40,407 nt of DNA from an uncultured Rhodospirillales bacterium (GTDB lineage: Bacteria; Pseudomonadota; Alphaproteobacteria; Acetobacterales; Acetobacteraceae): positions 1 through 40,407 of the forward strand of contig CAIYMY010000005.1 in NCBI GenBank assembly GCA_903927465.1. The letters are read 5' to 3'. Below are positions 1-40,407 of this stretch, piece by piece; positions within the stretch are counted from its first letter, which is position 1; the number at the start of each line of letters is the position of its first letter. Under the pieces are notes generated by a model. That model made no database searches. It saw only the letters and a list, made by a program, of their open reading frames with translations, and was not told where the DNA came from. A program made the translations under genes and the position numbers.

Positions 1-1
1 G

Positions 2-67
2 CCGGGCCTTGGCGCGAAGATTGATTTCGATCTGATCAAGCGCAAGACGGAAGGCGTGTTGGAATAG
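2..67 (+). CDS. 3' end of an upstream gene, possibly an enolase-superfamily enzyme
   Basis: An open frame enters from the left edge and stops at TAG 65-67, giving 21 C-terminal residues that begin PGLGAKIDFD and end GVLE. A Pro-Gly-Leu-Gly then Asp-rich ending resembles the tail of mandelate racemase / muconate lactonizing enzymes, but so little sequence is visible that the family call is tentative. It is transcribed toward, and convergent with, the CinA-like gene, whose stop codon lies 7 bases further on. Confidence 0.45.
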   Translation, partial: PGLGAKIDFDLIKRKTEGVLE

Positions 68-74
68 CCCCTAA

Positions 75-842
75 CTACCCCGGCTCCCCCATCGCCGGCG
101 TACCACCGCATTTTTGCATCAGCGCAAAAACTTCCTGCACGACGGCTTCAATCGCCGCCAGATCGGTCCCCTTCGCCACCACGGCCACACCGCCACCGCC
201 GCCCTGCCGGTAATAGGGGTAGGAACCAAGATCCAGATCAGCATAGCTTTGCTGAATGGCGGAAAGCCCTTCCGCGATGGCGCCTTCCACTACGCCATGC
301 GCATGCACGCTGCGCGACAGGATAGGCGGGCCACCTTGCAGCCGGGGCGCAAGGGCTTCGAACATGGATTGCATGATGCGCGGCACACCCGCCATCACAT
401 GCACATTGCCGATCGTATAGCCTGGCGCGATGGAAACCGAATTCTCGATCAAGATCGCGCCACGCGGCATGGTCGCCATGCGTTGCCGGGCGGCGTTGAA
501 ATCACCGGGCGGGTTCTGGCGCGCGTAATAGGATTCCAGCGCATGCCAGGCTTCCGGCTGCGGTTCCCACGGCACGCCAAAGGCGCGCGCGATACATTCG
601 CTGGTGATGTCATCATGGGTGGGGCCAATGCCGCCGGTGGTGAAGACATGGTCGAATTTCGCGCGTACTTCGTTCACCGTAGTGATGATCACTTCCGGCA
701 CATCGGGGATCACGCGCACTTCCTTCATGGGAATGCCGATCTCACCAAGCCTTGTCGCCAGGAATTGCAGATTGGCATCCCGGGTGCGGCCTGAAAGCAC
801 CTCATTGCCGATGATCAGCAGGCAGGCGGTTGGGTTCGGCAT
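75..842 (-). CDS. CinA-type molybdopterin-binding domain protein
   Basis: This is a 255-residue stand-alone MoaB/Mog-like domain of the kind found at the N-terminus of CinA (COG1058). It has the family start IIGNEVLSG at residues 10-18 and the pterin-binding loop TTGGIGPTHDDIT at about 68-80. The C-terminal nicotinamide-nucleotide deamidase domain of full-length CinA is absent, as is common in alphaproteobacteria. I chose ATG at 842 because AGGAGA lies just upstream; the frame stays open to 935, but that extension runs through the preceding gene and is not family-like. Its cellular role is uncertain. It is probably cytosolic and follows the GNAT-Nudix gene by 28 bases on the same strand, so co-transcription is likely. 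Confidence 0.85.
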   Translation of the reverse strand: MPNPTACLLIIGNEVLSGRTRDANLQFLATRLGEIGIPMKEVRVIPDVPEVIITTVNEVRAKFDHVFTTGGIGPTHDDITSECIARAFGVPWEPQPEAWHALESYYARQNPPGDFNAARQRMATMPRGAILIENSVSIAPGYTIGNVHVMAGVPRIMQSMFEALAPRLQGGPPILSRSVHAHGVVEGAIAEGLSAIQQSYADLDLGSYPYYRQGGGGGVAVVAKGTDLAAIEAVVQEVFALMQKCGGTPAMGEPG

Positions 843-870
843 GGGTCTCTCCTGGATATGCGAGTTAAGC

Positions 871-1866
871 TCAAAGGAAATCGCGCAGCATGGCAACCAG
901 GGGGATATCGGCGGGCGGCATGGCGTAATCGCCAAGCCGTGCCGGGCGCACCCAGGCGAGTGCTTGGCCTTCCATGGCCGTCACCTGGCCCTGCCAACGC
1001 CGGCACAGATAAAGGGGCATCAGCAGATGGAATTTCTCATAGGTGTGGGACGCAAAGGTGAAGGGGCCAAGGCAGGCGGCGCTGACATCAATGCCCAATT
1101 CTTCGCGTAATTCACGGATCAGCGCTTCTTCGGGTGTTTCGCCAGGTGCTACCTTGCCGCCCGGGAATTCCCATAAGCCGGCGAGAGGTTTGCCTTCAGG
1201 TCGGCGCGCCAGCAAAACGCGGCTTTCCGGGTCAATCAAGGCCACAGCCGCCACCAGCAGCGTTGGCTTGCCAGATGTGGGCGCGGCCATCATCGGCACT
1301 GGTGCTGCCTCAGCCGCGATATCCATCCGCGTGGCGCTGAATAGCCGCACCGGCATGGCCCCACCGCGAGAAATAAACTCCTGACTACCCGCACCGCTTT
1401 CCTTGAAGCCGATCCGTCGCAACACCGCTGCCGAGCGTTCATTATCCACAAGCGCTGAGGCCACCAGCCGATCAATATCCAGATTAGCCAGCGCCCAATG
1501 CGCCAAGCGCCCCGCTGCTTCCGACCCAAGCCCCTGTCCCCAATGGCGCCGGCCGATCCAATAACCAAGCTCAGCCTCTCGCGGGTTTTTGGGATCGAGC
1601 GTCAGGCCAACACAGCCAAGCAGCGCTTCCGTGCCGTCATCCAGACGCGTCACCGCTAAATGCCAAGCGGTGCCGGCGGCGATTTGCGCAAGGGTGGACG
1701 CGATCCATTCATCCGCCAGATCGTGCGGATAGGGGAAGGGCACGCGAGCCAGGGTTTTCGCCACTTCCCAATCATTCACCAGCCGATGCAAGGCGGCCGC
1801 GTCATCAGCTTGCAAGGGGCGAAGCGAAAGACGCTCAGTTACCAGCGGTACAAAATCATTTTCCAT
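871..1866 (-). CDS. Bifunctional GNAT acetyltransferase / MutT-type Nudix hydrolase
   Basis: The 331-residue protein joins two domains. Residues 1-180 form a RimJ/RimL-type GNAT acetyltransferase with the acetyl-CoA loop around WGQGLG (109-114). Residues 200-331 form a MutT-like Nudix domain with a complete Nudix box at 237-259 (G-x5-E-x7-RE-x2-EE-x-G-I). The Nudix part would hydrolyse damaged nucleotides such as 8-oxo-dGTP; the GNAT substrate is unknown. No stop codon or frameshift separates the domains, so this is a true fusion. A proline/alanine/methionine-rich linker lies near 185-200. It starts 17 bases after argJ on the same strand, an arrangement common in this bacterial group. No good ribosome-binding site is visible before ATG 1866, suggesting translational dependence on argJ. 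Confidence 0.9.
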   Translation of the reverse strand: MENDFVPLVTERLSLRPLQADDAAALHRLVNDWEVAKTLARVPFPYPHDLADEWIASTLAQIAAGTAWHLAVTRLDDGTEALLGCVGLTLDPKNPREAELGYWIGRRHWGQGLGSEAAGRLAHWALANLDIDRLVASALVDNERSAAVLRRIGFKESGAGSQEFISRGGAMPVRLFSATRMDIAAEAAPVPMMAAPTSGKPTLLVAAVALIDPESRVLLARRPEGKPLAGLWEFPGGKVAPGETPEEALIRELREELGIDVSAACLGPFTFASHTYEKFHLLMPLYLCRRWQGQVTAMEGQALAWVRPARLGDYAMPPADIPLVAMLRDFL

Positions 1867-1883
1867 GGCAGCGCTGCGGCGCG

Positions 1884-3122
1884 TCAGCTCCGGTAACTGC
1901 CATTGATGTCAATATAGCCATGCGTCAGATCGCAGGTCCAAACGGTGGATTTGCCCTTGCCAAGGCCGATATCCACGGTGATTTCCACTTCGCGGCCCTT
2001 CATATGCGCCACGACGGGTGCTTCATCATAGCCATCCACCACGCCGCCATCGCGCGCCATCCAGACGCCGCCGACATTGACGGAAAGCTTATCGCGATCC
2101 GCGGGTTCGCCCGCCTTGCCGACGGCCATGACAATGCGGCCCCAATTCGCGTCCTCACCGGCAATTGCGGTTTTCACCAAAGGCGAATTGGCGATGGACA
2201 TGGCAATGCGATGCGCCGAACGCGCCGTAGTGGCGCCGGTCACGTTGATCTGGATCAGCTTCTGCGCGCCTTCACCATCGCGCGCCACCATCAGCGCCAA
2301 TTCCATCAGCACTTCATTCAAGGCGCGCGCGAAATCCTTCAGCACCGCGCCGCCTTCCGCCGGTACGCGGGGATGCTTCGCCGTGCCGGTCGCGAAAACC
2401 ATCACGGTATCAGAAGTGGAGGTATCGGAATCCACCGTCACGCAATTGAAGGAACGATCAACGCCTTTCTTCAGCAGCGCTTGCAAAGCAGCGGCGGGAA
2501 TTTTCGCATCCGTCGCCAGGAAGGACAGCATGGTCGCCATATCTGGCGCAATCATGCCGCTGCCCTTGGCGATGCCGGCGATGGTCACTTCCGCATCCCC
2601 AATGCGCGCCTTGCGAATGGCGCCCTTCGGGAAGGTATCCGTGGTCATGATGGCCTTCGCGGCACCCTGCCAATCACGCTCCGCAGCCGCTTCAAAAATG
2701 CGCGGCAGGGCAGCGATCAGCTTTTCGGTTGGCAGTTTTTCGCCAATGACGCCGGTGGAAGCCAGAAACACTTCCTTGGGCTTGCAGCCCAGGATTGCGG
2801 CGGCGGCCTTGGCGGTTTCCTCACAGGTTTGGCGACCGGCACGGCCGGTGAAGACATTGGAATTGCCCGCTGTCACCACCAGGCCGCGCGCCTTGCCACC
2901 GGGCAGCGCGGCGCGGCACCAATCCACCGGCGCGCCTGGGCAGCGATTGCGGGTGAAAACCCCGGCCACTGTCGTGCCTGTCGGGAAGGCCATCACGGTC
3001 ACGTCATCGCGATCCTTGTAGCGAATCGCCGCGCGGCCTGAGGCAACGCGCACCCCCGGCACCGCCGGCATTTCCGGCAGTGTCAGAGCAAGTGGTGAGG
3101 TGGGGATATCATGTCCGGCCAT
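1884..3122 (-). CDS. argJ: Bifunctional ornithine acetyltransferase / N-acetylglutamate synthase ArgJ
   Basis: ArgJ recycles the acetyl group from N-acetylornithine to glutamate and may also use acetyl-CoA, completing the cyclic arginine pathway in the cytosol. The 412-residue protein shows the autocleavage region GSGMIAPDMATML, in which Thr197 is the expected nucleophile and new N-terminus of the beta chain. It ends with the family-typical YIDINGSYRS. ATG 3122 is preceded by GGAGGA at good spacing; an open extension to 3386 overlaps the parvulin gene and is rejected. It lies 16 bases downstream of that parvulin gene and 17 upstream of the GNAT-Nudix gene. A second arginine gene, argC, lies about 5 kb away in a foreign-looking segment. 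Confidence 0.96.
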   Translation of the reverse strand: MAGHDIPTSPLALTLPEMPAVPGVRVASGRAAIRYKDRDDVTVMAFPTGTTVAGVFTRNRCPGAPVDWCRAALPGGKARGLVVTAGNSNVFTGRAGRQTCEETAKAAAAILGCKPKEVFLASTGVIGEKLPTEKLIAALPRIFEAAAERDWQGAAKAIMTTDTFPKGAIRKARIGDAEVTIAGIAKGSGMIAPDMATMLSFLATDAKIPAAALQALLKKGVDRSFNCVTVDSDTSTSDTVMVFATGTAKHPRVPAEGGAVLKDFARALNEVLMELALMVARDGEGAQKLIQINVTGATTARSAHRIAMSIANSPLVKTAIAGEDANWGRIVMAVGKAGEPADRDKLSVNVGGVWMARDGGVVDGYDEAPVVAHMKGREVEITVDIGLGKGKSTVWTCDLTHGYIDINGSYRS

Positions 3123-3138
3123 GGGATTTCCTCCGAGA

Positions 3139-4074
3139 TTAACGACGATTTGGGGCGGCGGGGCGGCCCGCCGGGGCGGTTGGGGCTGGGGGTTCCGCCG
3201 CATCAATCGCGCGTGGGGTGGAACCATCCAGGTTGAAACGCTCGATCTTCGCAGCGCTGCGGGCGCGCTCAACAACAGTGCTGATTTCAGCCTCGAACAG
3301 GCGTTGGCGCAGCGTCTCACGTGCTTCCTCAAAGGGTGGCGGCGCTGAGGAACGGCGTTCATCCACCCGGATGATGTGCCATCCAAAGGGGCTGCGCACC
3401 GGCGCGGCGCTTATCTGCCCTGCCTGTAGCGCAAAGGCGGCTTCGGCGAATTCCGGCACCATATCCCCGCGCTTGAAGAACCCAAGGTCACCGCCTTCCC
3501 GCGCGCCAGGGCCGGCGGAACGGCGCTGCGCCACGGCGTTGAAATCAGCCCCGGCGCGGATTTCAGCCAAGGCTTCCCGAGCCTCCGTTTCTGTCGGCAC
3601 CAGAATGTGGCGGGCGCGCACTTCTTCTTCCACCGGGCGGGCGCGGATTTCGGCGTCATAGGCCGCGCGGATGCGTTCATCCGTGACGAGTCCAGCCAAT
3701 GCACGGGAAATATAGGCCTGCTGCAATTCCTGTTCTTCTGCGCGACGGACCCGGGCACGGACGGCCTCATCCTTATCCAGCCCCGCGCGGCGGGCAGCGG
3801 CGGCCACGGCGCGGCCCGCGATCATCTGATCCAGCAGCAGGGGATAGAGCATTTGCGGTGGCGCGCCGCGCAATTCTTCAGGCAATTCCTGGGCGGCATT
3901 GGCGAGGTCTGAGAAGCGAATCTCCTCCCCATCCACGCGGGCCACAATGGGGTCAGTCGGCAGGGCGGCTGGGGCGGGCTGGGCCAGGCCGGGCTGGGCA
4001 AAAATGACCCCCAGCAATAGCGCCAAGGTGGCACGAAGGGGGGCGATGGCGGCAGGGCCGCGCGAATGGCGCAT
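3139..4074 (-). CDS. Secreted parvulin-type peptidyl-prolyl isomerase
   Basis: This 311-residue protein is a periplasmic PpiC/SurA-like folding factor. A hydrophobic signal sequence (about residues 11-32, ending near GLAQP) is followed by a helical N-terminal region. The parvulin domain lies at about 153-240, with family landmarks RARHILV, GGDLGFF and SPFGWHIIRVDE. The tail is Pro/Ala rich and ends in a basic APNRR. ATG 4074 is preferred over a TTG at 4089. It is divergent from secA, with about 177 bases between start codons that must hold both promoters. Pairing a secreted chaperone with secA fits a role in handling exported proteins, but that link is inferred from position. Confidence 0.9.
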   Translation of the reverse strand: MRHSRGPAAIAPLRATLALLLGVIFAQPGLAQPAPAALPTDPIVARVDGEEIRFSDLANAAQELPEELRGAPPQMLYPLLLDQMIAGRAVAAAARRAGLDKDEAVRARVRRAEEQELQQAYISRALAGLVTDERIRAAYDAEIRARPVEEEVRARHILVPTETEAREALAEIRAGADFNAVAQRRSAGPGAREGGDLGFFKRGDMVPEFAEAAFALQAGQISAAPVRSPFGWHIIRVDERRSSAPPPFEEARETLRQRLFEAEISTVVERARSAAKIERFNLDGSTPRAIDAAEPPAPTAPAGRPAAPNRR

Positions 4075-4251
4075 AGGGGCTGGTCCCAAATCGGTGATCG
4101 GCCCGGAACATGGCCGAAGCGCCCCTTCCCCACAAGGCGCAAGCGTTGACCCGCCCCCCGGGGGAGCCTATCTCTGCGGCCAATCCGAAACATGCTTTAG
4201 GCGCTCCGGCGCCACGAACGGGCGTGAGCCCGCCGGAGATTGACGCGCCAG

Positions 4252-6981
4252 ATGTTTGCCCGCCTTGCAGCCGCTATTTTCGGCACCTCCAACGACCGCG
4301 CCTTGAAGCGCTATCAATCCCGCGTGCCCGCGATAAATGCGCTGGAACCCCGCCTGCAGGCGCTGTCAGATGAAGCGCTGGCGGGGCAGACCGCGCTTTT
4401 GCGCGAAAGGCTGGCCAAGGGCGAGGCCTTGGATGCGCTGCTGCCGGAAGCCTTCGCGACTGTGCGAGAAGCGTCCCGCCGCGTGCTGGGCTTGCGCCAC
4501 TTCGATGTGCAGATGATCGGCGGCATGGTGCTGCATGAAGGCAAAATCGCCGAGATGAAAACCGGCGAAGGCAAGACGCTGGTTGCGACCCTGCCGGTTT
4601 ACCTGAATGCGCTGCCCGCCAAGGGCGTGCATGTGGTGACGGTGAATGATTATTTGGCCAAGCGCGATGCCGAATGGATGGGGCGCGTCTATGGCTTCCT
4701 GGGCCTGACCGTTGGCGTGATTGTGCATGGGCTGACGGATGACCAGCGCCAGGCGGCTTATGCCTGCGATGTCACCTACGGCACCAATAATGAATACGGC
4801 TTCGATTATCTGCGCGACAATATGAAGTATCGGCTGGAAGATATGGCCCAGCGCGATTTCGCCTATGCCATTGTGGATGAAGTTGACAGCATCCTGGTGG
4901 ATGAAGCGCGCACGCCGCTGATCATCAGCGGGCCGACCGACGACACTTCCGATCTTTACCGCCGCACCGATGAGGTGATGGTAGAACTGGTGAAGGACAA
5001 GGAAACCTTTGAGAAGGACGAAAAGCAGCGCGCCGTGAGCCTGACCGAATTGGGCGGCGAAAGGGTGGAAGAATTTCTCCGCCAATTTGGCCTGCTGATC
5101 GAAGGCAATATGTATGACACTGAAAACGTATCCCTGGTGCATCATGTGAACCAGGCCTTGCGGGCGCATACACTTTTCACGCGCGATGTTGAATACATTG
5201 TCCGGCAGGACAAGATCATCATTATTGATGAATTCACCGGCCGCATGATGGAAGGCCGGCGCTATTCCGATGGTCTGCATCAGGCGCTGGAAGCCAAGGA
5301 ACATGTGACAGTCCAGCCGGAGAATCAAACGCTGGCTTCCATCACCTTCCAGAATTACTTCCGGCTTTATCCGAAGCTTGCCGGCATGACCGGCACGGCG
5401 GCGACGGAAGCTGATGAACTGGCGGAAATCTATAAGCTGGATGTGGTAGAAATCCCGACCAATGTGCCTGTGGCGCGGCTGGATCAGGATGATGAGGTCT
5501 ATCGCAACGCCGAAGAAAAATACGAAGCCGTTGCAAAGCTGATCGAAGAAGCGCGCGGGCGTGGCCAGCCCTGCCTGGTTGGCACCACCAGCATTGAAAA
5601 ATCGGAACTGATTTCAACGCTGCTGAAGAAGAAGAACATTCCGCACCAGGTGCTGAATGCGCGCTACCATGAACAGGAAGCGACCATCATTTCCCAAGCC
5701 GGGCGCGCCGGTGCGGTGACGATTGCGACCAATATGGCAGGCCGCGGCACGGATATTCAATTGGGTGGTAATCTGGAAATGCTGGCGCGGCAGGAAGCCA
5801 ATGCTTCCGAAGGGCCGGAATTTGAAACCGCTTTGGCGCGCCACAAGACCGAAGTTGATGCGGCGCGCCCAATCGTGCATGCCGCCGGCGGGCTTTTCGT
5901 GATTGGCACGGAACGCCATGAAAGCCGGCGCATCGACAATCAGCTTCGCGGTCGTTCAGGCCGGCAGGGGGACCCCGGTGCTTCGCGCTTCTTCCTTTCC
6001 TTGGAAGATGATCTGATGCGCATCTTCGGGTCGGACCGAATGGGCGGGATGTTGCAAAAGCTTGGCCTGAAAGAAGGGGAGGCGATTGTCCACCCCTGGA
6101 TCAACAAGGCCCTGGAACGCGCGCAGAAAAAGGTGGAGGCGCGGAACTTCGACATCCGCAAGAATCTGCTGAAATATGATGACGTGATGAATGATCAGCG
6201 CCGGGAGGTTTATGCCCAGCGCCGCGCTTTCATGATGGCGAATGAGGTGGCCGAAACCATCGCGGAAATGCGCGAAGAAACCATCGCGGATCTTGTCGCG
6301 CGCGCCATTCCGGAAAACGCCTATCCCGAACAATGGGATTTGGAAAAGCTGGATCGTGACGTCAAGGAAATTCTGAACCTTGATCTGCCGGTGGCGGATT
6401 GGGCGCGGGAAGAAGGCATTGATGATGACGCAGTGCGCGAACGCCTGATGCAGGCGGCGGCGCAGGCTTACGCGTCTCGCGCGGCCAATGTGGGGCCGGA
6501 GATCATGCGCCAGATCGAAAAATCCCTGCTGCTGCAGATTTTCGATCAATCCTGGAAGGAACATCTGCTGTCCTTGGATCATTTGCGCCAGGGCATCGGG
6601 CTGCGCGCCTATGGCCAGCGTGACCCGCTGAATGAATACAAAAGCGAAGCCTTCCGCTTGTTCAATTCCATGCTGGAAAACCTGCGCGAACGTGTGACCA
6701 GCCTATTGCTGCGCATTGAAATCCGCCCGGATGCGCCCCCACCCGCGCCGGAAGGCATTGGCGTGTTTGACATGCGCCACCCGGACCCAACTTTGGCGGG
6801 TGCGGAGATGATGGAAGTGGATGGCCCGCCGATGACCGCGCCGATCGGCACGGCTTCAGCGCGTTCCTTGCCCGCGGCGGTGGACCCGAATGACCCAAGC
6901 ACTTGGGCGGGTACACCGCGCAATGCGCCCTGCCCATGTGGTAGTGGCAAGAAGTTCAAGGCGTGTCACGGGCGGGTTTGA
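4252..6981 (+). CDS. secA: Preprotein translocase ATPase SecA
   Basis: SecA drives protein export through SecYEG. The 909-residue product has Walker A GEGKT at about 105-109, the DEAD-type [16 protein letters not shown] segment, the ATPase motif [10 protein letters not shown], the [21 protein letters not shown] region, and the C-terminal zinc-binding tail [16 protein letters not shown] that binds SecB and phospholipid. ATG 4252 gives the normal N-terminus [11 protein letters not shown]; an in-frame TTG at 4240 is too close to the GGAG to be favoured. Length is normal for the family. The last 23 bases of coding sequence plus the first base of the stop codon recur 911 bases downstream (7868-7890), suggesting that the 3' end of secA has served as a recombination site. 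Confidence 0.98.
6957..6979. repeat. Direct repeat copy 1, overlapping the 3' end of secA
   Basis: This 23-base sequence encodes the tail KACHGRV of SecA and reaches into the TGA stop. It is identical to 7868-7890. Copy 1 is followed by GA (stop TGA), copy 2 by AG (stop TAG), so both reconstitute the same SecA ending. Together they bracket about 890 bases containing a glutathione S-transferase gene. The arrangement is what site-specific integration into a gene 3' end would leave. Confidence 0.85.
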
Positions 6982-7023
6982 GGTATTTGCTGGTCCAGTA
7001 ATTCCATCGGGCTCACAAAAGCG

Positions 7024-7152
7024 TTAGGTCAGCGCTTCTGGGGCAGTGACCTCCTCATGCTGCTGCGCCGCGCCCTTATCGGCCTCGACCCCGGGCAGGG
7101 TCCCGTCCAGTTCCTGCTGTGCATCGAACTTGAGAAGGCGCTTGAGCGGCTT
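7024..7152 (-). pseudogene. Possible remnant of the 3' end of a foreign gene
   Basis: On the minus strand a 42-codon stretch is open between a TGA at 7153-7155 and a TAA at 7024-7026. Its translation, KPLKRLLKFDAQQELDG and onward to EVTAPEALT, has the composition of a real soluble protein tail and no start codon of its own. It lies just inside the bracketed segment after secA. I do not recognise the family. It could be a decayed end of a mobile-element or cargo gene, or a chance open frame; the evidence is weak. Confidence 0.25.
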
Positions 7153-7176
7153 TCATGATCGCGCTACAAACTGCGC

Positions 7177-7818
7177 ATGATCCTCGTTGGCCAGTTCGAC
7201 TCTGCCTTCGCGCGGCGCGTGGCGGTGACTCTCAATCACTACCGCATGCCTTACACGCGCAATCCGATCTCGGTGTTCCGCGATATGGAGGAGATGCGAA
7301 AGATCAATCCGCTGGTGCGCGTACCTTCGCTGATTCTGGAATCGGGTGAGGTGCTGATCGACTCCTCCGCAATCATCGACCACTTGGACGAGATGGCGGG
7401 ACCAGCCCGCGCGCTGACGCCGCCGCATGGGCCGGAGCGGCGCAAGGTGCTGCAGGCGGTGGTGCTGGCGCATGGATTGATGGACAAGTGCGTTGCGCTG
7501 TCCTTTGAGCGGCTGTTCCACAGCGACAAGCACATCAACCGTGACTTCGAAAAGCGGCTGATGCAGCAGATTTCGGCCGCGCTCGACAAACTGGAGCATG
7601 ACTGCGGCACGCCTTGGTTCTTTGGCGGGAAGATGACGCAGGCCGATATCACCACCGGCTGCCTTGTTGGCTACATGAAGATGCGCGTGCCCGATATGTT
7701 TTCGGCGGACAAGTATCCGAAGCTTCACCACCTCGCGCTCCATTGTGAGAGCATGGAAGAATTCGTGAAGGCCCGCCCCTCGCCAGACGAAACGGTGCCA
7801 GACCAGACACGGAATTAG
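7177..7818 (+). CDS. Glutathione S-transferase family protein
   Basis: The 213-residue product has an N-terminal thioredoxin-like GST domain (about 1-78) with an SAFARRV segment at the glutathione-activating position and the VPSLILESGEVLIDSSAI cis-proline/glutathione-binding region at about 49-66, followed by an all-helical C-terminal domain. It probably conjugates or reduces an electrophile in the cytosol; the substrate is unknown. ATG 7177 fits the family start but has no clear ribosome-binding site. It is the only intact gene between the two secA-end repeats, and its codons lean to C/G-ending forms unlike secA, so I read it as acquired cargo. Confidence 0.85.
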   Translation: MILVGQFDSAFARRVAVTLNHYRMPYTRNPISVFRDMEEMRKINPLVRVPSLILESGEVLIDSSAIIDHLDEMAGPARALTPPHGPERRKVLQAVVLAHGLMDKCVALSFERLFHSDKHINRDFEKRLMQQISAALDKLEHDCGTPWFFGGKMTQADITTGCLVGYMKMRVPDMFSADKYPKLHHLALHCESMEEFVKARPSPDETVPDQTRN

Positions 7819-7867
7819 CCGGCTATAAGCCAGACCTCCTGGCAAAGGCCATGCCGGCTAGGAAATA

Positions 7868-7890
7868 CAAGGCGTGTCACGGGCGGGTTT
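7868..7890. repeat. Direct repeat copy 2, displaced secA 3' end
   Basis: Identical over 23 bases to the end of secA at 6957-6979. Similarity continues upstream: reading 7860-7892 gives RKYKACHGRV then TAG, a plausible SecA ending (compare [10 protein letters not shown] in the functional gene). It therefore looks like an orphan SecA tail rather than a chance repeat. Beyond it, codon usage remains atypical until about 9.7 kb. Confidence 0.85.
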
Positions 7891-7932
7891 AGCGCATCTT
7901 CAAGCCAAGTGGGGCGCGGCTACAAATCCGGA

Positions 7933-7961
7933 TTGACAGACCTTCAGGCGGACCATTAGCG
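7933..7961 (+). promoter_or_regulatory. Putative promoter of the leader-GNAT-argC unit
   Basis: A perfect TTGACA at 7933-7938 is followed after 17 bases by a weak -10-like TTAGCG at 7956-7961. Transcription would start at about 7968-7970, on or next to the ATG of the Arg-rich leader peptide at 7970. That would make the leader mRNA leaderless, which explains the absence of a ribosome-binding site. The -10 match is poor, so the promoter rests mainly on the -35 and on position. Confidence 0.5.
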
Positions 7962-7969
7962 TCTGTTGC

Positions 7970-8080
7970 ATGAATGAAGACTGCCTCTGCAACGCTAACC
8001 GACGCCGTCGCTGTTTCTCAGCGGCGGCTTCTGTGGCTGCGTGCAGACAAGCCCCTCCCCCGGTGAGGTCCGCCTTGTAG
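7970..8080 (+). CDS. Candidate arginine leader peptide (36 aa)
   Basis: A short open frame from ATG 7970 to TAG 8078 encodes 36 residues, with four consecutive Arg codons (CGA CGC CGT CGC, residues 11-14, bases 8000-8011) and further Arg at residues 26 and 33. It is followed by a strong intrinsic terminator and then by GNAT and argC, an arginine-biosynthesis gene. A run of codons for the end product of the downstream pathway is the hallmark of a ribosome-mediated attenuator. There is no ribosome-binding site, but the predicted transcription start coincides with the ATG, as in leaderless alphaproteobacterial leader peptides such as trpL of Sinorhizobium. The peptide also has five Cys, so a cysteine response cannot be excluded. 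It resembles no known protein domain. Confidence 0.6.
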   Translation: MNEDCLCNANRRRRCFSAAASVAACRQAPPPVRSAL

Positions 8081-8146
8081 CGGTCCATACCCGAGGCGGC
8101 ATCAGCCCGCATCTTTGAACCCCCGCAGCCCCTGGCTTCGGGGGTT
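8004..8146 (+). promoter_or_regulatory. Candidate transcription attenuator RNA structures
   Basis: Three hairpins can be drawn. A: 8004-8013 pairs with 8019-8028 (10 pairs, one G-U, 5-base loop) and overlaps the Arg codons. B: 8070-8077 pairs with 8092-8099, with the leader stop codon in its loop. T: the terminator at 8118-8146. A seven-base perfect pairing of 8035-8041 (GGCTGCG) with 8124-8130 (CGCAGCC) would remove part of the 5' arm of T and could act as antiterminator. A ribosome stalled on the Arg codons would leave 8035-8041 free; one translating onward would cover it. The pairings are directly visible; the regulatory logic is inference. Confidence 0.5.
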
Positions 8147-8149
8147 TTT
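8118..8149 (+). terminator. Intrinsic terminator before GNAT-argC
   Basis: The arms AACCCCCG (8118-8125) and CGGGGGTT (8139-8146) pair perfectly. Inside them AGCC/GGCT (8127-8130 with 8134-8137) adds four pairs around a CCT loop. A run of five T at 8145-8149, then CTTT, follows. It ends about 26 bases before the GTG start of the GNAT gene, so it lies inside the transcription unit rather than after a gene, which is the expected position of an attenuator. Confidence 0.85.
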
Positions 8150-8175
8150 CTTTGCCCAGCTCACAGGAGAACACC

Positions 8176-8724
8176 GTGCGAAACAGCGACTCCGCCCACC
8201 CCGATCCTTTACAAGCATCTGAAGATGCCGGGCACAAAACAGTGCGGCGCGCCACCATCGCTGATGCGGTGACCGTCCGCGAACTGACCCGCGCGGCCTA
8301 CGCGAAGTGGGTGCCCATCCTTGGGCGTGAGCCGCGGCCGATGACCGCCGACTACGACGCGGCACTGCGTGAACACCTTGTAGACCTGCTGCGCGTGGAT
8401 GGCGAAGCCGTGGCGCTGATCGAAATGGCGCCTAAGCCTGACCACCTGCTGATCGTCAATGTCGCGGTGGTACCCGCCCAGCAGGGCAAGGGCCACGGCC
8501 GCGCCCTGATGGCGCATGCGGAGGAGGTCGCCCGATCGCTCAACCTGCGCGAGGTGCGTCTCTACACGAACGCGCTCTTTGCTGAGAATCTGCGACTCTA
8601 CAGCCGGCTTGGCTACCGGGTGGACCGCGAGGAACAGCACCCGCAGTTCGGCGTCGCCGTGCATATGAGCAAGCGCCTCGACGCCATAGCCGACGAGCAC
8701 TCCAACAGCAGGACATCACCATGA
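8176..8724 (+). CDS. GNAT family N-acetyltransferase
   Basis: The 182-residue product is a single GNAT domain: VNVAVVPAQQGKGHGRALM carries the acetyl-CoA pyrophosphate loop (Q-G-K-G-H-G), and the C-terminal NALFAENLRLYSRLGY strand-helix is typical. GTG 8176 has AGGAGA six bases upstream; an in-frame TTG at 8152 lies in the tail of the terminator and is rejected. Its stop overlaps the argC start by ATGA, so the two are translationally coupled. The pairing with argC suggests work on an amino acid or amine near arginine synthesis, possibly N-acetylglutamate formation, but nothing in the sequence fixes the substrate. Confidence 0.85.
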   Translation: MRNSDSAHPDPLQASEDAGHKTVRRATIADAVTVRELTRAAYAKWVPILGREPRPMTADYDAALREHLVDLLRVDGEAVALIEMAPKPDHLLIVNVAVVPAQQGKGHGRALMAHAEEVARSLNLREVRLYTNALFAENLRLYSRLGYRVDREEQHPQFGVAVHMSKRLDAIADEHSNSRTSP

Positions 8725-9698
8725 GCATTCGCATTGGCATTGTCGGGATCAGCGGTTTTGGCGGTGGCGAGGCGATGCGCCTGGTAGCAAACCACCCGGC
8801 TTTCGAACTGGTCTACGCCGCAGGTGAAGGCAGCGCCGGTAGCCGCTTGGGGGACCGCTTCCCCGGCGCGCCAGCCAAGCTGGCCGAGTTGATGATCGAG
8901 AAGTGGGACCCGGCGATGCTCCCGAAGCTCGATGTGCTGTTTGCCTCGCTGCCCACGGGCAGTTCGGCCGAGTCGTTGGCGCGTGTCCCAAAGGGCGTGA
9001 AGATCGTCGATATCGGCGGCGACCACCGCTATGTAGAAGGTTGGGCTTATGGTTTGGCCGACATCTGGCCAGCGCAAATCGAGGGTCAGACTCGCATTGC
9101 CAATCCCGGCTGCTTTCCTGCGGCGACGCTTACCGCGCTGGCGCCACTGCTGGCCAACAAGCTGATCGAACCCGGCAACATCGTGATTGACGCCAAGACC
9201 GGCATCTCCGGTGCTGGTCGGGGCGGCGCCGACAGCAGATTCGGCTATGCCGAGAGCAATGAGAACCTGGTGCCCTATGGTCTGCTGAAGCACACCCACA
9301 TGCCCGAGATGGCTAGAACGATTGAGCAGCTAAGCGGCAGCAGCGCGGCCGGGCTGGTGTTTACGCCGCACCTGGTGCCGATGACCCGTGGCATACTCGC
9401 GACCATCTACTGCCGAGGCCGCGCTACCACGGACCAGTGCTTGGACGCGGCGCGGCGCTTCTATGCTGGGCGGGCCTTTGTTCGCGTGACCGACAAGCCA
9501 CCGCAGACCAAATGGGCTACCGGTTCGAACCTTGCGTTCATCAGCTACGCGGCGGACCCAGAGCGCAACTTGGTGATCGCAATGGGCGTGGTTGATAACC
9601 TCGGCAAGGGGGCGGCCGGCCAAGCGGTGCAGAATGCGAACCTGATCTGTGGCCTGCCGGAAACTGCAGGGCTGGATGGCGTGCCTGTTTGGCCATGA
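8721..9698 (+). CDS. argC: N-acetyl-gamma-glutamyl-phosphate reductase (ArgC)
   Basis: ArgC reduces N-acetylglutamyl 5-phosphate to the semialdehyde with NADPH, the third step of arginine synthesis. The 325-residue protein has the nucleotide-binding GIVGISGFGGGE at 6-17, the catalytic cysteine in NPGCFPAATL, the HTHMPEM histidine region and the FTPHLVPMTRG signature. It is slightly short for the family. A LysY-like paralogue cannot be excluded. It lies four bases inside the GNAT gene and behind the Arg-codon leader. Asp codons are 10 GAC to 4 GAT and Glu codons 10 GAG to 5 GAA, the reverse of the native-looking yicC (10 GAT to 5 GAC, 23 GAA to 6 GAG), supporting horizontal acquisition. No argB or argD is adjacent. 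Confidence 0.9.
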   Translation: MSIRIGIVGISGFGGGEAMRLVANHPAFELVYAAGEGSAGSRLGDRFPGAPAKLAELMIEKWDPAMLPKLDVLFASLPTGSSAESLARVPKGVKIVDIGGDHRYVEGWAYGLADIWPAQIEGQTRIANPGCFPAATLTALAPLLANKLIEPGNIVIDAKTGISGAGRGGADSRFGYAESNENLVPYGLLKHTHMPEMARTIEQLSGSSAAGLVFTPHLVPMTRGILATIYCRGRATTDQCLDAARRFYAGRAFVRVTDKPPQTKWATGSNLAFISYAADPERNLVIAMGVVDNLGKGAAGQAVQNANLICGLPETAGLDGVPVWP

Positions 9699-9811
9699 GA
9701 TACGCCAAGCAACATACGCCAAACCCCTGGCTCGCCCCGCGCCAGGCTACGCATTTCGCGCTATAGACGACCAAGGAAAGTCAGAGGTCGGGCGCCGCCC
9801 GGAAATGCTGC

Positions 9812-10273
9812 ATGAAATTGGCCCGTATTGGCCTGATCGCCCTGATGCTGCTGGTGTTTGCTGCGCCCGCCCATGCTGCCTGGGAATATACGCGCTGGGG
9901 CATGAATGAAGCGCAGGCGGTAACGGCTTCCCGCCGCGCGGTGCGCAGCCTGCCGGCTGCGGAACGGCGCATGATGGATACGCGGGTGGAATATCGCGCC
10001 CGCGGCGTCTTCAGCGTGGAGGGGCTGCGCATGAATATTGCCTTTGGGTTTGATACAAAGACCGGCGGCTTGGCTTGCGTTTCAGGCCGCGGTGCCGCAG
10101 CGCAGGGCGATGCGCTACGCCAAAGGCTGATTGCGCGCTTCGGGCCGCCCGAATTTGATGATCAGGATGAACGCAGCAGTGAACAGGATATCGGCTGGAG
10201 CACGCCGGATAAGATTGACTTGGTGATCACCTCGGCCGGCTTTACCCTGCTACATTGTGCGCCGGGCTACTGA
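9812..10273 (+). CDS. Hypothetical secreted protein
   Basis: The 153-residue product begins with a clear signal sequence (positive MKLARIG, hydrophobic to about residue 19, cleavage near AHA-A). The mature part starts WEYTRWGMNEAQAV and carries two Cys, at about 87 and 149, that could form a disulfide. The WGM-x-EAQ beginning recalls periplasmic proteins of unknown function from related bacteria; no activity can be assigned. Codon usage is native-like, marking the right edge of the foreign-looking segment. Its last 32 bases overlap the 3' end of the convergent MmgE/PrpD gene. The 113 bases before it contain only a weak inverted repeat (9726-9731 with 9741-9746). Confidence 0.7.
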   Translation: MKLARIGLIALMLLVFAAPAHAAWEYTRWGMNEAQAVTASRRAVRSLPAAERRMMDTRVEYRARGVFSVEGLRMNIAFGFDTKTGGLACVSGRGAAAQGDALRQRLIARFGPPEFDDQDERSSEQDIGWSTPDKIDLVITSAGFTLLHCAPGY

Positions 10274-11606
10274 GCAAAGCCATCAGCGGCGCGATGGAAG
10301 CCGAACTGTCCAACGCCCAAAGCGCTGCAATCTGCCCTTCCACATCCGCCGTGGTGCCGCCCAACGCCGCATTGGCACGATATTTAGCAGCGAGTTCAGA
10401 GTCACTCAGCGGCCGTTCTGCGCTACCGCGTGGATGTTCCACACTGGCCTGATGCGTGCTGCCATCAGCAAGTGTGATGGTCACGCGTGCCGCGCCGCGC
10501 GGCAGGCTGGCATCGCATTCTGCCAGCACTTTTGCGCGCAGTGCCGCAAGGGCGGGGTCCTGCACTGCCGCCATTTCAAAATCTGCCACATCAGCGCGGC
10601 CAAGCAGCAGCGCAATCGCGGCGCAATGATGGATGCTGACGCGCGTGTCGCGTTCATTGCGCACCACACGATCCCCGCGCGCCAGCAAAAGCGCATCGCC
10701 GGCAACCGTTACGCGCGTGATTTGCGCCACCGCATTGCCAAGCTGTTCGCGCAGCGCCAGGCAGGCATCAATCACGGCATGAAAGACGATGCCCGCCGCA
10801 TAGGGCTTGTAGGTATTGCGCGCGATTTCCCAGCGCTGGCCGAGCCCTTCGGTGATCTCGGCCAGCACGGGTTCATCTCCCATGGCGCGCGCCCAGCCCA
10901 GAGGCCCTTCAATGGCAAGCGGTGCGGCGCGATAGCCGCGCGCAGCGAAACGCGCCGCCAATATGCCATTGCGCGCCGCATTGCCGACGCCGATATTCTT
11001 GGCCGCAGTCGCGAGGTTTTCCACAATACTGCCCGATTGACTGGCGGCGATGCCAAGCGCATCCGCAGTTTGTTTTGCTGATAGCCGCATCAGCCGCGCC
11101 GCTGCCGCCGCCGCGCCAAAAACCCCGCAGCTTGCAGTAATGTGCCAGCCCCGCGCGTATTGCCCAGGTGAGACCGCATTGCCGATGCGGCAGGCGATTT
11201 CTGCGCCCAGCAGAAAGGCGTGCAAAACCTCGGCCCCGCTCGCACCAACTTCTTCGCCAAGCGCAAAGGCCACAGGGGCCACCGGCGCGCTTGGGTGGAT
11301 TACGGTGCGCAGATGCGTGTCATCATAATCCAGCAGATTGGACGCAATGGCATTGACGAAAGCCGCTTCCATCACGCCAAGCCTGTCGCGCTGGCCCAGC
11401 ACCGTGGCGCTTGGCTCGCCTGAGGCATCGCGCATGATCTCAAGCGCCGTGATCACCGCCGGATCACGCGCGACACCCAAGGCGCAGCCGACGTGGTTGA
11501 GGATGGAACGTCGCCCTTCATGCCGCAGCGCTTCGGGCAGGGCTTCAAACCGCGATTCGCTTACGAAACGCCCCAGGATTTGCGTGGCCGATAATGCTTC
11601 ACTCAT
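10242..11606 (-). CDS. MmgE/PrpD family protein (copy 1)
   Basis: The 454-residue protein belongs to the 2-methylcitrate dehydratase / cis-aconitate decarboxylase-like family. It has the family DYDDTHLRTVIHPS active-site region at about 91-104, GAEIACRIG, and WHITASCGVFGAAAAAARLM. Genuine PrpD activity is not implied: no prpB, prpC or citrate synthase is nearby, and many homologues sit in accessory catabolic clusters. It starts 17 bases after the cyclase gene, with AAGGACG before ATG 11606, so the two form an operon. The 3' end overlaps the convergent secreted-protein gene by 32 bases. A paralogue lies at 13152-14513 on the other side of a divergent promoter. Confidence 0.88.
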   Translation of the reverse strand: MSEALSATQILGRFVSESRFEALPEALRHEGRRSILNHVGCALGVARDPAVITALEIMRDASGEPSATVLGQRDRLGVMEAAFVNAIASNLLDYDDTHLRTVIHPSAPVAPVAFALGEEVGASGAEVLHAFLLGAEIACRIGNAVSPGQYARGWHITASCGVFGAAAAAARLMRLSAKQTADALGIAASQSGSIVENLATAAKNIGVGNAARNGILAARFAARGYRAAPLAIEGPLGWARAMGDEPVLAEITEGLGQRWEIARNTYKPYAAGIVFHAVIDACLALREQLGNAVAQITRVTVAGDALLLARGDRVVRNERDTRVSIHHCAAIALLLGRADVADFEMAAVQDPALAALRAKVLAECDASLPRGAARVTITLADGSTHQASVEHPRGSAERPLSDSELAAKYRANAALGGTTADVEGQIAALWALDSSASIAPLMALLSSPAHNVAG

Positions 11607-11623
11607 GGGGCGCGTCCTTTGAT

Positions 11624-12364
11624 TTACTCGGCAATCTCACGCGCCATGACGCGCGCCGGCGCACCATCTGACCCGGTGATGGAAAGCGCACCAAAGATGA
11701 ATTCAACGCGCTTGCCGGCAAGCGGGCGGGGCCCGCGCAAATGCTCACAAATCAGCACGCCATCACGGAGCAAGCGCTGATGCACGGGCCAGGTGAAGCC
11801 CTCGGGTGGACGACGATGCACGGGCAGATCCGGTGTGGCGAAATCACAGGCGAGCAGTTTTACCTGCTTCGCCACAATCCAATCCGCTGCTGCCAAACTA
11901 AGGCAAGGATGCGCATCATAAGCGGGCGTATTGATATGCGGCGAAGAACCCGTATCCAGCGCCAGGATATCGCCGGGGCGCAGCAAAGGGCGCGCAGCTT
12001 CCAGATGTTCTGGTTCAAGCAGACTATTGGGCGGCAGATCAAAACGCCAGACAACGCCGGGGCCAATCCAGCGTTCCAGCGGCACTTGTTCCATGCTGGG
12101 CCCATCGCTGTAGAAATGGCAGGGCGCATCAACATGCGTGCCGGTATGCACCACCATCTCGAAGCTCGTCACGGTCAGTGGATCAGCCGGCAGACAAAAT
12201 AGTTTCTTGACCTTAGGCGGGCCGAAGGTCGGCACGCGCGGCATCGCTTCATCTATGGGGTGCGTCAGGTCCAACCAGGGGCCGAGCGGCGTAGTTTCCT
12301 GTCGGGGAGGCAAGGGCATCCAACCACGCCAGCCAAGCCCACGTTCTTCTGCCTTATCACACAT
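11624..12364 (-). CDS. Cyclase / kynurenine-formamidase-like metal hydrolase
   Basis: The 246-residue protein shows the metal-binding signature HTGTHVDAPCHF (about 73-84) of the cyclase family (kynurenine formamidase KynB, isatin hydrolase and relatives), preceded by the usual LDLTHPI near residue 32. Such enzymes hydrolyse cyclic or N-acyl amides with a bound metal ion. The substrate here is unknown; absence of other kyn genes argues against tryptophan catabolism. ATG 12364 follows GGGAGAG. It is first in a two-gene operon with MmgE/PrpD copy 1 and is divergent, over 140 bases, from the second MmgE/PrpD operon, suggesting one shared catabolic function. Confidence 0.88.
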   Translation of the reverse strand: MCDKAEERGLGWRGWMPLPPRQETTPLGPWLDLTHPIDEAMPRVPTFGPPKVKKLFCLPADPLTVTSFEMVVHTGTHVDAPCHFYSDGPSMEQVPLERWIGPGVVWRFDLPPNSLLEPEHLEAARPLLRPGDILALDTGSSPHINTPAYDAHPCLSLAAADWIVAKQVKLLACDFATPDLPVHRRPPEGFTWPVHQRLLRDGVLICEHLRGPRPLAGKRVEFIFGALSITGSDGAPARVMAREIAE

Positions 12365-12504
12365 GTTTTCTCTCCCTTACACCGCGCGCAGTATGCTTGA
12401 TGCCATCGTGAATGGGCACGCGGTATCTGTCCAGCACGGGCGCCGCTTTCCCTCGCGCGCAAGCGGGGCAATACTCGGCACCTCGACATAAGGGACGGAA
12501 CGGT

Positions 12505-13155
12505 ATGGCCAAGGGTGGCGGATTGCTTTGCGTGATGAATGACATCGCGCCGGCTTGCGATAGGCGCGACTATGAAGCCTGGTATCAGGGTGATCATGTG
12601 CCGGATCGGCTGGGCATACCTGGCTTTCAGCATGCCAGGCGCTATCGCCGCTTGAATGGGCCGCGCGCGGAGTTTCTCACTTTTTACGAAACAGCAACGC
12701 CCGCGGTTCTGTGCTCGGCGCCCTATATCAAGCGGCTCGCGGAACCCACGGACTGGACCGCGCGCATCATGCTGCATTTCCGCACCATGTCGCGCAGTAT
12801 TTGCCGTGTGGAACTGGATGAGGGGCAAAGGGGTGTGGGTGGCTTGCTGGCGCTGATTGCCCATCAAGAAGACCCATCAGCCGCGCTTGAAGCGCAATTG
12901 GCGGCGGTGCTGGCGCAGCCGGGTGTGACGCGCGTGCGGATATGGCGCGCTGATCCTACCGTGACCGTGCCAAGCCCCGAAGAAAAACTGCGCCCCGGGG
13001 GCGATGGGTCCTTCGCCACGATTATCGTGGTTGAAGGCACGAATGCCGAGATGATCACTGCAGCGCTTGCTGCCCAAGGGGTATCGGACCCTGCCAGTTT
13101 TTACAGCCTGATTTACGCTTCACCAGCAGCGCCGCAGAAGGAAGAAACACGATGA
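12505..13155 (+). CDS. Probable dimeric alpha/beta-barrel protein (EthD-like), function unknown
   Basis: The 216-residue product contains WYQGDHVPDRLGIPGFQHARRY at about 24-45, very like the W-Y-x-x-H-x-P-x-R segments of EthD-like ferredoxin-fold proteins. A second, weaker half (about 110-205) may be another ferredoxin-like repeat. Such proteins act as small oxygenases, isomerases or degradation accessory factors; which applies is unclear. ATG 12505 has AAGGGACGG upstream; a longer open frame from 12412 is rejected. Its stop overlaps the start of MmgE/PrpD copy 2 by four bases (ATGA), so the two are coupled. Confidence 0.7.
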   Translation: MAKGGGLLCVMNDIAPACDRRDYEAWYQGDHVPDRLGIPGFQHARRYRRLNGPRAEFLTFYETATPAVLCSAPYIKRLAEPTDWTARIMLHFRTMSRSICRVELDEGQRGVGGLLALIAHQEDPSAALEAQLAAVLAQPGVTRVRIWRADPTVTVPSPEEKLRPGGDGSFATIIVVEGTNAEMITAALAAQGVSDPASFYSLIYASPAAPQKEETR

Positions 13156-14513
13156 CCACGCGCGCCCTTGCCGAATTCACGGCCGGTATCAAGCCTGATG
13201 CTTTGCCGCCGGAAGTCATGCGCCAGGCGGCACGGCTGGTGTTGGATGCGTTGGGCTGCGCCATGGCGGCTTGGACGGAGGATGCTGAAAAATCCCGCAT
13301 CGCGCGTGATATCGCAGCGCTTTATCCTGGCGCGCCTGGCGCGCATGTGATGGGAACGGCGGGTGCCGCCGTGCAGCCCGCTTTCGCCGCACTGGCCAAT
13401 GGTATTCTGATCAATGCCGCCGATAATGATGACACACATAAGCGCGCATTATTGCATGTGGGTTCAGTCATGGTGCCAACCGCGCTTGCCTTGGCCGAAG
13501 CGCGCGGACTTTCAGGGCGGGCAATGCTGGCCGCGCTGGTGGCAGGGTATGAAGTTGCCGTGCGTGTCGGCATGGCGGTGATGCCAACGCATTATCGTTT
13601 CTGGCATTCCACCGCGACCAACGGCACTTTCGGCGCCGCTGCTGGCGCTGCCCATGCCATGGGGCTGGATGCGGATGGTGTGCAGCGCGCCTTGGGCCTG
13701 GCGGGCACGCAGGCGGCGGGGCTGAATACCTTCTTTGAATCCGGCGACATGACCAAATCCATCCATCCGGGCAAGGCTGCGCTGAATGGTATTCTGTCCG
13801 CGCAATTGGCGGCACTTGGGGCGACCAGCCCGCCTGGCATTCTGGAACACCCGAAAGGCTATCTGGCTGCGTTTTCGCTGGAACCAAAAGCGGCCGCGCT
13901 GACAGCGGGCTTGGGCACGGAATGGGAAATTCTGCAAAACGGCTTCAAATACTTCCCTTCAATCCTTGCCAGCCATTCACCGATTCAGGCGACCCTTGCC
14001 ATTGTGGCCAAGCATAAGCCGGACCCGAAGCGGATCGTGGCCATTACCAACGAAACCTATGACACGGTGAAATCTCATTTTTCCAATAAGGATGTCACCA
14101 CGCTGATGGGGGCGCGGGTTTCCGTGCCCTATTGTATCGCCGCTGCCGCGGTGGATGGTGAATTGACGCAGCGCCAATTCGCCGCCGGGCGTGTGCATGA
14201 CCCGTTGATCCGGCAGGTGCTGGCACGCACGGAGGTGGTGCCAGATGCGGAATTGAATAAGCTCTATCCCGCGAAATTCCCGGCGCGTGTGACGATTACA
14301 CTGGATGACGGCACGAAGCTGACCGAAACCGTGCTTTTGCCAAAAGGAGACCCCGGTGCGCCGCTTTCCGATGATGAATTGGAAGCGAAATACCGCGACA
14401 ATGCCGAACCGCTTTTGGGCAAGGCGGGTGCTATGGCGCTGCGCGATGCGATCTGGCGGCTGGATGGCGCGCCGGATATGGCAGAGCTGGTGCGCTGCAT
14501 GCGCCCCAGCTAA
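13152..14513 (+). CDS. MmgE/PrpD family protein (copy 2)
   Basis: This 453-residue paralogue of the protein at 10242-11606 has ANGILINAADNDDTHKRALLH in the active-site region and FWHSTATNGTFGAAAGAAHAMG matching the second family motif. The two copies are clearly different in sequence, so the duplication is old or they were acquired separately. It is translationally coupled to the EthD-like gene and ends three bases from the convergent galU stop. The divergent pairing (cyclase-MmgE against EthD-like-MmgE) suggests a small degradation or isomerisation pathway for an organic acid; no regulator or transporter gene is adjacent. Confidence 0.88.
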   Translation: MTTRALAEFTAGIKPDALPPEVMRQAARLVLDALGCAMAAWTEDAEKSRIARDIAALYPGAPGAHVMGTAGAAVQPAFAALANGILINAADNDDTHKRALLHVGSVMVPTALALAEARGLSGRAMLAALVAGYEVAVRVGMAVMPTHYRFWHSTATNGTFGAAAGAAHAMGLDADGVQRALGLAGTQAAGLNTFFESGDMTKSIHPGKAALNGILSAQLAALGATSPPGILEHPKGYLAAFSLEPKAAALTAGLGTEWEILQNGFKYFPSILASHSPIQATLAIVAKHKPDPKRIVAITNETYDTVKSHFSNKDVTTLMGARVSVPYCIAAAAVDGELTQRQFAAGRVHDPLIRQVLARTEVVPDAELNKLYPAKFPARVTITLDDGTKLTETVLLPKGDPGAPLSDDELEAKYRDNAEPLLGKAGAMALRDAIWRLDGAPDMAELVRCMRPS

Positions 14514-14516
14514 TTC

Positions 14517-15389
14517 TCAAGCATAACGCTTCAAAATATCGCGCATGGCCGGCGCCATATCGAGCCTGGCCAGCGCGAAAGCCACCTGCGCTTCCAGGAA
14601 GCCGGCCTTATCGCCGCAATCAAAACGGCGACCCTGATAGCGCAGCCCGTGGAAGGGCTGCGTACCGATCAGCTTCGCCATGCCATCAGTCAATTGCACT
14701 TCACCGCCCGCGCCTTTTTCCATGCGCGCCAAATGGCCGATCACTTCGGGCATCAGCACATAGCGGCCGATGATGGTCAGGTTCGAAGGCGCCTGCTCAA
14801 TCGGTGGCTTTTCCACCAGGCCCTTTACCGAAACCAGCCGTCCGTGATCTTCCGCCACATCAAGCACGCCGTAGCGGTTGACGCGATCACGCGGCACTTC
14901 TTCAATAGCGACAACATTACCGCCGGTTTCATGATAGGCTTCGGCGAGTTGCGCCGTGCAGGAAACCTCGCATTGCATCAAATCATCGGGCAGCAGAATG
15001 GCGAAGGGATCATCGGCGATGAAGGCGCGCGCGCACCAAATGGCATGGCCGAGCCCCATGGGCACTTGCTGGCGGACCGACATGATGGAACCAGGCGGCA
15101 ACGCATCGGCGCGCAACGCCGCCAATTCTTTTTCCTTGCCGCGTTCCGCTAAAGTGCGTTCCAGCTCATAGGCAATATCGAAATGATCCACCAGCATGGT
15201 CTTGCCGCGACCGGTGATCAGGCAGATCTGCTCAATGCCTGCGGCACGCGCTTCTTCCACCGCGTATTGAATAAGCGGCTTGTCCACGATGGGCAGCATT
15301 TCCTTCGCCATGGTCTTGGTGGCGGGCAGGAAACGCGTGCCCAGCCCCGCGACAGGCAAAACGGCTTTCTTGAGCGGCTTCAGGGACAC
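14517..15389 (-). CDS. galU: UTP-glucose-1-phosphate uridylyltransferase GalU
   Basis: GalU makes UDP-glucose from UTP and glucose-1-phosphate for envelope polysaccharides and glycolipids. The 290-residue protein has the nucleotidyltransferase signature PVAGLGTRFLPATK at about 12-25, KEMLPIVDKPLIQY at about 29-42, and the catalytic-site ILLPDDLM and GGEVQLTDGM segments. Start is GTG 15389, with AGGAGGA about eight bases upstream. It follows the ferric reductase gene on the same strand after a 69-base gap that holds a small hairpin, so it may have its own promoter or partial read-through. Confidence 0.95.
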   Translation of the reverse strand: MSLKPLKKAVLPVAGLGTRFLPATKTMAKEMLPIVDKPLIQYAVEEARAAGIEQICLITGRGKTMLVDHFDIAYELERTLAERGKEKELAALRADALPPGSIMSVRQQVPMGLGHAIWCARAFIADDPFAILLPDDLMQCEVSCTAQLAEAYHETGGNVVAIEEVPRDRVNRYGVLDVAEDHGRLVSVKGLVEKPPIEQAPSNLTIIGRYVLMPEVIGHLARMEKGAGGEVQLTDGMAKLIGTQPFHGLRYQGRRFDCGDKAGFLEAQVAFALARLDMAPAMRDILKRYA

Positions 15390-15419
15390 GCGATGATTCC
15401 TCCGATCTTGCCTCCTTAA

Positions 15420-15437
15420 TGCCCGGAAAGCCGGGCA
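15420..15437 (-). terminator. Short hairpin between ferric reductase gene and galU
   Basis: TGCCCGG (15420-15426) and CCGGGCA (15431-15437) pair perfectly around a four-base loop, 22 bases after the ferric reductase stop in the direction of transcription. No U-run follows (TTAAGG comes next), so it may be a weak terminator or an mRNA processing or stability element. Confidence 0.35.
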
Positions 15438-15458
15438 CGAATAAGGCGGCCCAAGGGA

Positions 15459-16772
15459 TCAAAAGGCGGAAAAACGTTCTTCCATGATGCGGTGCCGGGG
15501 CACGCCCACCGCTTTCAGCCCCTGATGCGCGGCGCGGATCAGGGGTTCTGGCCCGCAAAGGATGAATACCCTGCCCGCGCCTGCGGCCTTGGCCGCCGCA
15601 GCCTGGATCAGATCGGGTGTCATCATGCCGGCAAGCCCCGCCCAGCCTGGCGGGGGTTCTTGCAAGACATGGCGGATATCCAGGCGCAACTGCGCCGCCA
15701 GCTTGGCTAATTCCGCCGTGGCCATGATCTGCCCCTGGTGGCGATTGCCATAAAGCAGCGTGATGGGGCGGGTTTCGCCGTGCGCCGCGGCCTCTCGCAA
15801 CAGGGAGAGCATGGGCGCAAGCCCCGCACCCCCCGCGATCATGAAAATGCCGGGCTCTCTGCGCCCTTCCAGGCACAGCGCACCATGCGGGCCATCCACA
15901 AAGGCGCGCGCGCCCAGCGGCAGCGTGCCGATCTGGCGCGTGAAATCGCCCACTTCCTTGATCAGAAAGCGCAAAGCCTTCCCATCCGTGGGCGCTGAGG
16001 CGATGGAGAAGGGATGCTCCCGCACCGAAAAGGCCGAGCAATCCAGCCGCAGCCAGGCGAATTGCCCGGCGCGATAGGCAAGCCCCGCATGGCCATCGGG
16101 TTCCAATGTCAGCGACCAAAGCTGGTCACCGACGCGTTCCAGGCCGGCGATGCGCCAAGGGCGGCGCGCCAACTGCCAGGGCCGCAGCAGATAAACCGCA
16201 ACCAGGCTGCCAAAAGCCAAGGCCAGCATGAACGCCCAATAGGCCATCAGCGCCGGCGCGGCGGAATAGCGCCCGGCAGAGATGGCATGATGCAACGCCA
16301 ACCCCGCCAGCAGCGCCGCGCCAAGCCCATGGCTGACCCGCCAGGTTTCATAGCGATAGGGTAAATCATCTCGCCTGATGGCCGTGATTATCAGCAAACC
16401 CAGCAGCAACCAGGCCAAAGCACCGGAAATGAGTGAGGCCGCATCCAAGCCCAGCACCAGCGCGCCGGTAGGATCATCCGGGCGCTGAAAGGCCGTGCCG
16501 CTGGGGCTCAGATAAAATAGCGGGTGCAGCAGCGCGGCGATTGTCAGGATTTGCGCGAAAATCTGATGCCAGCGCAGGCTGCGATCCATGCCGATGCCGG
16601 CACTGATCACGCGAAACCGGCCAGAGAACAAAAATTCAAGCAGCAACGCAGCCATGGCCATCATGGCGATGGCGCTGGAAGCTTCATCCAGCCAGGGCCG
16701 CGCGGGGCCGATCAGCCACCAGCCAAGCGCCACCGGCAGCGCAACCAGCAGAGCATAGGCGGTGAGGATCAC
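15459..16772 (-). CDS. Ferric reductase-like transmembrane flavocytochrome
   Basis: The 437-residue protein has about six membrane helices (residues 1-200) of the ferric reductase / NOX type, with histidine pairs placed to bind two hemes (WHQ and LLHP about 13 residues apart; SHG and ALHH in a later helix). A cytoplasmic ferredoxin-reductase-like part (about 205-437) follows, with the FAD motif EHPFSIASAP, the NAD(P) motif AGGAGLAPML and ILCGPEPL. It would move electrons from NAD(P)H across the inner membrane to an acceptor such as ferric iron or oxygen. The start appears to be GTG 16772 without a clear ribosome-binding site. It lies directly upstream of galU. Confidence 0.87.
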   Translation of the reverse strand: MILTAYALLVALPVALGWWLIGPARPWLDEASSAIAMMAMAALLLEFLFSGRFRVISAGIGMDRSLRWHQIFAQILTIAALLHPLFYLSPSGTAFQRPDDPTGALVLGLDAASLISGALAWLLLGLLIITAIRRDDLPYRYETWRVSHGLGAALLAGLALHHAISAGRYSAAPALMAYWAFMLALAFGSLVAVYLLRPWQLARRPWRIAGLERVGDQLWSLTLEPDGHAGLAYRAGQFAWLRLDCSAFSVREHPFSIASAPTDGKALRFLIKEVGDFTRQIGTLPLGARAFVDGPHGALCLEGRREPGIFMIAGGAGLAPMLSLLREAAAHGETRPITLLYGNRHQGQIMATAELAKLAAQLRLDIRHVLQEPPPGWAGLAGMMTPDLIQAAAAKAAGAGRVFILCGPEPLIRAAHQGLKAVGVPRHRIMEERFSAF

Positions 16773-16866
16773 GAGGGCGGGCAGAGAGGATCACCTTTCA
16801 GCATGCACGCAGCCTATCATCGTCAGCGCAGCAAGTCTTGGTTTTGACGCATGTGCGGTTCGGGCC

Positions 16867-16970
16867 TTGAATAGCGGGGCACGTGAAGAAAGCCCTGCAT
16901 GACATTCTCCCTGCTTGGCCGCTGCGCCATTCACTTAAGGTCACGCCATGAAAATTGCCCCGCTATTCAA
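16867..16970. repeat. 15-bp inverted repeat spanning the start of the aminotransferase gene
   Basis: TTGAATAGCGGGGCA at 16867-16881 is the exact reverse complement of TGCCCCGCTATTCAA at 16956-16970. The arms are 74 bases apart. The right arm covers codons 3-8 of the aminotransferase gene, and the ribosome-binding site and ATG 16948 lie between them. If the left arm is transcribed, a long-range hairpin could enclose the start site; otherwise it could be a bipartite operator. The perfect match is directly visible; function is inference. Confidence 0.7.
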
Positions 16971-18078
16971 CCCCGCCGATTTCCGCATCGCGCCCGGCAT
17001 CACGCATCTTTGCGCCGCTGGCGAGACGCCCTTTCTCCGCCAGCATGACGCTGCCTTTGCTGCCTATGCCGCAGACAAATCCGATGGCCCCGCTGGGCGC
17101 TACCGCCAGGAAGCCATGATGGAAAGCGCCCGCGCTCGGGCGGGCTGGCTATTCCATGTGGCGCCCGCCGATATCGGCTTTGTGTCATCGGTGGCCGAGG
17201 GCGTTGCAATGGTGGTGGAAAGCCTGGATTGGCGCGCAGGCGATACGGTGCTGGTGGACCCGGATGAATATCCATCTGTCGTCGCGCCAATCACGCTGCA
17301 ACGCCAGCCCAAGGTAACGCTGCGCTTCGCCAAGGCCGCCGACCCCGCCAGCTTCGCTGCCGCGATTGATGGCAACACGCGTATGATTGGCGTCAGCGCG
17401 GTTTCCTTCCTGAATGCGGCGCGGCATGATTTGGTTGCGTTGCGTGCGGCGGCGGATAGGGTTGGCGCTTTGCTGGTGGTGGATTTCACCCAAGGTGCCG
17501 GCTGGATGCCGATTCACGCCGATATCGCAGATTTTGCTTTTTCAGCCTGCTATAAATGGATGCTGGGCTGCACCGGCGTGGCACTTGCCTATTGGAACCC
17601 GGCGCGCCAGCCAGGCTGGGTGCCGACCACGGCGGGGTGGCATTCCATTGCTTCCATGGGCAGGCCGGATTGGTCGGAAACGCCGGCACTACTGCCAGGC
17701 GCTGCGCGGTTCACGCGCGGCAATCCATCGCATCTTGGGCTTTATGTTTTGGACTCGGCGCTGCGTTATCTGGAGGCTCATGCGCCAGAGGCGATTGAAG
17801 CCCATGTGCAGCGCCTGACGGTGGGTTTGCTTGAACGGCTGCGCGACGCCGGCATTCCCTCCACCACACCGCCCGATCCGCGCTGGCATGGGGCGAGTGT
17901 TTGCGCGGAACACCCGCAAGCAGCTGCGATTGTAGACGGTATGGCAAGGCGCGGCGTTCTCGCCTGGAATGGCCGCGGGCGCATTCGCATTTCCTTCCAC
18001 GGCTATAATGGCAGTGAGGATATGGACCGCGCCGCCGATGCCCTGATTGCCGAATGGCGTGCCGCCGGTGCAAGCTGA
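16948..18078 (+). CDS. Class V aminotransferase / cysteine desulfurase-like PLP enzyme
   Basis: The 376-residue protein is a fold-type I, class V PLP enzyme. Landmarks are VVDFTQGAGW (PLP-pyridine aspartate and neighbours, about 177-186) and SACYKWMLG, in which Lys (about 203) is the Schiff-base residue. It lacks an obvious mobile-loop catalytic cysteine of IscS type, so a transaminase, lyase or isopenicillin-N-epimerase-like role is more likely than sulfur transfer. ATG 16948 is preceded by TTAAGG. A 15-base inverted repeat spans the start. The zinc alcohol dehydrogenase follows 30 bases later and is probably in the same operon, hinting at linked amine-to-alcohol or aldehyde metabolism (inference). 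Confidence 0.85.
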   Translation: MKIAPLFNPADFRIAPGITHLCAAGETPFLRQHDAAFAAYAADKSDGPAGRYRQEAMMESARARAGWLFHVAPADIGFVSSVAEGVAMVVESLDWRAGDTVLVDPDEYPSVVAPITLQRQPKVTLRFAKAADPASFAAAIDGNTRMIGVSAVSFLNAARHDLVALRAAADRVGALLVVDFTQGAGWMPIHADIADFAFSACYKWMLGCTGVALAYWNPARQPGWVPTTAGWHSIASMGRPDWSETPALLPGAARFTRGNPSHLGLYVLDSALRYLEAHAPEAIEAHVQRLTVGLLERLRDAGIPSTTPPDPRWHGASVCAEHPQAAAIVDGMARRGVLAWNGRGRIRISFHGYNGSEDMDRAADALIAEWRAAGAS

Positions 18079-18108
18079 CCGCAGAATATTATCAGGAGGA
18101 AGCGCCCC

Positions 18109-19242
18109 ATGCGCATGAAAGCCGCCATTCTTTTCGAACAAGGGCGCCCGCGCCCCTATGCCGATACGCGCCCCCTGGTGGTGGAGGAGGTGGAGCTCGA
18201 CCCGCCTGGCCCCGGTGAAATCCTGATTGAGGTCGCTGCCGCCGGGCTTTGCCATTCCGATCTCTCCACAATTGAAAATCAGCGCCCGCGCCCGCTGCCG
18301 ATTGTCATTGGCCATGAAGGTGCAGGGATTGTGCGTGAATGCGGGCCGGGGATTACGGATCTCAAGCCCGGTGATCACGTGATCACGGTGTTCGCTTCAT
18401 CCTGCGGGTCTTGCCGCTATTGCGCGCGCGGCCGGCCGAATATCTGCCCGAGCGGCAATGCGGCGCGTGCGGCGGGGTCCCTCGTCAGCGGCGCCAAGCG
18501 GCTGCGGCGCCTGGATGGCACGCCCATTAATCACAATAGCGGCCTGTCACTATTTGCGCAGTTCGCCGTGGTGGCGCGGCGTTCAGCGGTGAAGATCGAT
18601 AAGGATATTCCGCTGGATGACGCGGCGATTTTCGGCTGCGCGGTCATGACTGGCGCCGGCGCCGTGATCAATACCGCGCGCTTGCAGCCGGGTGAGAATA
18701 TTGCCGTGGTGGGCCTGGGCGGTGTTGGCATGAATGCGCTTTTCGCCGCCGTGGCATCGGGCGCGGATCGCATCATTGCGATTGATACCAACCCGAAAAA
18801 GCTGGAACAGGCCAAGGAATGGGGCGCCACCGATGTCTTCCTGGCCGGCAATGATGATTGCGCGGCGGCGGTGCGGGATGCGACCGATGGCGGTGTGGAT
18901 ACGGTCATTGAAACCGCCGGCACCATTCCCGCCATGCAGCTTGCCATTGCCATTACCGCGCGCGGCGGCAGCACCATCAGCGCTGGTCTGCCGAATGTGA
19001 ATGCCACTGTCTCCTACCTCCATGCGTCTTTGGTGTCGGAGGAAAAGAGCATTCGCGGTTCCTATATGGGATCCTGCGTTGCTGAACGTGACATTCCGCG
19101 CCTGCTTTCACTTTATCGGCGCGGCAAGATGCCGGTGAATAAGCTGAAAAGCGGTGTGGTGAAGCTGGAAGAAATCAATGAAGGCTTTGACCGTCTGGCT
19201 GATGGCACCGTGCTGCGGCAAATGCTGAAGCCAAACGGGTAA
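18109..19242 (+). CDS. Zinc-dependent alcohol dehydrogenase (class III / NDMA-like group)
   Basis: The 377-residue medium-chain dehydrogenase has catalytic-zinc ligands in GLCHSD and GHEGAG, a structural-zinc cluster CGSCRYCARGRPNIC (C-x2-C-x2-C-x7-C), and a Rossmann GLGGVGM for NAD(P). The extended region after the structural zinc (SLVSGAKRLRRLDG) is typical of the class III-like group that includes benzyl and aryl alcohol dehydrogenases. It oxidises an alcohol or reduces an aldehyde in the cytosol; substrate unknown. AGGAGGA precedes ATG 18109. It follows the aminotransferase gene and ends four bases from the convergent SDR gene. Confidence 0.92.
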   Translation: MRMKAAILFEQGRPRPYADTRPLVVEEVELDPPGPGEILIEVAAAGLCHSDLSTIENQRPRPLPIVIGHEGAGIVRECGPGITDLKPGDHVITVFASSCGSCRYCARGRPNICPSGNAARAAGSLVSGAKRLRRLDGTPINHNSGLSLFAQFAVVARRSAVKIDKDIPLDDAAIFGCAVMTGAGAVINTARLQPGENIAVVGLGGVGMNALFAAVASGADRIIAIDTNPKKLEQAKEWGATDVFLAGNDDCAAAVRDATDGGVDTVIETAGTIPAMQLAIAITARGGSTISAGLPNVNATVSYLHASLVSEEKSIRGSYMGSCVAERDIPRLLSLYRRGKMPVNKLKSGVVKLEEINEGFDRLADGTVLRQMLKPNG

Positions 19243-19246
19243 CCAG

Positions 19247-20032
19247 CTAAAGGTTACCATCTCCCTTGGCGGGCAGGCGGCTGAAAATCGCGGCCCGCCA
19301 GGAAATCGGCAAGGCGCCCGCGAAGCGCGCCAGCATATAGGTCGGCCAAGGATAGGCGATGCGCGTCTTGCCGCGTGCCAGCCCCGCCAGCGTGCGCCGC
19401 GCGGCTTCATCCGCATCCATCAGAAACGGCATGGGGAATTTGTTGCGCGCGGTCATCGCCGTGCGGACATAGCCGGGGCAGATCGCATGCATCCGAATGC
19501 CGCGTTTGCGTTCTGTCGCGTCCAGCGCTTCCGCCCAGCGCTGCACCGCGGCCTTGGTGGCGCAATAGGTCGGCGCACCTGGCGCGGCCACGAAAGCGGC
19601 AACGGAGGAAACCACAGCAATGCGCCCGCGCAGCCCATCCGCGCCGGGGGACTGCGCCGCCATCACTTCCAGCGCCGGCAAGGCGGTGTTCAGAACGCCC
19701 GTGACATTGGTTTCAAAAAGCAGGCGGGTTTGGGCGGTGGGTTCCGTGGTGCCGCCCGTGCCGGCGGAAATGCCCGCATTGGCGATCACCAGATCAAGCC
19801 GCCCGGCACCTTGAATCCACGCCGCCATGGCATCGGCATCGCATACATCTATAACGCGGGGCTGCACTTCGGCCCCCTTGGCGCGGCAGGCGGCAGCGGC
19901 TTCTTCCAGCCTGGCGGCATCGCGGCCCGAGAGATGCAGCACCACCCCAGGCGCGGCGCAGGCTTCTGCCAGGGCGCGGCCCAGGCCGGATGAGGCGCCG
20001 GTAATCAGCACATTTTGCCAAAATGCTTGCAT
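19247..20032 (-). CDS. Short-chain dehydrogenase/reductase
   Basis: The 261-residue classical SDR has the cofactor motif TGASSGLG at 11-18, NAG (IANAGISAG), the catalytic serine in VVSSVAAF, and YCATK (Tyr and Lys of Y-x3-K). The C-terminal YMLARFAGALPISW segment is hydrophobic and could touch membranes. I chose ATG 20032, preceded by AGGAGGA; an open extension to 20491 runs inside yicC on the other strand and is rejected. Only 28 bases separate this start from the divergent yicC start, so at least one promoter must lie within the other gene. Confidence 0.92.
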   Translation of the reverse strand: MQAFWQNVLITGASSGLGRALAEACAAPGVVLHLSGRDAARLEEAAAACRAKGAEVQPRVIDVCDADAMAAWIQGAGRLDLVIANAGISAGTGGTTEPTAQTRLLFETNVTGVLNTALPALEVMAAQSPGADGLRGRIAVVSSVAAFVAAPGAPTYCATKAAVQRWAEALDATERKRGIRMHAICPGYVRTAMTARNKFPMPFLMDADEAARRTLAGLARGKTRIAYPWPTYMLARFAGALPISWRAAIFSRLPAKGDGNL

Positions 20033-20060
20033 AACATTCCTCCTGGGGAGAAAACCGCTC

Positions 20061-20960
20061 ATGGCCTCCCTTGCATCCATGACCGGTTTCGCCCGTGCCG
20101 ACGGCACTCTGCCCGATGGCGCTTCCTTCCTGTGGGAAATGCGCAGCGTCAATGGGCGGGGGCTCGATTTGCGGCTGCGCCTGCCCAATGGCTTTGACGG
20201 GGTGGAACCGGCGCTACGCGATGCGGCGGGAAAGGTCTTCAAGCGCGGCAATATCTCCGCCACATTGAACATCAAGCGAGAAGAAAAAACTGGGTCACGC
20301 CTGACGCCTGACCCCGCGGCCTTGGAACAGGCGCTGCGCCTGGCACTTGATCTGGCCGCCCGCATCCCGGGCGCGCCACCGCCGCGCGCCGAAGCGCTAC
20401 TGGCCCTGCCCGGTGTGCTGCGCGCTGAAAGCAGTGAGCTGGATGAAGCGGCTGAAGAAGCGCGCCGCGTTGTTGTGACCAAAGGCTTCACCGCAGCGCT
20501 GCAAGCCTTGGCGAAGTCCCGCGCTGCGGAAGGCGCGCGGTTGGCGGAGATTCTGGGCGTGCTGATTGATGAAATCGCGGCGCTGGTGACACTGGCGCGT
20601 GATGCTGCTGCGGATCAACCCGCGCAGCAAAAGGCACGCTTGCGGGAAAGCCTGGCGGCACTGTTGGAAGGCGAACGCCGTGTCCCGGAAGAACGCCTGG
20701 CCGCCGAAGTCGCCTTGCTCGCCGCCAAATCCGATGTGCGGGAGGAGATTGACCGGCTGAACGCCCATATCGCCGAAGCACGCGCGCTGCTCGCTTCCGG
20801 CGACGCGGTGGGGCGGCGGTTGGAGTTTCTGACGCAGGAATTCGTGCGCGAAGCCAATACGCTGTGCAGCAAATCTGCGACTGTGGCGCTGACCAGGCTC
20901 GGGCTTGATCTGAAAGCCGCAATTGAACGCCTGCGGGAACAAGCGGCGAATGTGGAGTAA
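20061..20960 (+). CDS. yicC: YicC family endoribonuclease
   Basis: The 299-residue protein starts MASLASMTGFARADG, matching the YicC N-terminal signature (S-M-T-G-F), has EMRSVNGRGLDLRLRLP at about 31-47, and ends with the DUF1732-type region LEFLTQEFVREANTLCSKS. YicC proteins are hexameric endoribonucleases that act on small RNAs. ATG 20061 with GGGGAG upstream is preferred over long upstream extensions. It is six bases from gmk, a widely conserved pairing. Codon use (10 GAT to 5 GAC; 23 GAA to 6 GAG) represents the native pattern. Confidence 0.93.
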   Translation: MASLASMTGFARADGTLPDGASFLWEMRSVNGRGLDLRLRLPNGFDGVEPALRDAAGKVFKRGNISATLNIKREEKTGSRLTPDPAALEQALRLALDLAARIPGAPPPRAEALLALPGVLRAESSELDEAAEEARRVVVTKGFTAALQALAKSRAAEGARLAEILGVLIDEIAALVTLARDAAADQPAQQKARLRESLAALLEGERRVPEERLAAEVALLAAKSDVREEIDRLNAHIAEARALLASGDAVGRRLEFLTQEFVREANTLCSKSATVALTRLGLDLKAAIERLREQAANVE

Positions 20961-20966
20961 GCGCCC

Positions 20967-21587
20967 ATGAAGCGTCGCGGCCTCTGCCTGGTGATTGCGG
21001 CACCTCCTGGCGCGGGCAAGACCAGCGTTTCGCGCGCGCTTTTGGAAAGCGAGGCGGACCTCACCCTTTCCGTCAGCGTCACCACCCGCGCGGCGCGTCC
21101 CGGTGAGCAGGACGGCGTACATTATCATTTCCGTGACATGGCCGAATATCACGCCATGATCGCGCGTGGTGACTTGCTGGAACACGCCATGTTCCTTGGT
21201 CGCGGCTATGGCACGCCACGCGCGCCAGTCGAAGTTGCTTTGGCCGAAGGGCGTGATGTGCTGTTCGACATTGAATGGCAGGGCCATCGGCAATTAAAGA
21301 ACAGCATGCCTGCCGATGTCACCAGCATTTTCCTGCTGCCACCCAGCATGGCGGAATTGGAACGCCGCTTGCGCAATCGCGGCCAAGATAGTGATGCGGA
21401 AATTGTGAAACGTATGGCGGCAGCACGGGAAGAAATCGCCCATTGGGATGAATTCGACCATGTGCTGATCAATCAGGATTTCGCCGCAACAGTGGCATCG
21501 GCGCGTGCCGTGCTGCATGCCGCGCGCAGCACACGCGCGCGCCAGCCCGGCATGGCGGATTTCATCAAAGGCTTGCTTGGCGCGTGA
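20967..21587 (+). CDS. gmk: Guanylate kinase
   Basis: Gmk phosphorylates GMP or dGMP to the diphosphate. The 206-residue protein has a P-loop APPGAGKTS at 11-19 (a Pro replaces the usual Ser in GPSGAGKS-type loops), VSVTTRAARPGEQDGVHYHF for GMP binding, VLFDIEWQGHRQLK and the lid RLRNRGQDSDAEI. Length is normal. It follows yicC by six bases, and its TGA overlaps the GTG start of the AEC permease, so all three are probably co-transcribed. Confidence 0.95.
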   Translation: MKRRGLCLVIAAPPGAGKTSVSRALLESEADLTLSVSVTTRAARPGEQDGVHYHFRDMAEYHAMIARGDLLEHAMFLGRGYGTPRAPVEVALAEGRDVLFDIEWQGHRQLKNSMPADVTSIFLLPPSMAELERRLRNRGQDSDAEIVKRMAAAREEIAHWDEFDHVLINQDFAATVASARAVLHAARSTRARQPGMADFIKGLLGA

Positions 21588-22507
21588 GTATTGTTCTTGG
21601 CATTGTCCTGCCGGTCTTTGCCATTATCGCGCTGGGCTACGCCGCTTCGCGCTGGCACTTTGTGGATGATGGCGGCTTTCGTGGGCTGAACTTTTTTACC
21701 TTCTCTATCGCTTCGCCCTGCTTGTTGTTCAATGGCGGCACATCGGGCCATGAAGGCGGCGGGCCGGCGGCCTTCGCGTTTTTCATTGCCTCCATGTTGA
21801 TCTATGGCATTGCGCTATGGTTGGGGCGCGCAAGGCTGCGACAAGGCATTGGTGCAGCGGGGCTATTCGCCCTGAATGCCAGCTTCGGCAATACGGTCAT
21901 GCTCGGCATTCCGCTGATCACGGCGGCTTTCGGTCAGGCCGGGCTGACCATATTGCTTGCCATTTTGGCGCTGCATTCCATGGTATTGCTGAGTGTCGCA
22001 ACCGTGGTGGCGGAGATTGGGCTGCATAGCCAGGCACCTCTATCGCGCGTGTTGCGCGCCACGTTACTGGGTGTGCTGCGCCATCCAATTGTGATGGCGG
22101 TTTTCCTCGCTTTTGTCTGGCAGGGGCTTGGGATTCCCGTACCTGCACCAATGCGCCGCGTTTTGGAATTATTGGGTGCAGCGGGGCCACCACTGGCGCT
22201 ATTTTGCCTGGGCGGATCGCTCGCGGGATTTTCTTTGGCTGGTGCGCGGGCGGAGGTTGGCTTTGCCAGCTTCCTGAAGCTTGCGTTGATGCCTGCGTTG
22301 GCCTGGGGCGCTTGTCTGGCGCTCGGGCTTTCGCCGTTGGAAACGGCGGTGGCGGTGGTGGTCTCAGCGCTGCCCACCGGCGCCAATGCGTTTCTATTGG
22401 CGCGGCGTTATGAAACCGGCGTCGGCGCTTCGGGCGCCACGGTGCTGCTTTCCACGCTGATTTCAATTGCAACACTCTCAGTGTTGCTCGCTTACTTCAA
22501 AGCCTGA
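21584..22507 (+). CDS. AEC family transporter
   Basis: The 307-residue integral membrane protein has about ten hydrophobic helices and the auxin-efflux-carrier features IALGYAASRW near the N-terminus, NASFGNTVMLGIPL in the crossover region, and the C-terminal ALPTGANAFLLARRYE. AEC permeases export or import small organic acids; the substrate cannot be predicted. GTG 21584 overlaps the gmk stop (GTGA), indicating translational coupling. It ends against the convergent MFS gene with no gap. Confidence 0.9.
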   Translation: MSIVLGIVLPVFAIIALGYAASRWHFVDDGGFRGLNFFTFSIASPCLLFNGGTSGHEGGGPAAFAFFIASMLIYGIALWLGRARLRQGIGAAGLFALNASFGNTVMLGIPLITAAFGQAGLTILLAILALHSMVLLSVATVVAEIGLHSQAPLSRVLRATLLGVLRHPIVMAVFLAFVWQGLGIPVPAPMRRVLELLGAAGPPLALFCLGGSLAGFSLAGARAEVGFASFLKLALMPALAWGACLALGLSPLETAVAVVVSALPTGANAFLLARRYETGVGASGATVLLSTLISIATLSVLLAYFKA

Positions 22508-23728
22508 TCATTCCGCTGCGGTCATTGCTGCGCGGCGTCGCCGCGCTAGCCGCCATTCCTGCCCAATCGCCATCACCGCCGTCAGCAGCATGAAGCCCGC
22601 GCTGGTGATGAAGATCAGCCTCGGCTCCCCCGCTTCCAGCAGCCAGCCAAACAGCGGCGGCCCCACCATGCCGCCGATATTGAAGCCGGTGGAGACAATG
22701 CCAAACACCGCCCCCGCCTGCCCTGGTGGTGCGGCGGCGCGCACCAGCATGTCACGCGATGGCATGATCATGCCCGTCAGCAACCCGGATGAAATCATGG
22801 CGGCCACCAGCGCATAACCCTGAAAAACGCCATTGCCGATCAGCAGCATAATGGATGCGGCGGCGATGAAACCAAAAGTCGCCACCAGCCCATGGCGCTT
22901 GGTCCAATCCGCGATATAGCCGCCCATCAGAACGCCAATCGCGCTCGCGAACAGATACCCGGTCAAAGCACCATTCGCGAGTTCCAAGGTCATGCCCTGC
23001 GCCACCCAGGCCGCGACGGAAAAGCTGTGAATGCCGCCATTGGCAAGTGCCAGCATGATGAAGAACACCATCATCGCCATCACCGCCGGGGTCAGCACGC
23101 GGCGCACGCCACCCGCTTCCGCCGTGCGCTGCGTGGCTGTTGCGGGGCGGGGTTTGGCCGCATCGCGCCGCGCGGCGAAAATCAGCGGTATCGCGACAAG
23201 CGGGCCAACCAAACCGCCGGCAATCATCGCGGAGGACATGCCGCCGAGCGCCGCAACACCCAGCATGAAGGCGGGTGCAATAGCGCCACCCAAAAACCCG
23301 CACGCCGTGTGCAAGGAAAAGGCGCGGCCCACACGGCCTTCACTGATATCCGAACCAAGCACCGCGTAATCCGCCGGGTGATAGACGCTATTGGCAAGCC
23401 CAGCCATGGCGACGGCCACCATCAGCATGGGCCAGCTTGGAAACAATCCAAGCAGGATAAAGGCCGAACCGCCCAAAGTAAGCGCTGCCGCCAACATTTT
23501 GCGCGGGCCGATACGGTCCACCACAAAGCCCATCGGCGCCTGCGTGAAGGCGGAGACAATATTGAACACGGTCAGCGCCAGGCCGAGTTCAATATAGGAA
23601 ACATCGAGCGATTCCCGTAGCAGCGGAAATAGCGGCGGCAGGATCAGGATGTGCAAATGGCTAACGAAATGCGCGGCGCAGATTTGCGCCAGCGTGGTTT
23701 TTTCAGCGGCGCTCCATCCCGTTGCCAT
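22508..23728 (-). CDS. MFS transporter
   Basis: The 406-residue protein has twelve predicted helices, with the MFS motif A-like stretch MGFVVDRIGPRKML between helices 2 and 3 and a related GGYIADWTKRHG in the second half. It ends in a short basic tail RRRRAA. The substrate is unknown; the family includes drug and organic-acid exporters. ATG 23728 lies two bases after the polA stop, so it is probably the distal gene of a zinc-finger / polA / MFS transcript. A TTG at 23734 is possible but not favoured. Confidence 0.9.
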   Translation of the reverse strand: MATGWSAAEKTTLAQICAAHFVSHLHILILPPLFPLLRESLDVSYIELGLALTVFNIVSAFTQAPMGFVVDRIGPRKMLAAALTLGGSAFILLGLFPSWPMLMVAVAMAGLANSVYHPADYAVLGSDISEGRVGRAFSLHTACGFLGGAIAPAFMLGVAALGGMSSAMIAGGLVGPLVAIPLIFAARRDAAKPRPATATQRTAEAGGVRRVLTPAVMAMMVFFIMLALANGGIHSFSVAAWVAQGMTLELANGALTGYLFASAIGVLMGGYIADWTKRHGLVATFGFIAAASIMLLIGNGVFQGYALVAAMISSGLLTGMIMPSRDMLVRAAAPPGQAGAVFGIVSTGFNIGGMVGPPLFGWLLEAGEPRLIFITSAGFMLLTAVMAIGQEWRLARRRRAAMTAAE

Positions 23729-23730
23729 GT

Positions 23731-26610
23731 TCAATGCGCCTCTGCCCAGGAATGACCCTGCCCGATATCTACAGAAAGCGGCACGCGCAGTGTCGCAACA
23801 GATTCCATGATTTGCCGCACGATCGCTGAGGTCGCTTCAACTTCAGCTTCCGGCACTTCAAACACCAATTCATCATGCACTTGCAGCAGCATGCGCGCCT
23901 TCAACCCCGCATCGTGCAAGGCGCGCGGCAGGCGCACCATGGCGCGCTTGATGATCTCGGCAGCACCGCCTTGGAAGGGGGCGTTTATGGCAGCACGTTC
24001 CGCCCCGGCGCGGCGCACTGGGTCACGCGTTGCAATATCGGGGATCCAAAGCTTGCGGCCAAAGGGCGTGCGCACAAAACCATGCGTGCGCGCTTCTTCC
24101 TTCAAGCGCTCCATTTCCTGCCGGATGCCTGGATACTGCGCGAAATAGGCATCAATGATGCTGCGGCCTTCACCTGGCGGAATACCAAGCCGGGTCGCCA
24201 AGCCAAAGGCCGACATGCCATAGATGATGCCGAAATTGATCATCTTGGCGCGGCGGCGTGCTTCCTTATCCACCTTGTCGCGCGGAATGCCGAAGATTTC
24301 CGATGCGGTGCGGGAATGGATATCCTCACCACCCGCGAAGGCTTCGCGTAAAGTCGGCACATCGGCCAAATGCGCGAGCAAGCGCAATTCGATCTGGCTG
24401 TAATCAGCGGCCAGCAGCACATTACCCTTATCGGCGATGAAGGCGCGACGGATGCGCATGCCTTCTTCGCTGCGGATCGGGATATTCTGCAAATTGGGAT
24501 CGGTTGACGAAAGCCGCCCGGTCGAGGTGATCGCCATTTGATAGCTTGTATGCACGCGCTTATCAGTTGGATCGATCTGCGCGGCGAGCCCTTCAACATA
24601 GGTGGATTTCAGCTTGGCCAATTGGCGCCATTCCAAAACCTTGCCGGCCAATTCCACGCCCTGGACGCTGAGTTCTTCCAACACCGCCGCATCGGTGGAA
24701 TAGGCGCCGGTCTTGCCCTTGCGCCCGCCCGAAAGCCCCATTTCATCAAACAGGATTTCACCCAATTGCTTGGGCGATCCAACATTGAAGGCACGGCCAG
24801 CAAGCTTATGGATGGAAGTTTCCAGCACCGCGAGGCGCCCCGCGAAATCTTCGCCAATGCGCGCCAATTCCGCGCCATCCACCTTCACGCCAGCCGCTTC
24901 CATATCGCGTAACACGGGGATCATGCGGCGTTCGATTTGTTCATAACTTGCCAGCGCCCCATCAGCGCGCAAACGCGGGTGCAGTAGCAGCCACAAGCGC
25001 AGCGTTACATCCGCATCTTCGGCGGCATAGGCGGTGGCTTTATCCAACGGCACTTCGCTGAAGGGCAGGCGGGCTTTGCCGGTGCCGGTTACTTCATCGA
25101 AAGTGATGGGCTGATGGGCCAGATGCAAAACCGAAAGCTCATCCATGCCATGCCCATGGCGCCCGGCTTCCATGGTGTAAGACAGCACCATGGTATCATC
25201 GATGGGGCTGATATCGGCGCAGCCACCATTCTCCGCGCGGGCGAGGACTTCCAGATCATACTTCGCGTTCTGAAAAATCTTGAGCACAGAAGCGTCAGTA
25301 AATAGCAGCCGGAGCAGCGCAAAGGCAGCTTCGGGCGCAATTTGCGCGGGCGCGGGGGCAGAGAGCATATCGCCCACGCTGCCATGACGGATCGGCACAT
25401 AGCAGGCGCGACCCGGCGCGATGGCGAGTGAAAACCCAACCATGGTGGCGCGGCGCGCATCCAGGCTATCGGTTTCCGTATCCACCGCCACCACGCCCGC
25501 TTCGCGCGCCAGCGCAACCCAGCGCGCCAAGGTGGTTTCATCCGTGACGCAATCATAGGGGCCGAAGGGGGCGGCGATATTGCCGTCTTCTTGCGCGGGC
25601 GTTGCCTCGCTGGGGGACGCTGCCATGGGCGCCGGCCGCCGCAGCGGCCCCGCATCGCCAAAGCCCATGCGCGCCAGGATGGAGCGAAACCCCTGCGTGC
25701 GCAGAAAGGCTTCCAGCTTGCCATCGCCCGGCGCCTTGGCTTCCAGCGCGGCGATATCCAGCGGCAAAGGCGCGTTATCATCAAGCATCACCAGGCGGCG
25801 GGAAATCCGCGCCAATTCGGCGTTTTGCATCAGCGCTTCGCGGCGCTTCGGCTGCTTGATTTCCCCCGCGCGGGCCAGCAGCGTTTCCAGATCACCATAT
25901 TCATTGATCAATTGCGCCGCAGTCTTGATGCCAATGCCCGGCACGCCCGGCACATTATCCGTGGCATCGCCCGCCAGCGCTTGCACTTCCACCACCTTAT
26001 CCGGGGTGACGCCGAATTTTTCCATCACTTCCGGCGCACGCAGCGGCTTCTGCTTCATGGGATCGAGCATTTGCACCGCAGGGCGGATCAATTGCATCAG
26101 ATCCTTGTCGGAAGAAACAATCGTCACATGACCGCCGGTCGCTTCAAAAGCCTTGGCATAGGCGGCGATCAAATCATCTGCTTCAAAGCCTTCAAGTTCC
26201 ACACGCGCCACGCCAAAAGCATCTGTCGCATCGCGGATCAGGCCAAATTGCGGCACCAATTCTGGCGGCGGGTCCGGGCGATGCGCCTTGTATTCAACAT
26301 AAATCTGATTGCGAAACGTATTGCGCCCGGCATCGAACACCACCGCGATATGGCTGGCGGCATGACGCAGCAGGAATTGCGACAGCATATTCGTAAAGCC
26401 GAATACCGCATTCACCGGCGTGCCATCCGGGCGCGTCATGGGTGGCAGCGCGTGATAGGCGCGAAAAATATAGCCCGAACCATCCACCAGAATCAGGTGG
26501 CGCTCACCCGGCTTGGTTTCCGGCAGGCCCTCGGCCCCCGCAATTGCCTCGCTCAAGGCCTTGCCATGCGGGCGTTCCGCGACAGGGCCAGAGGTATCTT
26601 CAATGGCCAT
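23731..26610 (-). CDS. polA: DNA polymerase I
   Basis: PolA performs repair synthesis and Okazaki-fragment maturation. The 959-residue protein keeps all three activities: a 5' nuclease domain (about 37-320; LVDGSGYIFRAYHAL, GFEADDLIAAYA, PGVPGIGIKTA); a 3'-5' exonuclease with intact DTETD, NAKYDLE and YAAEDAD motifs; and polymerase motifs A (AADYSQIELR), B (RRAKMINFGIIYG) and C (QVHDELVFE). The proofreading site is therefore intact, unlike some thermophile homologues. I chose ATG 26610, just after GAGGATC; ATG 26640 is an alternative that would add ten residues and lengthen the overlap with the zinc-finger gene from 11 to 41 bases. Confidence 0.96.
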   Translation of the reverse strand: MAIEDTSGPVAERPHGKALSEAIAGAEGLPETKPGERHLILVDGSGYIFRAYHALPPMTRPDGTPVNAVFGFTNMLSQFLLRHAASHIAVVFDAGRNTFRNQIYVEYKAHRPDPPPELVPQFGLIRDATDAFGVARVELEGFEADDLIAAYAKAFEATGGHVTIVSSDKDLMQLIRPAVQMLDPMKQKPLRAPEVMEKFGVTPDKVVEVQALAGDATDNVPGVPGIGIKTAAQLINEYGDLETLLARAGEIKQPKRREALMQNAELARISRRLVMLDDNAPLPLDIAALEAKAPGDGKLEAFLRTQGFRSILARMGFGDAGPLRRPAPMAASPSEATPAQEDGNIAAPFGPYDCVTDETTLARWVALAREAGVVAVDTETDSLDARRATMVGFSLAIAPGRACYVPIRHGSVGDMLSAPAPAQIAPEAAFALLRLLFTDASVLKIFQNAKYDLEVLARAENGGCADISPIDDTMVLSYTMEAGRHGHGMDELSVLHLAHQPITFDEVTGTGKARLPFSEVPLDKATAYAAEDADVTLRLWLLLHPRLRADGALASYEQIERRMIPVLRDMEAAGVKVDGAELARIGEDFAGRLAVLETSIHKLAGRAFNVGSPKQLGEILFDEMGLSGGRKGKTGAYSTDAAVLEELSVQGVELAGKVLEWRQLAKLKSTYVEGLAAQIDPTDKRVHTSYQMAITSTGRLSSTDPNLQNIPIRSEEGMRIRRAFIADKGNVLLAADYSQIELRLLAHLADVPTLREAFAGGEDIHSRTASEIFGIPRDKVDKEARRRAKMINFGIIYGMSAFGLATRLGIPPGEGRSIIDAYFAQYPGIRQEMERLKEEARTHGFVRTPFGRKLWIPDIATRDPVRRAGAERAAINAPFQGGAAEIIKRAMVRLPRALHDAGLKARMLLQVHDELVFEVPEAEVEATSAIVRQIMESVATLRVPLSVDIGQGHSWAEAH

Positions 26611-26827
26611 GATCCTCGCCGGCGCCTTCGGCCAGGACATAGGTGATGGAACAATAGGGGCAGGTCACATCATGCCCTTCAATATGCAGCCAGATGCGCG
26701 GATGACCGAGCCCGCTCGCCGCTTCTCCATCGCAGGGAATATTGCGGCTTTGCACAGTAATGCGCTGTTCGGGCGTGACACCCACCACGGGCTTCGGGCC
26801 ATAGCCGGTCATTTGCTGGTCGCGCAT
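26600..26827 (-). CDS. CHCC-type zinc-finger protein (NDUFS6-like)
   Basis: This short gene encodes 75 residues with the zf-CHCC arrangement: Cys32, His42, Cys56 and Cys59, in the landmarks IPCDG, GHPRIWLHI and CPYCSITYVL. It is homologous to the zinc-binding tail of mitochondrial complex I subunit NDUFS6, and similar stand-alone genes are common in alphaproteobacteria, where a respiratory-complex or general Zn-binding role is supposed. ATG 26827 is supported by GAGG six bases upstream. The stop overlaps the polA start by 11 bases, so translation of polA is probably coupled to it. It is divergent from the lipoprotein hydrolase gene. Confidence 0.85.
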   Translation of the reverse strand: MRDQQMTGYGPKPVVGVTPEQRITVQSRNIPCDGEAASGLGHPRIWLHIEGHDVTCPYCSITYVLAEGAGEDHGH

Positions 26828-26914
26828 CTTGGTCCTCATGTCGCAGGTCTTGGTCCGATCATACCGGGGCAGGGGGTGATGGACCAGCCTTGTCCGGCAC
26901 CCTATCTGAACCCC

Positions 26915-27907
26915 ATGATCATGAAGTCCCTCATAACGCCGCGACGGGCGCTGCTGGCCACCCTGGCGCTGGCCGGCTGTGCCGAGGCCCGCGCCCCCAT
27001 GGGGCCGGTGGTGACCAGGCCGGCGTTCAGGGATGATGCGCTGGTCATGGCCGATGGCGTGCGGTTGCCGCTGCATGCCTGGCAGCCGGAAGGGCCGCCG
27101 CGCGCCGTGATGCTCGCTTTGCATGGCATGAATGAATATGGCCGATCCTTTGCGGAAGATGCCGCGCCCTGGTTCACCGGCGCAGGGGTGGCGCTTTACG
27201 CTTATGACCAGCGCGGCTTTGGCGGCACCGCCCCGCGCGGGGTTTGGCCAGGGCATGAGACTCTGGCGCAGGATGCGATTAGTGCCGCCGAGTTGATCCG
27301 CGCCCGCCACCCCGGCCTGCCGCTTTTCATGCTGGGCGAAAGCATGGGCGGCGCGGTGCTGGTGCTGGCGGGCAGCAAGGCCCCGATGGCGGATGGCCTT
27401 GTGCTTTCCGCCCCGGCCTTGCGTGGGCGAAACAGCCTTGGTTGGCCGGCGCGCTGGACTCTGGATGTCATGGCGGCGCTGGTGCCAGGGCTGGCGTTTT
27501 CGTCCAGCGCGCCGCTGTTTCGGCCGACGGATAATCTGGAAGCCTGGCGCCGCTGGTCCAGCGACCCGAAGTTGCTGAAGCAGACCCGCGTGGATGCCGT
27601 GGCCGGCCTGGTTGACCTGATGGATGCAGCAACCGCCGCCCTCCCGCGCTTCACCGCCCCCGCTTTGGTGCTTTATGGCGCGAAGGATGAATTGGTGCCG
27701 CCCGCGCCGATTCGTGCTGCCTTGGCCCAATTGCCGCGCGGTGCGGCGCAGCGCGTGGCCTTCTACCCGGAAGGCCATCACATGCTGCTGCGCGATTTCG
27801 GCGGTGCTGCGGTGGCCGGCGATATCCTGGCCTGGATGGGCGACCGCGCCGCGCCTTTGCCGAGCGGGGCGGATCAGGCGGCGGCGGCTTGGCTCGGCCT
27901 GGTCTGA
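26915..27907 (+). CDS. Lipoprotein alpha/beta hydrolase (monoacylglycerol-lipase-like)
   Basis: The product of about 330 residues begins with a lipoprotein signal: basic KSLITPRR, a hydrophobic stretch and lipobox LAGC, so it should be anchored in the envelope. The hydrolase domain has the oxyanion region LHGMNEYGRSF, nucleophile GESMGGAV, acid in GAKDELVPP and histidine in EGHHMLLRD, the triad of the serine-aminopeptidase / lysophospholipase family. Substrate is probably a lipid or other ester. Two in-frame ATGs (26915 and 26921) are equally plausible; the frame is open further upstream but those codons precede the signal. It is divergent from the zinc-finger / polA unit. Confidence 0.9.
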   Translation: MIMKSLITPRRALLATLALAGCAEARAPMGPVVTRPAFRDDALVMADGVRLPLHAWQPEGPPRAVMLALHGMNEYGRSFAEDAAPWFTGAGVALYAYDQRGFGGTAPRGVWPGHETLAQDAISAAELIRARHPGLPLFMLGESMGGAVLVLAGSKAPMADGLVLSAPALRGRNSLGWPARWTLDVMAALVPGLAFSSSAPLFRPTDNLEAWRRWSSDPKLLKQTRVDAVAGLVDLMDAATAALPRFTAPALVLYGAKDELVPPAPIRAALAQLPRGAAQRVAFYPEGHHMLLRDFGGAAVAGDILAWMGDRAAPLPSGADQAAAAWLGLV

Positions 27908-27975
27908 ATGGGCTTCCAATCCTGGCCGCGCATGGCATGGTGGGGGCAGGTAATTTTCACGAGAGAAGCGAAACC

Positions 27976-28356
27976 ATGCCGGTCAATGGCCTTGGCCCCT
28001 ATGATGACAGCAATATCTTCGCGCGCATCCTGCGCGGCGAGATTCCGGCGAAGAAGGTGCATGAGGATGATCATGTGCTCGCCTTCCACGACATCGCCCC
28101 CCAGGCGCCGGTGCATGTGCTGGTGATCCCGAAGGGCAAATATGTCTCGATCGCAGATTTCAGCGCCGCTGCCACGCCGGATGAAATCACCGGCTTCTGG
28201 CGTGCGGTGGGCCAGGTGGCGAAGGGCTTGGGGCTGGAAGCCGATGGCTACCGCGTGCTGATGAATATGGGCATGCATTCCGGCCAGGAAGTGCCGCATT
28301 TTCATGTGCATATCTGTGGCGGGCGCCCCTTGGGCCGCATGATCCCGCAAGGTTGA
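27976..28356 (+). CDS. HIT family nucleotide-binding protein (HinT-like)
   Basis: The 126-residue protein is a histidine-triad hydrolase of the HinT group, which cleaves AMP-lysine-type phosphoramidates. It has NIFARILRGEIPAKKVHEDD near the N-terminus and the triad HFHVHI at about 113-118, with the usual GGRPLG close behind. ATG 27976 follows GAGAGAAG. It lies between the lipoprotein hydrolase and the GMC oxidoreductase genes on the same strand, with a 20-base gap to the latter. Confidence 0.95.
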   Translation: MPVNGLGPYDDSNIFARILRGEIPAKKVHEDDHVLAFHDIAPQAPVHVLVIPKGKYVSIADFSAAATPDEITGFWRAVGQVAKGLGLEADGYRVLMNMGMHSGQEVPHFHVHICGGRPLGRMIPQG

Positions 28357-28376
28357 GAATAAGAAAAGGAAGCGTG

Positions 28377-30077
28377 ATGTTCGATACCATTATTGTGGGC
28401 GGCGGTTCCGCGGGTTCCGTGATGGCGCACCGGCTTTCTGCACGCAGCGGCCATAAGGTGCTGCTGTGTGAGGCGGGGCCAGATGCGCCGCCGGGTGAGG
28501 AAGCGAAGGAAATCCGCGACAGCTACCCCGGAACGGCGTATTTCGACTCGCGCTTTCATTGGACGGAACTGCGCGTGCATACGCAGATTGTTTCCCACAA
28601 TAACCCCCAGGAACGCCCACCGCTTCGCAAATATGAACAGGCGCGGGTTTTGGGCGGCGGTTCTTCCATCAATGGACAGATGGCCAATCGCGGCGCGCCT
28701 ACGGATTACAATGAATGGGAAGCGCGTGGGGCGACGGGCTGGAATTGGGATGCGGTGCTGCCGTATTTCAAGAAGGTCGAGCATGACCTTGATTACGACG
28801 GACCCTTCCACGGCAAGGATGGGCGCATCAAAGTGCGCCGCATCAAGCCCGAGAAATGGAATAACCACGCCAAGGCGGCGGCAAAATCTTTCTCAGCTGC
28901 TGGCTTCAAGGCCCTGGAAGACCAGAATGGGTTTTTTGAGGATGGCTATTTCCCGATCACCATTTCCAATGCCGAAGAACAGCGCGTCTCGGCTGCCATG
29001 GGCTATCTGGACCGTGAAACCCGCGCGCGGGAAAACCTGACGATTTCCTGCGAAACCCAGGTCAAGGAATTGGTCTTCGAAGACCAGCGCTGCGTTGGCG
29101 TGGTGGCTTTGGTGCGCGGGCAGGAACAGCGCTTCATGGGGCGCGAAATCATCCTATCCTGCGGCGCCATTCATTCCCCCGCGCATCTGCTGCGATCAGG
29201 CATCGGCCCGGTGGGGCATTTGCATGATTTGGGCATTCCGGTGCGCATGGCCTTGCCAGGTGTGGGCCAGGGCTTGATGGATCATCCTTCCATCGCGCTG
29301 TCTTCCTTCCTGAAGCGCGGCGCGCGGGTGGATAACCAAACCCGCCGGCATATCCTGCTCGGGCTGCGTTATTCATCCCAGATGGAAGGCGTGCCGGCGG
29401 GTGACATGTTCGCGGCCGTCGTCAGCAAATCCGCCTGGCATGCGGTGGGGGAGCAAGTGGCTTCAATGCTGCTATGGGTGAACAAGACCTATTCGGAAAG
29501 CGGGCAGTTGAAGCTTGCGTCCAGCAATTGGCGCGATGAACCGATTGTTGAATTCAACCTTCTGTCAGACAAACGCGATCTTGACCGGCTGATGAGCGGC
29601 TTTCGCATGATGGCCGCGATCCAGATGAGTGATGAGCTGGGCAAGGTCACGGATAATCACTTCCCCGCGAGCTATAGCGACCGCGTGCGCAAGCTTGGCG
29701 TGGTGAGCGACAAGAACCGCATGCTGACCAAGATGATCAGCCTGGTGCTGGATGGGCCTGCCTTCCTGCGGAGCTATTTCATTGATCGCTTCGTGGTGGA
29801 GGGTTTCCGGATTGATCAAGTACTGACGGATGACGCGGCTTTGGAAGCCTTCATCCGCAAGGCGACGATTGGTGTTTGGCATGCGTCCTGTTCCTGCCGC
29901 ATGGGCCGGCCGGAAGACCCGATGTCGGTGGTGGATACCAATGGCCGGGTCAAGGGGATTGAGGGGCTGCGCGTGGTGGATGCCTCAATCTTCCCGGTGG
30001 TGCCCTGCGCGAACACGAATTTCCCGACGCTGATGGTGGCGGAGAAAATCGCTGACGCTATTATTGCGGGGCATTGA
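28377..30077 (+). CDS. GMC family FAD-dependent oxidoreductase
   Basis: The 566-residue protein is a choline-dehydrogenase-like enzyme. It has the dinucleotide-binding VGGGSAGSV at 7-15, the GMC signature around ARVLGGGSSINGQMANRG, and the C-terminal VVDASIFPVVPCANTNFPTLMVAEKIAD. The active-site segment is WHASCSCRMG rather than the common HPVGTCRMG; the catalytic His is kept. It oxidises an alcohol, passing electrons to an unknown acceptor; substrate is not predictable. ATG 28377 follows AAAGGA. It is convergent with the racemase-like gene, six bases apart. Confidence 0.92.
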   Translation: MFDTIIVGGGSAGSVMAHRLSARSGHKVLLCEAGPDAPPGEEAKEIRDSYPGTAYFDSRFHWTELRVHTQIVSHNNPQERPPLRKYEQARVLGGGSSINGQMANRGAPTDYNEWEARGATGWNWDAVLPYFKKVEHDLDYDGPFHGKDGRIKVRRIKPEKWNNHAKAAAKSFSAAGFKALEDQNGFFEDGYFPITISNAEEQRVSAAMGYLDRETRARENLTISCETQVKELVFEDQRCVGVVALVRGQEQRFMGREIILSCGAIHSPAHLLRSGIGPVGHLHDLGIPVRMALPGVGQGLMDHPSIALSSFLKRGARVDNQTRRHILLGLRYSSQMEGVPAGDMFAAVVSKSAWHAVGEQVASMLLWVNKTYSESGQLKLASSNWRDEPIVEFNLLSDKRDLDRLMSGFRMMAAIQMSDELGKVTDNHFPASYSDRVRKLGVVSDKNRMLTKMISLVLDGPAFLRSYFIDRFVVEGFRIDQVLTDDAALEAFIRKATIGVWHASCSCRMGRPEDPMSVVDTNGRVKGIEGLRVVDASIFPVVPCANTNFPTLMVAEKIADAIIAGH

Positions 30078-30083
30078 GGGGGG

Positions 30084-30890
30084 CTATTCCTTCACCCCCG
30101 GATAAACCGCCCCATAATAACGGCGCAGCTCCGCAATTTGCGCTGTCGGCGGCTGGCCATAGGCGCCGCGCCGGCTGGTGAAGCGCCCGCCCATGGCGCG
30201 CTTTAGCTTCACTGCCGCCTGGCCCTGCTGCACCAGCGCCAAAGGCCCACAAAGCACCGGCGCACCGCGCGCGGTTTCATGCACGCCCGCTTCAAACAGC
30301 AGCACCATGGCCACCCCAACGGCTGGGATCACCACCTCCGCGCCGCGCGCCACGCAATCCTCGGCGGCCTTGTGGAATTGCGCCAGCACGGAATCGCGCA
30401 CGGCGCCTGGCGAAAAAGCGGCTTCCAGATCGGTCAGCCTGGCCACCTCCATCCGCGCCGTGGCGGCCACCCGCCCGGCCAGGCCATAGCCACGGATATT
30501 CTCCGCCACGCGCGCTTCATGCTTGTCGTTCGAGAAGACAATGCCGATGGAAGCGCCCATCTGGCAGGCCGTCAGCAGCGCGGTTTCGCATAGCCCAAGC
30601 ACCGGGATGCCCGCGATTTCGCGCGCAATCCGAAGCCCCGGGTCCACGATATTGCCAAGCAAGACGGCATCGAAGCCCTCAGCCTCGGCGCGCACCACGT
30701 TTTCCAGCACCTCAGCGGTTTCGATGAATTCCAGGTAGCGATATTGGTCGCCGATGCCACCACGCTTTTCGATGCCATGGATGGCGATTTCCGTGCCCGG
30801 ATCGGCGCTGGCATCAAGCACGCGCCGCAGCGCCTTGGCATAGGTCGGCCAAGTATCGGGCCGGGTCAGGGATTGGTACCAAAGCCTCAT
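30084..30890 (-). CDS. Asp/Glu (hydantoin) racemase family protein lacking both usual catalytic cysteines
   Basis: The 268-residue protein aligns well with hydantoin/Asp racemases (LTRPDTW start; DPGLRIAREIAGIPVLGL core at about 83-100). However, where the family has Cys before the DPG motif it has Asn80 (LLGNIVDPG), and where the second half has a Gly-Cys-Ala-Gly-type motif it has Val191 (IPAVGVAM). Cys101 and Cys214 lie elsewhere. It may thus be a lyase or isomerase-like relative, a ligand-binding protein, or inactive. ATG 30890 is chosen over an extended frame to 30998 because MRLWYQSLTR matches the family start. It is divergent from the cupin gene by 100 bases. Confidence 0.8.
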   Translation of the reverse strand: MRLWYQSLTRPDTWPTYAKALRRVLDASADPGTEIAIHGIEKRGGIGDQYRYLEFIETAEVLENVVRAEAEGFDAVLLGNIVDPGLRIAREIAGIPVLGLCETALLTACQMGASIGIVFSNDKHEARVAENIRGYGLAGRVAATARMEVARLTDLEAAFSPGAVRDSVLAQFHKAAEDCVARGAEVVIPAVGVAMVLLFEAGVHETARGAPVLCGPLALVQQGQAAVKLKRAMGGRFTSRRGAYGQPPTAQIAELRRYYGAVYPGVKE

Positions 30891-30990
30891 CGCGTTACCC
30901 CATAAATTCCTGGGTGATTGCGCCCGATTCCCCGCGCCGCGTCCAGGGCCGGGCCTCGCCCAGGCCAGGTTTCCTCTGGTATAAGGGCGC

Positions 30991-32199
30991 ATGAGCATGA
31001 CCCTGGCCGATATCCTGGCGCCGATGCCGCCGGAACGCTTCTTTGCCGAATATTACGACCAGCAACCGCTGCATTTGCCGGGTGCTGCGGAGAAATTTGC
31101 GGGCGTCTTGGACTGGGCCGGCATCAATCGCCTGCTTGGCATGACCCATATCTGGTCCGAACGCAGCCTGAAGGTGGTGCTGGACAGCACCACAATCCCG
31201 CCCGCGCAATATAGCCAGAGCGCCATGTCACGTGATGGCGCAACGTCGCTGCAACCCATCCCCGCCAAGGTGCAGGAATGGGTGGCGCGTGGTGCTTCCG
31301 TGGTCATGAATGATGTGGATAGCCTGACACCTGGCCTCGCTGGCGTTTCGAATGCCTTGGAAGGCGCTGGTCTCGGTAAGGCGCAGGGCAATGTCTATAT
31401 TTCATGGCAGAGCCATAAGGCGTTTCACGCGCATTACGACACGCATGATGTCTGGGCCGTGCAGGTGGAAGGGGAGAAGATCTGGAACATCTGGGAAGGC
31501 CGCGCCGAATGGCCGGTGCCGCATGCGATCTTTCGCGGCCAGCCGCAAGAATTTCATGAAAAGGCCAAGGGCGCCTTGCGCTTCAAGGCGCATCTGAAAA
31601 AGGGCGATCTGCTTTATCTGCCGCGCGGTTGGTATCATGATGCTTTGGCCGAGGCACCCAATTCAGTTCATATTGCTTACGGCATGCATGCGGCAATGGG
31701 CGTGGATTTCATTGGCCTGCTGACCGAACGCGCTTTTCATGACGCCGAATTCCGCAAGCCCTTGCCGCGGCAGGATGGCTCGGCTGCGGCGAAATATGCG
31801 CTGACGCAACGCGCTGCCTTGCTTGGCCAACGCATCGGCGAATGGTCGCGAGACCCGAAGTTCCTGCAAGCGGTGGAAAACTTCCTGGCGCATTATCGCT
31901 ACGAACGCGGCGGCTATGACCTGCTGGCGGCGCGCGGCGCTGCGCCCGCGGCAGAGGCCGGCGGCGCCCAGGTCTTCCGCGTGCGGCCCAATGTGAAAAC
32001 CGTCCGCCGCGGCGCGGATTACGGGCTGCGCACCGAAATGGGGGTTTTGGCGATTGACGCGCAGGAGGTTGAGCCCGCCGCCTGGATCATCAGCCAGGCC
32101 AGCGTCACGGAAACCTCTCTGGCGCTTGCTTGCCCGGGGGCCAATGCGGTGACGCTGATTGAAAAGCTGCGCGCGGCCGAGATCCTGCTGCCGGCATGA
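30991..32199 (+). CDS. JmjC-like cupin protein (ribosomal-oxygenase type)
   Basis: The 402-residue protein belongs to the Cupin_4 / YcfD (RoxA)-like group of Fe(II)/2-oxoglutarate hydroxylases. An N-terminal FFAEYYDQQPLHLPG is followed by the iron-binding H148-x-D150 (HAHYDTHDVWAVQVEGEK) and H216 in LPRGWYHDAL. Such enzymes hydroxylate ribosomal proteins or other targets; the bacterial paralogues with longer C-terminal parts are mostly uncharacterised. ATG 30991 has AAGGGCG upstream. It heads a four-gene run with OmpA-like, FAS1 and DUF2459 genes; its stop overlaps the next start by ATGA. Confidence 0.88.
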   Translation: MSMTLADILAPMPPERFFAEYYDQQPLHLPGAAEKFAGVLDWAGINRLLGMTHIWSERSLKVVLDSTTIPPAQYSQSAMSRDGATSLQPIPAKVQEWVARGASVVMNDVDSLTPGLAGVSNALEGAGLGKAQGNVYISWQSHKAFHAHYDTHDVWAVQVEGEKIWNIWEGRAEWPVPHAIFRGQPQEFHEKAKGALRFKAHLKKGDLLYLPRGWYHDALAEAPNSVHIAYGMHAAMGVDFIGLLTERAFHDAEFRKPLPRQDGSAAAKYALTQRAALLGQRIGEWSRDPKFLQAVENFLAHYRYERGGYDLLAARGAAPAAEAGGAQVFRVRPNVKTVRRGADYGLRTEMGVLAIDAQEVEPAAWIISQASVTETSLALACPGANAVTLIEKLRAAEILLPA

Positions 32200-32627
32200 A
32201 GCACCCTTCATTGCTTGCGCTGGGCATCGCTTTGACAGCCCTGCCAGCCCTGGCCCAGCCACGCGGCTTTTCCTGCGTGGGTGCGGAAAAGCTGGAAGAT
32301 GATGTGTTTTCCATCGCCTTCCCGCGCGGCAGCGCCACCATCACCGAAGCCGCGCGTTCCCCCCTTTCCGGCGCGATCGAAGCGGCCTTGGCGGAACCGG
32401 ATCGAAACATCTGCATCCTTGGCCATGCGGGGCAGGAGGGCGGCGCCACAACCTCCATCCAGCTTGCTGCACAACGGGCGCGTGCCGTGACCAATACCAT
32501 GGCAGCGCGGGGCGTGAGCGCGGAAAGGCTTCGGGCGGAAGCGCGCAGCGCCCAATACAGCCCCACGGTCCGGGCGGCCGAACCTCCATCGCGCACCGTC
32601 ACCATCGTGCTGATGCCAGGCTTGTGA
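32196..32627 (+). CDS. Secreted OmpA-like domain protein
   Basis: The 143-residue product has a signal sequence (MKHPSLLALGIALTALPALA, cleavage near residue 20) and a compact OmpA/MotB-like C-terminal fold with ICILGHAGQEGG and LAAQRARAVTNTMAARGVSAERL (about 72-110). The family normally binds peptidoglycan; the key Asp/Arg pocket is only partly recognisable, so binding is uncertain. It is translationally coupled to the cupin gene by a four-base overlap. A 92-base gap with short GC-rich hairpins separates it from the FAS1 gene. Confidence 0.8.
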   Translation: MKHPSLLALGIALTALPALAQPRGFSCVGAEKLEDDVFSIAFPRGSATITEAARSPLSGAIEAALAEPDRNICILGHAGQEGGATTSIQLAAQRARAVTNTMAARGVSAERLRAEARSAQYSPTVRAAEPPSRTVTIVLMPGL

Positions 32628-32719
32628 AGCGTATGGGGGCTTGCCCCAACCCGCGCAGGGCCCCAAAAGAGGGCATGAAAAGTCGCCCGATTCGCGGCCA
32701 TTTAGAAGGAGAAACGCCG

Positions 32720-33226
32720 ATGCTATCGCGTCGTTCCCTGTTCGCCATTGGCGGTGCTGGTCTTTTGCTCAATGGATGTGCGCAGGTCGCGCCGGATGGC
32801 GGCGCTCCGCTCATGGACGTCATCGCCGGTGATCCAAATCTCTCCAGTTTCCGCGCCGCGCTGCGCAGTTCCGGCCTTGCTTCGGAATTATTTGATCGTC
32901 CAGGTATCTACACCGTGCTCGCGCCCACCAACCTTGCCTGGACTGGCGCGCCGGAACGTATTCGTGCCGGTGAACGCGAAGGGCTGCTTAGTCTGATCGC
33001 GGGCGGGCGGCTGAGCCTGGCGGATATCCAGGCGCGCGGCGGACGCATCCGGATGTTGAGCGGCATTGACGTGCGCCTGGTGGGCGGAACCGCGGAAAGT
33101 CCACGTATTCAGGCGGCACGCCCAGGCCAGGCGCCTTCCGGTACTTCGGCAAGCATCATCCGCCCCAATCTGATGGCCAGCAATGGCGTGGTGCATGTTG
33201 TGCAAGGCGTGCTGCTGCCGGCGTGA
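32720..33226 (+). CDS. Fasciclin (FAS1) domain lipoprotein
   Basis: The 168-residue protein starts MLSRRSLFAIGGAGLLLNGC, a twin-arginine-like or basic n-region, hydrophobic core and lipobox LNGC, so it is probably a lipoprotein. A single FAS1 domain follows, with H1-type YTVLAPTNLAW at about 68-78 and H2-type NGVVHVVQGVLLP at the C-terminus. FAS1 domains mediate adhesion or protein contacts. ATG 32720 has AGAAGGAGA upstream; an extended frame from 32624 is rejected. The stop overlaps the DUF2459 start (GTGA). Confidence 0.9.
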   Translation: MLSRRSLFAIGGAGLLLNGCAQVAPDGGAPLMDVIAGDPNLSSFRAALRSSGLASELFDRPGIYTVLAPTNLAWTGAPERIRAGEREGLLSLIAGGRLSLADIQARGGRIRMLSGIDVRLVGGTAESPRIQAARPGQAPSGTSASIIRPNLMASNGVVHVVQGVLLPA

Positions 33227-33834
33227 TCCAGCGCCGCGCCGCCCTTGGCGCTTTGCTTTTTGCCCCGGCGCTGGCCTTTGCAGGCAGCGCCGCGCAGAGA
33301 ATTTGGGTTGTCAGCAATGGCTGGCATAGCGGCATCGTGCTCGCGCGCGCCGATGTGCCAGAAGCCATCATTCCGGAAATCGCGGATTTCCCCCATGCAC
33401 GCTATTTCGAATTCGGTTGGGGTGATGCGGAATTCTACCCAGCGCGGGAAGCCGGCCTTTGGCTCACGCTGCGCGCTGCCTTTCCGGGTCCAGCGGTCAT
33501 GCATGTTTCTGGCCTGCCGGATCACCCGGCACGCATTTGGCCGAATGTCACCATCCTGTCCTTCGCCGTGGACGCCGAGGCTTTGCACCGGTTGCTGACG
33601 TTTCTGCGTGATAGTTTTGATCGCGCCGGGGCGGGGCGCGCGGTAGTGACAGCGCGCGGCATCTATCCCTTCAGCCTATTCTACCCGGCCACAGGGCGGT
33701 TTCACTTGTTAAATACCTGCAATAGCTGGACAGCGCAGGCGCTGACCGCGATGGGGCTTGGCACGTCACTCGGCGGGGTAAACACTGCGGAAGATTTGGT
33801 GGCGCGTATTCGGCCATTTTCGGTAGCAGAATAA
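33223..33834 (+). CDS. DUF2459 (TIGR02117) family secreted protein
   Basis: The 203-residue protein has a short signal-like N-terminus (RRAALGALLFAPALAFAGSA) and the conserved DUF2459 features NGWHSGIVL, EFGWGDAEFY and LNTCNSWTAQAL. The invariant His, Asp/Glu and Cys hint at a papain-like or NlpC-like hydrolase fold, but function is not established. GTG 33223 overlaps the FAS1 stop. It closes an envelope-directed operon and ends one base from the convergent Fe-S protein gene. Confidence 0.88.
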   Translation: MIQRRAALGALLFAPALAFAGSAAQRIWVVSNGWHSGIVLARADVPEAIIPEIADFPHARYFEFGWGDAEFYPAREAGLWLTLRAAFPGPAVMHVSGLPDHPARIWPNVTILSFAVDAEALHRLLTFLRDSFDRAGAGRAVVTARGIYPFSLFYPATGRFHLLNTCNSWTAQALTAMGLGTSLGGVNTAEDLVARIRPFSVAE

Positions 33835-33835
33835 G

Positions 33836-34609
33836 TCAGCCTTCCTTCGCCTCACCAATCGGCGGCGCTTCGCTGGTCATGCCGGCAAGCACTTCCGCCA
33901 CATGGCGTACCTTTACTGAAGAACCTTCGCGCTTCAGCCGCCCGGCCATGTTCAACAGGCAGCCCATATCGCCCGCGAGCAAGGTGCCCGCGCCGGTCGC
34001 CTGAATGTCGCGGCATTTGTCGGTGACCATACGCACGGAGATATCCGGGTACTTCACACAAAACGTCCCACCAAAGCCGCAGCATATTTCCGGTTCCGCC
34101 AATTCGATCAGGCTGAGCCCTTCAACCGTCTTCAGCAATTTGCGCGGCTGCGCCTTCACGCCCATCTCGCGCATGCCGGAACAGGAATCATGATAGGTCA
34201 CGCTGCCATCAAGCCGCGCGGCGATTTTCCCCATCCCCATCACATCGGTCAGGAAGGACACCAGTTCATGCGTGCGCGCGGCCAGCGCTTCCGATTTGCC
34301 CCGATAATGCGGGTCATCATCAAACAACGCCGGGTAGTGATGCGCGATCATGCCGGCGCAGGAACCAGAAGGTGCGACCACGTAATCATAGCCCTGGAAG
34401 GAATCCACTACCGCGCGCGCTATAGCCTTGGCATTGGCGCGGTCCCCCGAATTATAGGCCGGCTGGCCGCAGCAGGTTTGGCTCGGCGGCACTTCCACCA
34501 GACAGCCGGCTTCTTCCAGCAGCTTGATGGCGGCAAAGCCGACTGTGGGCCGATAGAGATCCACCAGGCAGGTAACAAAAAGCGCAACGCGCGGGGGGGC
34601 TTGGGTCAT
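33836..34609 (-). CDS. CCG-domain (Fe-S)-binding protein, LutA/GlcF-like
   Basis: The 257-residue protein consists of two CCG (cysteine-rich) domains: SQTCCGQPAYNSGD at about 43-56 and PEICCGFGGTFCVKYP further on, with partner cysteines in CLVDLYRP, GSCAGM, DSCSGMREMG and DMGCLLNM. This is the LutA/YkgE architecture, which in lactate or glycolate oxidation works with LutB and LutC. No such partners are adjacent; the next gene upstream is a SirB1-like gene. The partner enzyme may be encoded elsewhere. ATG 34609 lies 49 bases beyond the SirB1-like stop. Confidence 0.88.
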   Translation of the reverse strand: MTQAPPRVALFVTCLVDLYRPTVGFAAIKLLEEAGCLVEVPPSQTCCGQPAYNSGDRANAKAIARAVVDSFQGYDYVVAPSGSCAGMIAHHYPALFDDDPHYRGKSEALAARTHELVSFLTDVMGMGKIAARLDGSVTYHDSCSGMREMGVKAQPRKLLKTVEGLSLIELAEPEICCGFGGTFCVKYPDISVRMVTDKCRDIQATGAGTLLAGDMGCLLNMAGRLKREGSSVKVRHVAEVLAGMTSEAPPIGEAKEG

Positions 34610-34658
34610 GGGTTCAATTTACCCTGGCCGATGCGTGCTGGCGATATGGGACAAAGTG

Positions 34659-35510
34659 TCAATTGAGGCGCTGGCGCAATTCGCCGGCAAGGCCACGGAC
34701 GCGGGCCGCAGCTTCGCCTTCCGGCACTAATTCCAGGAAGCGATCAAGGCAGCCGAGTGCCGCGCCAATCCGTTCAAGCCTTTGGTTCATCAGCCCCGCT
34801 TCGCGCCAAAGCGCGGCATGGTCCGGCGCCAGGCGCAGCATGTCTTCCGTGGTGGCCAAAGCTGCCTTGATCTCGCCCGAACGCAAGCGCCGCAGCTTGA
34901 TGTTGTTTTGCAGCCGCAGCAGTACTTCGCGCCGAGTCATGGGGCGCAGCACGCCGGGGCGGAGTTCCGCCTTTTCGCCTTCCACGCGCTTGATCAGGGC
35001 GCGCAAATCCTGCGCTTCCAGGGCCTTGCCCCCAGCGAAGACATCCACAATCAGCCTGCCCTTGGGCCCTTCAAGCGCCAGCAGGAAATGGCCGGGGAAA
35101 TCCACGCCAAAAGCGCCCCAGCCCGCTGCATCCGCGGCGTGCAGCCACAGGATGCCAAGCGCCACGGGCAAGCCCCGCCGGCGTTCCACCACGCTGATCA
35201 GATTGGCATTCGCCATATCCTCATAGGTTTCAGAATCGCCCTGATAGCCGAAATGCCCATGCAGGGTTTCCGCCAGGATCAGCCGCCGCGCTTCCAGATC
35301 ACCGCCATCCGCGGCGCCATCCATGCTGGCGGCATCCACCACCTTGCGGGCGATATCGGAAAAATGCGCGGCGACCTTGCGCCAATCAGCTTCAGGCGCG
35401 TCAACCCGCGCCAATTGCAAGGCAACGGTCGCGATGTCGAGTTCCAAATCCGGCAGGTTGCCGGCGGCTTCGATCGCGCTGCGTGGTTCGGGGGCATGGG
35501 TGATTGTCAT
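34659..35510 (-). CDS. SirB1-like transglutaminase/TPR protein
   Basis: The 283-residue protein has a SirB1 N-terminal transglutaminase-like region (about 90-190; LAETLHGHFGYQGD, VERRRGLPVALGILWLHAA, FPGHFLLAL) and a C-terminal TPR-type helical region (about 205-275; MLRLAPDHAALWREAGLMNQ). The usual transglutaminase cysteine is not evident, as in many SirB1 proteins, so it may be a scaffold rather than an enzyme. ATG 35510 is favoured over a TTG at 35546, although neither has a good ribosome-binding site. It lies between hemW and the CCG protein on the same strand. Confidence 0.85.
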   Translation of the reverse strand: MTITHAPEPRSAIEAAGNLPDLELDIATVALQLARVDAPEADWRKVAAHFSDIARKVVDAASMDGAADGGDLEARRLILAETLHGHFGYQGDSETYEDMANANLISVVERRRGLPVALGILWLHAADAAGWGAFGVDFPGHFLLALEGPKGRLIVDVFAGGKALEAQDLRALIKRVEGEKAELRPGVLRPMTRREVLLRLQNNIKLRRLRSGEIKAALATTEDMLRLAPDHAALWREAGLMNQRLERIGAALGCLDRFLELVPEGEAAARVRGLAGELRQRLN

Positions 35511-35562
35511 CAACCATATTTTTACGTCTTCTTCAGGAAGGATCAAGCTTTATCGGTGGAAA

Positions 35563-36714
35563 TCAGCGCAGCAGCAGCGGCAGCATGGAATCCAGGCGCA
35601 AAAGCCCTTCCTCAGTTGCGCAAAGCCGGCCATTTTCGCGCCAAAGTAGGTAACCCTCATCCAGGCAGGCGGCCAGCATGGCCGGGTCCACCACCTCGGC
35701 AAAGGTAAGCCCAGCGCGGGCTTGGATTCGCTTGGGGTCGATGCCCTCTGTCAGCCGGAGCCCCATCAGCATGGCTTCCCGGCCAACGTCCGTCGGGCTC
35801 AGGTTTTCGCTTTCCACCGCCGCATGGCCCTGCGCTTCCACCAGCCGCAACCATTCCTCTGGCGCGCGGTGGCGCCGCGTGGCCTGAATGCGCCCCTCAC
35901 GCAAAACGCGCTGATGCGCCCCGGCGCCGATGCCGAGGTAATCGCCATAGCGCCAATAGGCCAAATTATGCCGGCTTTCCGCGCCTGGCTTGGCGTAATT
36001 GCTGATTTCATAGGCCTTAAGGCCAAAACGCGCGGCTTCCTCGGCCGTTGCCAGATAAAGCCGCGCCGCGTCATCTTCTGCCGGCAGCGCAAAGGCACCG
36101 CGGCGATAGAGCGTTTCAAACTGCGTGCCGGGTTCGATCGTCAGTTGATAAAGCGAGAGATGATCCGCCACGAGAGCAAGTGCCTGGCGCAGTTCCGCCC
36201 GCCAGGCGGCTTCCTGCTGGCCGGGCCGCGCATAGATCAAGTCAAAGGAAAGCCTTGGGAAAATTGCGCGCGCGGCTTCCAAAGCGGCAATCGCCTGCGG
36301 CACATCATGGCGGCGGCTGAGAAAACCCAAAGCCTCCGCATTCAGGGATTGCACGCCAAGGCTTGCGCGATTGACCCCCGCATCCCGAAACCCCGCAAGC
36401 TTCGCGGCCTCCACACTGGTTGGGTTGGCTTCCAGTGTGATTTCAATATCGGGCAGAGGGTCGAAGAAACGCGAGGCATCTTCAATCAAGGCCGCGACGG
36501 TTTCGGGTGACATCAGGCTTGGCGTGCCGCCGCCAAAGAAAATGCTGGCAAGCGGGCGGCGGCCGATCAGCGCCGCTTCATGCGCCAATTCTTGCTGTAA
36601 GCCCGCGCGAAACCGCGCCTCATCCACCCTGTCTCGGACATGGGAATTGAAGTCGCAATAGGGGCATTTGGCCGCGCAAAACGGCCAATGGATGTAAAGC
36701 GCAATCGGTTCCAC
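35563..36714 (-). CDS. hemW: Radical SAM heme chaperone HemW
   Basis: HemW is a radical SAM protein that binds and transfers heme; it was long annotated as an oxygen-independent coproporphyrinogen oxidase. The 383-residue protein starts MEPIALYIHWPFC and has the 4Fe-4S cluster motif C13-x3-C17-x2-C20 followed by DFNSH, then FFGGGTPSLM and GVQSLN. The HemN-type N-terminal substrate segment is missing, which supports HemW over HemN. The start is GTG 36714. The RidA-family gene lies 56 bases upstream on the same strand. Confidence 0.93.
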   Translation of the reverse strand: MEPIALYIHWPFCAAKCPYCDFNSHVRDRVDEARFRAGLQQELAHEAALIGRRPLASIFFGGGTPSLMSPETVAALIEDASRFFDPLPDIEITLEANPTSVEAAKLAGFRDAGVNRASLGVQSLNAEALGFLSRRHDVPQAIAALEAARAIFPRLSFDLIYARPGQQEAAWRAELRQALALVADHLSLYQLTIEPGTQFETLYRRGAFALPAEDDAARLYLATAEEAARFGLKAYEISNYAKPGAESRHNLAYWRYGDYLGIGAGAHQRVLREGRIQATRRHRAPEEWLRLVEAQGHAAVESENLSPTDVGREAMLMGLRLTEGIDPKRIQARAGLTFAEVVDPAMLAACLDEGYLLWRENGRLCATEEGLLRLDSMLPLLLR

Positions 36715-36770
36715 GTGAGGTCTTACGCTATTCCAGCTTCACGCCGTAAGCCTCCACCACCGGGTGACAC

Positions 36771-37244
36771 TCAATCGACTGCGAACACCGCGTCAATTTC
36801 CACTGTCGCATCAAGCGGCAGTTGCGCCACGCCGATTGAGGTCCGTGCATGCCGGCCATTCTCACCCCAGAGCGCGATGAACAGTTCCGAACAGGCGTTG
36901 ATCACCTTGGGATAGTCGCCCATGCCGGGGGCCGCGGTCACAAAGCCGCGCACCATCACCACCTGGCGGACGCGGCCAAGGTCGCCGTCAAGCGCCGAGC
37001 GCAGGGTGGATAGAAGTTGCAAGCCGATCGCCAACCCGCCTGCGCGCGCGGTCGCAAGATCAACATCCTTGCCATAGACCCCTGTGGGGTAGGGCACACC
37101 GTTGCGTTCGCAGATCTGGCCGGCGAGGAAGATAAGGTTGCCTTCACGCCGCCACAGGATGAATTCCGCCACAGGTGTGGCCGCAGGCGGCAGGGCATGG
37201 CCGAGGGCGGCTAGGCGGGACAGTAATTCGGCGTCAGTTGGCAT
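36771..37244 (-). CDS. RidA family protein
   Basis: The 157-residue protein is a YjgF/YER057c/UK114 member, with EFILWRREGNLIFLAGQI in the middle and the C-terminal ARTSIGVAQLPLDATVEIDAVFAVD. The Arg of ARTSIGVA corresponds to the conserved Arg of RidA that binds the imine/enamine acid carboxylate, so deaminase activity is plausible. It is longer than canonical RidA, with about 20 extra N-terminal residues (DAELLSRLAALGHALPP), as in the Rid subgroup with an RidA-like arginine. ATG 37244 is chosen; a GTG directly before it is possible. Its promoter must lie in the repeat-rich gap upstream. Confidence 0.92.
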   Translation of the reverse strand: MPTDAELLSRLAALGHALPPAATPVAEFILWRREGNLIFLAGQICERNGVPYPTGVYGKDVDLATARAGGLAIGLQLLSTLRSALDGDLGRVRQVVMVRGFVTAAPGMGDYPKVINACSELFIALWGENGRHARTSIGVAQLPLDATVEIDAVFAVD

Positions 37245-37532
37245 CACGGAGCAATCCCCTATAGGTCACAAGATGGCGGCGCAAAGCGCGTGTTTGTCAT
37301 CGTCGGCGCATGGCCTGGAAGCCGGCATCCGACGCAGTAGAAGACTCTGCGTTACGCAACATTCGCGAAGCAATATTCCCGCCAATTTTACATGCGTGAA
37401 ACTAAGCGACAAGGAGGGGCTACTGTTATCAAAGCCCTATCCTAAACCATTCTGCGGCGCATTGCGCCACTTGGCCTGAAGCGTTTCCCGTTCACCTTCG
37501 TTCACGGGACACTACCAAAACTTTTTTTGATG
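37245..37532. other. Gene-free stretch upstream of the RidA-family gene
   Basis: No convincing gene lies here. It is less G+C-rich than its surroundings. Visible elements are a short perfect inverted repeat GGCGCA/TGCGCC near 37455, a six-pair hairpin TCCCGT/ACGGGA near 37486-37509, and a run of seven T at about 37522-37528 bordering the palindromic array. The promoter of the RidA-family gene is expected here but I cannot place it. Confidence 0.5.
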
Positions 37533-37743
37533 GTATTTTCCGAGCCGCAAAGTGATTCCACTTGGCTTGAAAATGCTCGGTTTGGCCGTATTTTCCGAGT
37601 CGCCAAGTGATTCCACCTGGCTTGAAAATGCTTAGTTTGATCGTATTTTCCGAGCCGCCAAGTGATTCCACTTGGCTTGAAAATACTTAGTTTGGCCGTA
37701 TTTTCCGAGTCGCCAAGTGATTCCACTTGGCTTGAAAATACTC
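37533..37743. repeat. Tandem array of four 55-bp palindromic elements
   Basis: Units start at 37533, 37588, 37643 and 37698 (exact 55-base period; the fourth is complete over its 43-base palindrome). Each is a nested inverted repeat. In unit 3, GTATTTTC 37643-37650 pairs with GAAAATAC 37679-37686, and GCCAAGTG 37657-37664 pairs with CACTTGGC 37669-37676 around ATTC. Units differ at only a few positions. There are no unique spacers, so it is not a CRISPR. The array begins at the stop codon of the minus-strand gene at 37742-37972, so its RNA would form strong hairpins in that gene's 3' end. Confidence 0.92.
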
Positions 37744-37972
37744 AGCGCTTCTTGCCTCCGGCACGCTCCATGGACGTGATGGACAGTGCCGCCTTGCCGG
37801 ATGCTTTGGCGATTTCATTATCCTGATCTTCAATTTCCTTACGCGCGGGCAGGTCACCATCAAGACCACCGAGCAATTCCGCCGGAACCTTGCGGTTGGA
37901 ACGGCGGCTGCCATCATCATAAAGAACATCAAAAAGCACGAAGCGCGCTTGGGTTCCTGGCTTATTGGCCAT
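37742..37972 (-). CDS. Small conserved hypothetical protein
   Basis: The 76-residue protein, MANKPGTQARFVLFDVLYDD and onward, is soluble and charged, with FVLFDVLYDDGSRRSNRKVP followed by a Glu/Asp-rich helix and a basic end (GGKKR). It resembles small proteins of unknown function seen in related alphaproteobacteria; I cannot assign a role. ATG 37972 is preceded by AAGGAG. The TGA stop at 37742-37744 abuts the palindromic array, so an element may have supplied or replaced its original 3' end. It is followed, in transcription, by four hairpins. Confidence 0.75.
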   Translation of the reverse strand: MANKPGTQARFVLFDVLYDDGSRRSNRKVPAELLGGLDGDLPARKEIEDQDNEIAKASGKAALSITSMERAGGKKR

Positions 37973-38029
37973 GTCAATCTCCTTCAGTCTTCAACGCCGT
38001 TTGACCGCGCGACTACGGTGCAAAACGCC

Positions 38030-38236
38030 TTAAGATTTTTCTTTGGCCGCGTTTTCCGAGCCGCTAGGCGATTCCGCTTCGCTTGAAAACGCTCCGGCTT
38101 CGTCATCCTGGGGGTCTTCGCCTGTTTTGCGCCGTGCTACCGCGTCCTTCAGGGCTTCCAGCTTCGCTTCCTTGCGCGCCTGCTTGGCCCTGTTCACATC
38201 CGCACGATTCTGGCCATAATTCGGTTTGCGCGCCAT
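38030..38236 (-). CDS. Small basic conserved protein with a repeat-derived C-terminus
   Basis: The 68-residue product begins MARKPNYGQNRADVNRAKQA and is a lysine/arginine-rich helix of unknown function for about 45 residues. The last 20 or so residues (GAFSSEAESPSGSENAAKE and then KS) are encoded by a diverged copy of the palindromic element at 38049-38093, read in frame. The gene has thus probably been extended by insertion of the element. ATG 38236 follows GGGGAAG. A strong terminator for the upstream cold-shock gene lies just before it, so it needs its own promoter or read-through. Confidence 0.7.
   Translation of the reverse strand: MARKPNYGQNRADVNRAKQARKEAKLEALKDAVARRKTGEDPQDDEAGAFSSEAESPSGSENAAKEKS
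38049..38093. repeat. Diverged palindromic element inside a coding sequence
   Basis: This copy aligns with the 37533-37743 units over the whole palindrome, with about 11 differences in 53 aligned bases. The outer arms changed together: GTATTTTC/GAAAATAC in the array is GCGTTTTC (38049-38056)/GAAAACGC (38085-38092) here, so pairing is preserved. The inner arms (38063-38070 and 38075-38082) still match at six of eight positions. It encodes the C-terminus of the gene at 38030-38236. Confidence 0.85.
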
Positions 38237-38251
38237 GCCGCTTCCCCACAC

Positions 38252-38287
38252 ATGAAAAAGAAACGGGGTGGCACTGAGCCACCCCGT
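38252..38287 (-). terminator. Intrinsic terminator of the cold-shock gene
   Basis: On the minus strand ACGGGGTGGC (38287-38278) pairs perfectly with GCCACCCCGT (38272-38263) around a five-base loop, followed by TTCTTTTTC. It lies about 50 bases after the cold-shock gene stop and directly before the small basic protein gene, and should end most cold-shock transcripts. Confidence 0.92.
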
Positions 38288-38338
38288 CCCCGATAGATTG
38301 CCGATCATTACGGCGCCCGAAAGCGCCGCAACCACGGA

Positions 38339-38545
38339 TCAGATCTTGCGCAGATTGCCGGCAGAGATCTTGCCCTGCTGGCCCTTCTGCAATTCAAAAT
38401 CAATCTTGTCGCCTTCATTCAGGCCTTGAAGGCCTGAACGCTGGACATCGCTGACATGGACGAATACGTCCTTGCTGCCGTCATCGGGTTGGATGAAGCC
38501 ATAACCCTTAGTGGCGTTAAACCATTTTACAGTGCCGGTTGACAT
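38339..38545 (-). CDS. Cold-shock domain protein (CspA family)
   Basis: The 68-residue protein is a single cold-shock domain with RNP1 [10 protein letters not shown] (about 13-22) and RNP2 VFVHVSDV (27-34), including the aromatic residues that stack on nucleic acid. It binds single-stranded RNA/DNA and acts as an RNA chaperone. ATG 38545 is the expected start. About 230 bases of upstream gene-free sequence suggest a long 5' leader, typical of cold-regulated csp mRNAs, and a strong terminator follows. Whether this copy is cold-inducible cannot be told from sequence. Confidence 0.95.
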
Positions 38546-38775
38546 GCTGTTCGCTCCGGTTGAAGAAAAGCCGTCGCGCGGATTCGCGCTACGGGCCGAC
38601 CATCGCTACAGCCCAACCATGGGTAGGCACGGGAAGCTGGTTTGAGGGAACTTGTCGGACCTTCAAGGGCCGGACCTGAACGCCCAAACCGGACGAGGTG
38701 ACGGACCTCATATGGGCCCTTCCCAGGTCAATCGCAAGTTTTTACTTAAAATAAGCAAAAATAACTCGCGCCGCG
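38546..38775 (-). promoter_or_regulatory. Upstream region of the cold-shock gene
   Basis: There is no gene in these 230 bases. An A+T-rich block at 38738-38766 (TTTTTACTTAAAATAAGC on the plus strand) lies furthest from the gene and is a likely UP-element or promoter-proximal region. On the minus strand CTTGCG and, 17 bases later, CCATAT are candidate -35 and -10 boxes, giving a transcript leader of roughly 150 bases. The boxes are only partial matches. Confidence 0.4.
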
Positions 38776-39507
38776 CTATTCCAGCCCGTTGCGCGCCGCG
38801 GTGATCACCACGCCATTGGACTGTCCGGCACGAAAAGTTTCGATCCGGCTCGCATAGCCTTGGGCCACGATCATGCCGGTTGGCACATCAATCGCGATGC
38901 GCCCCACCATCGCAATCCGCGCTTCCTGCCCGGTATTGCCAAGCCCGCCCGCCAATTCCACCGCGCATATCGCGACCAGCACTTGCCGCGCGCCAATCCG
39001 GGAAAGACCGTCTGGGCGGCAGGTCACGCCGCGCGGGCTATCGGGCGCTGGCAATTCGAAAGTAACGCCGGGCTGGATGCGCCGCGCTGTCAGGCTCCAG
39101 CTTTCAAAATGCCGCCGCCAGGGGCCAAGCGCGCCATCGCGGGCCGCATCGGGCGGTTCATGGGTGAAGCTTGCAATGCCACCATCATCGCGGCGCAGCA
39201 CGGCAAGCCTTTCGCCGCGCAAAACCTCCGGCGCCAGGCTGATCCGGGTTGCGCGCGCTGTAGCATCGCGTTCCACCGCGGCCACATTCAGGCAATCGCG
39301 GCGCGGCGTGCGGTCAAGCCTTTCCCATTGTTCACGGCAGAGCTTGCGCCACGGGCCCCAGGCAGCCCCGCCGACCGAAACCGCCGCCGTCATCGGCGTG
39401 ATCGGCGCGCTGAGCGGCAAGGGCGGCGCGGCGGTACGCCAATCAGGCGCTTGCGCAAAAGCGCTTGCGCCGCAAAGGCTTAGCGCAAGCAGCAGAAGGC
39501 GCAGCAC
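38776..39507 (-). CDS. Hypothetical secreted protein
   Basis: The 243-residue product has a signal sequence (MLRLLLLALSLCGASAFAQA, cleavage near residue 19). The mature protein has about four Cys (for example LCREQW, RDCLN, VTCRPDG, AICAVE), consistent with disulfides, and a repeated beta-rich pattern. I recognise no family. The start is probably GTG 39507, three bases after the stop of the LDH2-type dehydrogenase gene, so it is likely co-transcribed with it. No catalytic motif is visible. Confidence 0.7.
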   Translation of the reverse strand: MLRLLLLALSLCGASAFAQAPDWRTAAPPLPLSAPITPMTAAVSVGGAAWGPWRKLCREQWERLDRTPRRDCLNVAAVERDATARATRISLAPEVLRGERLAVLRRDDGGIASFTHEPPDAARDGALGPWRRHFESWSLTARRIQPGVTFELPAPDSPRGVTCRPDGLSRIGARQVLVAICAVELAGGLGNTGQEARIAMVGRIAIDVPTGMIVAQGYASRIETFRAGQSNGVVITAARNGLE

Positions 39508-39510
39508 CGC

Positions 39511-40407
39511 CTAAAAATTGCCCGGCGTCGGGATGGCATTGATGCCAAGGCTGCGCGCTGTTTCCGTCAGAATATCCCAGGTGGTGCCATCCACCGGAAT
39601 GCCGCCGGCCAACCGCGCCGCGCGCGTTGCCCTTTCCTTCTCACCGGCCACCAACACGGGCTGATCCGGATCAGCGGGCGGCGATGCCTTCACATGCGCA
39701 ATCAATGCAGACATTTCGGAACGGAAGGCGCCCATATCGCCGAAGCGTCCGGGGTCAATCACAAAGGCAAGCCAGCCATTGACAATGCTGCCATCCTTCG
39801 GGTGATGCGGCGCGGCGGTGACGCCGCCAATCAGCGCACCGGCCAGGATTTCGCACATCAGCGCAAGCCCATAGCCCTTATGCCCACCAAAGGGCAGCAA
39901 AGCGCCACGCGGTTGGTCCCGATACAGCACACCCGGATCATTGGTGGGCTGGCCCTTGGCATCCACCAAAGCGCCATCCGGCACTGGCTTGCCGGCATTG
40001 AAGGCAACCCGGCATTTGCCGAGTGCAATCGCCGCCGTCGCGAAATCCAGGATCAGCGGGTGTTCACCTTCCGCCACCGCCGGCACGGCAACGCAGACCG
40101 GGTTGGTGGACATGCGCCCATCGGTCCCGCCAAAGGGCGCCACCGCGCCGGGGCCGGAAACGCCATTGACGAAATGGACCGATATCATCCCAGCGCGCGC
40201 CGCCTGTTCGCCGTAGGAACCAATGCGCCCCAGATGATGCACGTTCTTCAGCGCCATCACCGCATGGCCATGCTGGCGCGCGGCATTGATCGCCCAATCC
40301 ATGGTGATGCGCCCAATGCGCTGGCCATAGCCCATCTTGCCGTCAAACACGGCAAGCGATGCATCTTGCCTCACCGCTTCCGGCATGGCGCCGGCATTAA
40401 GCTTCCC
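39511..40407 (-). CDS. Malate/L-lactate (LDH2 family) dehydrogenase, 5' end outside the window
   Basis: The visible 298 residues belong to the LDH2/MDG2 family (malate, L-sulfolactate and ureidoglycolate dehydrogenases), with the unusual NAD(P)-binding fold. Family landmarks are HVNGVSGPGAVAPFGG-like FVNGVSGPGAVAPFGG, RMSTNPVCVAVP, LDFATAAIALGK, LPFGGHKGYGLALMCEILAGAL and HHPKDGSIVNG. The catalytic His is expected in VHHLGRIGSY. The frame is open through the right edge, and the residues upstream of Met 40386 (GKLNAGA) fit the family, so 40386 is not the true start; perhaps 50 to 60 residues are missing. It may use a 2-hydroxy acid; substrate is not fixed by these motifs. Confidence 0.9.
   Translation of the reverse strand, partial: GKLNAGAMPEAVRQDASLAVFDGKMGYGQRIGRITMDWAINAARQHGHAVMALKNVHHLGRIGSYGEQAARAGMISVHFVNGVSGPGAVAPFGGTDGRMSTNPVCVAVPAVAEGEHPLILDFATAAIALGKCRVAFNAGKPVPDGALVDAKGQPTNDPGVLYRDQPRGALLPFGGHKGYGLALMCEILAGALIGGVTAAPHHPKDGSIVNGWLAFVIDPGRFGDMGAFRSEMSALIAHVKASPPADPDQPVLVAGEKERATRAARLAGGIPVDGTTWDILTETARSLGINAIPTPGNF

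Follow-up and report, generated by a model that had tools for sequence, protein, structure and literature searches.

A Conserved Leader With a Run of Arginine Codons Upstream of argC Is Very Probably a Ribosome-Mediated Transcription Attenuator

Introduction

The leader of the Escherichia coli trp operon, trpL, follows a 1:2, 2:3, 3:4 pairing logic. The leader upstream of argC that we describe here shares this logic in silico: in both cases the 5′ arm of the terminator is sequestered in a cut RNA when the ribosome is placed on the regulatory codons, and the full-length equilibrium structure is the terminator. E. coli trpL differs in having Trp codons, a ribosome-binding site before the leader and a much shorter span. 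There is also a marked likeness to the Sinorhizobium meliloti trpL-trpE(G) leader, likewise alphaproteobacterial, for which the accessible text of the reports describes an RNA that begins with the leader AUG, a stretch of codons specifying the amino acid whose synthesis is encoded downstream and a stalled ribosome that favors the antiterminator (PMC7298713, PMC10117765). As described there, the S. meliloti leader responds to Trp and encodes 14 amino acids, whereas the argC leader has Arg codons in a frame of 31–41 codons, with region 2 inside the frame.

In fungi, the arginine attenuator peptide is an upstream peptide tied to arginine biosynthesis; it is an arrest peptide of eukaryotes, with translation as its target when arginine is abundant. 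In Salmonella, the accessible part of the speF study reports that arginine is sensed through consecutive Arg codons of orf34, a short frame upstream of the gene (PMC6386406). The same text describes two Arg codons, Rho-dependent termination, masking of the ribosome-binding site and decay by RNase G, with ornithine decarboxylase as the controlled product (PMC6386406). A leader of this type was not matched by our locus, which has an intrinsic terminator and argC downstream. The Staphylococcus aureus leader peptide rbfL is also reported, in the portion of the paper available, to sense arginine limitation via Arg codons, but these are the rare AGA/AGG, and the stalled ribosome blocks the ribosome-binding site of a biofilm regulator, whose translation is thereby reduced; this is not transcription attenuation (PMC13009471). 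An earlier note on this DNA, made from its letters alone, had stated that it knew of no established bacterial arginine equivalent of the amino acid attenuators. This needs qualification, given that speF orf34 and rbfL are Arg-sensing leaders, and it holds in the sense that neither controls arginine biosynthesis or is described, in the accessible texts, as an intrinsic-terminator attenuator. To our knowledge, there is no leader-peptide attenuator for arginine biosynthesis. A literature search that covered few subscription papers returned no arginine attenuator upstream of a gene for arginine synthesis, and no such case is named in the available text of an Actinobacteria survey, an alphaproteobacterial motif paper, a survey of premature terminators and a study of the S. 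meliloti small proteome (PMC10117765). According to the accessible text of a regulon study, gammaproteobacteria show high conservation of the arginine repressor ArgR, and the other classes lack it (PMC5343134).

Results

An Arg-rich leader frame and a terminator precede GNAT and argC

The locus lies on the plus strand of the window, that is, the whole stretch of 40,407 nt that was analyzed. A putative promoter at 7933–7961, recognized by the spacing of TTGAC across leaders and composed of a −35 element TTGACA (7933–7938) and a weak −10 element TTAGCG (7956–7961), is followed by an open reading frame of 36 codons (7970–8080; ATG at 7970, stop codon TAG at 8078–8080) that would encode the peptide MNEDCLCNANRRRRCFSAAASVAACRQAPPPVRSAL. 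Codons 11–14 (8000–8011) read CGA CGC CGT CGC, and we consider them the regulatory codons on the basis of the conserved Arg run and its codon bias. Folding predicts a hairpin of 10 pairs (8004–8013/8019–8028), designated 1:2, whose 5′ arm is inside the Arg codons. Farther downstream, folding, a terminator scan and conservation all indicate an intrinsic terminator at 8117–8149, designated 3:4, with the stem 8117–8125/8139–8147, an inner stem 8127–8130/8134–8137 and a T-run at 8145–8149, where it runs into TTTTTCTTT. The first gene behind it encodes a GNAT-family acetyltransferase (8176–8724; Pfam PF00583, 51.1 bits vs. a cut-off of 20.7) and is followed by argC, encoding N-acetyl-gamma-glutamyl-phosphate reductase (8721–9698; TIGR01850, 287.9 bits vs. 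a cut-off of 233.6). The TTGACA, the 36-codon frame, the four Arg codons, the 10-pair hairpin, an exact seven-base complement (GGCTGCG at 8035–8041, CGCAGCC at 8124–8130) and the two downstream genes had all been pointed out in the earlier note, and each was found at the same position; the terminator with its U-run, then assigned to 8118–8149, is also present, with its stem now corrected as above.

The GNAT protein does not qualify as a clear N-acetylglutamate synthase: all of its NCBIfam scores were far below cut-off and its PDB matches were remote acetyltransferases. The window also contains argJ on the minus strand (1884–3386; TIGR00120, 380.6 bits, over cut-off). Upstream of the leader promoter we noticed, by eye, a second piece resembling the C-terminal SEC-C end of secA (4240–6981), perhaps a duplication remnant; positions 7862–7890 and 6951–6979 share 93% identity over 29 nt.

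Searches against known leader families gave no assignment. No Rfam family matched in the window at threshold, and His_leader (RF00514) was rejected at 20.1 bits against a gathering score of 49. Two leader peptides had no match among the NCBIfam leader-peptide families at E values up to 1, although short peptides are hard for such models.

The arrangement is not expected by chance

In the 40-kb window, seven ATG frames of 10–60 codons encode RRRR within their first 20 positions, and only the leader frame has a terminator behind it. Dinucleotide shuffles of the window (n = 50) gave a mean of 4.08 such RRRR frames and 0.02 with a terminator. The fold of the leader RNA was better than that of each of 200 shuffles (z = −5.24). 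The terminator scan gave one match, which alone is not rare (0.5 expected), and a promoter scan of the window found no sigma-70-like site at the leader, the −10 element TTAGCG being poor. A chance origin was rejected on the folding z-score and the shuffled-window counts, and is untenable because the leader is conserved in other genomes.

The leader is found at argC loci across many genomes

Using the ArgC of the window as a query against named genomes, we found 215 relatives and kept 80 loci, 56 of which have the leader (55 recognized by motif and one, L027, by covariance model). Many Alphaproteobacteria are among the carriers, which include Roseomonas and kin, Reyranella, Bosea, Methylobacterium and others. 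Two large plasmids, from Methylobacterium aquaticum and Agrobacterium leguminum, bear the leader as well. The 24 loci without a leader include those of Bradyrhizobium, Cupriavidus gilardii, Polaromonas and Ramlibacter, as well as one (L056) that begins inside argC and cannot be judged. Within the genus of the window, 20 of 35 genomes had a leader match. A class-wide model search detected the leader in at least 5 of 385 genomes, two of the five weakly (26.4 and 25.7 bits); this search misses many leaders because only six candidates per genome were scored.

Leaders fall into two types, A, which includes that of the window, and B (e.g., MLRNQNLCDRRRRRCTQAAALRAARRSASVRVVTASP). In 50 of the 55 loci recognized by motif the Arg run is 175–196 nt before argC, and in the other five the distance is 715–1436 nt. 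One unit (L041:1535–3000) has an extra gene, its order being leader, GNAT, a frame that by eye resembles an SGNH-type hydrolase, and argC. Other copies of the leader RNA were sought in the genome of the window, with matches of E 0.34 and worse only. For argG, argJ, the rpsI-linked argC and 39 other argC loci, a frame of 8–60 codons with an Arg cluster occurred within 900 nt in 12 of 42 cases, and none of these had a terminator.

The reading frame is conserved as far as the Arg run, the RNA beyond it

Leaders were compared in an alignment, A1, of 61 sequences whose rows were cut to start at the ATG, so that the invariance of the ATG there is by construction. Left out were L015, which has no in-frame ATG, L087 and L092, which are identical to others, and L001, L002 and L084, which are the window itself; L027 was found after A1 was made and shares its leader peptide with L085. 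Throughout A1 we find an Arg run of two to five codons together with region 2 and the terminator. The distance from ATG to the run is 27 nt in 38 leaders and 30 nt in 23, and an in-frame ATG at one of these two distances is found in 54 of the 55 motif-bearing named loci, L015 being the exception. Within codons 7–20, the longest Arg run is of four or five codons in 57 leaders, three in three and two in one, and in the other two frames it reaches at most three and one. All length changes between the ATG and the run are of whole codons. Behind the run and before GCTGCG, the frame is shifted in 11 of the 61 leaders, with the RNA staying alike; in each of the 61, the stop codon comes after GCTGCG. 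Because changes before the run are of whole codons and frame shifts occur behind it, the frame seems to matter through the Arg run, and the RNA after it.

The conserved Arg-run frame and terminator that had been expected from aligning the 5′ regions of argC were thus borne out; covarying stems, expected as well, add little (see below). A terminator kept without an Arg-rich frame, named beforehand as an observation that would speak against an attenuator, was encountered in a weak form, in L176, which keeps the terminator with just two Arg codons. A second weak form is L015, which keeps the leader RNA without an in-frame ATG.

The 267 codons of the runs comprise 97 CGA, 134 CGC and 36 CGT, with no CGG, AGA or AGG, and CGA is the first codon in 60 of 61 runs. 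By comparison, the 1280 Arg codons of sampled argC genes are 25% CGG, 7% AGA/AGG and 2% CGA (21 codons). CGA, CGC and CGT are all read by one tRNA, with the anticodon ICG. This bias is suggestive only, because pairing also binds the bases of the run.

TTGAC precedes the ATG by 37 nt in 51 leaders, 36 nt in five and 38 nt in four, and is absent in one; C is found at −1 of the ATG in 53 of 61. From this promoter spacing we infer that transcription begins close to the A of the ATG (~7970). As TTGAC lies 36–38 nt before the ATG in 60 of 61 cases, the leader is probably leaderless.

A ribosome on the Arg codons is predicted to switch the RNA

For folding, RNAs were truncated immediately after region 3, and their 5′ part was treated as covered to 15 nt from the first A-site base. 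This footprint is an assumption; making it 3 nt larger or smaller displaces the register by a single codon. When the A site is placed on Arg codon 2 of the window leader, region 2 (8021–8041), which is conserved, is predicted to form the 5′ side of an antiterminator with region 3 (8108–8126) through the pairs 8021–8024/8123–8126, 8026–8027/8121–8122, 8029–8031/8117–8119, 8035–8036/8112–8113 and 8038–8041/8108–8111. These pairs consume the 5′ arm of the terminator, as 8117–8125 serves in both structures. Without a ribosome, the probability of 2:3 exceeded 0.5 in none of the 61 leaders. It did so in 52, 58, 55 and 34 of 61 with the A site on run codons 1, 2, 3 and 4, in 32 and 8 at one and two codons before the run, in one at a fifth run codon, and in none elsewhere.

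The antiterminator had previously been placed at the seven-base pairing 8035–8041/8124–8130. This pairing is invariant in the 61 leaders, but the pairing does not form with a ribosome on the Arg codons (mean probabilities 0.05–0.11); it is favored with the ribosome near codon 4 (mean 0.77), and RNAalifold also chose it. As an antiterminator for stalling on Arg codons it was rejected from the folds by ribosome position, in favor of 8021–8041 with 8108–8126.

In a control in which the stretch from the Arg run to the terminator was shuffled, a low 2:3 probability in the free RNA together with a high one at Arg codon 2 was seen in 14 of 305 sequences, vs. 45 of 61 real leaders; under a stricter three-state test, which also asked for release eight codons on, the counts were 6 of 305 and 23 of 61. 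Among leaders outside the alignment, 11 of 12 switch at the first Arg codon. The twelfth, L135, switches at −1 to +2 when read from the correct ATG. In L175 and L176, a ribosome positioned before the run brings about the switch as well.

At full-length equilibrium the terminator wins in all 61 leaders and, with the ribosome at Arg codon 2, is favored over 2:3 by a mean of 10.4 kcal/mol (4.2–17.5). Such folds cannot show a switch, and the model would need 2:3 to form before region 4 is made. Given the same treatment, E. coli trpL reached an antiterminator probability of 0.83 in the cut RNA when the ribosome sat on the Trp codons, and 0.00 in the full-length RNA. Toward the 5′ side, the trpL switch window is the wider one, with 0.78–0.83 on the four or five codons before, from codon index 5. 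A modeling paper, however, describes, in its available part, the two trp conformations as having similar stabilities (PMC1183508).

Covariation is weak support for the switch. In the pair counts, helices 53–63/164–177 and 67–76/151–160 are paired in 94–96% of cells without a double change, and double changes are located in distal helices; with the structure of L007, two pairs of helix 63–68/161–170 show four double-change cells. Double-change cells exceeded shuffles (54 vs. 29.6; 39 vs. 28.5 with the L007 structure), but the pairs having double changes did not (8 vs. 8.8; 12 vs. 12.2).

The leader-linked argC is a second copy

The genome of the window has another argC-like gene on contig C39 (G000:C39:6537–7394; L115), which at 159.5 bits is below the TIGR01850 cut-off. 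The two frames before it, judged by eye, are presumably rplM and rpsI, and no Arg-run leader with a terminator was found within 900 nt of it. In 30 genomes tested, argC over cut-off was present in 21 of 22 with the leader and in none of eight genus-mates without it, these being 8 of the 15 genomes of the genus that lack a leader match. The remaining carrier, G032, has the leader, and no argC over cut-off was found in it. The leader-linked argC is a second copy with a patchy distribution.

A tree built from 84 ArgC proteins requires 15 changes to account for the leader states (A, B or no leader), where the fewest possible is 2 and the shuffled mean 36.1. The tree mixes orders, with 37 of its 81 inner branches open, and would fit transfer plus loss. 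A search for ArgR gave no match in the genome of the window, and 9 of 14 control genomes gave matches.

Discussion

We consider it highly likely that this leader is a ribosome-mediated transcription attenuator of the trp/his type with arginine as the regulatory codons. As in that type, an Arg run stands in a frame before argC, a terminator lies between frame and gene, and an exclusive antiterminator is favored, in silico, on the regulatory codons; two further signs, read from the sequence of the 61 leaders, are a frame kept only up to the Arg run and a promoter at a fixed distance from the ATG. According to the model, the RNA would begin at or beside the ATG. With ample charged Arg-tRNA, or without a ribosome, region 2 would be held by hairpin 1:2 or covered by a moving ribosome; the terminator 3:4 would then form and the polymerase would stop before argC, or before GNAT and argC. 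When Arg-tRNA is short, a ribosome would halt on the Arg run and cover region 1, and the freed region 2 (GCGG.GG, UUC, UGCG) could pair with region 3 (CGCA, GAA, CC.CCGC). The 2:3 structure would occupy the terminator 5′ arm until the polymerase has passed, so that argC would be transcribed. The earlier reading of the locus as an arginine attenuator with a leaderless leader and control of argC agrees with both the comparative and the folding tests, the arginine response itself being a prediction. The direct basis is the sequence, its conservation, the frame kept to the Arg run, the codon bias and the computed RNA switching, and from these we infer where transcription starts, that the leader is translated, that arginine is the signal and that argC is controlled. 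A conserved arginine attenuator is thus very probably real, with a known mechanism and what appears to be a new amino acid.

Other explanations would assign a different role to the same elements. Both the fungal arginine attenuator peptide and SpeFL act as arrest peptides that sense arginine or a related metabolite, and the nascent argC leader peptide might likewise sense free arginine or a related metabolite in the ribosome, rather than tRNA charging. The basic run does sit in a short conserved leader, and the consecutive Arg codons of speF orf34 are in a conserved domain, as far as the accessible text tells (PMC6386406). However, the residues before the run differ wholly between types A and B, those behind it change with the frame in 11 of 61 leaders, and mainly the Arg run is common, so that we regard an arrest peptide as very improbable. 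CGA is a slowly read codon, and its place at the head of 60 of 61 runs, together with its excess in them (97 of 267 codons, vs. 21 of 1280 in sampled argC genes), would suit a leader that monitors slow translation in general, through CGA codons and a polybasic peptide. The run is nevertheless one of four or five Arg codons in 57 of 61 leaders, and the downstream gene makes arginine, as in classical attenuators; a general sensor of slow translation is in our opinion very improbable.

Hardly credible is a third account, in which the terminator merely insulates argC from upstream transcription and GC-rich pairing has produced the Arg frame incidentally. CGN codons do form easily in GC-rich stems, as the 4.08 RRRR frames per shuffled window illustrate, but an insulator would explain neither a promoter at a fixed distance from the ATG, nor length changes by whole codons before the run only, nor a switch that is position-specific.

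An arginine attenuator of this kind would be a directly testable answer to how bacteria without ArgR tune arginine synthesis. It would also represent a naturally occurring sensor of how far Arg-tRNA is charged, and an instance of a regulatory RNA traveling together with its gene. On balance we favor, with some reserve, a broader proposal: that the classical attenuators here gain their first member for arginine, in the form of a leaderless sensor of a single Arg-tRNA that is tied to a second argC. Under this proposal, leader and gene would have moved jointly from one alphaproteobacterial order to another and onto large plasmids, providing an arginine-inducible step of arginine synthesis for bacteria without ArgR, and the terminated leader may act in trans as a small RNA or peptide, like rnTrpL/peTrpL.

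Betaproteobacterial relatives of ArgC point to wide transfer. Five betaproteobacterial loci (L017, L019, L021, L039, and L048) encode ArgC of the same type with 89–91% protein identity, and no leader was found at them. A Paraburkholderia plasmid (H6) carries the same ArgC type at 81% DNA identity. We also observed a decayed copy (L122, G392:C1:2590577–2590696), in which a leader fragment is fused to a 3′ fragment of argC in a genome that also has an intact leader-argC locus. In Rhizobiales bacterium 2SD, two leader-argC loci (L033 and L042) occur on different contigs of one genome.
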